From Natrononativus amylolyticus (GTDB taxonomy: Archaea > Halobacteriota > Halobacteria > Halobacteriales > Natrialbaceae), in contig NZ_CP101458.1 of the NCBI RefSeq assembly GCF_024362525.1, positions 1,922,001-1,986,000 on the forward strand: 64,000 bases of DNA, given 5' to 3'. Under the pieces are notes generated by a model. That model was not told the DNA's origin, ran no database searches, and saw nothing but the letters and a program-made list of their open reading frames with translations. Positions 1-64,000 of the stretch are shown here, in pieces. The first letter of the stretch is position 1; each line of letters opens with the position of its first letter. The position numbers and the translations under genes are program-made.

Positions 1-572
1 GCCTGGCGGGCGGCGGCGTACAGCGACGCCGTCGCGACGCCCTCGATCGACCGCCCCGGCAGGAGGTCGTCCTCGAGCGCCCGGCGGTAGATCACGCTCG
101 CGGTCTCGCGGACGTTCTCCGGGAGGCCGAGCGCACTGGCCATGCGGTCGATCTCGCCGAGGGCCTGCTTGAGGTTGCGCTCTTTGCTGTCGCGGGTGCG
201 AAAGCGCTCGTTCCAGGTGCGGAGACGCTGCATCTTCTGTCGCTGGCGCGAACTCAACGCCTTGCCGTAGGCGTCTTTGTCCTGCCAGCCGATGTTCGTC
301 GAGAGCCCCTGATCGTGCATCATGTTCGTGGTGGGGGCGCCGACGCGGCTCTTCTCGTCCTTCTCGGCCGAATCGAACGCGCGCCACTCCGGCCCGCGGT
401 CGATCTCGTCCTCCTCGACGACGAGCCCGCAGTCGCTACAGACCGTCTCGGCGTGCTCGGTGTCGGAGACGAGTCGGCCGCCACACTCGGGGCAGTGCTC
501 TTGCTCGTCAGTTCGGGCACTCTCGTCCCGCTCTGTCTCGCCAGTGTAGGTTCGGATTTTCGTATCTGTCAT
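1..572 (-). CDS. tfb: Transcription initiation factor IIB (TFB), 5' part, runs off the window
   Basis: The frame is open from an ATG at 572 to the window edge, giving the first 190 residues of a TFB. TFB bridges TBP-bound promoter DNA and RNA polymerase. An N-terminal zinc ribbon is visible (CPEC near residue 27 and CSDC near residue 47), followed by the B-reader/linker ([17 protein letters not shown]) and the first cyclin repeat ([33 protein letters not shown]). The second cyclin repeat lies outside the window. Haloarchaea usually carry several TFB paralogues, and a second full copy sits at 57958-58920. The two share the GAPTT and RSIEGVAT blocks but differ in the N-terminal tail, so they are probably not functionally identical. 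Confidence 0.95.
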
Positions 573-662
573 GGTGGGTCGACTTCGTTACTCGGGGCTC
601 CCGGGTGGGGGAACCAGAAGAAATCCCGGTCGCCTCGGCTAACAAATAGTTAGGGCGAAAAG

Positions 663-671
663 CATATAAAG
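663..671 (-). promoter_or_regulatory. TATA-like element upstream of the TFB gene
   Basis: On the minus strand this reads CTTTATATG, close to the haloarchaeal TATA consensus. It lies about 90 nt before the TFB start codon, which would give an untranslated leader of roughly 60 nt. A second AT-rich block at 640-651 is an alternative. This is inferred from sequence only. Confidence 0.4.
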
Positions 672-836
672 ATTTCGGTCACTTAATAAGCTGTTCGGGG
701 TTTCGGTTATGTACGTTTCGGTTATTACATGATCGATCATCGCACCTCCGAGACAGAATCTCTTCTCGAACAGAGCGTTTCCGGCGGCCCCGAAACCGGA
801 GTGCGAGCAGCCGGGTCGATCGACCGTCGTCCGGGC

Positions 837-1121
837 TCAGACGGTAAACAGGTGTCCCTCGGACGGCACGTCGAACAGGCCGATCCGGGCGCCGGCGTCG
901 AGCCAGGCGTGTCCGTACGAAAACGACGCCAGCGCGTTGACGAGATCGTCCTGTTCGCGAAAGTGCCGTCCGTCCTCGAAGTAGGACTCGGCCATCTCGT
1001 AACACTCGGCTGCGGCGTCGGCCATCGGCGTTTCTGCAGGCGGGGCGACCGTCGCCGCCTCGAGGGCCTCTCCGAGCAGGAGGCCGTACCGGTCGGTCTT
1101 TTCGGCGAGGTCGGCAGTCAT
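837..1121 (-). CDS. DUF357 family protein
   Basis: A 94-residue acidic, helical protein matching the archaeal DUF357 family. The hallmark block is in the second half, around EMAESYFEDGRHFREQDD, followed by NALASFSYGHAWLDAG near residues 63-78. The family is small, archaeal and of unknown biochemical role; its helices resemble helical-bundle or TPR-like packing, but no catalytic residue is obvious. The start is the first ATG and the length is normal for the family. It is transcribed alone, convergent toward the TFB gene and divergent from the DUF389 gene starting at 1211. Confidence 0.8.
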   Translation of the reverse strand: MTADLAEKTDRYGLLLGEALEAATVAPPAETPMADAAAECYEMAESYFEDGRHFREQDDLVNALASFSYGHAWLDAGARIGLFDVPSEGHLFTV

Positions 1122-1210
1122 ACCGGTACGTCGGGCGAGACCGTGCTAAACCCTTCGCTGTGTACCGCCGATAGGAACGCGTATCCGTCCGCTCGAGAGA
1201 GGGGTACGGA

Positions 1211-2530
1211 ATGCGGGTAATCCAGCTACGCGTCACCGACGACGAGCGGCCGTCGGTGTTCGACGTCCTCGACGACGAGGGAATCGATTACGTGGTCACT
1301 CAGGAAACCGACGACGCGTCGCTGGTGCAGTTTCCGATTCCGACGCAGGCCGTTGAGCACGTGTTTACGCGGCTCCGGGAGGCCGGATTCGACGACCAGG
1401 AGTATACGGTCGTGATGGCGGCTGAGGCCGCTCGAACGGAGCACATCGACGACCTCGAGACGCGGTACGTCCTCGGTGACGAGGGTGGCGACAACGTGGC
1501 CCACGAGGAGATCCGATCGAAAGCCCTCGAGATGACGCCCGGAAATGTCACCTATTACGCGATGACGCTGCTCTCGGCGTTCGTCGCGACCGCCGGGCTG
1601 TTGCTCGATTCGCCGGCGATCGTCGTCGGCTCGATGGTGATCGCCCCGCAGATGAGCGCCGCGTTAACGGGAACGGTCGGGACGGTGCTGAACGACCGGA
1701 AGATGATCGTCAACGGCGTCGGCTCGCTCGTCGGCGGGCTCGTCGTCGCCGTTCTCGGCTCGCTCGCGTTCGCGTGGTTCATCAGGATGACCGGGTTCAT
1801 CCCGGCGACGGTCGACATCAGCGCGATTCGACAGGTCGAACACCGCATCTCGCCGGGGCTGCTCGCGATGCTCATCGGCATCTGTGCCGGCGCCGCCGGC
1901 GCGTTCGGACTCGCGACCGCGCTCCCGGTGTCGCTGGTCGGCGTCATGATCGCCGCGGCGCTGATCCCCGCCGCGGCCGCAGTCGGCATCGGTATCGCCT
2001 GGGGCTACCCGCTGGTCGCACTCGGTGCGTTGGTTCTGCTCACCGTCAACACCGTTGCGATCGTTCTCTCGGGGCTCGTCGTCTTCTGGTACCTCGGTTA
2101 CCGCCCCCTCGACTGGGTCGGCGGCAACCTCCGGTCGAACGTCACCCGCGACCGCATCGGCGCCATCGCGCTGGCGGTTCTCGTCCTCTCGGCGGTCATG
2201 CTCGGCGCCGGTCTCGTCCTCGGTCAGCACGTCGCCTTCGAAAGCACGGCCAGCGAGGAGACCCACGCCGCTCTCTCCGGCGACGAGTACGACGACCTCG
2301 AGCTACGCGAGATCCGGGCGGACTTCTACGATCACGGTCTCATCTCCGACAGCTACGAGGTCACGATCGTCATCGAGCGGCCCGCGGACGAACCGTACGA
2401 GGAGTTCCCGGACGAGGTCGCCCAGCGGATCTCCGATCGGACCCAACAGGAGGTGACGGTGAGCGTCGAGTTCGTCGAGGGCGGCACCTCGAGCGGAACC
2501 GTCGGTTCGATCTCCCCGCCGGGGCACTGA
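1211..2530 (+). CDS. DUF389 / TIGR00341 family membrane protein
   Basis: A 439-residue integral membrane protein. The first 110 residues form a soluble ferredoxin-like domain (begins MRVIQLRVTDDE). A run of about six hydrophobic segments follows between residues 115 and 345, including the conserved stretch VVGSMVIAPQMSAALTGTVG near residue 137, typical of the DUF389 family. A soluble acidic tail of about 90 residues completes it. The family was named from hydrophobic domain proteins of cyanobacteria and haloarchaea; transport has been suggested but no substrate is established. It is a single gene, 76 bp ahead of the Grx-TrxR fusion. Confidence 0.85.
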   Translation: MRVIQLRVTDDERPSVFDVLDDEGIDYVVTQETDDASLVQFPIPTQAVEHVFTRLREAGFDDQEYTVVMAAEAARTEHIDDLETRYVLGDEGGDNVAHEEIRSKALEMTPGNVTYYAMTLLSAFVATAGLLLDSPAIVVGSMVIAPQMSAALTGTVGTVLNDRKMIVNGVGSLVGGLVVAVLGSLAFAWFIRMTGFIPATVDISAIRQVEHRISPGLLAMLIGICAGAAGAFGLATALPVSLVGVMIAAALIPAAAAVGIGIAWGYPLVALGALVLLTVNTVAIVLSGLVVFWYLGYRPLDWVGGNLRSNVTRDRIGAIALAVLVLSAVMLGAGLVLGQHVAFESTASEETHAALSGDEYDDLELREIRADFYDHGLISDSYEVTIVIERPADEPYEEFPDEVAQRISDRTQQEVTVSVEFVEGGTSSGTVGSISPPGH

Positions 2531-2606
2531 CGTCCCGCGCCGCCGGCTCGTCCGGACGAGGACCGGGAACGCAACGCGTTTACGCGTCGTTTCCGAACTA
2601 CGGTGT

Positions 2607-3923
2607 ATGAGCGAGCAGCCTCGAGTCGAGATCTACACCAAAGACGCGTGTCCGTACTGCGAGAAGGCCAAGGACCTCTTCAACGCGAAGGGAGTCGAGT
2701 ACGAGACGTACAACGTGACCGGTGACGACGAGCTGTTCGAGGAGATGGTCGAGCGCGCCGGGGGCCGCCGGACCGCCCCCGAGGTGTTCATCGACGACGA
2801 ACTCGTCGGCGGCTGGGACGAGACTCACGCCCTCGAAGAGGCCGGAGAACTCGACGAGCGACTCGGGCTCGTTACCGACGGGGGCGGGGAGACCCAACAC
2901 TGGAACATGATCATCGCAGGAACCGGGATCGCCGGTCTTACGGCCGCGATTTACGCCGGCCGATCGAACAACGATCCGCTGGTCATCGAGGGCGACGAGC
3001 CCGGCGGCCAGCTGACGCTGACGACCGACGTCGCGAACTACCCCGGCTTCCCCGACGGGATCAGCGGCCCGGACCTCGTCAACAACATGAAAGCGCAGGC
3101 GACGCAGTTCGGCGCCGAGCTGAAAAACGGGATCGTCGAGCGCGTCGACGCCTCCTCGCGCCCGTTCCGTATCGAACTCACCAACGGCGACGTCTACACC
3201 GCCGACGCGGTCATCGCCGCCTCCGGCGCCAGCGCCCGCACCCTCGGTATTCCCGGCGAGGACGAACTCATGGGGTACGGGCTCTCGACGTGTGCGACCT
3301 GCGACGGCGCGTTCTTCCGCGGCGAGGACATGCTCGTCGTCGGCGGCGGCGACGCCGCCATGGAGGAGGCCACCTTCCTCACGAAGTTCGCCGACACCGT
3401 CTACCTGGCCCACCGCCGCGAGGAGTTCCGCGCGGAGGACTACTGGATCGACCGCGTCCACGAGAAGGTCGAGGAGGGCGAGATCGAGATCATGAAGAAC
3501 ACCGAACTGCTCGAGGTCCACGGCTCCCAGGAAGCGGGCGTCGACTACGTCACCCTCGTCGAGAACGACAAGGGGCACCCGACCGACCGCCTCGAGGACC
3601 CCGAGACGAACGAGTTCGAGTTCGACGTCGGCGCGGTCTTCCTCGCCATCGGCCACACCCCGAACACCGACTACCTCGAGGGAACCGGCGTCGAGATGGA
3701 CGACGAGGGCTATCTCCGCACCCAGGGTGGCGACGGCGGCGGCCAGACCGAGACCGACGTCCCCGGCATCTTCGGCGCCGGTGACGTCGTCGACTACCAC
3801 TACCAGCAGGCGGTCACCGCCGCGGGAATGGGCTCGAAGGCGGCGATCGACGCCGACGAGTACCTCGAGGACCTCGAGCGCGCGAACTCGAGCACCGAGG
3901 CCGAAGCGGCGGCCGACGACTGA
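2607..3923 (+). CDS. Glutaredoxin-thioredoxin reductase fusion
   Basis: A 438-residue flavoprotein with an N-terminal redox domain. Residues 1-90 are glutaredoxin-like with a CPYC active site at 15-18 and the usual TAPEVFIDDELVGG substrate-binding segment. Residues 100-425 are a thioredoxin reductase: FAD-binding GTGIAG at 105-110, redox-active CATC at 229-232, NAD(P)H-binding GGGDAA at 246-251, and a second FAD motif IFGAGDV near the C-terminus. By family knowledge the CATC pair takes electrons from NAD(P)H via FAD and reduces a partner disulfide; here the partner is probably the fused CPYC domain. Haloarchaea use gamma-glutamylcysteine rather than glutathione. The acidic tail after residue 420 is haloarchaeal. 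No thioredoxin gene is adjacent. Confidence 0.93.
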   Translation: MSEQPRVEIYTKDACPYCEKAKDLFNAKGVEYETYNVTGDDELFEEMVERAGGRRTAPEVFIDDELVGGWDETHALEEAGELDERLGLVTDGGGETQHWNMIIAGTGIAGLTAAIYAGRSNNDPLVIEGDEPGGQLTLTTDVANYPGFPDGISGPDLVNNMKAQATQFGAELKNGIVERVDASSRPFRIELTNGDVYTADAVIAASGASARTLGIPGEDELMGYGLSTCATCDGAFFRGEDMLVVGGGDAAMEEATFLTKFADTVYLAHRREEFRAEDYWIDRVHEKVEEGEIEIMKNTELLEVHGSQEAGVDYVTLVENDKGHPTDRLEDPETNEFEFDVGAVFLAIGHTPNTDYLEGTGVEMDDEGYLRTQGGDGGGQTETDVPGIFGAGDVVDYHYQQAVTAAGMGSKAAIDADEYLEDLERANSSTEAEAAADD

Positions 3924-3974
3924 GCGTCAGCGGTGAACTGTCTCGGGGTCGAGCCCCGAGGCACTCGGCCTGCG

Positions 3975-4733
3975 TTATCTGTAGAACTTGAACTCCATCT
4001 CCGGCACGCCGTCGACGTACACCCGCTCGAGATCGAGCGACCAGCCGGGGCGGTAGTTGCGCTCGTCGAGCCCCTCGGTCCACTCGAGGCCGCCGTCGGT
4101 GTCGTAGCCGCTCGTGTCCTCGCCCTCTTTTGGCATGCTCATCGGCGAGTAGAAGTGCGTCGCACCGCCGCTGTTGTCCGCGACGGCGCAGGCGAGGATG
4201 TCGTCGGCGAGATCGATCATCTCGGCGGTCGGATCCTGTCCGATCGCATAGGCGTCCCAGACGTCGCGGACGCTGGTAACGCCCTGCTGTTCCATCCTGG
4301 TCGGCACCGTAAACCCGACGGCCGTCCGCGCCGGCGTGTCGCTGATCGACGCCTCGGACATGATGATCCGTGCGAGGTCGTCGACGTTCTGGCTGGTGTG
4401 GAACCGGTCCGTACAGTCGCCGCCAGAGGCGTCCTCGAGGTAGTTTCCGGAACACCAGACCCACTCGCCGTACGAGGAGAAGTGGATTCCCCACCAGGTG
4501 ATCCCGTCGGCGGTTTCGGGCCCGTTCATAATCTCGCCCTCGGTCCCCTCGGGATAGGCGCGCTTGACTTCGTAGTCGAGTCCTGGTCCTTCCCGACCGT
4601 TGAGGTCCGTCGTCGTCCGAACGGTGTCGCCGTCCTGAAACGACGCACTCGCCGGGAGCGACGCGCCGAGGACCGCGGTCGTTCCGATCGAGGCTCCTGC
4701 AGTTCGGATCAGCGTTCGTCGTGACCACTCCAT
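3975..4733 (-). CDS. Tat-exported SH3 plus SleB-like cell wall hydrolase domain protein
   Basis: The ATG at 4733 gives 252 residues; an upstream GTG at 4748 is possible but adds nothing to the signal peptide. Residues 1-31 are a Tat signal (SRRTLIR, then a hydrophobic core ending ASLPASA). Residues 35-105 resemble an SH3_3 domain (DLNGREGPGLDYEV and a closing WCSGNYL). Residues 118-200 resemble the SleB/CwlJ cell-wall hydrolase fold: ARIIMSEASISDTPARTAVG places an acidic residue (E127) where the family has its catalytic glutamate, and ATHFYSPMSMP resembles the substrate-groove loop. In bacteria this fold cleaves peptidoglycan, which archaea lack. The domain call rests on motif likeness; export is much more certain. 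Confidence 0.72.
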   Translation of the reverse strand: MEWSRRTLIRTAGASIGTTAVLGASLPASASFQDGDTVRTTTDLNGREGPGLDYEVKRAYPEGTEGEIMNGPETADGITWWGIHFSSYGEWVWCSGNYLEDASGGDCTDRFHTSQNVDDLARIIMSEASISDTPARTAVGFTVPTRMEQQGVTSVRDVWDAYAIGQDPTAEMIDLADDILACAVADNSGGATHFYSPMSMPKEGEDTSGYDTDGGLEWTEGLDERNYRPGWSLDLERVYVDGVPEMEFKFYR

Positions 4734-4791
4734 GACAGTCGAACGCACACAGGTGCGGTCGATACCGGTTGTGTTGGATTACTCATGAAAA

Positions 4792-4800
4792 GGTATATGC
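4792..4800 (-). promoter_or_regulatory. TATA-like element for the exported hydrolase gene
   Basis: The minus strand reads GCATATACC here, about 60 nt before the ATG at 4733, predicting a leader of about 35 nt. It is the only good TATA candidate in the short gap to the next gene. Confidence 0.4.
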
Positions 4801-4835
4801 TGGTTCGTCGATCGGCGGTCGATCGCTTCGACCGT

Positions 4836-5345
4836 CTACGACGACTCGAGACCGTACGCCGAGAGCGCGAACCCGACGTCGGCGACCGGCCGATCGACGT
4901 CGGCCGCGATCCGTCGGGCGTGTTCCAGCAGTCGACAGTACTCCCGCGGGCCGATGCGGTCGCGCGATTCGTGTACGCGACCGAGGCTGACCAGCCCCTC
5001 CCAGACGCTCGCGTCCGCGATCGCGTACCGCCCGGGATCGAGCCCCGTCAGGACACACGACGCCGTCGTCGTCTCGAATCCGGAGAGACCGGTCAACAGC
5101 GTCACGCGCGACAGGTCGTCGCCGAGCGAGGCGACGTTGGTCGTGACGGTCTCGCACTCGCGGTTCGTGTTCTCGAAGACGAGGTGGGCGTTTCGCGCGG
5201 ACACCTCGTAGGCCAACGCGTACAGCTGTCGACGGGTCAGGTGGCCCTGCGCTCGGTACTGTTCGCCACAGCGCTCGAGCGTCTCCGGGCAGATCCCGCC
5301 GTCTTCGCAGTACGTGCCCACGAGCGTATCGATTCGGTCGTCCAT
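4836..5345 (-). CDS. Helix-hairpin-helix (HhH) fold protein, DNA glycosylase-like
   Basis: The ATG at 5345 gives 169 residues; the TATA-like run at 5383-5395 lies too close to an upstream GTG at 5384 for that start to be used. The middle of the protein, LLTGLSGFETTTASCVLTGLDP followed in sequence by GRYAIADASVWEGL, has the shape of the HhH-GPD core of base-excision glycosylases, where a hairpin precedes a region ending in a conserved D-x-W/R-V-W element. The iron-sulfur cysteines of EndoIII-type enzymes are absent. Several archaeal proteins of this class are annotated only as hypothetical. DNA binding is likely; glycosylase activity is inference. Confidence 0.7.
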   Translation of the reverse strand: MDDRIDTLVGTYCEDGGICPETLERCGEQYRAQGHLTRRQLYALAYEVSARNAHLVFENTNRECETVTTNVASLGDDLSRVTLLTGLSGFETTTASCVLTGLDPGRYAIADASVWEGLVSLGRVHESRDRIGPREYCRLLEHARRIAADVDRPVADVGFALSAYGLESS

Positions 5346-5444
5346 GCGTTCGTGACCGCGTCGCCGCCGACTACGACGCACCACTATAGGTAATTTCCGA
5401 AGGAGGATAGCTGGGAACGGTGTCGAGGTCGGGTCCGACGCCGC

Positions 5445-5861
5445 TCACTCGAGAAACCGCGTCCGCACGTCGCCGGTCGGCATCATGCACTGGTCTTTCT
5501 CGCCGAACCACCGGTAGCGCCGAGCGGCGACGAACTCGTACGCCCAGTCGCGAACGCGTCGGGGAAGGAACCGACAGGGCCCGAGCAGCCGGTAGATGCC
5601 GCCCAGTTTCGTGGCGATCCGGATGACCGCCGCCGACTTCACGTGACAGTCGTCGCCCTCGATGAGCACGATCGACTCGAGTTCGTCCGTCGGCAGGTCG
5701 TGTTCGGCGAGCAGCTGCCGGCCGACGTCCGACTGCAGCGACGCGAAGTGGAACCGTCCCTCGGGGTCTCGAGGCACGATAAACTGCACGAAGCCGTTAC
5801 AGAGGTTGCAGACGCCGTCGAAGAGGACGATCGGGTGGTCGTCGGGGATCTCCGGGCTCAT
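5445..5861 (-). CDS. DCC family thiol-disulfide oxidoreductase (DUF393)
   Basis: The ATG at 5861 gives 138 residues and places the family signature near the N-terminus as expected. The signature is IVLFDGVCNLCNGFVQFI, containing the DxxCxxC motif that names the DCC family. Family features further on include FHFASLQSD and a central VLIEGDDCHVKSAAVIRIA. The fold is thioredoxin-related and a redox role is presumed, with substrates unknown. It has a GC-rich upstream region without a clear TATA box and lies between the HhH gene and the VOC gene, all on the minus strand. Confidence 0.88.
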   Translation of the reverse strand: MSPEIPDDHPIVLFDGVCNLCNGFVQFIVPRDPEGRFHFASLQSDVGRQLLAEHDLPTDELESIVLIEGDDCHVKSAAVIRIATKLGGIYRLLGPCRFLPRRVRDWAYEFVAARRYRWFGEKDQCMMPTGDVRTRFLE

Positions 5862-5966
5862 CGCTCTCTGCTCGCGTCTACGGCGCTCGCTCACGTGAGC
5901 GTTCCGATCGCGGCGATCGGCCATCCCGACCCGCGTACGAACCCGGACCGAAAGACCGCTCGCGGT

Positions 5967-6731
5967 CTACTCCCGCTCGAGGATCTCGATTTCGTGACCG
6001 TCCTGATCTCTCGTGAACGCGTACCGGTTGTCGCAGGAGTCCGGATCGCGGTACTCCTCGGCCTCGCGCTCCATCAGCGTCTCCCAGTCGTCCTCGAGGT
6101 CGTCAGCGCGCACGCAGAGGTGGCCCCAGGCGTCGCCCAGCTCGTAGCTGCGGCCGTCGTAGTTGTAGGTGAGTTCGACGGCCATCGCCTCGTCGGCCGC
6201 GTCCTCGGGTTTCATGAAGTAGTTCGCGAACGTGTCCGACTCCCAGCGGCCGGTGTGTTCGTACTCGAACTTGCGGGTCCAGAAACCGAGCGCCTCGTCG
6301 GCGTCCTCGACGCGGATCATCGTGTGGTCGATCGACCAGCGGGCGCCCTCGTCGCGCTGGACGATCTCGATCTCGTGGCCGTCGGGGTCCTTCACGAACG
6401 CGTAGTGGCCCCCGCAGGACTCGGGATCGCGGTAGTCCTCGACGCCCTCGTCCATGAGCTTCTGGTAGGCGTCCTCGAGTTCACCCTCGGGGACGCGGAC
6501 GGCGATGTGGCCCCAGGCGTCGCCCAGCTCGTAGCTGCGATCGTCGTGGTTGTAGGTGAGCTCGAGCAGCGCACCGTCGTCGTGGACGTCCTCGGGTGCG
6601 AGATAGACGTTCGTGAACGTGTCCGCCTCCCAGCGCCCCTTCTCCTCGTAGCCGAGGTGGGTCGTGTACCACTCGAGGGATTCGTCGAGGTCTTCGACGC
6701 GCATCATGACGTGGTCGAGGATCGCGTGCAT
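5967..6731 (-). CDS. VOC family protein with two glyoxalase-like modules
   Basis: A 254-residue protein made of two homologous halves (about 1-125 and 130-254), each a vicinal-oxygen-chelate module. Repeated landmarks are DHVMMRVEDLDESLEWY versus DHTMIRVEDADEALGFW, RSYELGDAWGH in both halves, and DGHEIEI in both. The presumptive metal ligands (H in DH.MIRVED, E before LTYN, H in DAWGH, E in HEIEI) are present in each half. It resembles lactoylglutathione lyase (glyoxalase I), but haloarchaea lack glutathione, so the natural thiol or substrate is uncertain. The stop lies about 100 bp upstream of the DCC gene start. Confidence 0.9.
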   Translation of the reverse strand: MHAILDHVMMRVEDLDESLEWYTTHLGYEEKGRWEADTFTNVYLAPEDVHDDGALLELTYNHDDRSYELGDAWGHIAVRVPEGELEDAYQKLMDEGVEDYRDPESCGGHYAFVKDPDGHEIEIVQRDEGARWSIDHTMIRVEDADEALGFWTRKFEYEHTGRWESDTFANYFMKPEDAADEAMAVELTYNYDGRSYELGDAWGHLCVRADDLEDDWETLMEREAEEYRDPDSCDNRYAFTRDQDGHEIEILERE

Positions 6732-6810
6732 GATCGTCTAGCTCACGTGCCGGCGGCAAAAGGGTAGCGGAGGCGGTGACCGCGACCGGGAGGCGCGGCT
6801 CGTCGCGGCC

Positions 6811-8508
6811 TCACTCGTCGCCGGGCGAGGACGGGCGGTCGGCTCGAGCGCGCTGGCTCGGCTCCGTCCGGGAGGCGACGGGATCGACGCCCTTGCGGCG
6901 GGCGTCGAGCTCCGAGAGGCCGTAGACGAGCCCGACCAGCAGCGCCACGCCGAGCGGCAGGAAAACTGCCGGCGGCACGCCGAGGTAGCCGTAGAGCGCG
7001 TAACAGAGCATGACGACCAGCATCACCGTCGCGGCGTAGTAAAACTGCGTCCGAACGTGGTCGATCAGGTCCGCGCCGGTGAACGTCGAGGAGAGCACCG
7101 AGGTGTCCGAGATCGGCGAGGTGTGGTCGCCGAAAATCGCCCCGGAGAACACCGCTCCGACGACGATCGGCATCAGCTCGAACGTCCCGGTGAGCTCGTA
7201 GGCGACCTGGATGGCGATCGGCGTCACGATCCCCATCGTCGCCCACGACGACCCCATCGTGAACGCGACGAACGCCGCGACGAACAGGACGACGATCGGA
7301 AGCAGTTCGGGCGAGACGACGCCCCCGGCGGCGCCCGCGACGTAGTCGCCGGTGCCGAGATCCTCCGCGACCGCGCTGATCGCCCAGGCGAGTACGAGGA
7401 TCGTCACCGCGGTGAGCATGATCCCGAACCCGTCCATGACGGTGTCGACGCCGTCGCCGAGATCGAACAGCCCGTAGGCGAGCCCGATCAGGATCGCAGC
7501 GAGCACCATCGCGAACGAGCCCCAGACGAGCGCCGCGGCGAAGTCGCCGGCGCCGACGACCTCGACGAGCACCTGGAGTGCGCCGTCGTCTCCCATCGCG
7601 GCCTCGAGCGAGGTCGTCGCGCCCTCCTCTTGCTGATCGGCGAGCCAGGCCTCGTACCCCGTCCAGAACGCCCCGGCGAGGGTGACGACGATCAACACGA
7701 CGACCGGGGTAAAGAACGTCCGCAGCATCGGCCGGTCCTCGATCGGATCGCCGAGGTCCTCCTCGACTTCCTGCAGCGGCGTCGCGTCGTCCCGGCTCAC
7801 CTTCCCGGTCTTCCACGAGCGGTGTTCCGCGTCGAGCATCTCGCCGTAATCCCGGCGCGTGAAGACGACGATCGCGACCATGACGATCGCGAGCAGCGCG
7901 TAGGTGTTGTACGGGATCGACTGGACGAACGTCGCGAACACCCCGGGGACGTCGGCCTCGGCGGCGTCGGTGTCCTCGAGCAGGCCCTCGTACCCCGTTT
8001 CGATCATCGACAGCTGAAAGGCGACCCAGCTCGAGAGCATGATCGTCGCGACCGGCGCGGCCGTCGAGTCGACGATGTACGACAGTTTCTCGCGGGAGAT
8101 CCGCATCTGATCGGAGATCTCGCGCATCGTACTGCCGACGATCGCCGTGTTGGCGTAGTCGTCGAAGAACATCGCGAGCCCCAGCGCCCAGGTGACTAAC
8201 CCGGTGGTGCGCTGGGTCTCGAGTCGTGCCGTCGCCCAGTTCCGAACCGCCATCGCGCCGCCGAGGCGCCAGATGAGCGCGACGCCGGAGCCGAGCAACA
8301 GCGTGAACAGCAGGATCTGGGCGTGAAACACGTCGGCGATCGAGTCGGTGATCCAGGCGAACGTCTGTCCGACACCGAGTCCGCCGGTGTAGATCACGCC
8401 GCCCGACCAGACGCCGATGAAGATCGACAGGATCGGTCGTCGCGTGACGATTGCGAGGACGATCGCGAGCAACGGCGGAACGAGCGAAAGGACCCCGAAC
8501 TCGGCCAT
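6811..8508 (-). CDS. nhaC: Na+/H+ antiporter, NhaC family
   Basis: The ATG at 8508 gives 565 residues and is chosen because a TATA-like box at 8531-8540 would start transcription just before it; an ATG at 8535 lies on that box. The protein has about a dozen hydrophobic segments and ends in a polar basic tail. Conserved stretches include GVWSGGVIYTGG near residue 30, the DDYANTAIVGSTMREISDQ loop near residue 130, and the C-terminal VFSGAIFGDHTSPISDTSVL region, all typical of NhaC/YuiF-type exchangers. It would exchange Na+ for H+ across the cytoplasmic membrane, serving sodium and pH homeostasis. It is monocistronic. Confidence 0.92.
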   Translation of the reverse strand: MAEFGVLSLVPPLLAIVLAIVTRRPILSIFIGVWSGGVIYTGGLGVGQTFAWITDSIADVFHAQILLFTLLLGSGVALIWRLGGAMAVRNWATARLETQRTTGLVTWALGLAMFFDDYANTAIVGSTMREISDQMRISREKLSYIVDSTAAPVATIMLSSWVAFQLSMIETGYEGLLEDTDAAEADVPGVFATFVQSIPYNTYALLAIVMVAIVVFTRRDYGEMLDAEHRSWKTGKVSRDDATPLQEVEEDLGDPIEDRPMLRTFFTPVVVLIVVTLAGAFWTGYEAWLADQQEEGATTSLEAAMGDDGALQVLVEVVGAGDFAAALVWGSFAMVLAAILIGLAYGLFDLGDGVDTVMDGFGIMLTAVTILVLAWAISAVAEDLGTGDYVAGAAGGVVSPELLPIVVLFVAAFVAFTMGSSWATMGIVTPIAIQVAYELTGTFELMPIVVGAVFSGAIFGDHTSPISDTSVLSSTFTGADLIDHVRTQFYYAATVMLVVMLCYALYGYLGVPPAVFLPLGVALLVGLVYGLSELDARRKGVDPVASRTEPSQRARADRPSSPGDE

Positions 8509-8530
8509 GTGACCAGCATCCACAAAGAGA

Positions 8531-8540
8531 CGCATAACTG
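8531..8540 (-). promoter_or_regulatory. TATA-like element for nhaC
   Basis: The minus strand reads CAGTTATGCG, about 27 nt before the ATG at 8508, consistent with a leaderless or very short-leader transcript. It was used to choose the start codon of nhaC. Confidence 0.45.
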
Positions 8541-8714
8541 TGTTCCTCGAGCGACGATAGGTTGGGCGTCGATCCCGTGACGCCGTGGACGGCGATGGCG
8601 GCAGAACACGGACAGATCACGCGAGAGTCACGCTCCCGCGGGGCGAGTAGCGAAGAATCGCCGGCCCTGAACGGCCGTAGGAAGTCGTTTACGAGGCGAA
8701 AGAGTTGGCTGTTC

Positions 8715-8741
8715 CGTTCGACGAACGGGTTCGACGAACGG
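8715..8741. promoter_or_regulatory. Tandem palindromic repeat, possible operator
   Basis: The 13-mer GTTCGACGAACGG occurs twice in direct tandem at 8716-8728 and 8729-8741. Each copy is itself an inverted repeat (TTCG-A-CGAA, extended to CGTTCG-A-CGAACG in the first copy from 8715). It lies in the 419-bp divergent gap between nhaC and the HalX regulator, about 190 bp before the latter. Two adjacent dyads are the usual layout of an operator, but no regulator is known. The rest of the gap (8541-8890) shows nothing else that I can support. Confidence 0.35.
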
Positions 8742-8896
8742 TTTCGGACACGCGGGCGCTCCGGTGTGGGACCACAGCGGCCCGGGAGCCCTCGGGCGGT
8801 TTTCCCGTATTCAAGCATCTCTTGGACGACAGTTGCACCGCATAAACGGTCTAAACAGGTCGGGACGTGCCGCAAGGAACTGCACGAGATGATGCC

Positions 8897-8904
8897 CTTT
8901 ATTG
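8897..8904 (+). promoter_or_regulatory. TATA-like element for the HalX response regulator
   Basis: CTTTATTG lies about 27 nt before the GTG start at 8928, so the transcript would be leaderless. This supports GTG 8928 as the start. Confidence 0.45.
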
Positions 8905-8927
8905 AACGGCCGTCGTGCTAGACCGCA

Positions 8928-9533
8928 GTGAACGGATCATCTCATCAACGCTCTGACTCTGCTGTGGCTTCTGGGGGGTGTCCGCTATCTGATCCGACGG
9001 TGTTGATCGCAGACGACGAACGTCAGCTTACCGACGTGTACGCACAGTGGGTCGAAGACCGCTACACGACGCGAACCGCCTACTGCGGCGACGAGGCGAT
9101 GGAACTGCTCGACGAGACCGTCGATATCGCGGTGCTCGACCGCCAGATGCCGGGGTGCTCCGGCGAAGAGATCGTCACGAAGATCCGAAACAGCGGGTAC
9201 GACTGTCGAACCGCGCTGATCTCGGCGAACGAGCCTACCCTCGAGATGGTCGACGTCGAGTACGATCTCTACCAGGTCAAGCCGCTCACCGATCCCGACG
9301 AGTTCCAGAGCCTTCTCGAGGCGCTGTGTCGACGCTCCGTCTACGACCCGGAGACCCAGCGCGTGCTGGCACTCGCGTCGAAGAAGCGCGATCTCGAGGC
9401 GTACGTCGCCGAATCGAGGCGGCAGAACTCCTCGCAGTACGACCGACTGTGCGACGAACTCGAGGCGCTCTCCGACAAACTCACCGACGTTCGAGAGACG
9501 CTCGAGGCCGAAGGGTTGTCACTGCCGTTTTAA
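8928..9533 (+). CDS. Response regulator with receiver and HalX domains
   Basis: 201 residues from a GTG start. The receiver domain begins near residue 22 (DPTVLIADDERQL); the acidic pocket is D29/D30, the phosphoacceptor is D71 (AVLDRQMPG) and the conserved lysine is K118 (YQVKPL). Residues 130-195 are a HalX domain (VLALASKKRDLEAYV, then a helical segment), a haloarchaeal partner of receiver domains with no recognised DNA-binding helix. The protein probably relays signals from a histidine kinase by protein-protein contact. No histidine kinase gene is adjacent, so it is an orphan regulator in this window. Confidence 0.9.
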   Translation: MNGSSHQRSDSAVASGGCPLSDPTVLIADDERQLTDVYAQWVEDRYTTRTAYCGDEAMELLDETVDIAVLDRQMPGCSGEEIVTKIRNSGYDCRTALISANEPTLEMVDVEYDLYQVKPLTDPDEFQSLLEALCRRSVYDPETQRVLALASKKRDLEAYVAESRRQNSSQYDRLCDELEALSDKLTDVRETLEAEGLSLPF

Positions 9534-9628
9534 GGACCGTCGAACGTCGGACGGGCGGCTGAACGTCACTTCAACCGCCATCCGGAGCGGTTCGCGGGTG
9601 CGCCGGCAACTCGGGACAACAGACCGTC

Positions 9629-10099
9629 TCAGTCCCCGAGGTACACCCAGGCGGCGAGTCCGAGCGCGTGAACCGAGCCGAGCGGGAGCGCCGTCCGGTT
9701 CGGATCGACGCCGAACCCGCTCGAGACCGTGGCGACGACGATCGCGACGAGGACGAACAGCCCCGCCGTCACCCGCTGATCGGCTCCGAATCGAGCGGTC
9801 GCTGCCCAGCACAGGGCGAACGCGTAGCAGGCCGCGCCGAGGGGCCAGCGAGCGATGTGTTCGGGTGTCGGCCCCGGCTGGTCGAGAAACGTCCAGATCG
9901 GCGTCAGCTGCCCGCTCTCGACGACGAGGGTCCCCCACGGAAACAGCAGCGTCGTCTCCCCGGTTCGGATCACGACCCACGGAACGACCAGCGGCGACAG
10001 GAGAAACAGCCAGCGGATCGCCCGCCGCCGCGCTCGAACCGCCCCGGCACCCGCCTCGACTGTTCGACCGCCTCCCGGCGGTCGCTGGTCCGCGGTCAC
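9629..10099 (-). CDS. TIGR04206-like small haloarchaeal membrane protein
   Basis: 156 residues from a GTG at 10099 that overlaps the stop codon of the upstream DRG gene by a GTGA junction, so the two are translationally coupled. Four hydrophobic segments are visible: near residues 28-45, around 80-95, 110-128 and 138-152. The C-terminus is LGLAAWVYLGD. It resembles the TIGR04206 family of uncharacterised haloarchaeal membrane proteins, which I recall rather than can test. No function is assigned. Fusion-like coupling to a ribosome-associated GTPase gene is the main contextual clue. Confidence 0.65.
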   Translation of the reverse strand: MTADQRPPGGGRTVEAGAGAVRARRRAIRWLFLLSPLVVPWVVIRTGETTLLFPWGTLVVESGQLTPIWTFLDQPGPTPEHIARWPLGAACYAFALCWAATARFGADQRVTAGLFVLVAIVVATVSSGFGVDPNRTALPLGSVHALGLAAWVYLGD

Positions 10100-11205
10100 C
10101 GTCGCAGGATCAGCTTGAGGACGTCCTCGTCCTCGAGGACGTGCTGGTCACCGACCTGCTGTTCGTCGTGGGTCGCGCTCGGCCCCGAGACGCGGGCGAA
10201 GCGAAAGCGCTCCTCGAACTCGCCGCCGAGTTTCTGGACGGCCTCCTCGATGGTCGCGCCCTGCTCGAGCATCAGCGGCTCCTCGTAGTCGACGCCGCGG
10301 CCGGGTTTGTCCATGTACACCCGGATCAGGTCGAGGTTCTCCCACATTCGGTCTTTGAGCGCCTCGAGGCCCTTCTCGGCCTCGGCGCTGATGAACGTCA
10401 CCTCCTCGGGGTCGAGTCCGCGTTCCTCCAGCTGGGCGTCGACCTCCTCCTTGTACTCCGGGTTGATGAGGTCGACCTTGTTGACGCAGATGATCGAGGG
10501 AATGTACTCCCGATTCTCCATCAGCCCGTCGATGAGCCGGTCGATGTCGACTTTCTCACCCAGGTTGAGGTCGGCGTTGACGTAGCCCTGGTCCCGGAGC
10601 ACCTCCTTGATCGTGTCCTCGTCTAAGTCCTGGTCGGCGCTCGAGGTGATCTTGATCCCGTCTTTGATCTTCGGGCGGACGGTCACCCGCGGCGGCTGCT
10701 GGTCGACCCGGATGTTGATGTCGTACAGCTCCTCTTGCAGCCGGTCGTACTGCTCGATTTCGAACACCGAGAGGACGAACACGATCAGGTCGGCGTTGCG
10801 AACCACGGACAGCACCTGTTTGCCGTCACCCTTGCCGAGGGCTGCCCCCTCGATCAGTCCGGGGACGTCGAGGATCTGCATGTTCGCGCCGCGGTGTTTG
10901 CACATTCCGGGGTTGACGTCGAGCGTCGTGAACTCGTACTCGCCGGTCTCGCTCTCGGCGTTGGTCAGCGCGTTCAGCAGCGAGGACTTGCCGACGCTCG
11001 GAAAGCCCACGAGCCCGACCGTCGCGTCGCCGGTCTTCTCGACGGAGTAGCCGGTGCCGCCGCCCGCCGAGGACTGTCGCTCGAGTTTCTCTTTCTTCTC
11101 GGCGAGCTTCGACTTCAGGCGGCCGATGTGGGCCTCCGTCGACTTGTTGTAGGGCGTGCTGGCGATCTCGTCTTCGATCTCCCGGATCTCCTCCTCGAGC
11201 CCCAT
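10096..11205 (-). CDS. drg: DRG-type (Obg family) GTP-binding protein
   Basis: 369 residues. An N-terminal coiled helix (1-50) precedes a GTPase domain with G1 GFPSVGKSS near residue 65, G3 DVPGLIEGA near 114, and G4 NKVD near 244. The C-terminal 75 residues form a TGS domain (begins LIRVYMDKPG). This is the archaeal/eukaryotic DRG family, ribosome-associated GTPases thought to act in translation. Length and motif spacing are normal. The stop codon overlaps the start of the downstream membrane protein gene. Upstream, it is divergent from the small gene at 11365. Confidence 0.96.
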   Translation of the reverse strand: MGLEEEIREIEDEIASTPYNKSTEAHIGRLKSKLAEKKEKLERQSSAGGGTGYSVEKTGDATVGLVGFPSVGKSSLLNALTNAESETGEYEFTTLDVNPGMCKHRGANMQILDVPGLIEGAALGKGDGKQVLSVVRNADLIVFVLSVFEIEQYDRLQEELYDINIRVDQQPPRVTVRPKIKDGIKITSSADQDLDEDTIKEVLRDQGYVNADLNLGEKVDIDRLIDGLMENREYIPSIICVNKVDLINPEYKEEVDAQLEERGLDPEEVTFISAEAEKGLEALKDRMWENLDLIRVYMDKPGRGVDYEEPLMLEQGATIEEAVQKLGGEFEERFRFARVSGPSATHDEQQVGDQHVLEDEDVLKLILRR

Positions 11206-11327
11206 TTACCTACACTCTGCCGTTCGTATCGAAAAACCCTTTCCATGCGCCGGCAGCGGGTCACCGCGTTCCGGTCGCGTTCCACCGGAGGCGCCCCAGA
11301 CGGCGCTCACAGCGCGACTTCGACACA

Positions 11328-11335
11328 CATAAACG
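11328..11335 (+). promoter_or_regulatory. TATA-like element for the 67-residue protein
   Basis: CATAAACG lies about 33 nt before the ATG at 11365, supporting that start and a short or absent leader. Confidence 0.35.
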
Positions 11336-11364
11336 ACGGGATACACATCGTTCGATCGTCCGTA

Positions 11365-11568
11365 ATGCCTGATCCGTCGCGGCTGCGTGATAGCACCCAG
11401 ATCGTTCTCCCCGAGGAGGCCATCAACGGCCTCGAGGCGCAGCTCGACGACGAGTTCATGGTGACGATTTTCGAGGAGTGCGAGGGGTACTGCCGGATCA
11501 TCGGCAGCCCCGTCGAGATCAAGGAAGCCAGCCAGTTTCTCACCCGCCACGGCGTGAGCCTCCCGTAG
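11365..11568 (+). CDS. Small conserved haloarchaeal protein, 67 residues
   Basis: The ATG at 11365 is preferred over longer in-frame starts because those would run through the DRG gene on the other strand, and a TATA-like element sits about 33 nt upstream. The protein reads as a compact alpha/beta unit: an N-terminal basic segment, DSTQIVLPEEAINGLEAQL, DEFMVTIFEE, then CRIIGSPVEIKEASQFL near the C-terminus. I recognise it as a type of short protein common in haloarchaea but cannot assign a function. It is convergent with tiaS. Confidence 0.75.
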   Translation: MPDPSRLRDSTQIVLPEEAINGLEAQLDDEFMVTIFEECEGYCRIIGSPVEIKEASQFLTRHGVSLP

Positions 11569-11595
11569 TCGTCGCGGTGCACACCACCCCACGGA

Positions 11596-12861
11596 CTACC
11601 GCTCCGGATGCGTCGGACCGTCGAACCCGCCCCGAACCAGCGGTTTCGCGATGTGCCGTCGGGCGCACGGGGGCACCTCGTACCAGCCCGGCTCGAGGTC
11701 CCGCTCGAGCGCTACCCGGTCCTTCTCGGCGGCCGCCGTATCACAGTCTCGACACCGGTAGCCCTGGTCGCGCCCGGCGCTCTCCATCGTCCGCCCACAC
11801 TCCTGGCAGGTCGGCGTCACCCCCTCGGTCGCGACGAGGTCGCGAACGGCGAACTTCTCGAGTTTCAGCGTCCCGCGCGACACCTCGCCACAGACCGTGA
11901 GCCGGTCGCCCTCCCGAAGCGCCCGAACCCGGTCGCGGAACCGCTTGGTCGGCTCGAAGGCCGCGCACTCGAGGCGCGTCCCCCCGTCGCCGATCTCGAG
12001 GAAGACGTGGCCGCCGCGGCGGGTTTCCGGCGCCCTCGTGACTCGTCCGTCGACCCGATAGGCGCCGCCGTCTTCGAGCGCGGGGAGCGCGCCGTTCCGG
12101 AGGTGCGCGTCGGTGCCCTGATTGGTAGCGAACAGCCGTCGGCTCGCGACGGGTTCGCTCTCGATCGCGGCCGCCGTCGCCCGGACCGCGTCCGGATCGT
12201 CGCCGCGGATGCCGTGTAAGATCGGGCCCGGGGTGTGTGGCACGCAGACCAGTTCGCCCTCGCCGCGGTCGACCGTGTCCCAGACCGCGGGATACCGCTG
12301 GTCGGCCGCGGCGAAGACGCTCTGGGCGTCGACCTCCCGCGGCGTCCCCCACCGGCCCGGCTCCCGATAGGAGATACACTCCCAGGTCCAGTCGTCGACG
12401 GCGAGCCAGCTTCCGACGGCCGCCAGCGCGCCGATACGACCGCGGCCGTTGCCGGCCCCCCAGCTCCGGTAACCCGCCGCCGCGACGAGCGCCTCGGCCT
12501 CGTCGATCTCGAGGCGGTCGCGAACCGCTCGGCGGGCGAACTCCCGGACCGCGTCGGGCGCGCCCGTCGGCCGGTGGTCGGCGACGACGAGCCCCGGATT
12601 CGTCCGCTCGTCGGCGGTCTCGGCCAGCGACTCGAGGACGTCTCGAGCGACCGCGAACGCGAACTCGGCGTCGCAGTCGGCGTGAATCGCCAGCGCCGCG
12701 TTGCCGCGAGTTTTGTACTCGACGGCGGGGTTGAGGCGGACGAGGAGCAGCCGCTCGACGTCGCCACGCTCGGCGAGCCTGTCCGCGATCTCCGCGGCGA
12801 CGTACGTGGTACACATTCCCCGCTCGCGGGAGTCGGTGTCGTCCACTCCGACGATCGTCAT
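11596..12861 (-). CDS. tiaS: tRNA(Ile2) 2-agmatinylcytidine synthetase TiaS
   Basis: The ATG at 12861 ([11 protein letters not shown]) gives 421 residues, normal for the family. TiaS uses ATP and agmatine to modify C34 of the tRNA-Ile anticodon CAU so that it reads AUA; it is essential in archaea. The N-terminal ATP-binding segment [16 protein letters not shown], a central [18 protein letters not shown] block, an OB-fold segment ([20 protein letters not shown]) and a C-terminal zinc ribbon (CQECGRTM ... CRDCD) appear in the expected order. A TATA box at 12919-12928 supports the start. Confidence 0.95.
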
Positions 12862-12918
12862 CGCGTCACCGTTGGCGGTCGGACGGGTAACGGGTTTCGG
12901 GACGGCGCGACGAAACAC

Positions 12919-12931
12919 GTATATAAGTATA
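12919..12931. promoter_or_regulatory. TATA element in the tiaS / HTH regulator divergent promoter
   Basis: GTATATAAGTATA can serve as a TATA box on either strand. On the minus strand (ACTTATATAC) it lies about 60 nt before the tiaS ATG. On the plus strand it could drive the HTH gene, although GCTTTTGTAG at 12984-12993, about 27 nt before that gene's ATG, is a nearer candidate. Confidence 0.5.
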
Positions 12932-13015
12932 CCCCTTGAAGCCCGAAAAAACGCAAGACTGCAGGCGTCTCGGCCGGAGAAACGCTTTTGTAGCAGGAGT
13001 CACTTACTTCACCGT

Positions 13016-13984
13016 ATGTCCCGGACCGCACTGGTCGGAAACGTCACCGCGATGCTCGAGGACGCGGGGTTTACGGTTAGTGACCGGTGTGCGATCCGAC
13101 CGAAGAGTTTCGACGTCGCCGCCCGCCGTCGGAACAACCTGCTGCTCGTAAAGATCCTCGGTAACATCGACGCCTTCAACGAGGCGACCGGCCACGAGAT
13201 GCGCCGGCTGGGCACCTACCTCCGGGCGACGCCGCTCGTGATCGGCCTGCGAAGCCGCGACGAGGACCTCAAACCGGACGTCGTCTACTTCCGCCACGGC
13301 GTCCCCGTCCTGAGCCCGGACACCGCCTACAACCTGTTCATCGAGGACATCCCGCCGCTGATCTACGCGGCTCCCGGCGGTCTCTACGTCAACATCGACG
13401 GCGACATCCTCGCCGACGAGCGCGAACAGCGCGAGTGGAGCCTCGGACGACTCGCGAGCGAACTCGGCGTCTCCCGGCGAACCGTCTCGAAGTACGAAGA
13501 CGGGATGAACGCCTCGATCGAGGTCGCGATGGCCCTAGAGGAGCTGTTCGACACCGAGCTGACGAGCCCGGTCGACGTCCTCGAGGGTGCAGACGAGGTC
13601 CACGAGAGCGACCCCACGCCGGCAGATCCGGACGCCGATCCCGACGACGAGGAGGTCGTCGCGATCCTGACCCGCGCCGGCTTCAGGGTCCACCCGACCC
13701 TCCGGTCGCCGTTCAAGGCCGTCAGCGAGGACGAAGAGGACGAAGAGGACGTCGTGCTCACGGGCCACTCCCAGTTCACGAAGGCGGCCGAAAAGCGCGC
13801 CCGGATCATGGGCTCGATCGGCCGCGTCGCCCACACGCGGTCGGTCTACTTCGTCGACAAGGCCTCCCGGGAGTCGATCGACGGCACGGCGCTCGTCGAG
13901 CGCGACGAACTCACCGAGATGCGCAACGCCGAGGAGCTCCGCGAGGTCATCCGCGAGCGCTCCAAACGGGAGCGGGCCGCCTGA
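13016..13984 (+). CDS. Putative HTH-type transcriptional regulator (archaeal Cro/C1-type)
   Basis: 322 residues from ATG 13016. The N-terminal 120 residues are an endonuclease-like alpha/beta region seen in this archaeal family ([20 protein letters not shown]). A Cro/C1-type helix-turn-helix follows at about residues 135-165 ([21 protein letters not shown]). An acidic linker leads to a C-terminal region ([20 protein letters not shown]). The architecture matches the conserved archaeal family named after Methanothermobacter MTH967; targets are not known. It is divergent from tiaS with its own promoter. Confidence 0.9.
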
Positions 13985-14040
13985 GGCCGACCCGAACGCG
14001 ATCGAAGGGCGCTAACTCGAGTGACCCGGCAGCAACGCGA

Positions 14041-14286
14041 CTACTGGTACGCTTCCTCGAGGTGGGCGACGATGTCGTCGCTCTCTGCCATCCCGTCGAC
14101 GCCGTGTTCCTCGTCGACGATGACCGGAACGCCGGTCTGGCCGGTTAGCGCCTCGACCTCGGTGCGCTCGGCGTGCGACCGGGGGACTTCGACGGACTCG
14201 TACTCGAGGTCGAGCTCCTCGAGTTTCGTGCGGACTTTCGTACAGAACGGACAGCCGGGCAGTTCGTAGAACGTGATCTCGGACAT
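14041..14286 (-). CDS. Glutaredoxin-like protein
   Basis: 81 residues with a thioredoxin fold. The active site is CPFC (residues 11-14 in YELPGCPFCTKV), followed by the substrate-binding TGQTGVPVIVDEE loop with its cis-proline and the DGMAESDDIVAHL tail. It reduces disulfides or thiol adducts in the cytoplasm, in haloarchaea presumably with gamma-glutamylcysteine or a thioredoxin-reductase-like partner. A closely similar paralogue lies at 30160-30399. The stop of the divergent-end HTH gene lies 57 bp away, convergent. Confidence 0.92.
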   Translation of the reverse strand: MSEITFYELPGCPFCTKVRTKLEELDLEYESVEVPRSHAERTEVEALTGQTGVPVIVDEEHGVDGMAESDDIVAHLEEAYQ

Positions 14287-14349
14287 GGGAGGCGCTTCGA
14301 GCGGGCGTCGTATGAGAACTGCGGTTCTCGGCGGTGTTGCCGGTTTCGG

Positions 14350-15747
14350 TCAGCCGAGCATGCCGCTCGTGTAGACGTAGAAGTAGCCGACGAGCGCGGC
14401 GGCGATCGCCCACTGTCCGAGGCTGACGTCCCGGTGTTCGCCCATCGCGCTCTTGATCAGCGGGTAGGCGATGATCCCGGCTGCCAGACCGTTCGCGATG
14501 GAGTAGGTGAGCGGCATGATCGTGATCGTGAGCCCGGCCGAAACCGCCCAGGCGGGATCGTTCCAGTCGACGTCGAGGACCCCCTGAAGCATGATGATTC
14601 CGACGACGACCAGCGCGATGAACGAGGCGTAGGCGGGGATGAGCGCGATCAGCGGGATCGCGATCAACGACACCAAGAAGAGCGCGCCGACGACCAGCGC
14701 GGTGAGCCCGGTTCGGCCGCCCTCCTCGATTCCGGTCGAGGACTCGATGTAGGTCGTCACCGTCGAGGTGCCGACCATCGCGCCGACGGTGGTTCCGACC
14801 GCGTCGGCCATCAGCGGCCTCTCCATCTCGGGAAGGTCGCCCTCCTCGTCGAGGAAGCCGCCGAACTGCGAGACGCCGATGAGCGTCCCCGCGGTGTCGA
14901 AGAAGTCGACGAAGAAGAACGTGAAGACGACGAGGGTGAACGTCACCGGATCGATGTCGCGCATCCCCTCGATGAACGCCCCGAGCAGGGGCGTGATGTC
15001 GTACTGCGGGGAGGCGACGGCGGCGAAGCTCAGTTCGCCGGACTCCTGGTCGACCAGCGCCTGGGGGAGCGCCTCCTGGGAGCTGACGAGGTTCGCCAGC
15101 CAGGCGAGCCAGCCGACGAGCGCCGTCCCGAGGATGCCGATGATGATCGAACCGGTGATCCCGCGCGCCCACAGCATGAACGTCACCACGAGCCCGACGA
15201 GCCCGAGCAGCGCGGCGGGCGACTGGGCGATCGGCGCGAGTTCGACGAGCACCGCCTCGTCCCCGACGACGATTCCCATCTCCTGGAGGCCGATGAACAG
15301 CAAGAACACCCCGATCCCGGCGCCGACGGAGAACTTGACGGGTTCCGGAAAGAGGCTGATGACGTACTTGCGGGCGCCGACGGCGGTGATCAGAATAAAG
15401 ATGATCCCCTCGACGAAGACGGCCGCGAGCGCCGTCTGCCAGGGAACGCCGAGCCCGATGACGACCGTGTAGGCGAAGAACGCGTTCAGCCCCATCCCCG
15501 GCGCCAGGCCGAACGGCCGGTTCGCCCAGAACGCCATGACGGCGATCGCCGCGACCGACGCGATGATCGTCGCGATCGCGATCATCTGGACGACCTCGAT
15601 GTACGCGTATCCCGGTATCTCTATCGCGTCCGCCAGGATGAACGGGTTGACCAGAATAATGTACGACATCGCGAGGAACGTCGTGATCCCCGCGATCGTC
15701 TCCGTCCGCACGTCGGTATCGTGTTTCCCGAGTTCGAAGTACCCCAT
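14350..15747 (-). CDS. NCS2 family purine/xanthine/uracil-type permease (AzgA-like)
   Basis: The ATG at 15747 (MGYFELGKHDTD) gives 465 residues; longer starts would cross the TATA-like box at 15777-15786. It has 12-14 hydrophobic segments. Family landmarks are the first-helix ETIAGITTFLAMSYIILVNP, the motif NRPFGLAPGMGLNAFFAY, and the FFDTAGTLIGVSQFGG region of helix 10, which together place it in the AzgA/GhxP branch that imports adenine, guanine or hypoxanthine with H+. Exact substrate is not readable. An inverted repeat at 15811-15828 lies just upstream and may control it. Confidence 0.93.
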   Translation of the reverse strand: MGYFELGKHDTDVRTETIAGITTFLAMSYIILVNPFILADAIEIPGYAYIEVVQMIAIATIIASVAAIAVMAFWANRPFGLAPGMGLNAFFAYTVVIGLGVPWQTALAAVFVEGIIFILITAVGARKYVISLFPEPVKFSVGAGIGVFLLFIGLQEMGIVVGDEAVLVELAPIAQSPAALLGLVGLVVTFMLWARGITGSIIIGILGTALVGWLAWLANLVSSQEALPQALVDQESGELSFAAVASPQYDITPLLGAFIEGMRDIDPVTFTLVVFTFFFVDFFDTAGTLIGVSQFGGFLDEEGDLPEMERPLMADAVGTTVGAMVGTSTVTTYIESSTGIEEGGRTGLTALVVGALFLVSLIAIPLIALIPAYASFIALVVVGIIMLQGVLDVDWNDPAWAVSAGLTITIMPLTYSIANGLAAGIIAYPLIKSAMGEHRDVSLGQWAIAAALVGYFYVYTSGMLG

Positions 15748-15776
15748 CTTGGACGTTCGAGCATAGATACAGTGGT

Positions 15777-15786
15777 GATTTAAACG
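15777..15786 (-). promoter_or_regulatory. TATA-like element for the purine-type permease
   Basis: The minus strand reads CGTTTAAATC, centred about 34 nt before the ATG at 15747, a standard spacing for a short-leader transcript. Confidence 0.5.
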
Positions 15787-15810
15787 TTCCCGTCCGTCTT
15801 TGGCAATATC

Positions 15811-15828
15811 TATACACAGAGGTGTATA
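15811..15828. promoter_or_regulatory. Perfect inverted repeat TATACAC-AGAG-GTGTATA
   Basis: An 18-bp dyad with 7-bp perfect arms and a 4-bp centre. It sits about 25-30 bp upstream of the permease TATA box on the minus strand, the position expected of an activator site in archaea, and about 160 bp before the TrkA gene on the other side. No regulator gene for it is identified in the window. Confidence 0.45.
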
Positions 15829-15986
15829 CCCCATCTCGACCGCACCGTCACGCGTGTGGTTCTTCGAACGGCGGAGTCGGGCCAGTCGCAGGAACGACCG
15901 CCTCGAGCGACGTCACGCTCGAGAGAGTACGGTCGACGGTGTGACGAAACCAACGTATTTGTCCCCCGGTCGCGTACCGTTCTGGC

Positions 15987-16649
15987 ATGAAGTTTGTTAT
16001 CGTGGGGTACGGCCGGGTCGGCTCGCGAACGGCACGTATTCTGGACCAGGAGGGCCACGACGTCGTCGTCGTCGACAACGACTCCGAGCGCGTCGAACGC
16101 GCCGAGCAACAGAGGTTCGACGCCTACGAGGGCAGCGGCGACGACGAGGAGATCCTCCTCGAGGCCGGTATCGAAGACGCGGCGGCCATCGGCGCGCTGA
16201 CGCCCGACCTCAACGTCAACTTCGCGGCCTGCATGGTCGGCACCCACCACGACTGTCGGACCGTGTTGCGGATCGACGAGGACTACCGGGAGGACATCTA
16301 CGAGAAGTACGCCGAGGACGTCGACGAGATCATCTACCCCGAACGCCTCGGCGCGGCGGGGGCGAAAACCGCGATGCTCGGCGGGGACTTCAACGTGGTC
16401 GCCGACCTCGCGGCGAACCTCCAGCTGACGGTGCTCGAGATCGACGAGGGGTCGCCGGCCGCGGGCAAGCGGATCAGCGAACTCGACCTCCCGCCCAGCG
16501 CGCGAATCTACGCCCACGGACGGCCCCACGAGCCGCTGACGATTCCGCTGCCGGGGACCGAACTCGCCGTCGGCGACGAGGTCGCGCTCGTCACCGAGAG
16601 CGACCAGTCCGCCGACGTCCGCGTGGCGCTGCAGTCTCCGAACGGGTGA
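15987..16649 (+). CDS. TrkA-type potassium transport regulatory protein (RCK_N plus RCK_C)
   Basis: 220 residues. Residues 1-130 form a Rossmann RCK_N domain with the NAD-binding GYGRVGSRTARIL motif at the N-terminus and an acidic residue ending strand 2 (VVVDND). Residues 140-215 are an RCK_C (TrkA_C) domain ending GDEVALVTESD. Such proteins gate Trk/Ktr potassium channels in response to nucleotides at the inner membrane face. No Trk membrane subunit lies next to it, so its partner is elsewhere. It is divergent from the purine-type permease. Confidence 0.92.
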   Translation: MKFVIVGYGRVGSRTARILDQEGHDVVVVDNDSERVERAEQQRFDAYEGSGDDEEILLEAGIEDAAAIGALTPDLNVNFAACMVGTHHDCRTVLRIDEDYREDIYEKYAEDVDEIIYPERLGAAGAKTAMLGGDFNVVADLAANLQLTVLEIDEGSPAAGKRISELDLPPSARIYAHGRPHEPLTIPLPGTELAVGDEVALVTESDQSADVRVALQSPNG

Positions 16650-16850
16650 CGCCTCGTTCCACGTCGTACCGTCCGAACAACCGCTCGAAGGAGTGAACTG
16701 TGAGTGGTGTGTCAGGCGCGCAGGGGGGAAGGATGGGAACTGAGTACCGATGGTATTACAGTGCGCGCCCGGTTCAGTCATCGGACCAGGGTGTTATAAA
16801 ACCGCGTCAGACGGGCGTGTGACGGAGGCGCCTCTCCGACCGAGTGACTG

Positions 16851-17888
16851 TCACTCGTCGCTGTCAGTTCGGAACACGAGTACGTTCTGATGGACCATCG
16901 ACGGGACGAACGAGAACGGGTAGCCGTAGACGTGGAGATCCTTCAGCGGGTCGTACCAGATCAGGTTCGCCGCCAGCGTTACGGGCGCACCGTCCTCGAG
17001 CGCCCGGGCCAACTCCGCCGAGAGGAACTCGTAGGACTGCTCCCGGTACATATCCCCGATGAAGACGACGACGTGGCCGCCGGGGACGACGGCGTCCGCG
17101 AACCGGTCGAACTTCTCGGCCATGTCCGCGAGCCACTCGGCTTTCGTCTGCGTGCGCTCGTTCTCGTCCGCCGCCGACTCGGCGTCGTCTCCCGCCTCGA
17201 AGGAGCCGAGTTTGCTCTCGCGCACCGCCCGCCTGTTTCGCGTCTGCTCGAGTTCGTCCATGTGCCAGTAGGGGACGTCGGTCAGCAGGAGGTCCGCCGA
17301 GTTCGCCGGCAACTCCTCGATCAGCTCCGCACAGTCGCCGTGGCGCATCTCCTGGCGGGCCAGCGGCGCCTCGCCGCGTGCGCGCCGTTCGGCGTTCTCG
17401 CGCTCGAGAACGGTCTCGTAGATCTCGATCCACCGCTCGGTTCGCTCGAACCCGATCGCCTCGCGGCGTCCGGTCCCCTCGTGTTCGCAGAAACTCGCGC
17501 CCAGCAGGGTGCCGCCGACGCCCGCGAACGGGTCGAGGACGGTGTCGCCGGCCTTGCTGAACCGTCCGATGAGGTCGGCACACAGCCGCGGCGGCTTCTG
17601 GCCGCCGTGTTCGCTCCGCAGGTCGTGCTGGACGTCCGGCGGATACCGGTCGGCGATCACGGACTTCGTGGCGAACTTCCACTCCCGACCCGTGAGGTCG
17701 TTGACCCGGTTTCGCTCGTCGTAGATCCCGCGTCCCTCGAGGTACGTCTGGTGGTCGGCGAGGTCGGTCGTATCGATCACCTCGCCGTCCTCGACCGGCA
17801 GCGACTCGTCTCGAGCGCGGTCGGCGTCGAACCCGCCGTCGTCGTCGGTGAACAGCCGGCTCTGTCGGTGTCGCTCGTCCTCGCCCAT
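16851..17888 (-). CDS. Orphan N4/N6-type DNA methyltransferase
   Basis: 345 residues. The AdoMet-binding motif I is DPFAGVGG at 119-126 and the catalytic motif IV is DVPYW at 204-208, so the motif order is I then IV. A typical motif X segment precedes motif I (HGGQKPPRLCADLIGRF). It would methylate the amino group of adenine or cytosine at a specific site. No restriction endonuclease or specificity subunit is adjacent, so it is likely an orphan modification enzyme; haloarchaea carry a conserved CTAG methylase (Zim), and this gene is a candidate for it, which I cannot confirm. Confidence 0.88.
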   Translation of the reverse strand: MGEDERHRQSRLFTDDDGGFDADRARDESLPVEDGEVIDTTDLADHQTYLEGRGIYDERNRVNDLTGREWKFATKSVIADRYPPDVQHDLRSEHGGQKPPRLCADLIGRFSKAGDTVLDPFAGVGGTLLGASFCEHEGTGRREAIGFERTERWIEIYETVLERENAERRARGEAPLARQEMRHGDCAELIEELPANSADLLLTDVPYWHMDELEQTRNRRAVRESKLGSFEAGDDAESAADENERTQTKAEWLADMAEKFDRFADAVVPGGHVVVFIGDMYREQSYEFLSAELARALEDGAPVTLAANLIWYDPLKDLHVYGYPFSFVPSMVHQNVLVFRTDSDE

Positions 17889-18015
17889 ACCTCGAGTCCT
17901 CGTCTGAATCGCTTAAAGACACGTGGATCGCCGATCGACTCGCCCGGCCACGGCCACCGGCCTCGCCTCCGCCGTCGGACCGGCACTTTTGTGTGCCGGG
18001 GGTGTACGGCGACTG

Positions 18016-18984
18016 ATGACTCCGGTCGGCGACCTCGCCACTCTTCTGGTCTCCACCGCGCTGCTCTGGGTGGGCGCTCGCGTCCTCGTGACGGGGGCCG
18101 CCCGCCTCGCCGGCGCGGCCGGCGTCTCGTCGCTCGTGATCGGACTGACCGTCGTCGCCTTCGGCACCTCCGCCCCGGAGTTCGCGGTCACGCTCGAGGC
18201 CGCCCTCGGCGGTCGGCCGGCCGTCTCCGTCGGCAACGTCGTCGGTTCGAACGTGTTCAACCTGGGGGTCATTCTCGGTGCCGTCGCCGTCATCCGCCCG
18301 TTTCGCGTCTCGGAATCGCTCGTTCGCAGGGACGCCGTCGCGATGGGCGCAGCGACCCTGATCGCGCTCGCGGCGCTGTGGAACCTGGCGGTTTCGACGC
18401 TCGAGGGTCTCGTACTCACCGGGCTGTTGCTCGCGTACGTCGGTGGCCTGTTCGTCGATGCCCGCCGCTCGAGCGGCGCTGATACCGGTACCGGCGAGCC
18501 CGCATCCGAGACGGAAACCGACGCCGGCGAGTTCTGCTCGGCCTCGTGGCTCGACGTTCTTCGAGTGCTGGTCGGCGTGGGCCTCGTCGTCGTGGGCGGC
18601 CATCTCCTGGTCGACTCCGCGACGACGCTTGCTCGCCGCGGCGGGCTTTCGGAGTGGACGATCGGCGTCACCATCGTCGCCGCTGGAACGTCGCTTCCCG
18701 AACTCGCGACCTCGCTCGTCGCCGCCCGTCGCGGCGAGGTCGCCATCGCCGCGGGCAACGTGATCGGCTCGAACGTGTTCAATCTCCTCGGCGTCCTCGG
18801 TGTAGCCGCGCTGGTCCACCCGCTCGCCGTTGGTTCGGAGGCGATCGCCGGATTCGCGTGGCTCGTCGTCCTGACAGCGGTTACGGCGGTTCTCCTCGCG
18901 ACGGGCCGCCGACTGACGCGACTCGAGGGCGGGGCACTGATCGGACTCGTGGCGGTTTACTGGGTGACGAGCGTGGTCGTCTGA
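18016..18984 (+). CDS. Ca2+/cation antiporter (CaCA family, YrbG-like)
   Basis: 322 residues from ATG 18016; longer in-frame starts would overlap the upstream promoter region. The two inverted halves each carry an alpha-repeat: VAFGTSAPEFAVTLEA then NVVGSNVFNLGVILG in the first half, and AAGTSLPELATSLVA then NVIGSNVFNLLGVLG in the second. These G-T-S-x-P-E motifs bind the exchanged ions. It has about ten hydrophobic segments. The likely reaction is Ca2+ efflux coupled to Na+ or H+ influx. It is divergent from the methyltransferase gene. Confidence 0.94.
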   Translation: MTPVGDLATLLVSTALLWVGARVLVTGAARLAGAAGVSSLVIGLTVVAFGTSAPEFAVTLEAALGGRPAVSVGNVVGSNVFNLGVILGAVAVIRPFRVSESLVRRDAVAMGAATLIALAALWNLAVSTLEGLVLTGLLLAYVGGLFVDARRSSGADTGTGEPASETETDAGEFCSASWLDVLRVLVGVGLVVVGGHLLVDSATTLARRGGLSEWTIGVTIVAAGTSLPELATSLVAARRGEVAIAAGNVIGSNVFNLLGVLGVAALVHPLAVGSEAIAGFAWLVVLTAVTAVLLATGRRLTRLEGGALIGLVAVYWVTSVVV

Positions 18985-19074
18985 GCGGGCGGAACCGGTT
19001 GCCTGTGCGGCCGGCGGGTGTCGGTAACACGGATGTTAGCGGATCGCTTTACGTGTGCGTCGTGTAGAGGGGGT

Positions 19075-20079
19075 ATGAACATGCTCGTCGACGGCGAGTG
19101 GCGAACCGACGCGGACGAGTACGCCGACGACGACGGCTCGTTCCAGCGCCAGGAGACCACCTTTCGAGAGCGGGTCCGCGACGACCCCGGCGCCGAGTTC
19201 CAGCCCGAAGCGGGTCGGTACCACCTGTACGTCTCCTTCGCCTGCCCGTGGGCTCACCGAACCCTCCTGACGCGGTCGCTGAAGGGACTCGAGGACGCGA
19301 TCGGCGTCTCCGTGGTCGATCCCTACCGCGACGAGGACGGCTGGCAGTTCACCCCCGAGAAGGACGGCTGCACCCGCGACCGCGTCCACGGGGTCGACTA
19401 CCTCCGCGAGCTCTACGTTCGGGCGGACCCGGCGGTCACCGGTCGCGTGACGGTGCCCGTCCTCTGGGACACCCGGGAGGACACCATCGTCAACAACGAG
19501 TCCCGGGAGATCATGCGGATGCTCGACACCGGGTTCGAAGAGGTCGCCGGGCGGGACGTCGATCTCTACCCCGAGGGCTACCGGGAGGAGGTCGACCGAA
19601 TCCTCGACGAGATCTACGAGCCGATCAACAACGGCGTCTACCGGGCGGGGTTCGCCACCGAGCAGGCGCCCTACGACGAGGCGGTCGACGACCTCTTCTC
19701 GGCGCTCGAGCGCTGGAACGACGTCCTGGCCGACCGGCGCTACCTCGCGGGCGACCGGCTCACCGAGGCGGATCTCGCGATGTTCACCACGCTCGTGCGG
19801 TTCGACAGCGTCTACCACACCCACTTCATGTGCAACCGAAAGCTGATCCGCGAGTACGACAACCTGTGGCCGCACCTGCGCGACCTCTACCAGACGCCCG
19901 GCGTCGCCCGGACGGTGAACATGGACCACATCAAGGAACACTACTACACGACCCACCCGAGCGTCAACCCCCACCGGATCGTCGCCCGCGGACCAGACCT
20001 CGACTTCGAAGCGCCACACGGTCGCGACGAGCTTCCGGGCGACCGACCGGCGGCCCTCGCCGCCGCGAACGACGACTGA
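19075..20079 (+). CDS. Xi-class glutathione S-transferase family protein (glutathionyl-hydroquinone reductase-like)
   Basis: 334 residues from ATG 19075 (a second ATG at 19081 is equally spaced from the TATA-like GCTTTACGTG at 19046-19055). The N-terminal thioredoxin-fold half contains the Xi-class active site FACPWAHRTLL with its catalytic cysteine and VPVLWDTREDTIVNNES. The C-terminal all-helical half ends in the characteristic NLWPHLRDLYQTPG and IKEHYY segments. Family members reductively remove glutathione from hydroquinones; haloarchaea lack glutathione, so the thiol is likely gamma-glutamylcysteine. The protein ends with a haloarchaeal acidic tail. Confidence 0.93.
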   Translation: MNMLVDGEWRTDADEYADDDGSFQRQETTFRERVRDDPGAEFQPEAGRYHLYVSFACPWAHRTLLTRSLKGLEDAIGVSVVDPYRDEDGWQFTPEKDGCTRDRVHGVDYLRELYVRADPAVTGRVTVPVLWDTREDTIVNNESREIMRMLDTGFEEVAGRDVDLYPEGYREEVDRILDEIYEPINNGVYRAGFATEQAPYDEAVDDLFSALERWNDVLADRRYLAGDRLTEADLAMFTTLVRFDSVYHTHFMCNRKLIREYDNLWPHLRDLYQTPGVARTVNMDHIKEHYYTTHPSVNPHRIVARGPDLDFEAPHGRDELPGDRPAALAAANDD

Positions 20080-20281
20080 CGGTCGCGAGGCCGGAGCCGC
20101 AGGAGAGGCCGCGAAATCGCAACCGGCGGACGCGAGCGACGAGTTCGGAGAGCAATACCGGATTACGACGTTCGCCAGCGGGTAACCGCCGTCGACTCCG
20201 GGGCAGTCGAGGGTTTCGCCGAGGAACCGGCGAGAACGACGCTGTCGGTTTATCCGGGCGGAGACCGAGCGCTCGAGCGAG

Positions 20282-21862
20282 ATGACGCGCTTCGACGGGA
20301 CGGGCGGGGGGCTCACGGACTCGAGCAGGCGGGCGGTTCTCAGGGCGACGGCGAGCGTCGGCGCGGGGGCGCTCTGGCTCGCCGGACCCAGCGGCCGCGG
20401 TCGAGCCCAGGAACCGTCCGAGTACGGCATCGCGGAGGCCCGCGAGACCGCCTACTGGTACGCCAGGTACAACGTCGAGAGCGTGCTGTGGAGCGGTGCC
20501 GGCGTCGAATACCCCCCGGGAGCCGAGCGAGCGTCGTTTCCCGACCTCGTGGACGGGCTCCGCGAGGGCGCGGAACTCGATCGCCCGCCGATCGGCGGGC
20601 TGACGTCGATCACGATCGCGCCCGACGCGACGGGCGAGCCGCTGTACGGCACCCGACCGACGTTCGAGCCGCGGCCGGTCGCGCCGACGCTGGTCTGGGA
20701 GTGGTCGTGGGATCACCGGCTCGAGCCCGAGGGAGTCGCCTGGGCCGTTCGCGCCTCCTTGCTGCTCGCTCGGTCGCTGCGGGCGTTCGGCGCGCCCGAA
20801 CGGGAAAGCGAGGCCGAGGCGGCGTTTCTGGGGGCGCTGTACGAGCTGGCGAGCTGGTGGGGGCTCGCGTACGCGTTCGGCCCCGACGGCGTCCTCCGAA
20901 ACCTCGCGGAGGAGAACGACGACCGGCTCTCGCTGGTCGGTGAGTACTACCCCGAAACCGACGAGCGCGTCGCCGCGGAGGCGCCGGAGCCGCGGGCGTA
21001 CGCGGCGACGCTCTGGACGCTCTCCGACGCCGCGACAGCGGGGAGCCCGGAGTTCGACCGCGAGGCGACCGCGACCCTCGCCTCGGCGACCGCCCGAACG
21101 ATCGTCGAGGAGTTCGACGCCCCGACCGTCGTCGACCGGGGGGGAGTCGGGGCGCTCGGAACGGTGCTCGCCGCACTCGCGGCGTACGCCGCCGCCACCG
21201 AGGGAAACGACGCGTTCGCGGCTGCGGACGACGCGCTCGAGGAGGTCGCGGACCTCGCCGCGGCGCTCGTCGACGCCGTCGCAGAGCGCACCGACGACGG
21301 CCGGGTCGAGACGCAGGAGGCGGAACACCGGGCGGCGGTTCAGGCAGCGGTCGGCCAGGGGCTCGAGCGGGCCAGCAGGGCGCTGGGAACCGACGCCGAC
21401 GTCGCCGAAGACGTCCTCGCGGTGCTGTTCGAGGAGTACTGGAACGACGACCTCGGAACGTTCGAGGACGGTCGCCGCGAGATGACCCTCGCTCTCACGA
21501 CGCGCGATGCGGGGGACATCGTCGGCGGGCTGACCGCCGCCGGAGCGTTCGAGGCACTGTCCGGAACTGTCGAGGAGGTCGCACCGCGGTTCGTCGAGGA
21601 GACGATCACCGGATCGCGGCTCCAGCGGGCCCAGCGGTGGCACGCCGCCGAAGTCGGCGGGGAGCGCTGGATACCGCTGGCGGAGGAATCCGGCGGCACC
21701 TACGGCCAGGCGCCGGTGTTCTACGAGGCGGTCACGTACGACAGGGAGTACGAGGACTGGACCGTGACGGACAGATCGTTTCGACCCGCGTCGGGGCTGT
21801 ACGCGGCCTGTCAGCTCGACCGGTTCGCCCGGGCGGACGGCGCACCGTTCGAAACCGACTGA
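20282..21862 (+). CDS. Tat-exported alpha-helical protein of unknown function
   Basis: 526 residues. The N-terminus carries a Tat signal (SSRRAVLRATASVG, hydrophobic core, then a likely cleavage near GRAQ at residue 41). The mature part is rich in alanine and glutamate with repeated helical segments such as AAYAAATEGNDAFAAADDAL and ends FRPASGLYAACQLDRFAR. The pattern of paired helices and buried tryptophans recalls alpha/alpha-barrel (six-hairpin) enzymes, but no catalytic motif is recognised, so no function is given. It stands alone, 200 bp after the GST gene. Confidence 0.8.
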   Translation: MTRFDGTGGGLTDSSRRAVLRATASVGAGALWLAGPSGRGRAQEPSEYGIAEARETAYWYARYNVESVLWSGAGVEYPPGAERASFPDLVDGLREGAELDRPPIGGLTSITIAPDATGEPLYGTRPTFEPRPVAPTLVWEWSWDHRLEPEGVAWAVRASLLLARSLRAFGAPERESEAEAAFLGALYELASWWGLAYAFGPDGVLRNLAEENDDRLSLVGEYYPETDERVAAEAPEPRAYAATLWTLSDAATAGSPEFDREATATLASATARTIVEEFDAPTVVDRGGVGALGTVLAALAAYAAATEGNDAFAAADDALEEVADLAAALVDAVAERTDDGRVETQEAEHRAAVQAAVGQGLERASRALGTDADVAEDVLAVLFEEYWNDDLGTFEDGRREMTLALTTRDAGDIVGGLTAAGAFEALSGTVEEVAPRFVEETITGSRLQRAQRWHAAEVGGERWIPLAEESGGTYGQAPVFYEAVTYDREYEDWTVTDRSFRPASGLYAACQLDRFARADGAPFETD

Positions 21863-21892
21863 ACGAACGGCGAAGCGGCTGCGGTCACGACG

Positions 21893-22693
21893 TCACGGCG
21901 ACTCGAGGCCCGTGCGGCCGTCCCCGTCCTCTCCGAGGACGCGCTCCGCGTCGTCCCGCGGGCGGTAGCCGAGCGCGAGCATCGTCTCGGTCAGCGAGAG
22001 GAAGCGCTCCGCGTTGGCCGAGATGCCGTGAGCGGTGAGGCAAGTTTCGGGGAGCGTCGCCTCGACACAGCGCGCGAGCAGCCGCCGGCAGTCGTCGGGG
22101 CTGAGCCACATCGCGCGGGCGTAGCGCTCGCCGGGGCCGTCGCGCTCGGCGCACGTCTCCCGGAGGTCGTCCCGCGAGAGCAACCACCCGATCCGGAGGG
22201 AGATCACCTCGAGGCCGTGTCTGCTGGCGTAGTAGTCGCCCATCGCCTCGCCGAGGACCTTCGAGACGCCGTAGTAGCTGTCGGGGTCGGGCGAATCGTC
22301 GGGTCTGGTGACCGTCGGCTGACCGACCGTCGACTCCGGTCTGGTCGGGGACGTCACGTTCCCCATGTTCACCGCGTGGTTCGAACTCGCGAAGATCACC
22401 CGCTCGAGGTCGTTTCGAACCGCCGCCTCGTAGGCGTTGTAGACGCCGGTGACGTTCGGGTCCTCGAGGTCGTCCCATTCGGCCTCCGGCGAGGGATTCG
22501 CCGCGAGGTGGAGCAGGACGTCCTGGCCCTCGAGGGCGTCGACGAACGCCTCGCGGTCGGCGATCTCGAGGACCGTCGTGTCGAGGTCCCCGTGCTCGCT
22601 GTGTGAAAACAGGGTGAGGTCGTGCTCGGAGAGCGCTTCGATCGCCTCTCGACCGACGTTGCCGGAGGCACCGGTGATCGCCACGCGTGTCAT
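21893..22693 (-). CDS. NAD-dependent epimerase/dehydratase (extended SDR, Azf/uronate dehydrogenase-like)
   Basis: 266 residues. The nucleotide-binding motif is GASGNVG near the N-terminus, the active-site pair is YYGVSK near residue 160, and ASSNHAVNMG lies before it. These blocks, plus LRIGWLL and ARAMWLSPDDC, closely match a haloarchaeal subgroup that includes NAD-dependent glucose-6-phosphate dehydrogenase (Azf) and uronate dehydrogenases. The substrate is therefore probably a phosphorylated or acidic sugar, which is inference. It is convergent with the 526-residue Tat protein gene. Confidence 0.88.
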   Translation of the reverse strand: MTRVAITGASGNVGREAIEALSEHDLTLFSHSEHGDLDTTVLEIADREAFVDALEGQDVLLHLAANPSPEAEWDDLEDPNVTGVYNAYEAAVRNDLERVIFASSNHAVNMGNVTSPTRPESTVGQPTVTRPDDSPDPDSYYGVSKVLGEAMGDYYASRHGLEVISLRIGWLLSRDDLRETCAERDGPGERYARAMWLSPDDCRRLLARCVEATLPETCLTAHGISANAERFLSLTETMLALGYRPRDDAERVLGEDGDGRTGLESP

Positions 22694-22762
22694 ACCGGCT
22701 CGACCACGCCCGCGGACAAAGAACCGGTGCCGGGATCTGACGGCTCGTGTGCGGGCCGGCGC

Positions 22763-24022
22763 TCACTCGGGGTTCGGAACCGGCAGCGACCGGTGGCGCC
22801 GGGGTGGCACGAGGTAGTTCGCCCGCCGGCGAACCGTCACGTACTGGCGGATGCCGCTGTTGGCCCGTGGCACCGGGAGGTCGGAGCCGGTCATCGCCGT
22901 CCGCGTCGCCACGAAGTCGGCGATCGAGCGCTGGTGGGAGAGGAAGTGGACGCCCGCCTCGCCGTCGTCGGTCGAGTTGAAGTCCCGTCGGAGGATGATC
23001 GGCTCGCCGTCCTCGCGGGCGGCCTTCTGGGCGTGGCCGACGACCCCCCTGGTGCGGGCGTCCTCCTCGACGGTGTCCTGACAGTCGTCGAGCCCGCTCG
23101 AGTCGCCCATGTTGTGTCCGGCCTCCTCGACGCGGTCTTCGTCCGCGTGGACCGGACAGAACATCTTGCTCACGCGCTGGTCGCGGCTGTCCTGTTCGTA
23201 CCACTGCTCCAGGTGGAGTCGAATGTGCGAGAGCTGCGTCGTCGTCCCGCCCTCGAAGGGCCCCTCCGCGATGGTGACGCGATCCTCGTCGGCCTGGTTC
23301 TTGCGGAAGCCGGACTTGAACCCCATAAACAGCGGCGCGTCGTCGGGTACGGGCTCCGTCTCCGGAATCCCCCGGACGTCCTCCTGGTTTTCCGCCGGCA
23401 GCCCCTCACCGACGAATCCCGTCCGCCGGTCGGCCACCTCGAAGAGCCCCTCGAGGGTGCCCCCGACCGGACGCCCGTTGAGTTCCTCGAGCTCCCCTCG
23501 CAGCGCCTCCTCGGCGCTCAGCACCACCGACGCGTGGTTGCTGGCGAGGTGGATCAGCCCGTCGTAGGCGTCGAGTTCGGGGTCCTCGTGGGGCGTGAGC
23601 GCCTCGGGTTCGGGCAGCGCCGCGGCGTCCGGTAGCTCCCCCTCGAAGCGGTCGAAGTACGCCGGTCCGTAGCCGACGGTGAAGGCGAGTCCGTCGCTGC
23701 CGCGCTCGTAGGCCCGCTCGAGCGTCTCGAAGCCGTCCTCGAGCCGGCCGCGCTCGTCGTCGGTCGGCTCGTCGCCCTGGTACTCGAGGTGTAACAACAC
23801 GTTGTGTTCGGGCGCCAGGGCGTTGCCGTGCTCGTCTTCGAGCACGTGGTCGTTCCAGGCGTGCTGGCGTTCGGGGAGATCGGCCGGATCGACGTCGGAC
23901 CGGGGGAGGTCGAGATCACCGTTTCCCTCGCGCTCGAGACAGGCGGCGAGCGCGCTCGCGCCGCCGATCGCCACGGCGCTGCGGACGAAGCTCCGTCTGG
24001 AGACGCCGCGCGAGGGGGACAC
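22763..24022 (-). CDS. Tat-exported DyP-type heme peroxidase-like protein
   Basis: 419 residues from the GTG at 24022, which places a Tat signal at the start (SRRSFVRSAVAIGG) with a lipobox-like ALAAC, so the product may be a Tat lipoprotein. The DyP-peroxidase C-terminal signature is present: GHAQKAAREDGEPIILRRDF, then GVHFLSHQRSIADF and the segment up to VPRANSGIRQY. The histidine in GHAQKA is the likely proximal heme ligand. DyP enzymes oxidise dyes and phenols with H2O2. The GxxDG motif is not in its usual form (GFKSG), so activity may be altered. The gene is the last in a short minus-strand pair with the SDR gene. Confidence 0.8.
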   Translation of the reverse strand: MSPSRGVSRRSFVRSAVAIGGASALAACLEREGNGDLDLPRSDVDPADLPERQHAWNDHVLEDEHGNALAPEHNVLLHLEYQGDEPTDDERGRLEDGFETLERAYERGSDGLAFTVGYGPAYFDRFEGELPDAAALPEPEALTPHEDPELDAYDGLIHLASNHASVVLSAEEALRGELEELNGRPVGGTLEGLFEVADRRTGFVGEGLPAENQEDVRGIPETEPVPDDAPLFMGFKSGFRKNQADEDRVTIAEGPFEGGTTTQLSHIRLHLEQWYEQDSRDQRVSKMFCPVHADEDRVEEAGHNMGDSSGLDDCQDTVEEDARTRGVVGHAQKAAREDGEPIILRRDFNSTDDGEAGVHFLSHQRSIADFVATRTAMTGSDLPVPRANSGIRQYVTVRRRANYLVPPRRHRSLPVPNPE

Positions 24023-24133
24023 GGTTCTCACTCCGGTTGCATCGGTAATGGGGTTTTGGGGGTCGATCGCTCGCCGGTGCCGACGGTGACGACACCGACA
24101 CACGCTTTGTCCTCGAGTGCGTCAGTGTGTAGC

Positions 24134-24580
24134 ATGCACCAGGTCGAGTCGTTCGAGGAGATCGATGCGCCACCCGAGGTCGTCTGGGAGGTGCTCCTCG
24201 AGTTCGACACGTACCCCGAGTGGAACCCGTTCGTTCGGTCGATCGAGGGGGTTCCGATCAGGGGCGAGCGCCTCGAGATCAGGATCGAGCCGCCGGGCGC
24301 TCGCGGAATGACGTTCAGACCGGAGGTCGTCGTCGCCGAGGAGAACCGCCGGCTGGCCTGGCTCGGCCGGCTCGTCGTGCCGTTCGCGTTCGACGGCTAC
24401 CACGAGTTCCGCCTCGAGCCGATCGGGGACGGCGATCGCACTCGGCTGCTCCAGCGCGAAACCTTCCGGGGCGCCCTCGTCCCCGTCCTGCTCGACAGGG
24501 ACCGCATCCGGCGCGGGTTCGAAGCGATGAACGGCGCCGTCAGAGAGCGCGCCGAGGCCAGAGTGGACGCGACGGTCTGA
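24134..24580 (+). CDS. SRPBCC family protein (polyketide cyclase/START-like)
   Basis: 148 residues forming a single helix-grip fold. Typical family blocks are the N-terminal SFEEIDAPPEVVWEVLLEF, the tripeptide-rich DTYPEWNPFVRSIEG, and the C-terminal amphipathic helix with RRGFEAMNGAVRERAEA. Such proteins bind hydrophobic ligands in a deep cavity; no ligand is predictable. It is divergent from the DyP-like gene and convergent with the HAD gene. Confidence 0.88.
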   Translation: MHQVESFEEIDAPPEVVWEVLLEFDTYPEWNPFVRSIEGVPIRGERLEIRIEPPGARGMTFRPEVVVAEENRRLAWLGRLVVPFAFDGYHEFRLEPIGDGDRTRLLQRETFRGALVPVLLDRDRIRRGFEAMNGAVRERAEARVDATV

Positions 24581-24611
24581 CGTCCCCATCGAAGCCGGCG
24601 GGGGCCGGCGC

Positions 24612-25265
24612 TTACAGTTCTCCCAGTTCGCCGAGCGTCTCGATCTCGTAGTCGGGCTCGACGTCGTAGCGGCCGAGGTCGTAGCCGTCGCGGTGGTCCC
24701 GGCGGATGAACGCCGAGTCGATGCCGAGCGCGTCGGCGACGGCGACGTCGACCCAGCTGTCCCCGACGTACAGCGGCTCCGTCGCGCCCATCTCGTCGAT
24801 CGTCCGCTCGAGGTAGTGCGGCGCCGGCTTCTTCCGTTCGATCCCCTCGAGCGTGGGCTCTCGGCCGTACCACGGGTCGAAGCCCTCGAGGTCGAAGTGG
24901 TCGACGATGTTCTCGATCGTCTCGTGCTGATTGTTGCTCACGATCGCCCGCGGTCGGGAGAGCGACTCGAGCGTCGAAACGTCGTCGTACAGCGTCTTTC
25001 GCCCCTCCCGGAGCTCCGTGAGCTGGGCGTCGATCGCGGCCCGCTCGCGGGCCGCCCAGAGCGTCTCCACGTCGACGCCGTGTTCGTTCGCGAGACCGCG
25101 CAGCGAGGAGACGTCCGGACGCATCAGCGTCTCGATGTGGTCGTCGGTCGGCGTCGAGACGCCGACTTCGTCGTAGGCCGCGCGCATCGCCCGGCGGAGG
25201 GCTTCGTGGCGCGTCGGCGTCGTCAGTACGCCGTCGTTGTCGAAGACGACTGCGTCGTAGCGCAT
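24612..25265 (-). CDS. HAD family hydrolase (phosphatase-like)
   Basis: The ATG at 25265 (MRYDAVVFDNDGVLT) gives 217 residues; longer in-frame starts lack support. Motif I is FDNDGVLTT, with the nucleophilic and acid/base aspartates in DxD; motif II is the VSNNQ segment, motif III the lysine in RKKPAPHYLERT, and motif IV GDSWVDVAVADALG. A helical cap follows motif I. The most likely role is a small phosphomonoester phosphatase, substrate unknown. It faces the DUF6735-like gene across a 176-bp divergent promoter. Confidence 0.93.
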   Translation of the reverse strand: MRYDAVVFDNDGVLTTPTRHEALRRAMRAAYDEVGVSTPTDDHIETLMRPDVSSLRGLANEHGVDVETLWAARERAAIDAQLTELREGRKTLYDDVSTLESLSRPRAIVSNNQHETIENIVDHFDLEGFDPWYGREPTLEGIERKKPAPHYLERTIDEMGATEPLYVGDSWVDVAVADALGIDSAFIRRDHRDGYDLGRYDVEPDYEIETLGELGEL

Positions 25266-25441
25266 TCGGCCGATGGTACGGCCGGGAGGGGTTTCGACCT
25301 TGCGCTTTCGGCGATCCGTCGGCGAACACGCGTACGTACGTTCAAGTACGAACCCGCGGCGAACCCCGGTGATGTCTCCACGTCGAAGCCGCCGTCGGGT
25401 CCGCTCGAGCGTCGACCACCACACCCCCTCACGAGCGACCG

Positions 25442-25966
25442 ATGGGGCATAGAGCGCTCGTCGCCTACCGGCGCCCGGACGGGCGGTACGACCTGCGGTA
25501 CAGCCACTGGGGGGCGGATCGCTTCGCCCTGGCGTGGCGTCTCACCGCGTCGACGCCGCTGGCCAGCGGCGCGGTCGAACCGGATCTGATGGCGGACGGC
25601 GTCTCCCCCGGGGCGCTTCTCGCGGAGCACCTCGACCCGCGGACGTACGAGGCGCTCTACCTCGTCTCCGGCGGCTTCGACGTCACGACGTACCTCGTCG
25701 CCTCTCTCGAGCTCCACACCGCGATCGACGACGCTCGGCGACGGCCCCGCGGCGTCATCGTCGAGGTCACCCCCGGAACCCCCGAGCGAGAGCTGCGGAA
25801 CTGGCTGCGCGTGACGACGGACGTCCTGGCCGACGTCGTCGACGCCGGGGCGCTCTCGAGGGAAACCGCGAGGGCGTACCTCGAGAACCGCGTTCGGGAC
25901 GAGCTGAACGGCTACTGCTACACGTACGAACCACCGGGCCGGCGAGACGACGAGCGCCGACGATGA
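25442..25966 (+). CDS. DUF6735-like haloarchaeal protein
   Basis: 174 residues with a conserved N-terminus MGHRALVAYRRPDGRYDLRY followed in sequence by SHWGADR. Central segments LDPRTYEALYLVSGGFDV and a C-terminal LNGYCYTYEPPG are also typical of a haloarchaeal family that I recall as DUF6735. No catalytic motif is visible. It ends a few bases before the end of the convergent MutS-like gene. Confidence 0.75.
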   Translation: MGHRALVAYRRPDGRYDLRYSHWGADRFALAWRLTASTPLASGAVEPDLMADGVSPGALLAEHLDPRTYEALYLVSGGFDVTTYLVASLELHTAIDDARRRPRGVIVEVTPGTPERELRNWLRVTTDVLADVVDAGALSRETARAYLENRVRDELNGYCYTYEPPGRRDDERRR

Positions 25967-25972
25967 GAGTGC

Positions 25973-27757
25973 TCAGTCGCTCCAGCGGGCGTCGGCGAGC
26001 GTCCGCTGGACGACCTCGTGACCGACCGCCGCCGCGAGCGTCTCGAAGCCCGCGCGCTCGGTCCGGTCGGTCGCGTTCGCCATCAGCCGCGAGACGATGA
26101 ACTCCGGCGTCGACCGCCCGACCGTCTCGAATCGGGGCTGGTAGTCGACGAGCAACTCGAGCTCCGGGCTCAGCCCCTCGGCGAAGATGCCGTCCACCCG
26201 TGCTTCGGGGGGAAGCGGCTCGAGGTCGTCCGCGAGGTGGGTGACGAACACGCCCAGGGCCTCCCGTTCGACCGAGAGGGTCACGAGCCCGTGGAGCAAG
26301 TCGGCGGCGCTGCCGGGTTCGGTGATCGCCTCGAACTCGTCGACGAGCATCAGGGTCCGCCCGCCGTCCGCCAGCGGTGGAACGATCGAGCGCAGCGTCG
26401 ACTCGAGGACGCCCGCGTTGAAGCTGGCGTGCCGTCGGTGAAACACCAGCGAGTCGACCGGCGTTACCTCCGCCGACCGGGCGGGCACCGGCAGCCCCAT
26501 CGTCGCCAGCAACACGACCTGACACAGCGTCTCGAGCAGCGTCGTCTTCCCGCCGCTGTTGGCCCCCGTCAACACCGCGACCCGCTCTTCGCCCGGCAGG
26601 GTCTCGAGGTCGGCCGCCGCGTCGGCGACGGCCCCCCCGTCGACCGCGTGCTCGCCCAGCGCGTAGGTGACCGGCTGAACCGACTCCTCGCCCCTGGCGG
26701 CGATAGCGAGGTTGCGCGCGTCGACGACGGAGACGGCCGCCGCCTCTCCGTCGACGAACGTCGGCCGGGTACAGTCGTACGCCAGCGCGAACCGGGCCAG
26801 CGAGAGGTGCAACGCGATCTCGTCGACAGCGGCGACCGCGCTCTCGACGGCGTCGCGGCTCTCCTCGAGGGTCGCCTCGAACTCGGCTGCGACCGTCTCC
26901 TCGCGCTCGTCGACCGCCTCCGTCAGGCCCGCCCGGAGGTTCCGGAGCGTGCCGCCGACGAAGTCGGTCGCGTCCGCCGCGTCCGCCGGCATCGCGTCGC
27001 GGACCTGGTCGACCGTCACGCGGCTCTCCGACAGGACGTGATCCTCGAACGCCTCGCGGAACTCGCCGGTGTCCCGAACGCCGTCCGAGCGGAGCTCCTC
27101 GATCACGTCGAGGGCGTTCGCGTCCATGTCCTCGACCGTTCCCAGCCCCTCCCGCAGGCGGTCGAGTTCGTCGTCGGCTCCCTCGCGGACGCGACCGCCC
27201 TCGAGCGCCGCCAGGGCGCCAGCGGCGGCTTCGAGGCGGTCTCGCTCGAGCGTCGCGATCGTCTCGAAGGGGCCGGCGGCGACGTCCGCCTCGAGCAGGG
27301 CCAGCGCGGCCTCGACGGCGGCGCGCTCGCTCCCGTCGCGCTCGTCGTAGCGCTCGTACGCCGCGAGCACGGCCTCCCGGTCGTCGTCCGCGAGCGTCGC
27401 CCAGGCGTCCCCGGTCGCCAGCACGGCGTCGAGTCGGTCGTCCATCGCCTCGCGGCTCGTCAGGGGGGTGAGCACCCGAATACGGTCGGCCGCGCGCTCC
27501 GTCACCGCGTGATCGACGACGAGGTCGAGCACCTCCTTGTACGCCGCCCTGGCGTCGCTCGTCGCCAGCAGTTCCATCCCCGCGCCCCCGGTCGCCCGGC
27601 GCAGGATGCGCGTCGCCCGCCCGCGGGGTAAGCCGGCCTCGGACAGCGCCCTGACGTCGCCGCTCTCGATCGCCGCGGCCGCCCGCTCGGCGCCCAGTTC
27701 GTCGACGAGCGTCTCGCGCGTCTTCGGGCCGACTCCCCAGTACTCCTCGAGTCGCAT
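25973..27757 (-). CDS. MutS-like ATPase with N-terminal HhH motif
   Basis: The ATG at 27757 (MRLEEYWGVGPKTRE) gives 594 residues. Residues 1-60 hold a helix-hairpin-helix (WGVGPKTRETLVDELG). A long, helical middle (about 100-330) forms the clamp/core. The ATPase domain has Walker A TGANSGGKTTLL, Walker B LMLVDEFEAIT and a trans-acting histidine-rich FVTHLADDLEPL. The N-terminal mismatch-binding domain I of MutS1 is absent and so is the Smr nuclease of MutS2. This matches the archaeal MutS-related group (called MutS5/MutS-like) whose role is unknown; a DNA-structure rather than mismatch function is plausible. Confidence 0.92.
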   Translation of the reverse strand: MRLEEYWGVGPKTRETLVDELGAERAAAAIESGDVRALSEAGLPRGRATRILRRATGGAGMELLATSDARAAYKEVLDLVVDHAVTERAADRIRVLTPLTSREAMDDRLDAVLATGDAWATLADDDREAVLAAYERYDERDGSERAAVEAALALLEADVAAGPFETIATLERDRLEAAAGALAALEGGRVREGADDELDRLREGLGTVEDMDANALDVIEELRSDGVRDTGEFREAFEDHVLSESRVTVDQVRDAMPADAADATDFVGGTLRNLRAGLTEAVDEREETVAAEFEATLEESRDAVESAVAAVDEIALHLSLARFALAYDCTRPTFVDGEAAAVSVVDARNLAIAARGEESVQPVTYALGEHAVDGGAVADAAADLETLPGEERVAVLTGANSGGKTTLLETLCQVVLLATMGLPVPARSAEVTPVDSLVFHRRHASFNAGVLESTLRSIVPPLADGGRTLMLVDEFEAITEPGSAADLLHGLVTLSVEREALGVFVTHLADDLEPLPPEARVDGIFAEGLSPELELLVDYQPRFETVGRSTPEFIVSRLMANATDRTERAGFETLAAAVGHEVVQRTLADARWSD

Positions 27758-27892
27758 ACCCCCAGGTTCGAAGCCAGCGGCTTGAAGACTGCGGCTGTCC
27801 CCCGGTCGCGGACGGCGCAATCCGGCCCGCGGTCGACAGCGTGGACGGATCGTGAAAAATGAGTGATGTTTCGAGGAGCGGATGAACTCGTT

Positions 27893-29281
27893 CTAACAGT
27901 TCGTGTCCTCGCCGTCTTCGCCGACGTCGTTGTCATCGTAGTCGTCGTCTTCGTCGACGGCGTCGTCCTCAACCGGCTCTTCATCGACCGGCTCTTCATC
28001 GACCGGATCTTCCTCGACGGGTTCGTCATCGACGTGATCGACGAGGACGAAGATGGTCGCCTGCTGGATGGTCACCTCGAGCCGTTCCTCATCGACGGGC
28101 TCGTCGTCTATCTCGTCGTTGTCGTCGACGCCGACATCGTTGTCGTCGACGTCGTTCTCGTCGACATCGTTGTCATCGTCAACGTCGTTTTCGTCGACGG
28201 CGTCGTCGTCAACGTCGTTCTCGTCGACATCGTTGTCATCGTCAACGTCGTTTTCATTGACGGTGTCATCGTCAACGTCGTTTTCATCGACGGTGTCATC
28301 GTCAACGTCGTTGTCATCGACGGGATCTTCCTCGACGGGTTCGTCATCGACGTGATCGACGAGGACGAAGATGGTCGCCTGCTGGATGGTCACCTCGAGC
28401 CGTTCCTCATCGACGGGTTCGTCGTCTACCTCGTCGTTGTCGTCGACGCCGACGTCATCGTCATTGGCGTCGTTCTCGTCGACATCGTTCTCGTCGACGT
28501 CGTTGTAGTCGTCGTCTTCGTCAACGTCGTTCTCGTCGACATCGTTGTCGTCGACGTCCTCGTCAACGTCGTTGTCATCGTAGTCGTCATTTTCATCGAC
28601 GGCGTCGTCGTCAGCCGGCTCTTCATCGACTGGCACGTCCTCGGGTCCGTCGAGTTCGATGACGAAGATTGTCGCCTGTTCGATGGTCACCTCGAGCCGT
28701 TCCTCATCGACGGGCTCGTCGTCTATCTCGTCGTTGTCGTCGACGCCGACATCGTTGTCGTCGACGTCGTTCTCGTCGACATCGTTGTCATCGTAGTCGT
28801 CGTTTTCATCGACATCGTTGTCATCGTAGTCGTCGTTTTCATCGACGGTGTCGTCGTCGACGTCGTTGTCATCGACGGGATCTTCCTCGACGGGTTCGTC
28901 ATCGAGGTGGTCGAGTTCGACGATGGTCGGCTGTTCGATGGTTACGTGGATCTCACCCTCAAAGGCAGGTCCGTTCTCGTCGACGTCGTTGTCATCGACA
29001 TCGTTGTCGTCGACGCCGACATCGTTCTCATCGGCGTCGTTGTCGTCGACGCCGTTCTCGTCACCCGGATCTTCAAGGCCTTCGGTTTCAAGGCCTTCTA
29101 CAACGGCAATAATGGTTGCATGCTCGATGGTGAGGGAGTCATCGTGCATGTCGGTCGGTTCTGTCTGATCGTCATCGTCGTGCTCGTCTACTGTGGCAGC
29201 CGGTGCGCCAGCTACTGCAGCTGCGCTCGAGCACAGCACCGCCACTGCGATAACCACGACGAGTATGTTACGTATGCTCAT
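27893..29281 (-). CDS. Exported hyperacidic repeat protein with five TIEQATI-type modules
   Basis: 462 residues with a Sec-type signal (MSIRNILVVVIAVAVL, AGAPAA). The mature chain is mostly D, E, N and V. Short beta-like modules interrupt it at 50-62, 110-124, 195-210, 294-309 and 400-415, each of the form (L/V)TI(E/Q)(Q/H)(A/P)TI followed by hydrophobic residues. Linkers are built from units such as DENDVDDNDVGVDD. Copies of the linker-module unit are duplicated in the DNA with offsets of 318 bp (from 28005 and 28323) and 615 bp (from about 28066 and 28681). The protein ends in a lone cysteine (DTNC). A calcium- or cation-binding surface polymer is plausible; no homologue is recognised. Confidence 0.85.
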   Translation of the reverse strand: MSIRNILVVVIAVAVLCSSAAAVAGAPAATVDEHDDDDQTEPTDMHDDSLTIEHATIIAVVEGLETEGLEDPGDENGVDDNDADENDVGVDDNDVDDNDVDENGPAFEGEIHVTIEQPTIVELDHLDDEPVEEDPVDDNDVDDDTVDENDDYDDNDVDENDDYDDNDVDENDVDDNDVGVDDNDEIDDEPVDEERLEVTIEQATIFVIELDGPEDVPVDEEPADDDAVDENDDYDDNDVDEDVDDNDVDENDVDEDDDYNDVDENDVDENDANDDDVGVDDNDEVDDEPVDEERLEVTIQQATIFVLVDHVDDEPVEEDPVDDNDVDDDTVDENDVDDDTVNENDVDDDNDVDENDVDDDAVDENDVDDDNDVDENDVDDNDVGVDDNDEIDDEPVDEERLEVTIQQATIFVLVDHVDDEPVEEDPVDEEPVDEEPVEDDAVDEDDDYDDNDVGEDGEDTNC

Positions 29282-29312
29282 GCCCCGCAGTAGAACACAC
29301 CGTCGTCTCTCT

Positions 29313-29320
29313 GTTTAAAC
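29313..29320 (-). promoter_or_regulatory. TATA-like element for the hyperacidic repeat protein
   Basis: GTTTAAAC is centred about 35 nt before the ATG at 29281. A further AT-rich block reading TTTATAATC on the minus strand lies at about 29338-29347 and could contribute. Confidence 0.4.
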
Positions 29321-29789
29321 TGGTACTGCCATTTCGATTATAAATTGTTTATTCCGCTTCGCAACGGTCAATCGTCGCTCGTTCTCTTTTCGGTAAAAAT
29401 CTATTATTCGGACTGTAGACGGGACAAGTGATTCGTGTGAGTATGATCCCTACGGAGGGACATTCCCCTAACTACGCCGTATAACCGGTTCAGACACTGT
29501 TTAGTCGGGAGGACTCGATAGAGGTGGCTGTGTCAACACGTGTCGTAAATACTCACGGAAACGACGGGTATCAGCAACAGCGACTAACCAGTTCACCAAC
29601 ACTGTGTACCGGACCGATCGGATTCATATCTCTGCTGATGGATGTAGTTGCCGTACCAGTATAGTGTGCGTACAATCAGTTCAGCAGATACGCCGTGTTC
29701 GTAGATCGCGTTTGTCTAAGTCTCTCCGATGAATCACGGCGTAAGATGGGGACGACTACCGACCGCGTTGTGACTGTGATGTGCGTGGA

Positions 29790-30035
29790 AACCCGGGCGG
29801 GGGCGGGAGCCCGCCCTGGCATGAGAGACATGAGCTAACTCGAAGCGGGGGCGAGTCCACTTCCGAGCAATCCGGGCACGAACGTCCGGCAATCGGCCGG
29901 TAGCGCGTCGTGGTCTGGGCCGGGCCGTACCCGACGGGGCGTTGCGTCCCCGCAGGTAACACCCAGGAGAGACGGGTCCTTTGTTATGGAGGTGCTGGTC
30001 GGGGTTAGCCCCTCGAAAACATCTGCAATGGTCGG
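29790..30035 (+). ncRNA. Structured RNA-like segment resembling a TnpB right-end/omegaRNA relic
   Basis: The segment starts with a strong stem (GGGCGGG at 29795-29801 paired with CCCGCCC at 29810-29816), then a GAGAGACATGAGCTAAC block, a GAAGCGGGGGCGAGTCC segment followed by CACTTCC, CCGG stems around a CACGAACG loop, and ends near GTTAGCCCCTCGAAAAC. The order and wording resemble the transcribed 3' ends of haloarchaeal IS200/IS605 (IS1341-type) tnpB genes, which supply the guide RNA. No tnpB frame precedes it, so it would be an orphan. This rests on memory of such elements and on local hairpins, not on a search. Confidence 0.35.
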
Positions 30036-30159
30036 CCCAATAGTCTGTACTGCAATGCTACGCCGCCAGCACGTCGAACTCGCGTCTGCGATAGGGTGCC
30101 GTTATACGGCGCGAGCGAGCCCCTACTCGCGGACGACGGCGACTTCGAGCGATGTGACG

Positions 30160-30399
30160 CTACGACAGCGTCCGCTCGACGTACTCGAGAATGTTCGCCG
30201 ATTCGGCCATCGTGACGCCGCGGTCCTCGTCGACGAGCACGGGGACGCCCCGCTGGCCGGAGACGCGCTTGACCTCGTCGCGTTCGGAGTGGGGCGCGTC
30301 GACCCAGACGCTCTCGTACTCGACGCCGACCTCGGTGAGTTCGTCCGCGACGTCCTCGCAGAACGGACAGCCCTCGAGTTCGTACAGTGTGATCGCCAT
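30160..30399 (-). CDS. Glutaredoxin-like protein, second copy
   Basis: 79 residues with the active site CPFC (ELEGCPFCEDVADEL), the cis-proline loop GQRGVPVLVDEDRG and the tail AESANILEYVERTL. It is clearly paralogous to the protein at 14041-14286: both begin with a four-residue lead, share CPFC and the VPV(I/L)VDE loop, and end in a helix after AES. Both probably reduce low-molecular-weight thiol adducts in the cytoplasm. It stands alone between two gene-poor stretches. Confidence 0.92.
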   Translation of the reverse strand: MAITLYELEGCPFCEDVADELTEVGVEYESVWVDAPHSERDEVKRVSGQRGVPVLVDEDRGVTMAESANILEYVERTLS

Positions 30400-31034
30400 A
30401 GCGGGCGTTCGGCCCGGACGACCAAAGCGTCAGGGATGGCGGCAGGCGGCGGCGTGCTCGAAGCCGGCGGTCGACGTTCACTCGAGACGTCCTATCGACC
30501 TGAGTAACAGTTCGCATAAACCGAGAACGCTGTTGAACTGTCGTGAACGGTGACGTCCGGGCGGTCGGGCAGTCCGCCGGGCGTCCCCGTCGACGTGCCA
30601 CGGAACCGTCCTCCGCCCTCGACGGGCCGGCCACGTCGGGGCTCGACGCCCGGTCTTGGCATCCGGTCGGCGTCGAAGTGGCCGACCGTCGGCCGAGACG
30701 CCGGACACTCGAGTGTGAACCGACCGCCGGTGAAGGCGACCGCCGATCGCGGCGGGAAGGCGGTGCGTTCGCTCGAGTAACCGGTTCGAAACCCCTCCTC
30801 GAGTCGCGGTTGTCAGTGCTTAATCGGCACCTATAGCGCACCGACGATCGGGCCGCAGTCTGGCGGTTATTCGCTCCGTATCCACCCTCCCGGTTGCTCC
30901 CGATCCGTTCGGGTTCGTTCCGGGGGTGGTCGCCGGGGTGGTAAACGGGGCCGTCCCGTTAATTCAGCCATAGATTATCCCCGCCGCAGGTTACAAGCCG
31001 GATAACTACATCCCGAGACGCCAACGCTTCGAGC
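30400..31034. other. Intergenic region without a recognised gene
   Basis: 635 bp separate the second glutaredoxin from the zinc-ribbon gene. Short open frames occur on both strands but with low-complexity, arginine-rich translations typical of shadow reading in GC-rich DNA, and I support none. Near the right end, GATAACTA at 31001-31008 is a likely TATA box for the zinc-ribbon gene. I see no tRNA or hairpin of note. Confidence 0.55.
31001..31008 (+). promoter_or_regulatory. TATA-like element for the zinc-ribbon protein
   Basis: GATAACTA is centred about 31 nt before the ATG at 31035, the standard haloarchaeal spacing. Confidence 0.4.
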
Positions 31035-31250
31035 ATGATCGAATGCACCAACTGCGAGACCGCCCAGTTCCTGCAGATCACCCAGAGCCGCGTCTACTTC
31101 GAAGACGGGGAGATGATCAACGAGATCACCGAGCAGTACGAGTGTACGCTCTGCAGCGGCGAGGGCCGCTACACCTACAGCGAGGGTGGCGAGCGCACGA
31201 GCGTCACCGGCGACGTTCAGGTCACCAAAGAGCGCCCCGAGTTCGCCTGA
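31035..31250 (+). CDS. Small zinc-ribbon protein
   Basis: 71 residues with two CxxC knuckles: C4-x2-C7 at the N-terminus (ECTNCE) and C37-x2-C40 (YECTLCSG), spaced as in single zinc ribbons. Between them lies a beta-rich segment (FLQITQSRVYFEDG). Haloarchaea have many such small zinc proteins, some of them regulatory, but this one is not assigned. It is convergent with gvpM, ending about 95 bp from it. Confidence 0.8.
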   Translation: MIECTNCETAQFLQITQSRVYFEDGEMINEITEQYECTLCSGEGRYTYSEGGERTSVTGDVQVTKERPEFA

Positions 31251-31344
31251 CCGCCCGCCCCCACAGGCGGGGGCGCGTCCGATGTGGATAGTTCCTCGAG
31301 CGAGCTGACGGCCGGACCGCTCGGCTCGCGGGTTCGCTCGACGC

Positions 31345-31620
31345 CTACTGGTCCGGGCGGGTGGCGGACTCCAGTCGCCGGTTTTCCCGGTGGCCGTACT
31401 GCCGTCTCGCAGTTGCCGCCGCCCGCCGCTCCGTATCCCACTCCTCGAACAGGCCGTAGTCCGTCATCGTCTCCATGCCGGCGAGCGCGGCGGTTAGCTT
31501 GAGTCCGACGAGCGGGATGTCGGCGACGGAGATGATGACGTCAGCGCGGAGCACCGCCCCATCGCGGAGGATCACGTCGAGCAGGTCCACCAGTTCGTCG
31601 TCGGTCTTGCTCGGCTGCAT
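31345..31620 (-). CDS. gvpM: Gas vesicle protein GvpM
   Basis: 91 residues of the GvpA/GvpJ/GvpM family. The conserved core LVDLLDVILRDGAVLRADVI, followed by ISVADIPLVGLKL, fills residues 9-45. Relative to GvpA it has a hydrophilic C-terminal tail (ARRQYGHRENRR). GvpM is a minor protein required for vesicle nucleation in Halobacterium and interacts with GvpL. It is the last gene of the gvpF-M arm; its ATG directly abuts the gvpL stop codon. Confidence 0.93.
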   Translation of the reverse strand: MQPSKTDDELVDLLDVILRDGAVLRADVIISVADIPLVGLKLTAALAGMETMTDYGLFEEWDTERRAAATARRQYGHRENRRLESATRPDQ

Positions 31621-32511
31621 CTAGCGCTCACCCCCGCGAGCGGCCGCCCCCTCGCTCGAGTCCTCGCCCGAGTCGCCGAACGCCGGGGCGAACGTGTACG
31701 GCGGCCACGGGCCCGTAAACCGGACCTCGACGCCCGGCTCGGCCGCGACGTCGTCGAGGACCGCACCGACCGCGCTCTCCTCGCGCTCGGCCGCGAGCAG
31801 CGTGAGCCGACACAGCGTCTCGCCGTCGCGCTCGCTCTCCTGCTCGCCGAGCGTCTGGGCCGGCGACCGCTCGAGTTCGTGGACCTCCCTGGCGTGAACC
31901 GCCAGGCGCTCGTCGAGGTCGCCGATCAGCTCCTGGCGGCCGGCCTCCCGTAGCTCCGCGAGCCGGCGGTCGTACTGTTTCTCGAGCAGGAACGCGGTCC
32001 CCTCCGTCGAGTCGTCGATCCTCTCGCGAAGCTCGGCGAGTCGGTCGTCGCGCTCGAGCAGGGTTTCCTCGTCGATCGGCTCGACCCGGACGACCTCGAC
32101 GCGGTACTCCCAGTGGCCGGCCAGCGACTCGAGAGCGCCCGCGACGGCGTCGTACTCCTCGCGGAGCCAGTCGCGGACGGCCTCGTCGTCGCCGCGGAGG
32201 ATGGTGTCGAACTGAAACGGCAGCGGCGTGCCGAACGCCTCGCCGGCGGCGTCGACGACCGTCTGGTGGCGCACCAGCCAGCGCCGGATCTCGGTGAGAT
32301 CCGCCGAGTCGTAGACGGCGTCGCACTCGTGGACTACCGCCGCGACGTCGTCGACGGCCACCGTGTAGACGGGTTCGTCGTCGATCCCGTCGGTCTCGAG
32401 GACGGCGTCGTCCGCCGGCGCCTGCACCACGCAGTAGATGTACCGGCCCTCGTCGATCTCCGGGGTGCCCCCCGCGTCGGCGCCCTCGCTCGTCGCGGGC
32501 TCCCGGCTCAT
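31621..32511 (-). CDS. gvpL: Gas vesicle protein GvpL (GvpF/L family)
   Basis: 296 residues of the GvpF/GvpL family. The N-terminal ferredoxin-like part contains GRYIYCVVQ and the later FQFDTILRGDDEAVRDWL; the C-terminal part ends with the family motif VEVRFTGPWPPYTFAPAFG. A long charged helical region (about 150-215) lies between. GvpL is an essential assembly factor that binds several other accessory Gvp proteins. The start ATG shares its A with the gvpK TGA stop (TGATG), indicating coupled translation. Confidence 0.95.
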   Translation of the reverse strand: MSREPATSEGADAGGTPEIDEGRYIYCVVQAPADDAVLETDGIDDEPVYTVAVDDVAAVVHECDAVYDSADLTEIRRWLVRHQTVVDAAGEAFGTPLPFQFDTILRGDDEAVRDWLREEYDAVAGALESLAGHWEYRVEVVRVEPIDEETLLERDDRLAELRERIDDSTEGTAFLLEKQYDRRLAELREAGRQELIGDLDERLAVHAREVHELERSPAQTLGEQESERDGETLCRLTLLAAEREESAVGAVLDDVAAEPGVEVRFTGPWPPYTFAPAFGDSGEDSSEGAAARGGER

Positions 32512-32852
32512 CAGTTCTCGCCTCCGAACACGGAGTAGCCGGGCCGGCGGTGGGCCTCGGGGTCGGCGTCGAGGCGTTCGATCGCGTCGGCGACCAGCCC
32601 GTCCAGGTCCCCGCGGAGGTCGTCGACCCCGTCTTCGATCCCCTCGTCCCGTTTGAGCGCCTCGAGTTCGGCCTCGATCGCCGCTAGCTGTCGCCCCATC
32701 CGCTCGATCTCCTCGTCGGTGAGCGAGCCCGCCTCCATGCGGCGGACCGCCTCGCGCTCGAGGGCGTCCATAAGTAACTCGACGACGGTCACGATGAGGG
32801 TGACGAGCCCCTCGCGGGCGTCCTCGCCGTCGCCGACGTCAATCGTCGTCAT
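32511..32852 (-). CDS. gvpK: Gas vesicle protein GvpK
   Basis: 113 residues from the ATG at 32852 (a GTG two codons upstream is also possible). Family hallmarks are the hydrophobic helix [19 protein letters not shown], the motif [19 protein letters not shown] and a coiled-coil helix rich in E and L. GvpK is one of the eight proteins essential for vesicle formation. It overlaps the gvpJ 3' end by about 14 nt and its stop overlaps the gvpL start, so expression is tightly coupled. Confidence 0.95.
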
Positions 32853-33357
32853 CGTCACCTCCGTCTTCCTCGTCCCCCGTATCGTTCTCGTCTTCCTCGT
32901 CGTCGCTGAGCAGGTTCATCCCGCCCTCGACTGGTTCGTCCGGATCGGGGCGGGCGCCGAGGCGTTCGGTTCCGCGCTCGCCGTCGTCGCCCTGACCTTC
33001 GCCTCCGTCCCCGCCCTCGTCGTCTCGGTTTTCGTCGGCGTCGTCTCCCTCTGCTTCGGCAGAGACGTTCACGCCGCGGGTGGGATCGACCGGAATCTCC
33101 GGCCGGTCGCGGTTCGCGAGCTCCGGGTCGCCGGCGGCCTCTGCGACCCGCTCCATGTCCGTTCCCTCGGGGAACTCGAGGCCGTACTTCGCCGCCGTCT
33201 CGAAGGAGGCGATCGCCGCACGGACCTGGATGCCGAGCAGCTGCGTGTCGCCGATGGAGACGGCGATGTCGGCGTTGATGACCACGCCCTTGTCGAGCAG
33301 CATCTCGACGACGTCCGCGAGGTCGGACTTCTGTCTGCTTGGCTGGAACTCACTCAT
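32839..33357 (-). CDS. gvpJ: Gas vesicle protein GvpJ with long acidic tail
   Basis: 172 residues from the ATG at 33357 ([16 protein letters not shown]). Residues 12-60 are the GvpA-like core ([20 protein letters not shown] and [18 protein letters not shown]). The remaining 110 residues form a hydrophilic acidic tail ending in a run of aspartates, which is much longer than the GvpA tail. GvpJ is a minor structural or nucleating protein. The start overlaps the end of the upstream gvpI-like gene by 8 nt. Confidence 0.93.
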
Positions 33358-34243
33358 CGTCGCCACCTCCGCTCTCGCTCCGGCGCTTCTCCAGTTCGCG
33401 CTCGAACCTGGGCCCGTACACCCGGTCGAAGCCGGGCGCAGAGGAGTGGCGAACCTGCTTCGGAACCGTCGAGTGTCGCCCCGCGTGCCCGAGATCGTTC
33501 CGCTCGACCGGAACCGTCGACGCCGCCGTCGGGTTCCGCGAGTTCGTGCTCGTGTCCTGTCGGCGCATCTTCTCGCGGTTGAACTCGTAGAGCTTCTCGA
33601 ACTTCCCGTGGGTCAGGATCAGCGCGTCGCGGAACTCGTCGATCCCCTCCATCGCCTGGTGCTGGATCATCGTCTCGTAGGGCTCGGTCTCCTCGCTGTC
33701 GAGGCCGAAGCCGTCCTCGCCGCCGACGCCCATCTCCACATCGCCCTCGAGCATCTCGCCGTCCGTGTCGATCAGCTCGTCGTCCTCGTCGTCGTCGGTC
33801 ACCGAATCGACCGCCTCCCCGACCAGACTGTCCGCTTCTTCGCCCTCGTCGACCGTGTCCTCGAGGTCGCGTTTGGCCTCCCACAGCTCCCGGACGTTCG
33901 CCGCGTCCCAGAGCTCCTGGAGGTTGATCGCCCGGATCAGGTTCCGGAGCCGGACCACGTCGTCGGCGTCGCCGTCGGCGAGCGCGTCCGGAATCTCGCC
34001 GACTTCGATCGCCTCGAGCAGCGCCGAGACGTCGATCACCTCCGGGAGGTCCGTGAGGTCGATCGCGTCGAGGACGTCCTCGACCTCGTCGGCGAGATCG
34101 GCCAGCAGCGTGACGTTGTCGAGGACGGCCTCGAGTTCGTCGTCCGCGAGGTCGTCGAGCGTGTCGACGCCCTCGAGGGTCTCCTCGAGGTCCGTCAGGC
34201 TGTTCTCCGCGTCGTCGAGCAGGGTGGCTAGCTGATCACTCAT
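33350..34243 (-). CDS. gvpI: GvpI-position protein, extended acidic N-terminus
   Basis: 297 residues lying exactly where gvpI sits in other haloarchaeal clusters. The first 220 residues are acidic and leucine-rich with short helical repeats (LTDLEETLEGVDTLDDL, ALLEAIEVGEIPDALAD). The last 70 residues are basic and resemble GvpI, including NPTAASTVPVERNDLGH and GFDRVYGPRFEREL. Halobacterium GvpI is a small, basic partner of GvpH, so this protein looks like GvpI fused to or extended by an acidic domain. It overlaps gvpH by 8 nt and gvpJ by 8 nt. The identity of the N-terminal part is unknown. Confidence 0.8.
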   Translation of the reverse strand: MSDQLATLLDDAENSLTDLEETLEGVDTLDDLADDELEAVLDNVTLLADLADEVEDVLDAIDLTDLPEVIDVSALLEAIEVGEIPDALADGDADDVVRLRNLIRAINLQELWDAANVRELWEAKRDLEDTVDEGEEADSLVGEAVDSVTDDDEDDELIDTDGEMLEGDVEMGVGGEDGFGLDSEETEPYETMIQHQAMEGIDEFRDALILTHGKFEKLYEFNREKMRRQDTSTNSRNPTAASTVPVERNDLGHAGRHSTVPKQVRHSSAPGFDRVYGPRFERELEKRRSESGGGDDE

Positions 34244-34733
34244 GGGAATCTGGGGTGACGGTGACGGTGAGCACGTCGTTGTGGACCGTCGCCGATGCGG
34301 ATCGGTCCCGCCAGGGGACGCTGACGCGCTCGAGTTCGCGCCCCTCCACGCCGATGACGAGGGCGTCGCCGTCGAATCCGACGGTGACGTCCTCGGGATC
34401 GACGCCGGCCAGTTCGGCGGTCACGAGCAGTTCGTCGTCGTAGGTTCGCGTGGAGACGTGCTCGCGCTGACGAGAGAGGCGGCGGCTGCGGGTTCGGTCG
34501 GGACGCGATGGCGTCCGTCCCGCCGGGCTGTCGCGGCGGTGCTCCCGGTCGATCAGGTCCTCGAGTCCCGAGCGGAGGGATACGCTGTAATCGACGTCCG
34601 CCCGCCCGGTTCGTCGCCCCTGGTCCAGCCGGTCGAGCGCGGTCAGCACCGTCGAGAGCCAGCTCCGTGGGCCCTCGCCGGTCCGGTCGGCCGGGCGGTC
34701 GTCTCCATCGTCCGTCGGTGGATCGTTCGTCAT
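34236..34733 (-). CDS. gvpH: Gas vesicle protein GvpH (Hsp20-like)
   Basis: 165 residues. A disordered, charged N-terminal third leads to an alpha-crystallin/Hsp20-like domain in residues 95-165: YDDELLVTAELAGVDPEDVT, then GDALVIGVEGREL and the closing NDVLTVTVTP. GvpH stabilises or modulates other Gvp proteins and binds GvpI; it is not essential for vesicle formation in Halobacterium. The start ATG abuts the gvpG stop (TAATG). Confidence 0.9.
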   Translation of the reverse strand: MTNDPPTDDGDDRPADRTGEGPRSWLSTVLTALDRLDQGRRTGRADVDYSVSLRSGLEDLIDREHRRDSPAGRTPSRPDRTRSRRLSRQREHVSTRTYDDELLVTAELAGVDPEDVTVGFDGDALVIGVEGRELERVSVPWRDRSASATVHNDVLTVTVTPDSHE

Positions 34734-34987
34734 TACGTTTTCACCTCTACGCGGCCGCTCGAGAGCTGCTCGTGGGCCTCCCGGGCGATCTCGAGTTCCG
34801 CCTCGAGTTCCTCCTTTCGCCGCTCGTACTCCGCCCGGTCGCGCTCGCCGAGTTCGTACAGCAGCTGGTTCTCCTTGAGCTCGTCCTCGAGCGCCCGAAC
34901 GTCGTACAGTTCGTCGAGTGCGATCGTGTGGAGCGCGTCGATGATCCCCACGAACGGTCGGAACAGGAGGTCGTCGAGGATGAACAT
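34733..34987 (-). CDS. gvpG: Gas vesicle protein GvpG
   Basis: 84 residues, matching the GvpG family: MFILDDLLFRPFVGIIDALH at the N-terminus, a middle LYDVRALEDELKENQLLYEL and a coiled-coil helix to the end. GvpG is one of the essential accessory proteins and contacts GvpF. Its ATG shares one base with the gvpF TAA stop. Confidence 0.94.
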   Translation of the reverse strand: MFILDDLLFRPFVGIIDALHTIALDELYDVRALEDELKENQLLYELGERDRAEYERRKEELEAELEIAREAHEQLSSGRVEVKT

Positions 34988-35610
34988 TACTGGGCTCCGA
35001 TGTGGATGTCGACGAAGCTGTACGGTGCGAACGGCCCGGTGTACTGGAACAGCAGGCCGTCGTGTGAATCCTCGAGGTCGGCGACCGCCTCGTCGAACGC
35101 CTCCCGGTCCTCGCGGTCGACCAGGTACGAGCGGTTGAGCACGAGCCGGTCGCTGAACAGCCCGTTGTCGACCGACCCCTCCGCGATCGCCTCGAGTCGG
35201 TCGTCGACGGCCTCCTCGAGGGCCTCCTCGTCGACGTCGGCGTCCTCCTCGCGGACGACTTTGAGCCCGAGTTCGACCTTCCCCTCGATGTCCCGGAGCG
35301 TCCGTCGAAACGCCGGCTGGGCGCCCCGGAGGACGTTCTTCAGCGCGCGGTCGTTGTCGAAGACCATCCCGAACTGCATCGGGATGATAGTCCGCCCGTC
35401 GCCGTAGGTCATGATCTCGCGCAGCACCTCGTCGTGGCGCTGGGCGTCCTCGTCGGTCTCCTCGGGCTCGGTCTCTTCGATGTCGGAGACGACCGCCGAG
35501 TACCGCCGGTGGGAGATCGTGTACACCGTCTCGGCGCCGCCGACGGCCTCGGTGTCGAACTCGACCGGCTCGCCGGTCTCGACGATGCCGTAGACGTATC
35601 GGTTGCTCAC
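34987..35610 (-). CDS. gvpF: Gas vesicle protein GvpF (GvpF/L family)
   Basis: 207 residues from a GTG at 35610; no better start exists upstream. Landmarks are the N-terminal NRYVYGIVETGEPV, RTIIPMQFGMVFDNDRAL in the middle and the terminal LLFQYTGPFAPYSFVDIHI. GvpF binds GvpA and is thought to start vesicle assembly. It is the first gene of the eight-gene accessory arm gvpFGHIJKLM, all with overlapping or abutting ends, so the arm is one operon. Confidence 0.95.
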   Translation of the reverse strand: MSNRYVYGIVETGEPVEFDTEAVGGAETVYTISHRRYSAVVSDIEETEPEETDEDAQRHDEVLREIMTYGDGRTIIPMQFGMVFDNDRALKNVLRGAQPAFRRTLRDIEGKVELGLKVVREEDADVDEEALEEAVDDRLEAIAEGSVDNGLFSDRLVLNRSYLVDREDREAFDEAVADLEDSHDGLLFQYTGPFAPYSFVDIHIGAQ

Positions 35611-35919
35611 TGGCCGCTCACCCCGGCCCCTGCGCGTTGACTGGTCACACCCGCGCTACCATATGCGCGCGCATAAGTGAACCCCTTGCTGTAGAACGGG
35701 AAGCCGGTTATGCACGTCTTACTGGCGTTCGATCACCGACGTCTCACGAAGTGACGCCGGTCGACGGCCCACGAGCGACGAAAATCCGACGACCGTTCGC
35801 CGGTCGTGAACTACCCGAAGTAGTGACAGTGTGTACCGCTGATCGGTACCGTTCGTCTGCTTGCATCAGCAGCGTCAACGACCATACGCGTTCGTCGTGG
35901 AGTTGAGGATGCATCCACA
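35611..35919. promoter_or_regulatory. Divergent promoter region between gvpF and gvpA
   Basis: 309 bp separate the two arms. A 14-bp perfect palindrome TATGCGCGCGCATA lies at 35662-35675, about 55 bp before gvpF and over the CTTATGCG that may serve as its TATA box. An inverted repeat ACTAC-CCGAA-GTAGT lies at 35810-35824, about 100 bp before gvpA. No strong TATA box is evident within 40 nt of gvpA (CCATACGC near 35882 is weak). The known haloarchaeal activator GvpE is not encoded in the window, so control may differ. Confidence 0.5.
35662..35675. promoter_or_regulatory. 14-bp perfect palindrome upstream of gvpF
   Basis: TATGCGCGCGCATA is self-complementary. Its position at the likely core promoter of the gvpF-M arm suggests an operator, though alternating CG DNA could also arise by chance or matter structurally. 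Confidence 0.4.
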
Positions 35920-36207
35920 ATGACACAGACACGCCAGCGACCCGACTCCTCGAGCCTCGCAGAAGTCCTCGACCGCGTCCTCGACAAGGGCGTCGTCATC
36001 GACGTCTGGGCACGCGTTTCCGTCGTCGGTATCGAACTCCTGACCGTCGAGGCGCGCGTCGTCGTGGCCTCCGTCGACACCTTCCTGCACTACGCGGAGG
36101 AGATCTCGAAAATTGAGCAAGCCACCGCGGAGGGCGACCTCGACGACCTCGAGGAACTCGAGGTCGAGACGCGGCCCGAGTCCTCACCCAAGTCGGCCTC
36201 CGAATAG
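35920..36207 (+). CDS. gvpA: Gas vesicle structural protein GvpA
   Basis: 95 residues. Residues 10-60 are nearly identical to Halobacterium GvpA ([58 protein letters not shown]). GvpA is the main wall protein that forms the ribs of the gas vesicle shell. Compared with the roughly 76-residue classic GvpA, the N-terminus is a few residues longer and the C-terminus carries an extra acidic tail ([15 protein letters not shown]). gvpN follows after 8 bp, with no gvpC between. Confidence 0.97.
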
Positions 36208-36215
36208 TCCAGTTC

Positions 36216-37256
36216 ATGGTTGACGACTCGCGTGCACGCAAGGTGCGCGGTTCGAAGATTCGAGCCAGTCGACAGCAGAAAGAACAGCGGTGGGCGAAGA
36301 AGCGCCACGCGAAGAACGGAGCCGAAAACGGCGCCGCGACGACGCGGCGCAGTCGAGAGCGACGCGACGGCGGCGGTGACACGCCGCTCTCCCCGCCGGA
36401 GGAGATCGTTCCCGACCCGTTCGTCACCACCGACGAGATCGAGTCGATCCAGGATCGGATCACCGGCTGGCTCGACGCAGACCAGCCGGTCCACCTGATC
36501 GGCCCGACCGGCTGCGGGAAGACCGCGCTCGCGCTCTCGGCGGCCGCCCGGCGGGGTCGCCCCGTCGTCTGGCTCAACGGCGACGAGTCGATCGACACCG
36601 CCGCGCTGGTCGGCGAACACGCCGGCGGCGAGCGCTACCGCGAGGACGACCAGTTCGTCAGCGGCGTCCGCAAACAGACCGAAGTCGTCCGCAAGCGCTG
36701 GGTCGACAACCCGCTGTCGGTCGCCGCTCGCGAGGGCGCGACGCTCGTCTACAACGAGTTCTCGCGCAGCCAGCCCGTCGCCCACAACGTCCTGCTGTCG
36801 ATGTTCGAGGAGGGCGTCCTCGAGCGACCGGGCAAGGGCGGCGACGGGCGACAGATCGACGTCCACCCCGAGTTCCGCGCCGTATTGACCTCGAACGCCG
36901 TCGAGTACGCGGGCGTCCACCAGCCACAGGACGCCCTCCTCGACCGCGTCGTCGGCGTCCACGTCGACTTCTACGACCGCGAAACAGAACTCGAGATCGT
37001 CGCGGCACACACCGATCTCGCCGAGCAGCGAGTCGAGGCGGTCGTCGACGCGACGCGCACCCTGCGGGAGGAACTCGACGTCGTCGTCGGCACTCGAGCG
37101 GCGATCACGGCGGCGAAAGGGCTCGCCGTCTTCGGCGGCGACGGGAGCGAGGACGCGGACGTCCTCGCCGACGTGTTCGCCGACGTGCTCGCGCCGAAAG
37201 TTGCCGGAACGGGCGATCTGAACGACCTCCGCGAGGAGATTACGGACGCACTCTAA
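36216..37256 (+). CDS. gvpN: Gas vesicle AAA ATPase GvpN
   Basis: 346 residues. A basic N-terminal segment (RKVRGSKIRASRQQ) leads to a MoxR-type AAA domain with Walker A GPTGCGKTALA near residue 97, a sensor-type segment NEFSRSQPVAHNVLLSMFEE and the downstream VLTSNAVEYAG. GvpN supports vesicle enlargement, probably as a chaperone-like ATPase, and is non-essential but strongly stimulatory. It lies in the gvpA-gvpN-gvpO operon with 8 bp and 1 bp gaps. Confidence 0.95.
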   Translation: MVDDSRARKVRGSKIRASRQQKEQRWAKKRHAKNGAENGAATTRRSRERRDGGGDTPLSPPEEIVPDPFVTTDEIESIQDRITGWLDADQPVHLIGPTGCGKTALALSAAARRGRPVVWLNGDESIDTAALVGEHAGGERYREDDQFVSGVRKQTEVVRKRWVDNPLSVAAREGATLVYNEFSRSQPVAHNVLLSMFEEGVLERPGKGGDGRQIDVHPEFRAVLTSNAVEYAGVHQPQDALLDRVVGVHVDFYDRETELEIVAAHTDLAEQRVEAVVDATRTLREELDVVVGTRAAITAAKGLAVFGGDGSEDADVLADVFADVLAPKVAGTGDLNDLREEITDAL

Positions 37257-37257
37257 C

Positions 37258-37755
37258 ATGGCCGAAGCCGACTCACAGCAGACCGAACAGTGCAAGGCCC
37301 TCACCACCTCCGGCGAGCGGTGTTCGCGTCCCGCCCAGGAGGACGGGTTTTGCCACCAACACGACGAGAGTGATCAAACAGTGAGCGAATCAGAAACCGA
37401 AACCGAATCCGACGAGCAGACAGAAAGCGAGGAGGCCGAGACGACCGATCCGGAGGACGTCGACACCGAGGACGTCGACGTCGACGACGAGCGGATCGAG
37501 GGCGTCATGGCCGTCCGCCGAACCGTCGAATCGACTGCCGGCGAACTCATCGGCCACACGTTCGACGGCGTTAGCGAGATCTCGGCCAGCGAGGACGGCT
37601 GGCGCGCCGTCGTCGAAGTCGTCGAGCGAAAAGCCGTCCCTGACACACAGGACGTCATCGGCCGTTACGAGATCGAACTCGACGAGGACGCCGTCGTCCA
37701 GGGCTACCGCCGGATCGACCGGTACCGCCGCGGCGACACCGCCGTCTTCGAGTAG
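37258..37755 (+). CDS. gvpO: Gas vesicle protein GvpO with N-terminal Cys/His cluster
   Basis: 165 residues. The C-terminal 85 residues match GvpO (AVRRTVESTAGELIGHTFDG, then VIGRYEIELDEDAVVQGYRR and RGDTAVFE). GvpO is essential in Halobacterium. The first 40 residues hold C12, C22, C32 and H35 in QCKALTTSGERCSRPAQEDG and CHQH, resembling a small zinc-binding fold found in some bacterial proteins, followed by an acidic linker. The zinc cluster is an inference from residue spacing. The ATG abuts the gvpN stop. Confidence 0.92.
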   Translation: MAEADSQQTEQCKALTTSGERCSRPAQEDGFCHQHDESDQTVSESETETESDEQTESEEAETTDPEDVDTEDVDVDDERIEGVMAVRRTVESTAGELIGHTFDGVSEISASEDGWRAVVEVVERKAVPDTQDVIGRYEIELDEDAVVQGYRRIDRYRRGDTAVFE

Positions 37756-37810
37756 TCACCGCCGGCCGTCGGTCGCAACACCGAAGGGGTGGCCGCACCT
37801 CTTCGTACCC

Positions 37811-38179
37811 GTGAGAACCGTCCACGGGACGCTCGTCTCCGGCGTCGACGTCGAACCCGACACCCGGTGTGCTCACTACCGGACCGACCGGGACGTCGTC
37901 GCCCTCAAGTTCGGCTGCTGTGAGTCGTACTTCCCCTGTTTTCGCTGCCACGACGCCGTCACGGATCACCCACCAGTCCCATGGCCCCGCGACCGCTTCG
38001 ACGAGCCCGCCGTCCTCTGTGGCGCCTGCGGACTCGAGCTGACGCCGTCGACGTACCTCTCGCTCGGCGAGCGCGGTCGGTACGCCTGTCCGGGTTGCGA
38101 CGCGGCGTTCAACCCCGGCTGTCGGGCCCACGCCCACCTGTACTTCGACGTCGAGGACGAGCGAGCGTTCGATTCCTGA
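37811..38179 (+). CDS. CHY zinc finger protein
   Basis: 122 residues from a GTG at 37811. The CHY-type pattern is clear: DTRCAHYRTDRDVVALKF, then ESYFPCFRCHD, CGACG, and YACPGCDAAFNPGC. These cysteines and histidines bind several zinc ions in eukaryotic and bacterial relatives, where the domain mediates ubiquitin ligase or chaperone contacts; the archaeal role is unknown. It follows gvpO on the same strand, 55 bp later, but nothing links it to gas vesicles. Confidence 0.9.
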   Translation: MRTVHGTLVSGVDVEPDTRCAHYRTDRDVVALKFGCCESYFPCFRCHDAVTDHPPVPWPRDRFDEPAVLCGACGLELTPSTYLSLGERGRYACPGCDAAFNPGCRAHAHLYFDVEDERAFDS

Positions 38180-38184
38180 GGCGC

Positions 38185-40257
38185 TCAGTCGTCTGCGACC
38201 GCGCCAGCGCCCGAGCGCGCGTCGTCCGACGGCCGCTCGACCAGCGCCGCCTCGGCCGCGGGCGCGAGTTCGTTGACGATCGCCCGGCCGTCGCGCTCCC
38301 GGACGACCAGTCCGCACGCCTCGAGCGTCGCGAGGTGGTGTGAGATCGTGCTGGGATCGCGGCCGAGTTCGTCCGCGAGCCGCCCGTTGTGTGCCCGACC
38401 GACGTCGGCGAGCGCCTCGAGGACGCTCCGTTTCGCCGGCTCGGCGAGCGCGGCGTGGAGTTCGACGTCGTCCTCGCTGGTCGGGAAGTACCGGCGCTTG
38501 CCGTGGACTTTCACGGACGTGAGCAACGACTCCTCCTCGAGGACGCGGACGTGGTGGCGCACCGTCGACAGGGTGACGTCGCTTCGCTCGCTCACCTCGG
38601 AGAGGTAGCTGCCGGGGTTCGCCTCGACGGTCTCGAACACCGCCCGGCGCCGGTCGTTCTCGAGCGGGTCCGAGTCGTCGTACCGGCTGTACCTGAAGAT
38701 CGGAATCAGCTCGAGCGGCAGCCGGGCCAGCAGGTGTCGGAGCGAGCGCAACCAGCCCGGGCGGGCGACAGTACTCGCGGTCGTCCCGGCGGTCCCGGCC
38801 GCGCCGCCCGCTCCCGCACCGCCCGCGGCCGCCCCCGACGCGGTGAGCGCACCGAGCAGGCCGACGAGCGCGGCGTCGGTCGCGGTTTTCCGGTCGCCAT
38901 TGAGGCCGCCGGTCGTGCCGTCCTGCCCGCCCAGCCGGTCGACGGCGATTCGGTCGGCGTTCCCGGTCGCATCGGCCGCCGTCGCGTTCGCGCTCGAGGC
39001 GTCGTCTCGGGACTCGCCGGATTCGGACCCCGAACTCGCGTTTTGGGTCGTCGAGGCCTCTGTCGCCGTCGAAACGCCGACTGTGCTCCCGGTCGTGCTC
39101 GTGACGGTTTCGGCGCTCTCCGTAACGCTGGCGGCCGTCCCGTCGACCAGGTTCGTCGTTCCGTCGACCGTCTCGGCGACCACGTCCGTCGTTCCGTCGA
39201 GAACCGTCTCGATCGGGGCGAGAGTCGTCTCGAGGCCGATTTCGTCGGCCGCGGGCTCTTCGAGCGTTTCCGTCGTCTCGTCGACGGCGGTAGCCGTTTC
39301 GGTGACGGTAGCGTCGACGGTGTCGGTCGTGGTACCGGTAGTTTCGTCGACGAGATCCGTGCTGTTGGTGACCGTGTCGTCGACGGTATCGGTCGCCTCG
39401 CCCGTCGTCTCGTCGACGAGAGTCGTGGTGGCACTCGTCGTGTTCTCGAGGACGCCGGTCGTCTCGTCGGTAGCGTCGGTCGTCTCGTTGGCTGTCTCGT
39501 CGACGGTAGCGGTGGCCGTCTCCGTCGTCTCGTTCACCGCGTCGGTCGCGCCGTCGGTGAGCGGTTCGAGGGACGTCCCGTTCGTCGCTCCGTCGACGGT
39601 GCCCGTCAGTTCGTCCGTCGTCCGGTCGACGGTGTCGGTCGTGTCGTCCGCGGTTTCCTCGACCGAACCTGTCGCGTTCTCGAGGGTATCGGTACCGTCT
39701 TCGACCGTGTCGTCGACGGTATCGGTCGTCTCCGCAGTGACCTCTCCGACGCCGTCCGTCGTCTGGTCGGTCGTGTTCTCGACGGTATCGGTCGTTTCGC
39801 CCGTCGTCTCGTCGACGAGACCGGTCGTTTCGTTGGTCGCCTCGTCGACGGCGTCGGTCGTCTCCGAAACCGCGTCCGCGGTCGCGTTCTCGTCGGTCCC
39901 CGACCGCTCCTCGGACTCGTCCGTTTCGTTCCCGGGTGCGCTCGTCGACGACTCGTCGGCGTCCGTCGACTCGTTCGCGAGAGAGTCAGCGGCGTCTCCG
40001 ACCGTGTCGGTGACCGTCCCGACCGTGGTCGAACCATCGTCGTCCGCTGGTTTCTCGGTGTCGTCGCTCGCCTCGGTCGCGTTTGTTTGCTCGTCCGTCT
40101 CGTCGACCGGGTCCGTGAGCCCCGGGTCGTCACTCTCGTCTGCGAGCGGATCCGTCGGACTCGAGAGCGCCGCCCCTGCGGCCCCGCTAACGACGACCGC
40201 TGCGACGACCAGCACGAGTAGACACGACAGCGCGCGGCGAACCGGTGGACCTCCCAT
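38185..40257 (-). CDS. Membrane-anchored dual winged-helix regulator with 11-residue-repeat ectodomain
   Basis: 690 residues in five parts. Residues 1-32 are a signal-like hydrophobic segment. About residues 100-400 form an extracellular region of 11-residue units such as ETTDTVENTTD and ETTGLVDETTG, rich in T, D, V and N-x-T sequons. A hydrophobic, glycine/alanine-rich stretch near 463-485 may cross the membrane. Residues 535-590 and 600-665 are two winged helix-turn-helix domains (YLSEVSERSDVTLSTVRHHV and LADELGRDPSTISHHLATL). This looks like a one-component transmembrane transcription regulator. It ends a few bases from the CHY gene and is divergent from mutS. Confidence 0.88.
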   Translation of the reverse strand: MGGPPVRRALSCLLVLVVAAVVVSGAAGAALSSPTDPLADESDDPGLTDPVDETDEQTNATEASDDTEKPADDDGSTTVGTVTDTVGDAADSLANESTDADESSTSAPGNETDESEERSGTDENATADAVSETTDAVDEATNETTGLVDETTGETTDTVENTTDQTTDGVGEVTAETTDTVDDTVEDGTDTLENATGSVEETADDTTDTVDRTTDELTGTVDGATNGTSLEPLTDGATDAVNETTETATATVDETANETTDATDETTGVLENTTSATTTLVDETTGEATDTVDDTVTNSTDLVDETTGTTTDTVDATVTETATAVDETTETLEEPAADEIGLETTLAPIETVLDGTTDVVAETVDGTTNLVDGTAASVTESAETVTSTTGSTVGVSTATEASTTQNASSGSESGESRDDASSANATAADATGNADRIAVDRLGGQDGTTGGLNGDRKTATDAALVGLLGALTASGAAAGGAGAGGAAGTAGTTASTVARPGWLRSLRHLLARLPLELIPIFRYSRYDDSDPLENDRRRAVFETVEANPGSYLSEVSERSDVTLSTVRHHVRVLEEESLLTSVKVHGKRRYFPTSEDDVELHAALAEPAKRSVLEALADVGRAHNGRLADELGRDPSTISHHLATLEACGLVVRERDGRAIVNELAPAAEAALVERPSDDARSGAGAVADD

Positions 40258-40287
40258 ACTCGGATACCCGCGGTTTCCCCGTTGGTG

Positions 40288-40298
40288 GTAATATGTCT
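40288..40298 (-). promoter_or_regulatory. TATA-like element for the membrane-anchored regulator
   Basis: The minus strand reads GACATATTACC, centred about 36 nt before the ATG at 40257. Confidence 0.35.
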
Positions 40299-40320
40299 TT
40301 TCCTGATTGTCTATGTGTCG

Positions 40321-40327
40321 TATATAT
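40321..40327 (+). promoter_or_regulatory. TATA element for mutS
   Basis: TATATAT lies about 52 nt before the chosen mutS ATG at 40379, predicting a leader of about 28 nt. It argues against the earlier in-frame ATG at 40307, which precedes the box. Confidence 0.5.
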
Positions 40328-40378
40328 CCCGCCGGTGGATGCAGCAGCTATTTCCGCATCGGGCGGCGGGTATTGGAC

Positions 40379-43021
40379 ATGGATCCGGCGCTTGGCCCAC
40401 CCGAGGCGATGGCCGAGAAGCGCGACGAGCTGACGCCGATGATGGCACAGTACCACGACCTCTGTGCGCGCTACGACGACGCGATCGTGCTCTTTCAGGT
40501 CGGCGACTTCTACGAGACGTTCTGTGGCGCGGCCGAACGAACGGCCAGGTTGCTCGAGCTGACGCTCACCAGCCGCGAGGACAGCACCGGCGAGTACCCG
40601 ATGAGCGGTATCCCCGTCGACAGCGCCGCCTCCTACATCGAGGAGCTGCTCGAGGCGGGCTACCGCGTCGCGGTCGCAGACCAGGTCGAAGAGCCCGGCG
40701 AGTCCGCCGGCGTCGTCGAGCGAGCCGTCACGCGCGTCATCACGCCCGGCACGCTCACCGAGGACGAGCTGCTCGCGAGCGACGACAACAACTTCGTCGC
40801 CGCCGTGGCCAACTCGGGCGAGGAGCTGGGACTCGCCCTGCTCGACGTCTCGACCGGCGACTTCCTGGCGACGGGGTCGACCTCGAGTGAGGCGATCGCC
40901 GACGAGATCAGCCGGTTCGCGCCCTCGGAGGCCGTCGTCGGTCCCGACGCGTCGGCCGCCCTCTTTCCGGACGACTGCATGGTGACGCCGTTCGACGAGG
41001 ACGCCTTCGCCCGCGAACGCGCCCGGGATCGCGTCAGCGCCTACTTCGGCGACCCGGACTCGCTGCTCGCGAGCGACGCCGAGATTCGGGCGTGCGGGGC
41101 CCTGCTCTCGTACGCCGAGTACGCCCGCGGCGGCGTCGCCGGGTCGACGGATGACGAAGATCGGACGACCCTCGAGTACCTCACCCACCTCCGGCGGTAC
41201 GACCCGCGGGAGTACCTCCTGCTCGACGCCGTCGCCCTGCGAAGCCTCGAGCTGTTCGAGCCGCGGGCGGTCCACGGCCGCGAGGACGCCACCCTGATCG
41301 GAGTGCTCGACGAGACCGCGAGCGCCCTCGGCGGCCGGAAGCTCAGAGACTGGCTCCGCCGACCGCTGCTCGAGCCGTCGCGGATCGAATCGCGCCTCGA
41401 CGCCGTCGAAGAGCTCACGGGGTCGGTTCAGCGCCGCGAGTCGATCCACGACCTCCTGCGGGAGGTGTACGACCTCGAGCGGCTCATCGGGCGAATCTCT
41501 CGCGAGCGAGCGAACGCGCGCGACCTCCGCTCCCTCCGGGACACGCTGGCAGTCGTCCCCGAGATCCGGGACGCGCTCGCCGACGCGGAAACGGCGCGTC
41601 TTCGAGAACTCGCCGGGGCGCTCGACCCGCTCGCCGACCTCCGGGAGCTGATCGACCGGGCGATCGTCGAGGACCCGCCGCTCGAGATCACCGAGGGCGG
41701 GATCGTCGCCGACGGCTACGACGACGACCTCGACGAGTTGCGGACGACGGCTCGCGACGGCAAGCGGTGGATCGACGACCTCGAGGACCGCGAACGCGAC
41801 CGGACGGGCATCGACTCGCTGAAGGTCGGCTCGAATTCGGTCCACGGCTACTACATCGAGGTGACGAACCCGAACCTCGAGGCGGTGCCCGACGAGTACG
41901 AGCGCCGCCAGACGCTGAAGCGGGCCGAGCGGTTCGTCACGCCCGAGCTCAGAGAGCGGGAGGACGAGATCGTCAGGGCGGGCCAGCGAGCCGACGAGCG
42001 GGAGTACGAGCTGTTCTGTGAGGTTCGCCGCGAGGTCGCAGCCGAGGTCGAACGCGTCCAGGCGCTCGCGGAGGCGCTGGCGACGCTCGACGCGCTGATC
42101 TCGCTCGCCACCGTCGCCGCCCAGTTCGACTACTGCCGACCGGAGCTGCTCGAGCGCGACGACGCGGACGGTCGAGCGCTCGCGATCGAACGCGGTCGTC
42201 ACCCGGTCGTCGAGCGCACCCAGGCGTCGTTCGTCCCGAACGACGCCCGCTTTACCGACGACCGGCGGCTGGCCGTCATCACCGGCCCGAACATGTCGGG
42301 GAAGTCGACGTACATGCGCCAGGTCGCCCAGATCGTGTTGCTCGCGCAGGTGGGGAGTTTCGTCCCCGCCCGGTCCGTGCGGTTCACCCCGTTCGACCGG
42401 ATCTTCACGCGCGTCGGCGCGAGCGACGACATCGCCGGCGGCCGGTCGACGTTCATGGTCGAGATGGACGAACTCGCGACGATCCTCCGGGAAGCCGACG
42501 AGCACTCGCTGGTACTGCTCGACGAGGTGGGGCGGGGAACGTCGACCGCCGACGGCCTCGCCATCGCGCAAGCGATCACCGAGCACCTCCACGACCGGGT
42601 GGGGGCGACGACGCTCTTCGCGACCCACCACCACCCGCTGACCGAGCGCGCCGACGACCTCGAGGCCGCGTTCACGCTACACTTCCGGACGACCCAGGAG
42701 AAAGGCGACGTCGTCTTCCACCACGAGATCGAACCCGGCGCCGCCGAGGGCTCCTACGGCGTCGAAGTCGCCACCGCCGCCGGCGTTCCCGACGAAGTGG
42801 TCGAGCGCTCGCGGGAACTGGCCGCGGGCGCCGAGCGCGACGGAAGCGGCCGTTCGCGCGCCGCCGGTGACAGAGACGGCGCGCGGGCGACGGCGACCGC
42901 CGACGGCGGTGACGATCCGACCGACGTCGCCGCCGAGCTCCGGGCGCTCGAGGTCGCCCGCCTCACGCCGGTGGAGGCGCTGACGGAGCTGGATCGGCTG
43001 AAGCGGCTGCTCGACGAGTAA
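40379..43021 (+). CDS. mutS: DNA mismatch repair protein MutS (MutS1)
   Basis: 880 residues. The mismatch-recognition motif is [10 protein letters not shown] near residue 37, with the phenylalanine that stacks on the mispair and the glutamate. The ATPase core has Walker [17 protein letters not shown], the composite motif [18 protein letters not shown] and Walker [16 protein letters not shown] helix-turn-helix dimerisation region ends the protein after an acidic linker. It starts DNA mismatch repair. No mutL follows it here, unlike many genomes; instead convergent doxX and nucS genes lie downstream. Confidence 0.97.
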
Positions 43022-43046
43022 CGGGCCGCACGTTCCAGAAGGCGGG

Positions 43047-43526
43047 TCAGGACCGCCGCTCCCGCTGGCCGACCTTCAGGAACGCGATGGCCGCCCCGAG
43101 AAGGGCGGTGTTCTTCAGAAAGTGAATCAGCTCCTGCTGTTGTTGTTCATCGTCGTCGACGTTCCAGAAGTCGTGCATCACCGGAGTGATGCCGGCGAGG
43201 AAACCGATCACCGCGGCGGCAGCCGCCATCGGCGCCCGCCAGAGGACGATTCCGATTCCGCCCGCCAGGAGGCTCCCGCTGACCGCGGGGACGGTGAGAT
43301 CGGGTGCTGGCGCCCCCTTGGCCTCGGCGTAGGCGATCCTCCCCTCCAGGTTCCGGAAGTTGTCGATTGCGTTGAACGCGAGGATGCCGCCGAACAGGGC
43401 GCGACCGAGACGGAATAGCGGCGTCGAGGCGATCGAGGAATCGGCGGTGGCCGCCGGAGGCCGCCTCGAGACGTCGGTCACCGAATCGTCATCCGTACTC
43501 TGTCGGGAGCGAGAGAGTAGTCCCAT
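43047..43526 (-). CDS. DoxX family membrane protein
   Basis: 159 residues with four hydrophobic segments (near 45-60, 80-98, 100-118 and 140-155) and the DoxX hallmark ALFGGILAFNAIDNFRNLEG, RIAYAEAKGAPAPD. The N-terminal 35 residues are hydrophilic. DoxX proteins are often linked to thiol or quinone metabolism, but a specific role cannot be given. It is convergent with mutS. Confidence 0.85.
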   Translation of the reverse strand: MGLLSRSRQSTDDDSVTDVSRRPPAATADSSIASTPLFRLGRALFGGILAFNAIDNFRNLEGRIAYAEAKGAPAPDLTVPAVSGSLLAGGIGIVLWRAPMAAAAAVIGFLAGITPVMHDFWNVDDDEQQQQELIHFLKNTALLGAAIAFLKVGQRERRS

Positions 43527-43619
43527 AGAGGCAGTATCGTCTCGACAGGGGTAGGCGACGTGGTGGCAAGTGCATGGATCGACGTCCCGGCGGACGGTTT
43601 CGAGTGGACGACGGCGCCG

Positions 43620-44363
43620 TTATTCGGAGGTCGGCTCGAGCGAGACGAACTCGAGGCCGTGTTCGGCGAGCAAGCGCTCGGCGCGGTCGGTGACCGAGGG
43701 CGCGACCAGGATGCCGCGGATCGCGGTGTCGGCGTGGAGATCCCGCTCCAAGGCGTCGACGTACCGCCGGAGCTGGGAGACGGCGTCCGGCCCCACGCGC
43801 CGGCGCTTGAGTTCGACGACGACCGAGCGTCCCATCCGGTCCTCGCCGTAGATATCCACCGCGCCCGCGGGTGTCTCCCGTTCGGTCGCCAGCGGCGTGA
43901 ACCCGTCCTCGAGCAGGTCGGGACGCTCGAGGATCCGGTCTTTGAGGTCCGCCTCCGTGCCGGCCAGCGAGAGGTCGCCGGAGTCAGAGAGGGCGAACGA
44001 CGAGACCTGCGCGACCGACTCGAACGCGATCAGCAGGTGCTCTTCGGGCGTCGAGCGGCGACTCCGGACCGAGAGGGAACCGTCCTCGAGAACCGCCTCC
44101 TGTTCGCAGCCGGGCGGCTGCCAGTTGACCGGCTGCTGGCCCGCCGCGGTGTGGACCAGTACCGTCCCGTCGGGTTTGAGCATCACGTGCCGATCGCCCG
44201 CCTCGAGCCGGCTCGTCGCCCGCCCGTCGTACTCGACGGTACACCGTCCAACGATCGTCACGAGCGCGCCGGCCTCGAGGCCGGCGGCGATCGTCTCGCG
44301 GGCGAACACGGGCGTCGGCTCCTCGACGGTGGCGACGCGGGTCTCCTGCTCGCTCGATGTCAC
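43620..44363 (-). CDS. nucS: Endonuclease NucS (EndoMS-type)
   Basis: The GTG at 44363 gives 247 residues, the usual length; longer starts add a poorly conserved lead. The N-terminal half is the DNA-binding/dimerisation barrel (VTIVGRCTVEYDGRATSR, VLVHTAAGQQPVNWQPPG). The C-terminal RecB-like nuclease carries GAVDIYGED and VVVELKRRRVG, the conserved D and ExK of the active site, and DAVSQLRRYVDAL. NucS/EndoMS cuts branched DNA and, in several archaea and actinobacteria, mismatched DNA. Its haloarchaeal role is not settled. It lies 600 bp from mutS on the opposite strand. Confidence 0.95.
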   Translation of the reverse strand: MTSSEQETRVATVEEPTPVFARETIAAGLEAGALVTIVGRCTVEYDGRATSRLEAGDRHVMLKPDGTVLVHTAAGQQPVNWQPPGCEQEAVLEDGSLSVRSRRSTPEEHLLIAFESVAQVSSFALSDSGDLSLAGTEADLKDRILERPDLLEDGFTPLATERETPAGAVDIYGEDRMGRSVVVELKRRRVGPDAVSQLRRYVDALERDLHADTAIRGILVAPSVTDRAERLLAEHGLEFVSLEPTSE

Positions 44364-44492
44364 TGCCAGTCCGTACCGGGCAGGAGGATAAAAGCGGCGC
44401 GGACCGGCAGTCTCGTCGGACACACCGACGGCGTGACGTATTTTTCCGCGTGTGCGGAGGCGGTGCTGTCAGCGACCGAGATCATCATAAAC

Positions 44493-44502
44493 GCTTATTT
44501 CC
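44493..44502 (+). promoter_or_regulatory. TATA-like element for the Tat lipoprotein
   Basis: GCTTATTTCC is centred about 30 nt before the ATG at 44527. Confidence 0.4.
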
Positions 44503-44526
44503 GTCCTCCCCCGAGCCACGGGCGTA

Positions 44527-45099
44527 ATGTCGAACACCCCCAACCGCCGCCGCTTCCTCCAGCTGGCCGGCGTCGGCGCCACCGCGTCGGTCGCCGGTTG
44601 CAGTCAACTGAACCTCGACGACGACGAGACCAGCGACGACGGGAACGAGAACGCGACCTCCGAAGAGGACCAGGAGCCGGGAATCGACCCCACCGACGGA
44701 ATCACCGCGATCGTCCAGCCGAACCAGGAGGAGCTGGCGCCGATCGAACAGGAGCTCGGAGCGGTCGAACAGGAGTACATGGCCTTGACACAGTCAGAAG
44801 AGGCCGACGAGGAGGAACTCGAAGCCCTCCAGGACCGGTACGAGGAGCTGTACACCGAGTACGTCGAAATCTTCGAAGCGCGCTCCGCGGAGTTCGAGTC
44901 GGACGTCGAGGACGACGACGAGTTGTCGATCGAGGGCGCTATCGCCGACCAGGGCGTGTTCTTGCTCGAGGCGTCCGACGAGCGACTCGTGGACACGCTA
45001 CGCAACGGCGAGGTCGACGGACTCGTCCCCGGCGGCGAGTACGAACAGATCCGCCAGCAGGGCGAAGAGGCGGAAGCTGACCCCGACCCCGAAACCTGA
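44527..45099 (+). CDS. Tat lipoprotein with coiled-coil region
   Basis: 190 residues. The N-terminus has a Tat signal (NRRRFLQLAGVG) ending in a lipobox AGC, with the cysteine at residue 25 or so available for lipid attachment. An acidic disordered linker follows. Residues 75-125 are a highly charged coiled-coil helix (LAPIEQELGAVEQEYMAL, LQDRYEELYTEYVEIFEA). No domain is recognised; an anchor or spacer role at the cell surface is conceivable. Confidence 0.82.
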   Translation: MSNTPNRRRFLQLAGVGATASVAGCSQLNLDDDETSDDGNENATSEEDQEPGIDPTDGITAIVQPNQEELAPIEQELGAVEQEYMALTQSEEADEEELEALQDRYEELYTEYVEIFEARSAEFESDVEDDDELSIEGAIADQGVFLLEASDERLVDTLRNGEVDGLVPGGEYEQIRQQGEEAEADPDPET

Positions 45100-45127
45100 C
45101 TGACGGCCCCGAACCGCGAATCGGCGC

Positions 45128-45610
45128 TCAGTCGACGGCGAACGGACTCTCCCGTTCCGTCCAGTCCCAGCCCGGAATCCGTTCTTGAAACCCCGCAGCG
45201 AGCGCCGCCTCGAGGTCGTCGACGCCCGCGTTCTCCTCGGCGGGGCCGTGAACGTGGACGTCCGCGTAGTGAAAGGTCGCCTCGCCGAGGGTACGCAGGG
45301 GCTGGACGCCGGCGATCGTCGCCGCCAGCTCACGGCCCACGATCTCGTCGACGATAAAGCCCGGATAGTCGCCCTCGACGTCGAGGTCGCGCAGGATCGC
45401 GACCATCGCCGCGACGTTCACGGCGAGGTCGCCGTTGGCGAACACCGCGTCGACCTCCCGGCGGTAGGCCGCCTCCGTAACGCGGTCGACGTCGGTGTCG
45501 AAAATGTCGCCCAGATCGTCGCGCACGTCGTTGATGATGGGGACGACCCGGTCGGCACGGTCGACGACCCAGTCGCGCTCGTCTCTGACCCGCGCGGGAG
45601 TGAGTTCCAT
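45128..45610 (-). CDS. Conserved haloarchaeal protein of unknown function, 160 residues
   Basis: The ATG at 45610 is the best start; the extended frame upstream is unsupported. Visible features are DRADRVVPIINDVRDDLGDI near the N-terminus, NGDLAVNVAAMVAILRDLDV in the middle, and an acidic C-terminus with ADVHVHGPAEENAGVDDLEA. The His-x-His segment could bind a metal. I do not recognise the family and assign no function. Confidence 0.65.
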   Translation of the reverse strand: MELTPARVRDERDWVVDRADRVVPIINDVRDDLGDIFDTDVDRVTEAAYRREVDAVFANGDLAVNVAAMVAILRDLDVEGDYPGFIVDEIVGRELAATIAGVQPLRTLGEATFHYADVHVHGPAEENAGVDDLEAALAAGFQERIPGWDWTERESPFAVD

Positions 45611-45939
45611 ACCGCCTCGAGGCGCCGAACTCCCCTCAACTTTGCGAAGATATTTATACGACGCGGGGAATAGGCTCGAGTAAGCGGGTTCTCCCTGGAA
45701 TCTTCCCGCAGCGACCAGGACAAGATACCTGGAAGCGTGCTCGTCACGGCACGGACTATACACGATGATCCGGGACGGTGACTCACTGATGGTGCAGACT
45801 GTGTGGCCCTCACGATGCCACCGGGGCCGGCGACGCGACAGCCGGTTTCCACTCGAGATTCGACGACCCGGATGCGTGCGACCGACAGGGCGAGGATCAC
45901 GTCCAGCCGGCGAGTTCACGCGAGCCACATCTGGCGACT
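45611..45939. other. Intergenic region, 329 bp, divergent promoter
   Basis: This stretch carries no reliable reading frame. It separates the unknown 160-residue gene from fttA. CTATACAC near 45757 is TATA-like but lies 180 bp before the fttA start, so it may define a long 5' leader or be unrelated. Nothing else stands out. Confidence 0.5.
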
Positions 45940-47871
45940 ATGAGTACTGTAGAGCAGCAACTCGACGATTTGAAAGCAGAGATCGCGAGCGAGTTACCGA
46001 GTGATATCTCGGTCTCCTCGGTGAAATACGAAGGCCCCGAACTGGTGGTGTACACGCGCGATCCGAAGGAGTTCGCCCAGCAGGGCGACCTCATCCGGAA
46101 GCTCGCGAGCAAACTCAGGAAGCGCATCACCGTTCGGCCCGACCCGAGCGTGCTCTCTCGCCCGGAGGAAGCCCGCAAGGAGATCAGAGACGTCATCCCC
46201 GAGGAGGCCGGCGTCACGGATCTGGACTTCCACGCCGACACCGGCGAAGTCGTCATTGAGGCCCAGAAACCCGGGATGGTCATCGGCCGTCACGGCTCCA
46301 CGCTCCGCGAGATCACCAAGAGCGTCGGCTGGACGCCCGAGGTGGTCCGCACGCCACCGATCGAGTCCTCGACGGTCTCGAACGTCCGGAACTTCCTGAA
46401 ACAGGAGCGCGACGACCGGCGGGACATCTTAGAGCGCGTGGGCCGACAGATCCACCGCCAGGAGATGTCCGACGACGAGTACGTCCGGATCACCACCCTC
46501 GGCTGTTGTCGGGAGGTCGGACGGGCCTCGTTCATCCTCTCGACACCCGAGACCCGGATCCTCATCGACTGCGGGGACAAGCCCGGTGCCGAAGGCGAGG
46601 TGCCGTACCTCCACGTTCCCGAAGCGCTCGGGGCGGGCGCACAGAATCTGGACGCCGTCGTCCTCACTCACGCTCACCTCGACCACTCCGCACTCATCCC
46701 GCTGCTGTTCAAGTACGGCTACGACGGCCCGATCTACTGCACCGAACCCACCCGCGACCTGATGGGGCTGCTCACGCTCGACTACCTCGACGTCGCCGCC
46801 AAGGAGGGACGCACCCCGCCCTACGAGTCGGAGATGGTCCGCGAGGCGATCAAACACTGTATCACCCTCGAGTACGGCGACGTCACCGACATCGCCCCGG
46901 ACGTCAAGCTCACCTTCCACAACGCGGGTCACATCCTCGGTTCGGCCGTCTCGCACTTCCACATCGGCGACGGCCTCTACAACGTCTGTTTCTCCGGCGA
47001 CATCCACTACAAGGACACCCGCCTGTTCAACGGCGCCACCAACGACTTCCCGCGGGTCGAAACCCTGGTGCTCGAGTCGACCTACGGCGGTCGAAACGAC
47101 TACCAGACCGACCAGGAGGACTCCGAGCGCAAGTTGAAGGAGGTGATCAACCGGACCTACGACGAGGGCGGCAAGGTCCTGATCCCGGCGTTCGCGGTGG
47201 GGCGCTCCCAGGAAATCATGCTCGTCATCGAGAAGGCGATGCGAAACGGCGACATCCCCTCGATGCCGGTCCACTTAGACGGGATGATCTGGGAGGCGAC
47301 GGCGATCCACACCACCTACCCCGAGTACCTCCGCGACGAACTCCGCGACCGCATCTTCCACGAGGACGAAAACCCGTTCCTCGCCGAGGAGTTCAACCAC
47401 ATCGACGGCGGCGAGGAGGAGCGCCAGGACGTCGCCGACGGCGACCCCTGCATCATCCTCTCGACGTCCGGGATGGTCACCGGCGGTCCGATCATGTCCT
47501 GGCTCAGCCACCTCGGTCCCGACCCGGACTCGAGGCTGGTCTTCGTCGGCTACCAGGCCCAGGGAACCCTCGGCCGGCGCATCCAGAACGGCTGGGACGA
47601 GATCCCGATGAACGACGTCGGACGCGGCAGCAACGGCGGCCGCGGCACCCTCTCGCTCAACATGGACGTCGAAACCGTCGACGGCTTCTCCGGCCACGCC
47701 GACCGCGCCGGCCTCGAGAACTTCGTGAAGACGATGAACCCCCGTCCCGAGAAGGTCCTCTGCGTCCACGGCGACGAGCGCTCCGTTCAGGACCTCTCCT
47801 CGGCGCTGTACCACGACTACAACATGCGCACGTTCGCGCCGAAGAACCTCGAGACCTTCCGGTTCCTCTGA
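45940..47871 (+). CDS. fttA: Archaeal transcription termination factor FttA (aCPSF1), beta-CASP ribonuclease
   Basis: 643 residues. Two N-terminal KH-like domains occupy residues 1-140 (GMVIGRHGSTLREITKSVG is the second). A metallo-beta-lactamase domain contains the metal site HAHLDHS near residue 245 and GHILGSAVSHFHIGD. The beta-CASP insertion and the conserved GYQAQGTLGRRIQNGW, DGFSGHADRAGL and CVHGDE complete the catalytic site. FttA cleaves nascent RNA at U-rich tracts and releases RNA polymerase; it is universal and essential in archaea. The hairpin and T-run just after the stop codon may terminate its own transcript. Confidence 0.98.
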   Translation: MSTVEQQLDDLKAEIASELPSDISVSSVKYEGPELVVYTRDPKEFAQQGDLIRKLASKLRKRITVRPDPSVLSRPEEARKEIRDVIPEEAGVTDLDFHADTGEVVIEAQKPGMVIGRHGSTLREITKSVGWTPEVVRTPPIESSTVSNVRNFLKQERDDRRDILERVGRQIHRQEMSDDEYVRITTLGCCREVGRASFILSTPETRILIDCGDKPGAEGEVPYLHVPEALGAGAQNLDAVVLTHAHLDHSALIPLLFKYGYDGPIYCTEPTRDLMGLLTLDYLDVAAKEGRTPPYESEMVREAIKHCITLEYGDVTDIAPDVKLTFHNAGHILGSAVSHFHIGDGLYNVCFSGDIHYKDTRLFNGATNDFPRVETLVLESTYGGRNDYQTDQEDSERKLKEVINRTYDEGGKVLIPAFAVGRSQEIMLVIEKAMRNGDIPSMPVHLDGMIWEATAIHTTYPEYLRDELRDRIFHEDENPFLAEEFNHIDGGEEERQDVADGDPCIILSTSGMVTGGPIMSWLSHLGPDPDSRLVFVGYQAQGTLGRRIQNGWDEIPMNDVGRGSNGGRGTLSLNMDVETVDGFSGHADRAGLENFVKTMNPRPEKVLCVHGDERSVQDLSSALYHDYNMRTFAPKNLETFRFL

Positions 47872-47879
47872 AAACCCTC

Positions 47880-47911
47880 GCGACCGCTTGGCAGCGGTCG
47901 CAGCGCCTTTT
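47880..47911 (+). terminator. Stem-loop plus T-run after fttA
   Basis: GCGACCGC (47880-47887) pairs perfectly with GCGGTCGC (47894-47901) across a 6-nt loop and is followed by CTTTTC. It begins 8 bp after the fttA stop codon. Archaeal termination relies on T-tracts more than hairpins, so the T-run is the more relevant part. Confidence 0.5.
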
Positions 47912-47978
47912 CAATTTCCGCCAGGCCCGCACGCGGCACGCGGGTCCGCGTGCCGCTCGAACGCCAGCCCTTCCCCGT

Positions 47979-48015
47979 AGCGAGTGGGGTCGCCCTGTGT
48001 GCGACCCCACTCGCT
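47979..48015. repeat. 15-bp perfect inverted repeat
   Basis: AGCGAGTGGGGTCGC at 47979-47993 is followed by a 7-nt loop and its exact complement at 48001-48015. A second stem, GCGGCACGC at 47933-47941 with GCGTGCCGC at 47948-47956, precedes it. A 15-bp uninterrupted stem is unlikely by chance. Confidence 0.6.
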
Positions 48016-48150
48016 GGCCGGCCGGTTGTATGAGCGGCTAGTGAAGGGAATCAGGACACGATACACGAATAGGTGTTTTGTAAAGTCTCCCTGCTTAGTG
48101 AACGTTCATTCATCCTGGAGCATACGCCGAGCGAAGCGAGGCGTTTCCCC

Positions 48151-48185
48151 GCCGAAGCGGACGAAGTCCGCGACGGCGGCTTTTT
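48151..48185 (+). terminator. Stem-loop plus T5 tract
   Basis: GCGGAC (48157-48162) pairs with GTCCGC (48166-48171), and the flanking GCCG (48151-48154) pairs with CGGC (48174-48177) across a two-base internal loop on each side. A run of five T follows at 48181-48185. This is a terminator-like layout on the plus strand, ahead of the half-size EamA gene. Confidence 0.4.
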
Positions 48186-48197
48186 GGCATCAACGGG

Positions 48198-48251
48198 TTT
48201 TGCCGGGGGTTGAGGCTGGCGTCTCCGACGCCAGCCGATGCCCCGGTAAAA
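48198..48251. repeat. Extended stem-loop with A/T-flanked ends
   Basis: An outer stem (TTTTGCCGGGG at 48198-48208 with CCCCGGTAAAA at 48241-48251, one G-T wobble) encloses an internal loop and a perfect inner stem (GGCTGGCGTC at 48214-48223 with GACGCCAGCC at 48227-48236, loop TCC). The total pairing is 21 positions in 54 bases, with A and T tracts at the base, compatible with a bidirectional terminator or a small structured RNA. Confidence 0.5.
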
Positions 48252-48370
48252 GAGGTTGCTGTACTGAACGTGTGTTTCACACGCATCCCGAGCGAAATAA
48301 CGTAGTCCGTTCCAATTTCGAGCCATCCCGTGTCGACGGCTATTCGAGACTCGAGCCCCTCCCTTCCCGC

Positions 48371-48784
48371 ATGAGCCAGCAGGCCGTCACCTTCGCCGTC
48401 GTCGCCATGTTGAGCTGGGGCGTCTGGACCGTCCTCGCCAACGAGGCGACGAACACGATCGCTCCCGAACTCGCGATGATCCTCTCCTACGCGGCCAGCG
48501 TCGTCGTCGCCGTCGGCTACGTGACGTTGCAGGGGGACGCGATCGTCCTCGAGCGAACCGGCGTCAGCTACGCGCTCCTGGCGGGGGTGTTCGCCGGCAT
48601 CGGTGCCGTCGCGTTCTACTCCGGGCTGAGTTACGGCCAGGTCGGCGTCGTCACCACCGTCTCGGCGCTGTACTTCGTCGTCGCCGCCCTGCTCGGGATC
48701 CTCGTCCTCGGCGACACCCTGGCGCTGAAAGACGCCGCGGGAATCGGCTTCGCCATCCTCGCCGTCCTCCTGCTCGCAAACTGA
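48371..48784 (+). CDS. EamA/DMT family protein, half size
   Basis: 137 residues from ATG 48371; the frame is open further upstream, but through the palindrome-rich region. It contains about five hydrophobic segments and a single EamA-type repeat ending DTLALKDAAGIGFAILAVLLL. Full-length drug/metabolite transporters have two EamA repeats; this one has one, like EmrE-type small transporters or YddG halves, so it probably functions as a dimer. The substrate is unknown. Confidence 0.85.
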   Translation: MSQQAVTFAVVAMLSWGVWTVLANEATNTIAPELAMILSYAASVVVAVGYVTLQGDAIVLERTGVSYALLAGVFAGIGAVAFYSGLSYGQVGVVTTVSALYFVVAALLGILVLGDTLALKDAAGIGFAILAVLLLAN

Positions 48785-48801
48785 GCGTGGACTCGAGTCG
48801 G

Positions 48802-49629
48802 CTACTCCGCTTCCGGCGCGTCGGCCGGATCGACCACCTCCCCGGTGTCGGGGTAGACGCCCACCTGCTCACACAGATCGGTCATCGGACAGGCCTCGGG
48901 GTCCTCGAGACACGCCGGCTTTCGAGCCGTGCAGTATTCGCGGCCGAACTGGATCGTCGCCGTGTGGCCGAAGCCACACTTCTCGGCGGGCACCTCGCGC
49001 TCGACGACCTCCCGAACCGTCTCGTGGTCGGCGTCGGCGGGCGCGATTCCCAGCCGCCGAAAGATCCGGTGGACGTGGGTGTCAACGGGAAAGACGCCCG
49101 GCTGGCCGCCCGAAAAGAGGAGCACGCAGTCCGCGGTCTTCGGGCCGACGCCCCGAACCGTGAGTAGCGTCTCTCGTACCTCCTCGGGGTCCCCGTCCGT
49201 GACGAACGCGTCGAACGCCGCCGCGGAGCCGAAGGACTCGAGCACCCAGTCGGCGGCGTCGATGAGCATCTCCGACTTCTGGTTGTAGAGCCCCGCCGAA
49301 CTGATCGTCTCCGCGAGTTCGGACCGCTCTGTGGCGGCCAGCGCCTCGGCGAGATCGCGGTTCGTTCCCTCCGTTCCGTCGTAGCGCTCGAGCAGCGCGT
49401 CGTGGGCCGGCTGACTCGCCTTGTCGCTCGTGTTCTGGCTCAGGATCGTCCGGACGAGACAGGTGAACGCGTCCTGGCCGCCGTACGTTTTCTGCCAGTA
49501 CCGCTCCCCGAGGCGATCGACGAAGGCCTCGGCTCGAGTGTCGGCCGTCGCCGGGTCGAACGTCGCCGCGACGCCGCCGCCGTCGACGCCGCCGCTGATG
49601 TTCTCGGCGGGCTCCGGGTCGTCGCTCAT
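48802..49629 (-). CDS. nth: Endonuclease III (Nth)
   Basis: The ATG at 49629 gives 275 residues. The catalytic HhH-GPD core is recognisable: TILSQNTSDKASQPAHDAL, the hairpin LLTVRGVGPKTADCVLLF with the catalytic lysine (K in GPKTADC), and PVDTHVHRI with the catalytic aspartate. The iron-sulfur cluster cysteines are in CTARKPACLEDPEACPMTDL plus a final C, a spacing slightly wider than in the E. coli enzyme. It removes oxidised pyrimidines by base excision. The protein starts with a 30-residue low-complexity lead. Confidence 0.95.
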   Translation of the reverse strand: MSDDPEPAENISGGVDGGGVAATFDPATADTRAEAFVDRLGERYWQKTYGGQDAFTCLVRTILSQNTSDKASQPAHDALLERYDGTEGTNRDLAEALAATERSELAETISSAGLYNQKSEMLIDAADWVLESFGSAAAFDAFVTDGDPEEVRETLLTVRGVGPKTADCVLLFSGGQPGVFPVDTHVHRIFRRLGIAPADADHETVREVVEREVPAEKCGFGHTATIQFGREYCTARKPACLEDPEACPMTDLCEQVGVYPDTGEVVDPADAPEAE

Positions 49630-49687
49630 GGTCGACCGCACGGGTTCCGAACGCAAAACGTCGCTGGAAGCGGCGGTCGGGAACGGC

Positions 49688-50101
49688 TCACTCCACCGTT
49701 AGCGTCACGGTCACGGCGGCCCCGTCTGCGAGATCCGACACGAGGTCGCGGTCGAATCCCTCCGCGGCGAACTCCGCGCCGACGAGGATCGTCCGGTCGT
49801 CGACGTACTCGCTCGTCCGGCCCACCGCGCTGCGATCGTTCGTGAACTCGAGGGACGGATCGCCGCGCCCGGCCACCGTCTGGCAGTGGTCGTCGGTTTC
49901 GATCGTCACGGTGATCGTCGCGGACTCGTCCCGGCAGGCGTCTGCGAAATCGGCGTCGAAGTCGGCGGGGGCGCGGTCGGCGTCGATCGCGAGGATACAG
50001 TCTCCGGCGGGCGTGAGATAGTCGTCGGTCGTTACCTCGAACGTGCTCGCGTGCTCGGCGCTGACGTGCTCGTGGCCGCGGGCGCGAATGACTTCCTCCA
50101 T
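49688..50101 (-). CDS. DUF371 family protein
   Basis: The ATG at 50101 gives 137 residues matching DUF371: EEVIRARGHEHVSAEHASTF near the N-terminus, YLTPAGDCILAIDAD in the middle, and the C-terminal ADGAAVTVTLTVE. DUF371 is a mainly archaeal family with no assigned function; conserved histidines and aspartates suggest a small-molecule or metal site. It follows nth on the same strand with its own promoter region. Confidence 0.85.
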   Translation of the reverse strand: MEEVIRARGHEHVSAEHASTFEVTTDDYLTPAGDCILAIDADRAPADFDADFADACRDESATITVTIETDDHCQTVAGRGDPSLEFTNDRSAVGRTSEYVDDRTILVGAEFAAEGFDRDLVSDLADGAAVTVTLTVE

Positions 50102-50268
50102 AGGGAGCGGTACGTCCCGCCCCGCAAAACGGGTTCGAAATCCTGCGCTCGCGTCGGAAACGGATCGTTGGTCGACGACGACCCCGACGGGCGGTGTCGA
50201 CAATCGACCGAGTGACATCGGTGGCCGTTCAACGCGCTGATAACCGGTTCGACGACCGGAGATTCACG

Positions 50269-50276
50269 TTTATAAT
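50269..50276 (+). promoter_or_regulatory. TATA element for the amino-acid ABC transporter operon
   Basis: TTTATAAT lies about 52 nt before the ATG at 50325. AATTAAG at 50294-50300, 28 nt before the ATG, is an alternative that would give a leaderless transcript. Confidence 0.45.
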
Positions 50277-50324
50277 CAATTACCCGGACTAGCAATTAAG
50301 TCGCCTGCCGTCGGACGACTCCGC

Positions 50325-51227
50325 ATGTCACGTGTTAGAGACAGGACACTAACTCGACGAGATTCGATCCAGTACGGTGGCGCGGCCGCGCTCGCGCTGC
50401 TCACTGCGGGGTATCTGCAGGAGGACGAAGACGCCGAGAGCATCGTCGTCGGAACCGAAGCGGGCTTTCCGCCGTTCGAGATGATCGAGGACGGTGAGAT
50501 CGTCGGTTTCGATATCGACCTGACCGAGGCCGTCCTCGAGGAAGCCGAGGGGTACGAACTCGAGACGTGGCAGGATATGGAGTTCGGCTCGCTGATCCCG
50601 GCGCTGCAGGACGGCAGCATCGACGTGATCGCCGCGGCGATGACGATCACCGAGGAGCGCGAGGAGGAGATCGCCTTCTCAGACCCCTACTTCAGTTCGG
50701 ATCAGTCGATACTGGTCGCCGAGGGCGGCGACTTCCAGCCCGAGTCGCTTGACGACTTCGACGGCCAAGCTGTCGGCGCCCAGGTCGGGACCACCGGCGA
50801 GGGGATCGTCGAGGAGGACCTGATCGAACCCGGACTGATCGACGACGCGGACTACTCCTCCTACGACAGCTACGTCCTCGCGGTCGAGGACCTCGAACGG
50901 GGCATCGTCGACGCGGTTCTGATCGACGAACCGGTCGGCGAGACGTTCGCCGACGAACGGGAAGTCGAGGTAGCGTTCGTCGAAGAAACCGACGAGGAGT
51001 TCGGGCTCGGGGTCCGCCAGGAGGACGACGACCTCCGCGAGGCGATCAACGAGGGCCTCGAGACGATCGAGGAGGACAGCACCTACGACGACCTCATCTC
51101 GGAGTGGTTCGGGCAGGAAGACATCGACGAGGACGAGAACGGGGACGACGAAGACGAAAACGGAGACGATATCGACGAGGACGAGAACGGGGACGACGAG
51201 CAGTCCAACGTGGGGTCGTTCGGATAG
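50325..51227 (+). CDS. Amino-acid ABC transporter substrate-binding protein
   Basis: 300 residues of the polar amino acid (SBP family 3) type: VVGTEAGFPPFEMIEDGEIV, then GFDIDLTEAVLEEAEG, DVIAAAMTITEEREEEIAFS and a closing DDLISEWFG. The leader has a twin arginine (TRRDSIQYGG) and a hydrophobic core, but the position where haloarchaeal SBPs have the lipobox cysteine is tyrosine (LLTAGYLQ; Y30, codon TAT at 50412-50414), so lipid anchoring is doubtful. The last 35 residues are acidic DEDENGDD-type repeats. It is the first gene of a four-gene operon. Confidence 0.93.
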   Translation: MSRVRDRTLTRRDSIQYGGAAALALLTAGYLQEDEDAESIVVGTEAGFPPFEMIEDGEIVGFDIDLTEAVLEEAEGYELETWQDMEFGSLIPALQDGSIDVIAAAMTITEEREEEIAFSDPYFSSDQSILVAEGGDFQPESLDDFDGQAVGAQVGTTGEGIVEEDLIEPGLIDDADYSSYDSYVLAVEDLERGIVDAVLIDEPVGETFADEREVEVAFVEETDEEFGLGVRQEDDDLREAINEGLETIEEDSTYDDLISEWFGQEDIDEDENGDDEDENGDDIDEDENGDDEQSNVGSFG

Positions 51228-51228
51228 C

Positions 51229-51963
51229 GTGATCGGGGCATCGTCGACGGCGCTTCCGCTCGAGACTCTCGAGGTCGGCGTCGTCGCCGCGGAGGACTGG
51301 GAGTTCGTCCTCCGGAACCGCGAGTACCTGCTCTACGGTGCGCTGATCACCGTCGCACTGACGGCGACGAGCATCGTCCTGGGATTCCTGCTCGGGTTTC
51401 CGGCGGGGGCGATCGAACTGTATGGCGGTCGCTACTCGAGTGCGTTCGTCCGCAAAGCCGGTGGCGCGATCCGCGGGACGCCGATCCTCGTGATCATGGT
51501 GTTCACGTTCTTCGTGTTCCCCCTCGAGTGGCTGTTCGTTCTGCCGGTGAGCGAGGCGTTCCAGGCGGCCATGCTCGCCCTCGGCGTCCGGAGTGCAGCC
51601 TACCAGTCCCAGATCTTCCGCGGGGCGCTCCGGAGCGTCGATCCCGGCCAACTCGAGGCCGCGGAGGCGATCGGTCTACCGACCTGGAAGGCGATCCGCT
51701 ACGTGCTGGTTCCCCAGGCGCTGCGCCGGAGCGTTCCCGGCTTCCAGAACGAGTTCACGATCGTCCTCAAGGATACGAGTATCGCCTTCGCGATCGGCCT
51801 CGGGGAACTGCTTCGGCGCTCGCACGACCTGATGACCCAGCAGACCACCGCCGCCCTGGAGCTGTTCCTGTTCGCCAGCCTGATCTACTTCGTTCTGACC
51901 GTCTCGACGAACCGCACGCTCGAGACCGTCAACGACCGGTACGCGATCCCGGGGGAGGAGTGA
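51229..51963 (+). CDS. Amino-acid ABC transporter permease
   Basis: 244 residues from a GTG one base after the SBP stop codon. Five hydrophobic segments and the family's EAA loop (ALRSVDPGQLEAAEAIGLPT) identify a His/Glu/Gln/Arg-type permease of the amino-acid uptake systems. It forms a channel with the second permease at 52767, the two running in the same operon. The N-terminus has an acidic stretch before the first membrane segment. Confidence 0.93.
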   Translation: MIGASSTALPLETLEVGVVAAEDWEFVLRNREYLLYGALITVALTATSIVLGFLLGFPAGAIELYGGRYSSAFVRKAGGAIRGTPILVIMVFTFFVFPLEWLFVLPVSEAFQAAMLALGVRSAAYQSQIFRGALRSVDPGQLEAAEAIGLPTWKAIRYVLVPQALRRSVPGFQNEFTIVLKDTSIAFAIGLGELLRRSHDLMTQQTTAALELFLFASLIYFVLTVSTNRTLETVNDRYAIPGEE

Positions 51964-51964
51964 G

Positions 51965-52774
51965 ATGGCGGATCGACGACCCGGCGACCGGCGACGACCC
52001 GACGGGGGAGGAGCGATCGACGAGAGACCGGAGGCCGGCGGATCGCCGCTCTTGCGGATGGAGGATGTCTGGAAGTCCTACAGCGACGAGGAGGTCTTGC
52101 GCGGGATCGACCTCGCGGTCGGCGAGGGCGATGTCGAGGTCCTCGTCGGCCCCTCCGGGAGCGGAAAGTCGACGCTGCTGCGGTGTGTCAATCGGCTCAC
52201 GGAGATCGACCGCGGTGCGATCTATCTCGACGGCGTCCGCGTGAGCGACAGCGATACGAACGTCGACGAACTGCGCCAGCAGGTCGGGATGGTTTTTCAG
52301 GATATCAACCTCTTCGCGCACCTACCCGCCCGCGAGAACGTCATGCTCGGCCTGCGCCGCGTCCGGGGGTTTGGAAAAACGGCGGCCCGCGAGCGAGCCG
52401 ACAGCGAACTCGAGAAGGTCGGGCTGGGTGAGCAAGCGGAGTCCTACCCGGCACAGCTCTCGGGCGGCCAGAAACAGCGCGTCGGCATCGCCCGTGCGCT
52501 CGCGATGGACCCGAAGCTGATGCTGTTCGACGAGCCGACGAGCGCCCTCGATCCCGAACTGTCGAACAGCGTGCTCGAGGCCATGGAACGGCTCGTCGAG
52601 GAGGGGATGACGATGCTGGTGGTCACCCACGAGCTACGGTTCGCCAGGTCGGCCGCCGACAGCGTCACCTTCCTCGAGGAGGGCCGGATCGTCGAGCGCG
52701 GGCCGCCCGAGCGGATGTTCGAGAATCCCGACCGAGAACGAACGCAGGAGTTCCTCCGGACGATCCATGGCTAG
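51965..52774 (+). CDS. Amino-acid ABC transporter ATP-binding protein
   Basis: 269 residues. An N-terminal basic/acidic linker precedes Walker A GPSGSGKSTLL, the Q-loop region VGMVFQDINLFAHLP, the signature LSGGQKQRVGIARAL, Walker B LMLFDEPTSALDPE and the switch histidine in VVTHELRFAR. It energises import through the two permeases. It starts one base after the first permease and overlaps the second by 8 nt, so the four genes are co-transcribed and translated together. Confidence 0.97.
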   Translation: MADRRPGDRRRPDGGGAIDERPEAGGSPLLRMEDVWKSYSDEEVLRGIDLAVGEGDVEVLVGPSGSGKSTLLRCVNRLTEIDRGAIYLDGVRVSDSDTNVDELRQQVGMVFQDINLFAHLPARENVMLGLRRVRGFGKTAARERADSELEKVGLGEQAESYPAQLSGGQKQRVGIARALAMDPKLMLFDEPTSALDPELSNSVLEAMERLVEEGMTMLVVTHELRFARSAADSVTFLEEGRIVERGPPERMFENPDRERTQEFLRTIHG

Positions 52775-53768
52775 CTCGACCGACGCCCGCTGGGGACGCG
52801 CGGCCGAGATTCCCGCGAGGCGGCTGCTCGTCGTCCTGGCCGCGGTCGCGTTCTGGGGGTGGCTGCTCGCCCAGTGGGTAAACGACTGGCTGCTTTCGCG
52901 GCTCGGAATCGGCCCCGGCGCGGGCGAACAGCCCCTCGAGCGCGAGCCGGTCGACGCGGCCGCAGATCGGCTCGTTGCGTCGGCCGAAATCGCCGGGCCG
53001 TTCGCGGGAATCCTCGAGTTCTTCGGTTCGGTCGTCGGCGTCGTCGCCGTCACCGTCGACGTTGCGCCCGCGCTCGCAGCCGGCGCGTGGCTCACCATCG
53101 TGCTCACGGTCGTGAGCATCCTGCTCGGCCTCGCGATCGCCGTCCCGCTAACGGTCGTTCGGGTGTACGGGGGGCCGTTCCGGTGGCTCGCTCTGGGCTA
53201 CATCGAACTCATCCGCGGAACGCCGCTGCTCGCCCAGCTGTTCGTGCTCTACTTCGGGCTCCCGCTTGCGGTCTGGCTCCACGGCGTCGAGGCGATCGGG
53301 ACGGGGCCGGTCCCCGACCAGGCGTTCCTCATCGCGATCGTCGGCTTTACCATCAACAGTTCGGCGTACCAGGCCGAATACATCCGCGGGGCCGTCGAGA
53401 GCGTCGACCCCGGCCAGCTCACCGCTGCCCGCTCGATCGGCCTCTCGAGGCTCGCGGGCATCCGTTACGTCGTCCTCCCCCAGACGTTCCGGTACGCGAT
53501 TCCGGCCTGGACCAACGAGCTGGTGTACCTGATCAAGTACTCGTCGCTGGCGGCCTTTATCACGGTGCCCGAGCTCTACTTCCGGGCGTCGCGGATCGCC
53601 TCGCGGACGTTCGAGTACACGGCGATCTACGCGAACCTCGCGGTCGTCTACATCGCGCTCGTGCTGACGGCGACGGCGCTCATGAGTCGCCTCGAGACGC
53701 GCGTCGCGATCCCCGGCCTCGGACAGGCCGAGGGACGCCAGCAGGGTAAGACGAACGGCCGCGAGTGA
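52767..53768 (+). CDS. Amino-acid ABC transporter permease, second subunit
   Basis: 333 residues of the same family as the first permease, but with an extra N-terminal membrane segment and a hydrophilic insert near residues 45-85. The transmembrane domain includes LGYIELIRGTPLLAQLFVLY and the EAA loop AVESVDPGQLTAARSIGLSR. The two permeases likely form a heterodimer. It is the last gene of the operon and is convergent with the phosphatase-superfamily gene. Confidence 0.94.
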   Translation: MASSTDARWGRAAEIPARRLLVVLAAVAFWGWLLAQWVNDWLLSRLGIGPGAGEQPLEREPVDAAADRLVASAEIAGPFAGILEFFGSVVGVVAVTVDVAPALAAGAWLTIVLTVVSILLGLAIAVPLTVVRVYGGPFRWLALGYIELIRGTPLLAQLFVLYFGLPLAVWLHGVEAIGTGPVPDQAFLIAIVGFTINSSAYQAEYIRGAVESVDPGQLTAARSIGLSRLAGIRYVVLPQTFRYAIPAWTNELVYLIKYSSLAAFITVPELYFRASRIASRTFEYTAIYANLAVVYIALVLTATALMSRLETRVAIPGLGQAEGRQQGKTNGRE

Positions 53769-53769
53769 C

Positions 53770-55110
53770 CTACACCAGACTCGCGCCGTCGAAGTCGCCG
53801 CGGCTGTACTCGATCTCCATCAGATCGAGGATCGTCGGCGCGATGTCGTAGAGGTCGGCGTCGCCGATCGACGCCTCCCCGTCGATGAACAGCGCGGTGT
53901 CGTCGAAGCTGTGCATCCCGTTTCGCGGCCCCGTGGTGAAGACGTCCGAATCCGCCTTGAAGCCGGATTTGAGGTCGAACCCGTCGTTCGGGATCGCGAC
54001 CAGATCGGGCGCGATCGCGTCGTGGTCGCCGCGGAACACCGCCTCCTTCTCGACGACGCGGTCGACCACCGGACGGCCGTCGGGACCCTCGAGGGCCTCG
54101 AGCATCGACTTGAGTTCGTCGCGGACCTCGTCGTACTGCTCTTCGGTGACGGTGCCGCGGGGTTCGCGGCCCTCGAGGTTGAGGTAGAACCGGCCGGGGA
54201 TGAACGAGTACGCGCGCGTCTCGTTCGCGATGTCTCCGAGCTCGTCGGGTTCGTCGGTGTCGAAGGAGAGCCACCCCTCCTCGCGGAGCCACTCGTTGAA
54301 GTGGACCTCGTAGTCGAGACTGGTGAAGCCGTGGTCGGAGGCGACGATCAGGGTGACGTCGTCGTCGAGGGCGGTTCGGAGTCGCCCGAGGTAGTCGTCG
54401 ACTTTCTCGTAGAACTCGAGGAACTCCGCTTTGTACTCGCCGTCCCGTTCGTAGTCTTCGAACAGGAAGTGGTTGACCCGATCGGTGGTCATGAAGACGC
54501 CGAAGAAGAGGTCCCAGTCGTCCTCCTCGATGTAGTGTCTGAACGCCTCGAATCTGGCGTCGAGCGTCTCGTGGGCGTCCGCCAGGAACTCCTCTTTGTT
54601 CTTCTCGTGGCCGAGTTTGGGGTTGACGTCGATCCGGTAGTCGATCGACTCCAGATACTCGCGGACGTCGTCGGGGTGGGCGGCCTTCTCGAGGCCGGGA
54701 GAGAGAAAGCCCGAAACCGTCCGCTGGAGGTTCCGTTGCGGGGGAAACGTGACGGGGACGTTCATCACCGTCGCCCGGCGCCCCTCGTTCTGGACGCGGT
54801 CCCAGACCCGAGGCGCCTGGACGTCACGCCCCATCGGGACGTAGGTGTCGTAGGTGCCGACCTCGCGGTCCTGAAAGCCGTAGACGCCCGTTTCGCCGGG
54901 GTTCATACCGGTCGTCAGGGAGGGCCAGCAGGCGCTCGACTCGGGAGGAACGATGCTCGAGATCTCGGCGGCCGTACCGTCGTCGGCGAGCGCCGCCACG
55001 TTCGGAAAGCGGTCGCGGTTCTCGGTGAGAAGACTGTACGGCACGCCGTCGATTCCGATAAACGCGACTCGAGGGTCACCATCCCCCCGCAGTCGGTCGA
55101 ACAAACCCAT
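53770..55110 (-). CDS. Alkaline phosphatase superfamily phosphodiesterase
   Basis: 446 residues from ATG 55110 (MGLFDRLRGDGDPRV). The type I phosphodiesterase/nucleotide pyrophosphatase pattern is complete: VAFIGIDGVPY with the first metal aspartate, SACWPSLTTGMNPGETGVYG with the nucleophile threonine or serine, FFGVFMTTDRVNHFLF, LIVASDHGF and a late NGMHSFDDTALF with the last histidine. It would hydrolyse a phosphodiester, phosphonate or nucleotide; archaeal members are often annotated as nucleotide pyrophosphatases. There is no signal peptide, so it is likely cytoplasmic. Confidence 0.92.
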   Translation of the reverse strand: MGLFDRLRGDGDPRVAFIGIDGVPYSLLTENRDRFPNVAALADDGTAAEISSIVPPESSACWPSLTTGMNPGETGVYGFQDREVGTYDTYVPMGRDVQAPRVWDRVQNEGRRATVMNVPVTFPPQRNLQRTVSGFLSPGLEKAAHPDDVREYLESIDYRIDVNPKLGHEKNKEEFLADAHETLDARFEAFRHYIEEDDWDLFFGVFMTTDRVNHFLFEDYERDGEYKAEFLEFYEKVDDYLGRLRTALDDDVTLIVASDHGFTSLDYEVHFNEWLREEGWLSFDTDEPDELGDIANETRAYSFIPGRFYLNLEGREPRGTVTEEQYDEVRDELKSMLEALEGPDGRPVVDRVVEKEAVFRGDHDAIAPDLVAIPNDGFDLKSGFKADSDVFTTGPRNGMHSFDDTALFIDGEASIGDADLYDIAPTILDLMEIEYSRGDFDGASLV

Positions 55111-55192
55111 GGGAGGTGGTAGTTCGACCGGGTACAAGAAGGTTCGTCTCGAGACACTGTTTCCGAGAACGAGCGATAGCCGTTTCGACCGC

Positions 55193-55321
55193 CTAGTCCC
55201 GACGGTTGCCGGGGGCCTCCGGGTCGAAGTTCGTCGGGACGACAGTGGGATGAGCCATCCCGGCGGCGCTGGACTCGGCGGGTGACTCGTGCTGTCGCGT
55301 GGACGGATCGGTGGCTGCCAT
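55193..55321 (-). CDS. Possible 42-residue protein
   Basis: A short frame with a plausible promoter: a minus-strand TATA-like run AATTTTATTG at 55348-55358 lies about 32 nt before the ATG at 55321. The peptide is MAATDPSTRQ... and contains AHPTVVPTNFDPE, which resembles the short lead of small haloarchaeal oxidase subunits, but the expected membrane helix is missing. It occupies the 342-bp gap between ppa and the phosphatase-superfamily gene, all on the minus strand. It may be a real small protein or a leader region. Confidence 0.35.
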   Translation of the reverse strand: MAATDPSTRQHESPAESSAAGMAHPTVVPTNFDPEAPGNRRD

Positions 55322-55347
55322 AACGAATACACCTACCACCGGACCGG

Positions 55348-55358
55348 CAATAAAATTA
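55348..55358 (-). promoter_or_regulatory. TATA-like element in the ppa / phosphodiesterase gap
   Basis: On the minus strand TAATTTTATTG is one of the better TATA candidates in the area, 32 nt before the short frame and about 240 nt before the phosphodiesterase gene. It could drive either. Confidence 0.4.
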
Positions 55359-55452
55359 CCCATGCTCATAATGCATCGGTACCGGACCGCGGATAACTAC
55401 GGCGAATCCGACACCGGTACGAGAACAAACCGATCGAAGCGCGAACGCGCAG

Positions 55453-55986
55453 TTAGCCGAAGTGTTCCGCGTAGAGTTCCTGGGCGTGTTCGATCGCGTC
55501 GTAGGCGGCCTGGCGGTCCTCCCAGCCCAGGGTCTCGACTTCCTTGCCCTCCTCCAAGTTCTTGTAGGTCGCGAAGAACTCGTCGATCTCGTCGCGTCGC
55601 TGCTGTGGGATGTCCTCGAGGTCCTCGATGTGGTCGAAGCGCGGGTCCTCGCTCGGGACGGCGATCACCTTGTCGTCCTGCTCGCCGTCGTCGTCCATCT
55701 TCATCAACGCGACGGGACGGGCTTCGATGACACAGCCGGGGAACGTCTGGTCTTCGACGAGCACCAGCACGTCGAAGGGGTCCTCGTCGTCGTAGTAGCT
55801 CCGCGGGATGAAGCCGTAGTCGGAGGGATAGTGGACGTTCGAGTGAAGCACGCGGTCGAGGACGACTCCCGGCACGTCCTTGTCGTACTCGTACTTGTTG
55901 CGCTCGCCCTTCAGACATTCGACGACCGCGTAGATCTCTTCCGGCGCGTTCGGTCCCGTTTCGAGGTCCTCCCAGAGATTTACCAT
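55453..55986 (-). CDS. ppa: Inorganic pyrophosphatase
   Basis: 177 residues from ATG 55986, preceded by a TATA-like AGTACTTTTTGG about 28 nt upstream and an SD-like GGAGGTG run. The enzyme hydrolyses PPi to two phosphates, driving biosynthesis. The signature DEDPFDVLVL with its metal aspartates, VLHSNVHYPSDYGFIPRSYY and KVIAVPSEDPRFDHIEDLED are all present. It matches the family I (soluble, Mg-dependent) enzyme. Confidence 0.97.
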   Translation of the reverse strand: MVNLWEDLETGPNAPEEIYAVVECLKGERNKYEYDKDVPGVVLDRVLHSNVHYPSDYGFIPRSYYDDEDPFDVLVLVEDQTFPGCVIEARPVALMKMDDDGEQDDKVIAVPSEDPRFDHIEDLEDIPQQRRDEIDEFFATYKNLEEGKEVETLGWEDRQAAYDAIEHAQELYAEHFG

Positions 55987-56164
55987 ACACCACCACCTCC
56001 GCGGACGACCAAAAAGTACTTTCGTAATCGAGTGAGTGGGTTTACTCGATGGCTTGCCAGCTACCGGACGACGGACACCAGACCGTTCCGGCACCGGACG
56101 ACCCGGGGAGGGGCTCTCCGCGGCCGTCGGACGTACTCACGGGAAAGAGTGAATAGTTGGCAAG

Positions 56165-56174
56165 TCTTAAATAG
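56165..56174 (+). promoter_or_regulatory. TATA element for the PadR regulator
   Basis: TCTTAAATAG is centred about 26 nt before the ATG at 56196, predicting a leaderless transcript. Its position also leaves room for autoregulation by the encoded repressor. Confidence 0.5.
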
Positions 56175-56195
56175 TCTGGTGACATTTGCACAGGT

Positions 56196-56555
56196 ATGTC
56201 AGAGGCACAATCAATCACCGGCGAACAGAGTATCGCACGTGAACTGACGGCGTTCCAGAACAATATCCTCGTCATTCTCGCGAAGGAACCGATGTACGGC
56301 CTCGCGATCAAGCGCGAACTCGAGGAGTACTACGGAACCGAAGTCAACCACGGCCGTCTCTACCCGAACCTCGACGAGCTCGTCGACCTGGGGCTCGTAG
56401 AGAAGAGCGAACTTGACAAGCGCACCAACCAGTACTCGCTGACCGACGACGGCTACGACGCCGTCCTCGACCAGATCTCCTGGACGCTCTCAAAGGTCGT
56501 CACCGGCGACGACCGCGCAGACGAGATCCGCGAGATCGTCGACGACAGCTACTGA
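56196..56555 (+). CDS. PadR family transcriptional regulator
   Basis: 119 residues with a PadR-type winged helix: FQNNILVILAKEPMYGLAIK, RELEEYYGTEVNHGRLYPNL and the closing NQYSLTDDGYDAVLDQISW. PadR proteins bind promoter DNA as dimers and are released by ligands, typically aromatic acids or drugs; the ligand here is unknown. Transcription likely starts just before the ATG from the box at 56165-56174. It overlaps the end of the convergent gene at 56549. Confidence 0.92.
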   Translation: MSEAQSITGEQSIARELTAFQNNILVILAKEPMYGLAIKRELEEYYGTEVNHGRLYPNLDELVDLGLVEKSELDKRTNQYSLTDDGYDAVLDQISWTLSKVVTGDDRADEIREIVDDSY

Positions 56556-57148
56556 GCCGACGATCGGAACTCGGGCACCGATTCACCGGCCGTCTCGAAC
56601 GCGAGTCTGATCGACGTCTCGATCGTCGCTCGCTGTTCGTCCGATGGCCACGCGTTTCTCACGAAGTACTCACGCCGAAACTCCGCGAGCTCCCGGCTCG
56701 TCGCGGACACCACCGGCTTCGCGTAGTGATTCCCCATGAAGTCCGCAAGCGCGGAGACGTTCTCCCCGTGGACCTCGCCGTGTTCCGCGCGAACGTCGGC
56801 GACGAGGTCGCGGTTCTGCGCCTCGACGGCCTCCCAGTCGTCCGGATCGGCCGTCCCCTCGAGTGGCACCTCGACGGCCCGCGAGATGTCCTCGATACGG
56901 TCGGTTCGTATCGCGCCGTCGGCGTGCCACTCGGCGGGATGTAACACGAGCGTCTCGTCGGCGCCCTCCTCGCGAACGCGCGCGGTAAACTCGTGATCCT
57001 CGAGCAGCGTCTCGCGGCGCTCGTCGTAGACCTCCCGTTCGGCCTCGTCGACGGCGGTGCGCTCGAGGCGCGTGAGCCGCTCTGCTTCCTCGATGACCGC
57101 CTCGGGCAGTTCCTCGGTACCCGCTTCCGGTTCCGGCGAATCGCTCAT
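56549..57148 (-). CDS. Conserved haloarchaeal protein, 199 residues, unknown function
   Basis: The ATG at 57148 is the most likely start. The protein is acidic and helical with a conserved-looking N-terminal segment ELPEAVIEEAERLTRLER, a middle DETLVLHPAEWHADGAI and a C-terminal FRREYFVRNAWPSDEQ. It lies just after rnhA on the same strand, 53 bp downstream, and may be in the same transcript, which hints at a nucleic-acid role. I recognise no domain. Confidence 0.72.
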   Translation of the reverse strand: MSDSPEPEAGTEELPEAVIEEAERLTRLERTAVDEAEREVYDERRETLLEDHEFTARVREEGADETLVLHPAEWHADGAIRTDRIEDISRAVEVPLEGTADPDDWEAVEAQNRDLVADVRAEHGEVHGENVSALADFMGNHYAKPVVSATSRELAEFRREYFVRNAWPSDEQRATIETSIRLAFETAGESVPEFRSSAQ

Positions 57149-57201
57149 CCGTCCGCCGGTAACACCTCGAGGGATTTCTCGTTGCTGGTCTCGAGCGCCG
57201 A

Positions 57202-57795
57202 TCAGGCCCGGTCGAGCGCCTCGTTCGCCAGCGCGTCCGCACGCTCGTTTACCTCCCGGGGAACGTGCTCGAGGGTCCACTCGTCGACCCGCGAGAGCAA
57301 CTCGAGGACGGTCACGCGCTTTTCGCGCAGTTCGGGGTTGTTGGTGTCGTACTCGCCGCGGACCTGCTTGACGATCAGTTCGGAGTCGCCACGGACGTGG
57401 AGTTCGTCGTAGCCGTACTCCGTCGCGGCCTCGAGGGCGGCGATCAGCGCCTCGTACTCCGCCTGGTTGTTCGTCGCGCGGCCGATGGTGTCGCTGCCCT
57501 CGGCGACGATACCGTCGCCCGTGACGATCACCCAGCCGATCCCGGCGGGGCCGGGGTTGCCGCGCGCGCCGCCGTCGAAGTAGACGTGGGCCCGTCCGCC
57601 CCCCTCGCGCAGGAGCGCCGCTAACTCCTGCGGCGCGCTCCCCTGAATCACGACCTTGTCGTCGTACGCGACGGCCGTCGCCCCGCCGCGGCTCGCGCGC
57701 CACCGTTCGTGGTCGGTGTTTCCGGATTCGACGGTAACGCCCGCCTCCTCGAGGCGCTCGCGGGCTCGCTCGGTGTCGCACTCGATGACCGGCAT
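57202..57795 (-). CDS. rnhA: Ribonuclease HI, archaeal type
   Basis: 197 residues. The active-site carboxylates are in VYFDGGARGNPGPAGIGW (D), NNQAEYEALIAAL (E), HVRGDSELIVKQVRG (D) and the final VNERADALANEAL (D), in the expected order. An N-terminal segment of about 65 residues precedes the catalytic fold, as in other archaeal enzymes. It degrades the RNA strand of RNA-DNA hybrids. It is divergent from the full-length TFB gene. Confidence 0.96.
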   Translation of the reverse strand: MPVIECDTERARERLEEAGVTVESGNTDHERWRASRGGATAVAYDDKVVIQGSAPQELAALLREGGGRAHVYFDGGARGNPGPAGIGWVIVTGDGIVAEGSDTIGRATNNQAEYEALIAALEAATEYGYDELHVRGDSELIVKQVRGEYDTNNPELREKRVTVLELLSRVDEWTLEHVPREVNERADALANEALDRA

Positions 57796-57923
57796 AGGTC
57801 AAAACGATCGCAACAGACCGAGTAAAACCTTTGCGGTTCGCCGCCGAATCTCGCGGGAAGAGGGACTCGAGCCGGCCGGTTTCGGCCAATCGCGGCTAAC
57901 TGTAGAAAATACTTCCCGAAGAG

Positions 57924-57932
57924 TTATATATG
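57924..57932 (+). promoter_or_regulatory. TATA element for the full-length TFB gene
   Basis: TTATATATG lies about 30 nt before the ATG at 57958, giving a leaderless or very short-leader mRNA. It is the most canonical TATA box in the window. Confidence 0.6.
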
Positions 57933-57957
57933 CTGATGCTACTACTATAAAAGTGCG

Positions 57958-58920
57958 ATGACACGGTCCACCCGCCAACGGGAGCGAATGCGCGAGACGG
58001 ACGAGGCCGAGGATCAGGAAGGGGTACGTGCCTGCCCCGAGTGTGAATCCGACAACCTCGTAAAGGACTCCGACCGGGGTGAGCTCATCTGTGAAGACTG
58101 TGGGCTCGTCGTGGAAGAAGAGAAGATCGATCCCGGTCCGGAATGGCGGGCGTTTAACCACCAGGAACGACAGGAGAAGTCCCGCGTCGGCGCGCCGACA
58201 ACCCAGACGATGCACGACAAGGGGCTGACGACGACGATCGACTGGAAGGACAAAGACGCCTACGGGCGATCGATCTCCTCGAAGAAGCGCAGTCAGATGC
58301 ACCGATTGCGCAAGTGGCAAGAACGCATCCGAACCAAGGACGCAGGCGAGCGCAACCTGCAGTTCGCGCTCAGCGAGATCGACCGGATGGCCTCGGCGCT
58401 GGGCGTGCCGCGCTCGGTCCGCGAGGTCGCGTCGGTGATCTACCGGCGCGCACTCAAGGAAGACCTCATCCGCGGCCGATCCATCGAAGGGGTCGCGACC
58501 TCCGCACTGTACGCCGCCTGCCGAAAGGAAGGCATCCCGCGCAGCCTCGAAGAGATCTCCGAGGTCTCCCGTGTCGAACGCAAAGAGATCGGGCGAACGT
58601 ATCGGTACATCTCGCAGGAACTCGGCCTCGAGATGCGACCAGTCGACCCGAAAAAGTACGTCCCCCGCTTCTGTTCTGAACTCGAACTCTCCGAGGAGGT
58701 CCAGACGAAGGCCAACGAAATCATCGAGAAGACGGCCGAGGAAGGACTGCTCTCGGGGAAATCCCCCACGGGGTACGCCGCGGCCGCGATCTACGCCGCG
58801 TCGCTGCTGTGCAACGAGAAGAAGACCCAGCGCGAGGTCGCGGACGTCGCTCAGGTCACCGAGGTCACGATCCGCAACCGCTACCAGGAGCAGATCGAAG
58901 CGATGGGCATCCACGGCTAA
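57958..58920 (+). CDS. tfb: Transcription initiation factor IIB (TFB)
   Basis: 320 residues. The N-terminal zinc ribbon is CPEC ... CEDC near residues 26-48, followed by the B-reader ([20 protein letters not shown]), then two cyclin repeats: [20 protein letters not shown] and [20 protein letters not shown] in the first, [20 protein letters not shown] and [16 protein letters not shown] in the second. It recruits RNA polymerase to TBP-bound promoters. A second, different TFB begins at 572 and runs off the left edge, in line with TFB multiplicity in haloarchaea. Confidence 0.97.
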
Positions 58921-58994
58921 CGCCGGACTTCACCGCGGCTCTTTTATCACAGATACGGTGACCGCGCGGGCCGGACAGCGACTCGCTTCGCGAC

Positions 58995-60116
58995 TCAGTC
59001 ACAGGAGACGGTGGCGGCGAACTCGAGGAGTGTCTCGGCCTCGAGGTCGGCGCTGAGTTCGTGTTCCAGTCCGCCACACTCCCAGGTGACCAGCGTCACC
59101 GCGTCCAGTTCGACGACGCTCGCCTCGACGTCGCCGACGCCCTCGCGGTCCGGGTCGTCGGGCAGGAGGCCGTGCTCGCTGACGCTGAACCACAGCATCG
59201 TCTCCCCGTCGGAGTACTGCTCGTGTACCGTGAGCTCCTCGCCGTACTCGTCCGCCGAGAGGCGCTCTCGCTCGTAGGCCGCCGGGAGGTCGACCGTCGG
59301 GAGGTCGAACGGGGCGTACTCCTGTGCCGACTCGCGGTCCTCGAACTCGCGTTCGTCGACCGACGGCTCCTCGACGACCGAGACGTCGTCGTCGAGCGTG
59401 AACCGCTCGTCGTCGACGCCCTCGTTGAACGCCACCTCCTCGTGAACGACGGTAATCTCGAGTTCGCCCCCGTCGACGTCTTCGAACGTCTGTCGGTGTT
59501 TGAGGACGTAGCCGAACTCGTCGTCGATCCAGAGCTGCTGGCTTCGCAGCTCGGTGTCCTCGTGTTCGACGGTCTCGAGCGGGTACACGTACTGGGTGTC
59601 GCCGACGAGGACGCCGATTCCTCGCTCCACCGAGTCGTTTCTGACCGTCACGTTCACGACGTGGGTTTCTCGATCGGCGACGCTGTCGGTCCCCTCGTAG
59701 GCGACGTCGACCCGTTCCAGAAACTCGTCGACCGACTCCGATTCGTCCGTCACGTCCTCGCGGTCGAACGCCGTCGCCTCCCGGTCGTCCGCCTCGTACA
59801 GCCAGATGTCCGGGCCGGAGCGCACGAAAACGGTCTCCGTGAACGCTCCCTCGTCGGCCGAGGAGGGGGCGGCCTCGACTCGAGCGTGGTCCGGCGGCGC
59901 CTCCCAGAACCGCTCCGTGGTGGTGTGCTCGCCCGCAGTGTCCGAGACGGTGACCGTTCGCTCACCCGTCACGTCCGTGATGTTTTCGTCCGCGGAGAGC
60001 GCGTCCGCCAGAAGTACCTCGCCGTCGGGATCGTCGGTGCCGACCGTCGTACATCCTCCGATCGCGACGAGGACGGCGACGAGCGCGATCGCCACGACGA
60101 CGCGAGAACGTATCAC
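58995..60116 (-). CDS. LolA-like/DUF2092-type lipoprotein
   Basis: 373 residues. The signal is VVVAIALVAVLVAIGGC with a lipobox cysteine near residue 22. The mature part is all-beta with repeated EVEITVVHEE and VTVSDTAGEHTTTERFWEAP segments, which resemble the LolA/DUF2092 fold that binds lipids or proteins in the envelope of other prokaryotes. A second beta domain with MLWFSVSEHGLLPDDPDREG follows. The role in haloarchaea is not known. It stands alone between tfb and a gene-poor stretch. Confidence 0.8.
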   Translation of the reverse strand: MIRSRVVVAIALVAVLVAIGGCTTVGTDDPDGEVLLADALSADENITDVTGERTVTVSDTAGEHTTTERFWEAPPDHARVEAAPSSADEGAFTETVFVRSGPDIWLYEADDREATAFDREDVTDESESVDEFLERVDVAYEGTDSVADRETHVVNVTVRNDSVERGIGVLVGDTQYVYPLETVEHEDTELRSQQLWIDDEFGYVLKHRQTFEDVDGGELEITVVHEEVAFNEGVDDERFTLDDDVSVVEEPSVDEREFEDRESAQEYAPFDLPTVDLPAAYERERLSADEYGEELTVHEQYSDGETMLWFSVSEHGLLPDDPDREGVGDVEASVVELDAVTLVTWECGGLEHELSADLEAETLLEFAATVSCD

Positions 60117-60542
60117 TTTCCGAAAGCACGTGCGGTCGATAACCTAAATCTTACTATCGGTCAGGTCCCCTCGAGGACGATCGACTCGAGTCCGCCGGAT
60201 CGCACCGCCTGACCGCCGTTCGGCGGATCGGACGGGATCGACGGCCCCGCGCGCTCGTGGAGGGCGCCAACGAGGACAGTGACGTCGGGTGATCTCTCAC
60301 CCGCGGAATGAGTGGAGTGGTGCCGATTCGTCGGGAACCGCATCCGCGGGACCCAGCGTCAGTTAGCACGGCCGTGATGTCAGAGGCACGGTCGCACGGG
60401 TCGGTTCGGAGAGCCAGTCGTGGAACCGGTCCCCGACGAACTGCGTTCGAGGATTGGTTTGCGGGGGCATCAATCCGCGACCGCGTGTTCAGACCGAGAA
60501 AACGCGATCACGCATTTATATAGGACGGAGCCCGGTCGCCGC
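60117..60542. other. Gene-poor intergenic region with an isolated TATA box
   Basis: 426 bp between the lipoprotein and the small membrane protein gene. ATTTATATA at 60514-60522 is a near-perfect TATA motif on both strands, but no annotated gene begins within 30-60 bp in either direction. A short minus-strand frame ending at 60161 is not convincing. The box may drive an uncharacterised RNA or be a relic of a lost gene. Confidence 0.5.
60514..60522. promoter_or_regulatory. Orphan TATA element
   Basis: ATTTATATA with no start codon at a normal distance on either strand. On the plus strand transcription would run antisense into the DUF7521-like gene; on the minus strand it would enter the gene-poor stretch. 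Confidence 0.4.
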
Positions 60543-60854
60543 TCAGTTCGTCCCGTACAACGAGTACGTGATCGCGAGCAGTCCCAGCAGTCGACTCACG
60601 TTCTCGAGGAACACGACCGTCACCTGTTCCGGACTCGCGAGCGTGTTGAGCGCGACGTTGAGCACGAACGGAACCAGCGTCAACAGGAGCAGGCCGACGG
60701 CGAGAAACAGCATCGGCCGGCTGTCGTTCCGGCGGTACCCGCGGTAGGCCTGAACCGCGATGAGCGTCCCGATGAGCGCGACGAGGAAGAGACTCGCCAC
60801 GGTCAGCACCTCGAAGAGCGGCGCCTCGTCGAGTCGCGCGACGTTCGTCATCAT
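60543..60854 (-). CDS. DUF7521-like small membrane protein
   Basis: 103 residues from ATG 60854, whose start overlaps the stop codon of the upstream HTH gene (CGATGATG), so translation is coupled. It has three hydrophobic segments (LFEVLTVASLFLVALIGTLI, MLFLAVGLLLLTLVPFVLNV and SRLLGLLAITYSLYG) and a short polar linker. Similar HTH plus small membrane protein pairs recur in haloarchaea and probably act together. Function is unknown. Confidence 0.8.
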   Translation of the reverse strand: MMTNVARLDEAPLFEVLTVASLFLVALIGTLIAVQAYRGYRRNDSRPMLFLAVGLLLLTLVPFVLNVALNTLASPEQVTVVFLENVSRLLGLLAITYSLYGTN

Positions 60855-61198
60855 CGCAAGCCCTCCCACATCCGGGTGAACTTGTCGGCCACGTCCTCCT
60901 CTCGCAACGAGAGTTCGAGGGAGAGTTCGCCGTCCTCGAGAGACAGTTCGAGCCGGTCGAGACGCGCCTCGTAGACGCTGTAGTGGTTGCCGTCCGGTGC
61001 GAGTTCGGTTCGTTCGCTGATGAGGTCACACTCCCGGAGCCGATCGAGTCGTCGGTACACCGTCGGCAGGGACGCGTCACAGCGGTCGCTCAGAGTGCTG
61101 GCTGACATGGGTTCGATGCTCGTTTCGGTGAGGATCGTACGCGCGTACTCGTCGTCGAGAAGGGCAAACAGTTCCGACCGGTCGTACTCCTCGGTCAC
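60851..61198 (-). CDS. Winged-helix (ArsR-like) regulator, partner of a membrane protein
   Basis: 115 residues from a GTG at 61198. The N-terminal winged helix is ELFALLDDEYARTILTETS then MSASTLSDRCDASLPTVYRR and LDRLRECDLISERTEL. The C-terminal half (GELSLELSLREEDVADKF) is acidic and probably dimerises or contacts the neighbour. The gene overlaps the downstream membrane protein gene by 4 nt, forming a two-gene operon. It is divergent from nreA. Confidence 0.88.
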   Translation of the reverse strand: MTEEYDRSELFALLDDEYARTILTETSIEPMSASTLSDRCDASLPTVYRRLDRLRECDLISERTELAPDGNHYSVYEARLDRLELSLEDGELSLELSLREEDVADKFTRMWEGLR

Positions 61199-61309
61199 TG
61201 CTGTCCGTTCGTCTAGCTAACACGATCAAAAGCGTCCCGGTTGTGGCCGGCGGCGCGACGACGTCGTCGAACTCAACATTCAAACCCGCGCCCGCCCTAC
61301 CTCGAGTGA

Positions 61310-62602
61310 ATGCGCCTCGACGACTACATCGAGGAGTTAGAACCCGACGAGGAGGCCGAGCGACGGCGCCTCGCCAAGGAGAAGTCCTACGCGATCACGG
61401 ACCACGTAGAGCGGTTCGAACGGAACTTCGAACGGGCGCTCTCGGGTGACTCGCTCGTCGGCTCGACCGCCCCCTCGATCTTCGTCGGGCGGTCGAACTA
61501 TCCGAACATCCCGGTCGGCGTCCTCTCGCCGGTCGGCGACGAGGCGGCCGCCGAGGAGTACGTCACCGACGGCACCTGGTACAGACAGGGGTACGGGATC
61601 GACGACGTGCTCCAGCGCCGGACCGGGCTACTGAACTCGAGCAAGCCCGCGAACGTCGACTCGCCGGGGATCGCGAGCCGGCTCGCGCCCTCCGTCCACG
61701 ACACCTGGGAGGGGTTCGTCGGCGTCCAGCGCGAGGTCGCCATCGCGGACCGGCCCGTCGATCTCGAGATCGGCCTCGAGGGCAAACCGGATCTCGGCCT
61801 CGAGGCCGGAACGGACGTCGCGACCCCGCGCGGGCCGCGAGCCAACGCGAGAGACGCCGAACTCCGGGAGAACCCCCACGTTCCGCGGCCGGTGAAGAAG
61901 ACCCTGGAGGACGACGACTGGCAGGCCCAGGGCGCGATGACGTACCTCTACCGGCGCGGGTTCGACGTCTACGAGATCAACTCGATCCTCTCGGCGGGCG
62001 CACTCGGCGAGGCCGCCCAGCGGCGGCTGGTACCGACCCGGTGGTCGATCACGGCCGTCGACGACACCGTCGGCCAGTACCTCCGTGGGCGGATCCGAAA
62101 CGCCCCCAGCGTCGACGAGGTGCAGGTGTGGGCCAACGAGTACATGGGAAACCGCTACTGGGTGATCCTCGCGCCCGGCACCTGGGAGTACGAACTCGTC
62201 GAGATGAAGGCGCCGGGGAGCATCTGGAACCCCGACCCGGCCGGCGGAATCTGGATGGCCAGCGCCTCGGAGGGGTTCGAGGGGCGCTCGAGCTACGTCG
62301 AAGAGACCGCCGGCGCCTACTACGCCGCTCGGCTGGGGGTGTTAGAGCACCTCGAGTCGGTCGGCCGCCAGGCGAAGTGTCTCGTCCTCCGGGAGGTGTC
62401 CGACGACTACTGGGCACCGGTGGGCGTCTGGCAGGTCCGCGAGAGCGTCCGCAACGCCTTCGACGGCGAGTGCGGGACCGCCGAGAGCTTCCACGAGGCC
62501 GTCGCCACCGTCGCCGCCCGGCTGCCAGTTGGCCACGACCGCCTCCGCCGGAAGTCGGAACTCGCGGCCGGGTTACAGTCGAACCTGAGCGCGTTCGAAT
62601 GA
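61310..62602 (+). CDS. nreA: DNA repair protein NreA
   Basis: 430 residues matching NreA throughout: PSIFVGRSNYPNIPVGVLSP, LEIGLEGKPDLGLEAGTDVA, AMTYLYRRGFDVYEINSILS and YYAARLGVLEHLESVGRQAK. NreA is an archaeal protein needed for tolerance of DNA damage and is reported to act with the sliding clamp. The last residues, QSNLSAFE, fit a PCNA-interacting (PIP) peptide Q-x-x-L-x-x-F. The start is the first ATG. It is divergent from the HTH/membrane pair. Confidence 0.95.
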   Translation: MRLDDYIEELEPDEEAERRRLAKEKSYAITDHVERFERNFERALSGDSLVGSTAPSIFVGRSNYPNIPVGVLSPVGDEAAAEEYVTDGTWYRQGYGIDDVLQRRTGLLNSSKPANVDSPGIASRLAPSVHDTWEGFVGVQREVAIADRPVDLEIGLEGKPDLGLEAGTDVATPRGPRANARDAELRENPHVPRPVKKTLEDDDWQAQGAMTYLYRRGFDVYEINSILSAGALGEAAQRRLVPTRWSITAVDDTVGQYLRGRIRNAPSVDEVQVWANEYMGNRYWVILAPGTWEYELVEMKAPGSIWNPDPAGGIWMASASEGFEGRSSYVEETAGAYYAARLGVLEHLESVGRQAKCLVLREVSDDYWAPVGVWQVRESVRNAFDGECGTAESFHEAVATVAARLPVGHDRLRRKSELAAGLQSNLSAFE

Positions 62603-62672
62603 GGGACCGGTTTACGGGGCGCCCTCGAGGGCGACCACCACCACTAAGCCCTCCCTCCCCGTCCGTCGACCT

Positions 62673-62849
62673 ATGGCGTTCACAGCCCTCGCCTCGAGTT
62701 GGCTCTCGCTCGTCGCGATTCTGGTCCTTCTCGTCGGCGTCCCGCTGTTCGTCGTCCTCGTTCTCGCGGTCGTCTCCGGCTACATCCGACACGACGCCGA
62801 GCGGCTGCTCGAGGCGGAGGCGGAAGACGACGTGGACGACGAGCGGTGA
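62673..62849 (+). CDS. 58-residue single-span membrane protein
   Basis: Reading from the ATG at 62673 gives MAFTALASSW, a 28-residue hydrophobic segment (LSLVAILVLLVGVPLFVVLV and the following LAVVSG), and a charged tail RHDAERLLEAEAEDDVDDER to a TGA at 62847-62849. It is too short for many gene finders. The strong membrane segment and acidic tail make it a convincing small protein. It follows nreA on the same strand after 70 bp and may share its transcript. Confidence 0.7.
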   Translation: MAFTALASSWLSLVAILVLLVGVPLFVVLVLAVVSGYIRHDAERLLEAEAEDDVDDER

Positions 62850-62873
62850 GAGCGCCAGAGAGCGAAACTCACG

Positions 62874-63311
62874 CTACAGGTTCGCGTACGCCGTCTCGAC
62901 GAGTTCGCTCGTTTCGTCGACGATCGCCTGCCACTCCTCGTCGTCTGGAGCAATCCCGAGCAGGCGGCCGATCTTCATGATCGAGACGTGGTAGACGACC
63001 TGCGTTCCCGGCTCCTCCTCCCAGACGATGACGTTACAGGGGAACAGTCCGCCCATCTCCGTCGTGACGTCGAGAACGCGGTCCGCGATTGCGGGGTTGC
63101 ACGCCCCGAGGACGTAGTAGGGGTCGCGGTCGGCGTCGACCTTCTCGTTGAGCAGTTCGGAGGGAGAGAACTCGACGGGGACGCCGAAGCCCGCGTCCGT
63201 GAACACCTCGCGGACGTGCTCGATCGCCTCCTCGTGCCCCATCTCGAGCGTCGCGCGCTTCTCGCCGTAGTGTTCGGGGTCGATCGCCGCGGGGTCGATC
63301 GGAAGTGACAT
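62874..63311 (-). CDS. DUF302 family protein
   Basis: 145 residues. Family features are the N-terminal ATLEMGHEEAIEHVREVFTD, DPYYVLGACNPAIADRVLDV and the conserved MGGLFPCNVIVWEE with a cysteine. DUF302 proteins are small alpha/beta units sometimes fused to heme or thioredoxin-like domains; the archaeal role is unknown. It faces the 58-residue membrane protein gene, convergent with it. Confidence 0.9.
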   Translation of the reverse strand: MSLPIDPAAIDPEHYGEKRATLEMGHEEAIEHVREVFTDAGFGVPVEFSPSELLNEKVDADRDPYYVLGACNPAIADRVLDVTTEMGGLFPCNVIVWEEEPGTQVVYHVSIMKIGRLLGIAPDDEEWQAIVDETSELVETAYANL

Positions 63312-63371
63312 GGTCGTGCCTTCGGCCCCGGTCCTAAAAACCTGACTCCCACCGGCAACGGGTCGACGGGG

Positions 63372-64000
63372 TCACAGGGGGATCGGCAGCCACTCGAGCC
63401 ACCGGAGCGCGGGCTCTGGATCGAACAGCGGGTCGTGAAGGACGAGCCAGTCGAGCAACACGAGCCCCGCGCCGTGGGCGATCACCGAGGGGAGAATGGA
63501 GTTCGACTTGTAGTCGACGGCGCCGAAGAGGACGTCCGTCGGCCCCGACAGCAGGAACTCGATCGGCGGCTTCGATGCGTGGTGGATCATGTAGACGATG
63601 GGGCTGATGAACACCGCCTTGAACCCGATGTCCTTGACGCCGACGCAGAGCAGTCCCCGGTAGTAGGTTTCGGCGGCCAGCGCGAGCATGAACAGCATGG
63701 CCGCGTGGGGGATGAACTCCTCGGGGGCGGCCGAGGTCTCCCAGATCGGGTAGAACTCGCGGATCGTCGGCAGCGTCGATCCCACGAGGTAAAAGGGGAG
63801 GACGAACATCGAGAGCAAAACGGCGTTCCGGACCGCGAGCCGGTCGACTCGCCAGCCGATCGTTCGACCGTGTGAGAACCCGAGCGCGAGCGGCCCGACG
63901 ATGAGGAGCAGACTGTCGACGACGACCCGCGGACCGAGCTCTCGGGGGACGAACTGCATCCACAGCAGCGTCAACACCGCGCCCGTCAGCAACGACTTCT
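63372..64000 (-). CDS. CPBP family intramembrane metalloprotease, 5' end outside the window
   Basis: The frame is open at the right edge and reads 209 residues to a stop at 63372. It has five or six hydrophobic segments and the CPBP (type II CAAX-like) motifs: LAAETYYRGLLCVGVKDIGF with the E-x-x-x-R of the active site, YMIHHASKPPIEF and SVIAHGAGLVLLDW with the histidines. Family members are membrane proteases or, in some cases, bacteriocin-immunity-like proteins. The N-terminus is missing, so the full length is unknown. Confidence 0.85.
   Translation of the reverse strand, partial: KSLLTGAVLTLLWMQFVPRELGPRVVVDSLLLIVGPLALGFSHGRTIGWRVDRLAVRNAVLLSMFVLPFYLVGSTLPTIREFYPIWETSAAPEEFIPHAAMLFMLALAAETYYRGLLCVGVKDIGFKAVFISPIVYMIHHASKPPIEFLLSGPTDVLFGAVDYKSNSILPSVIAHGAGLVLLDWLVLHDPLFDPEPALRWLEWLPIPL

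Follow-up and report, generated by a model that had tools for sequence, protein, structure and literature searches.

A predicted secreted, SH3-bearing SleB-like enzyme for peptidoglycan degradation in the haloarchaeon Natrononativus amylolyticus

The stretch of DNA analysed here (hereafter the window; 64,000 nucleotides of Natrononativus amylolyticus, positions 1,922,001 to 1,986,000 of NZ_CP101458.1) belongs to contig 1 in a genome of 3.99 Mb. At 3975..4733 on the minus strand, an ORF encodes a protein of 252 amino acids (plus stop), in which a Tat-type leader is followed by an SH3 domain and a SleB-like domain. These three parts, all named in an initial annotation of the sequence, are present, and they become visible via relatives, profiles and structure, Pfam, NCBIfam and PHROGs alone being insufficient. 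The only orthologue found (L005, from another genus of the same family) has 77% identity along its full length, and it begins at the same residue, which supports the ATG start codon at 4733. The gene is under purifying selection: between the two species, pN/pS is 0.35 for the entire gene, 0.27 for its catalytic part and 0.46 for its SH3 part, compared to 0.53 for the neighbouring gene. The full-length identity to a protein of another genus, together with the overall pN/pS, rules out a chance ORF. The GC content of the gene (65%) is near the window mean (67%), and its composition therefore gives no sign of recent transfer.

The gene upstream (4839-5333, minus strand) encodes a 165-aa protein of unknown family, which is 59% identical to its counterpart beside the orthologue in genome G104. 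This neighbour occurs in 15 of the 125 family genomes, mostly without a SleB-like gene; of the species examined, just the two compared here have it next to the SleB-like gene. In the spacer upstream of the SleB-like gene, a TATA-like block, CATATAnCTTTTCATG (approximately 4782..4800, minus strand), is kept in both species while the spacer has otherwise diverged, and the gene therefore probably has its own promoter. At 2607-3923 on the plus strand, the window encodes a glutaredoxin fused to a thioredoxin-reductase-like flavoprotein.

The leader comprises residues 1-32 (MEWSRRTLIRTAGASIGTTAVLGASLPASASF; 4638..4733, minus strand), where a twin-arginine motif (SRRTLIR) and a hydrophobic stretch can be read, along with a probable site for signal peptidase; the SH3 domain is preceded by ASAS. 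The twin Arg is kept in the orthologue, and Pfam TAT_signal gave no report for the 252-aa protein. We read Tat leaders on the amidase-bearing and M23-bearing relatives described below as well. Judged by its sequence, the protein is predicted to be exported, and the Tat leader would export it in the folded state. Because the leader has no lipobox Cys and no C-terminal anchor is visible in the protein sequence, the protein should be released from the cell.

Residues 31-102 (4428..4643, minus strand) form a bacterial-type SH3 domain. Pfam and NCBIfam see no domain in the whole protein, and on its own this member lies under the SH3_3 cut-off. An SH3 family profile built from 15 relatives (A5) matched the SH3b domains of an autolytic lysozyme and a GH24 muramidase in the PDB (E 2.7e-4 to 2e-3), and Pfam SH3_3 matched 11 of the 15 family members (E up to 1). 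A weak amidase match in PHROGs, falling in the SH3 part, was dismissed, and plasmid matches were set aside as weak (E 2 or more). Of the 125 genomes in the host's family, 35 contain a match to the 252-aa protein, nearly all via SH3, and the closest named organism bearing the SH3 family is Natronococcus pandeyae.

To judge by its fusion partners, this SH3 family belongs to wall-cutting enzymes. The census covered 39 SH3-bearing ORFs, which are the best-matching loci and so favour close relatives, and which include two with an identical protein sequence that may come from one genome (L001 and L007); 29 of them carry Amidase_2 (N-acetylmuramoyl-L-alanine amidase), five M23 and two SLT plus M23, two are the SleB-like protein and its orthologue, and one is a weak stand-alone domain, with the Pfam check made on four examples. 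Hence, SH3 is fused to Amidase_2, M23 or SLT plus M23 in 36 of the 37 other ORFs read. As the family is found elsewhere almost only on peptidoglycan-cutting domains, peptidoglycan is supported as the substrate of the SleB-like protein, and the SH3 domain would dock on bacterial wall material. In an SH3 tree (70 columns), the SH3 of the SleB-like protein groups within those of the amidases, in a clade with a support of 99/99. This placement and the variety of catalytic domains that bear the module suggest that it was probably swapped between them.

The C-terminal part, residues 107-252 (3978..4415, minus strand), was recognized as a SleB-like (Hydrolase_2-like) catalytic domain from phage relatives, a profile and the predicted fold. 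Pfam Hydrolase_2 (PF07486) has no match in the protein at E up to 1 and none in 293 genomes of the order, and NCBIfam also sees no domain in the protein; because the protein lies below the PF07486 HMM cut-off, we name the domain SleB-like and do not file it as a Hydrolase_2 member. Residues 101-252 matched ten of 50,697 phage records at E up to 10, all of them cell-wall hydrolases by name or Pfam, and the best matches were from Salinibacter ruber phages (E 1e-5). The protein of one of these, SRUTV-1, itself matches Pfam Hydrolase_2 (E 1e-10), and the likeness to it extends to the C-terminal end (RPGW...FKFYR vs RPAW...FRFYR). The catalytic domain was scored against a profile made from 52 viral SleB-type domains, a set collected in part through the TGGATHYY motif, which favours any protein bearing it. 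It obtained 28.9 bits, compared to 4.1 for the best of 200 shuffles and -0.9 for the reversed sequence. The hhalign probability of the match to viral SleB-type domains was 95.5-97.3%, and 95.5% with the two archaeal sequences alone. In the PDB, phmmer of the protein gave only chance matches, and a three-sequence profile of the archaeal SleB-like subfamily found no chain.

A profile search located the SleB-like domain in two of the 125 family genomes, belonging to two species; once chance matches were removed, the 316 genomes searched from two other families had none. None of the weak matches in other haloarchaeal genomes was accepted as a relative: L157 looks like a DHH-type protein and L158 like an enolase, and the matches in L052 and L057 are short and fall in unlikely frames. 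Since the catalytic domain is most closely related to phage lysins, the gene might be a viral remnant, encoding a lysin that does nothing for the archaeon. We consider this very improbable: viral contigs contain no relative of the whole protein, the chromosomal neighbours are ordinary cell genes, the gene is under purifying selection, and a conserved neighbour and the promoter-like block recur in the second species.

The likeness to SleB put forward in the initial annotation is borne out by the predicted structure. In the AlphaFold2 model, pLDDT is near 90 across most of residues 110-200, and the stretch 200-230 is less confident. In a viral structure library, the top match was the cell wall hydrolase of Salinibacter phage M31CR41-2 (E 2.3e-6), followed almost exclusively by SleB or cell wall hydrolases. 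Fold comparison with the PDB (VIA-align) placed SleB first, with Z 12.2 for 4fet (rmsd 2.4 A, 111 of 122 residues) and 11.8 for 4f55, the next row having 4.0; the matched chains are those of B. anthracis and B. cereus. The domain modelled alone gave Z 9.7 and 9.0 against SleB in the PDB, and in Foldseek against the PDB, SleB was not among the matches listed. Because the AlphaFold input alignment contained SleB-type viral proteins, the fold match is support and not independent proof.

The catalytic glutamate of SleB has a counterpart too. The predicted catalytic residue Glu127 (codon 4353..4355, minus strand) is a conserved position that lines up with the Glu of the family's GEA/GES, which in turn aligns with the Glu of the SleB GESRGE motif, so that E127 corresponds, as had been anticipated, to Glu157, the catalytic glutamate of B. 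cereus SleB (PMC11533991). This Glu is required for the lytic transglycosylase activity of SleB (PMC12331253). The most conserved motif of the family is GGATHFYS (residues 189-196; 4146..4169, minus strand). Of the aromatic residues at the SleB substrate site (F196, Y231, Y232, F233 and F257; PMC11533991), the counterparts of Y231-Y232-F233 are H193-F194-Y195, and that of F257 is F250. F196 probably has its equivalent in Y162, near which the alignment has gaps, and the archaeal pair carries about 22 extra residues inserted behind the GGATHFYSPMSM stretch. The SleB-like domain would cut the glycan strand through catalysis by E127, and a lytic transglycosylase is its most likely type.

Haloarchaea have no peptidoglycan, and the catalytic domain has strongly diverged from bacterial SleB, being about 25% identical to viral SleB-type domains and below Pfam detection. 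Both points would fit a SleB fold turned to an archaeal polymer, such as the cell's own S-layer glycan, an exopolysaccharide or the wall of other archaea. Such a substrate appears unlikely, given that the aromatic substrate-site residues seem to be kept (with the gaps near Y162) and that the SH3 module is common almost only to Amidase_2, M23 and SLT, whose target bonds co-occur in peptidoglycan. The evidence is most simply accounted for by a secreted modular peptidoglycan-degrading enzyme, and the peptidoglycan-hydrolase assignment of the initial annotation is supported by the SleB fold match, the presence of E127 and the partners of the SH3 family.

Compared to the SleB/CwlJ spore cortex-lytic enzymes (PF07486; 4f55, 4fet), the archaeal protein shares the predicted fold (Z about 12), the position of the catalytic Glu, the G-(G/N)-A plus aromatic motif and the C-terminal Phe. 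Different from them, it has only about 14% identity in the structural alignment, which is below Pfam detection, and it carries the insert and a Tat-type leader, with SH3 replacing the N-terminal helical domain of SleB. The closest relatives found are the cell wall hydrolases of Salinibacter ruber phages SRUTV-1, M31CR41-2 and M31CR41-3 (about 30-34% identity), whose similarity to the archaeal protein spans the region between the catalytic Glu and the C-terminal FRFYR/FKFYR; they lack the SH3, the Tat leader and the insert, and the lysin is annotated with a transmembrane region.

The same genome also encodes a Tat-Amidase_2-SH3 protein and a Tat-SH3-M23 protein, and the genome of the orthologue has the same three types. 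This co-occurrence in two genomes is suggestive, not statistical. With these two partners, bacterial walls would be broken at the glycan strand, at the amide link and in the peptide, and the three enzymes together would let the archaeon kill or digest bacteria. A possible, rather doubtful origin of the protein is the capture of a phage lytic domain, perhaps from a Salinibacter phage, which was joined to the SH3 of the archaeon's own amidase and is now used within an amidase/M23 kit cutting three kinds of peptidoglycan bond. Three further M23-domain proteins in the genome (L153, L154 and L155) have no SH3 module.

Together, our data make it likely that this haloarchaeal protein is a secreted peptidoglycan-degrading enzyme, exported by the Tat route, docked by SH3 and cutting glycan through E127, by which bacteria are killed or digested. 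Its class is best read as a secreted lytic transglycosylase or muramidase on bacterial peptidoglycan, serving as weapon or scavenger, and competing bacteria may be what it acts on. Gram-positive targets seem likelier than Salinibacter, because the outer membrane of the latter would keep an external enzyme away from its wall.

Archaeal peptidoglycan hydrolases that kill bacteria, mentioned in general terms by the initial annotation, are indeed on record, having been reported in 2025 from a Pfam-based screen; one of them, the Tat-exported M23 enzyme Woldo, kills a living halophilic bacterium (PMC12352652). Woldo and Danwoldo of Halogranum salarium are likewise haloarchaeal and combine binding and catalytic domains in a modular way, and Woldo has a Tat signal peptide (PMC12352652). 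Woldo differs in its M23 catalytic and PG_binding_1 domains, which are seen by Pfam, whereas the SleB-like protein is not (PMC12352652). That screen demanded both a catalytic and a wall-binding domain visible to Pfam, and its main text contains no mention of SleB (PMC12352652). The SleB-like protein fails this filter, as Pfam reports neither domain, though homology to both kinds is shown otherwise.

The enzyme might instead digest the wall debris of dead bacteria as food and leave live competitors unharmed, which is compatible with the proposed biochemistry. The anatomy would be the same as that of a weapon, three bond specificities in one genome suit complete digestion, and such a role was left open for other archaeal enzymes (PMC12352652). 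Against this stand the killing of living bacteria by the similar Woldo (PMC12352652) and the scattered occurrence in two of the 125 family genomes, a pattern like that of weapons; we hold scavenging to be a substantial possibility, somewhat short of probable.

The secreted peptidoglycan-degrading enzyme proposed here would add a SleB-like glycan-cutting type to the archaeal wall hydrolases, one missed by Pfam screens such as that of PMC12352652. In addition, our analysis points to a group of amidase, M23 and SLT enzymes tagged with this SH3, spread over up to 35 of the 125 genomes in a single haloarchaeal family; several of these enzymes likewise fall below the Pfam SH3 cut-off. If these enzymes are active, wall enzymes that serve archaea as weapons or for digestion are more frequent and more diverse than has been counted, and the three-enzyme kit lies within a single strain open to direct testing. 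The haloarchaeal Tat-Amidase_2-SH3, Tat-SH3-M23 and SLT-SH3-M23 proteins share with the SleB-like protein a homologous SH3 module and the type of export, and differ in their catalytic domains. The Tat-amidase-SH3 proteins are widespread in haloarchaea (L003, L006-L030 and L161), and with an SH3 often below the Pfam cut-off they could escape Pfam-based counts of wall hydrolases. Two haloarchaeal loci (L031 and L033) encode three-domain SLT-SH3-M23 proteins with Tat-type leaders, which combine two wall-cutting activities in each chain.
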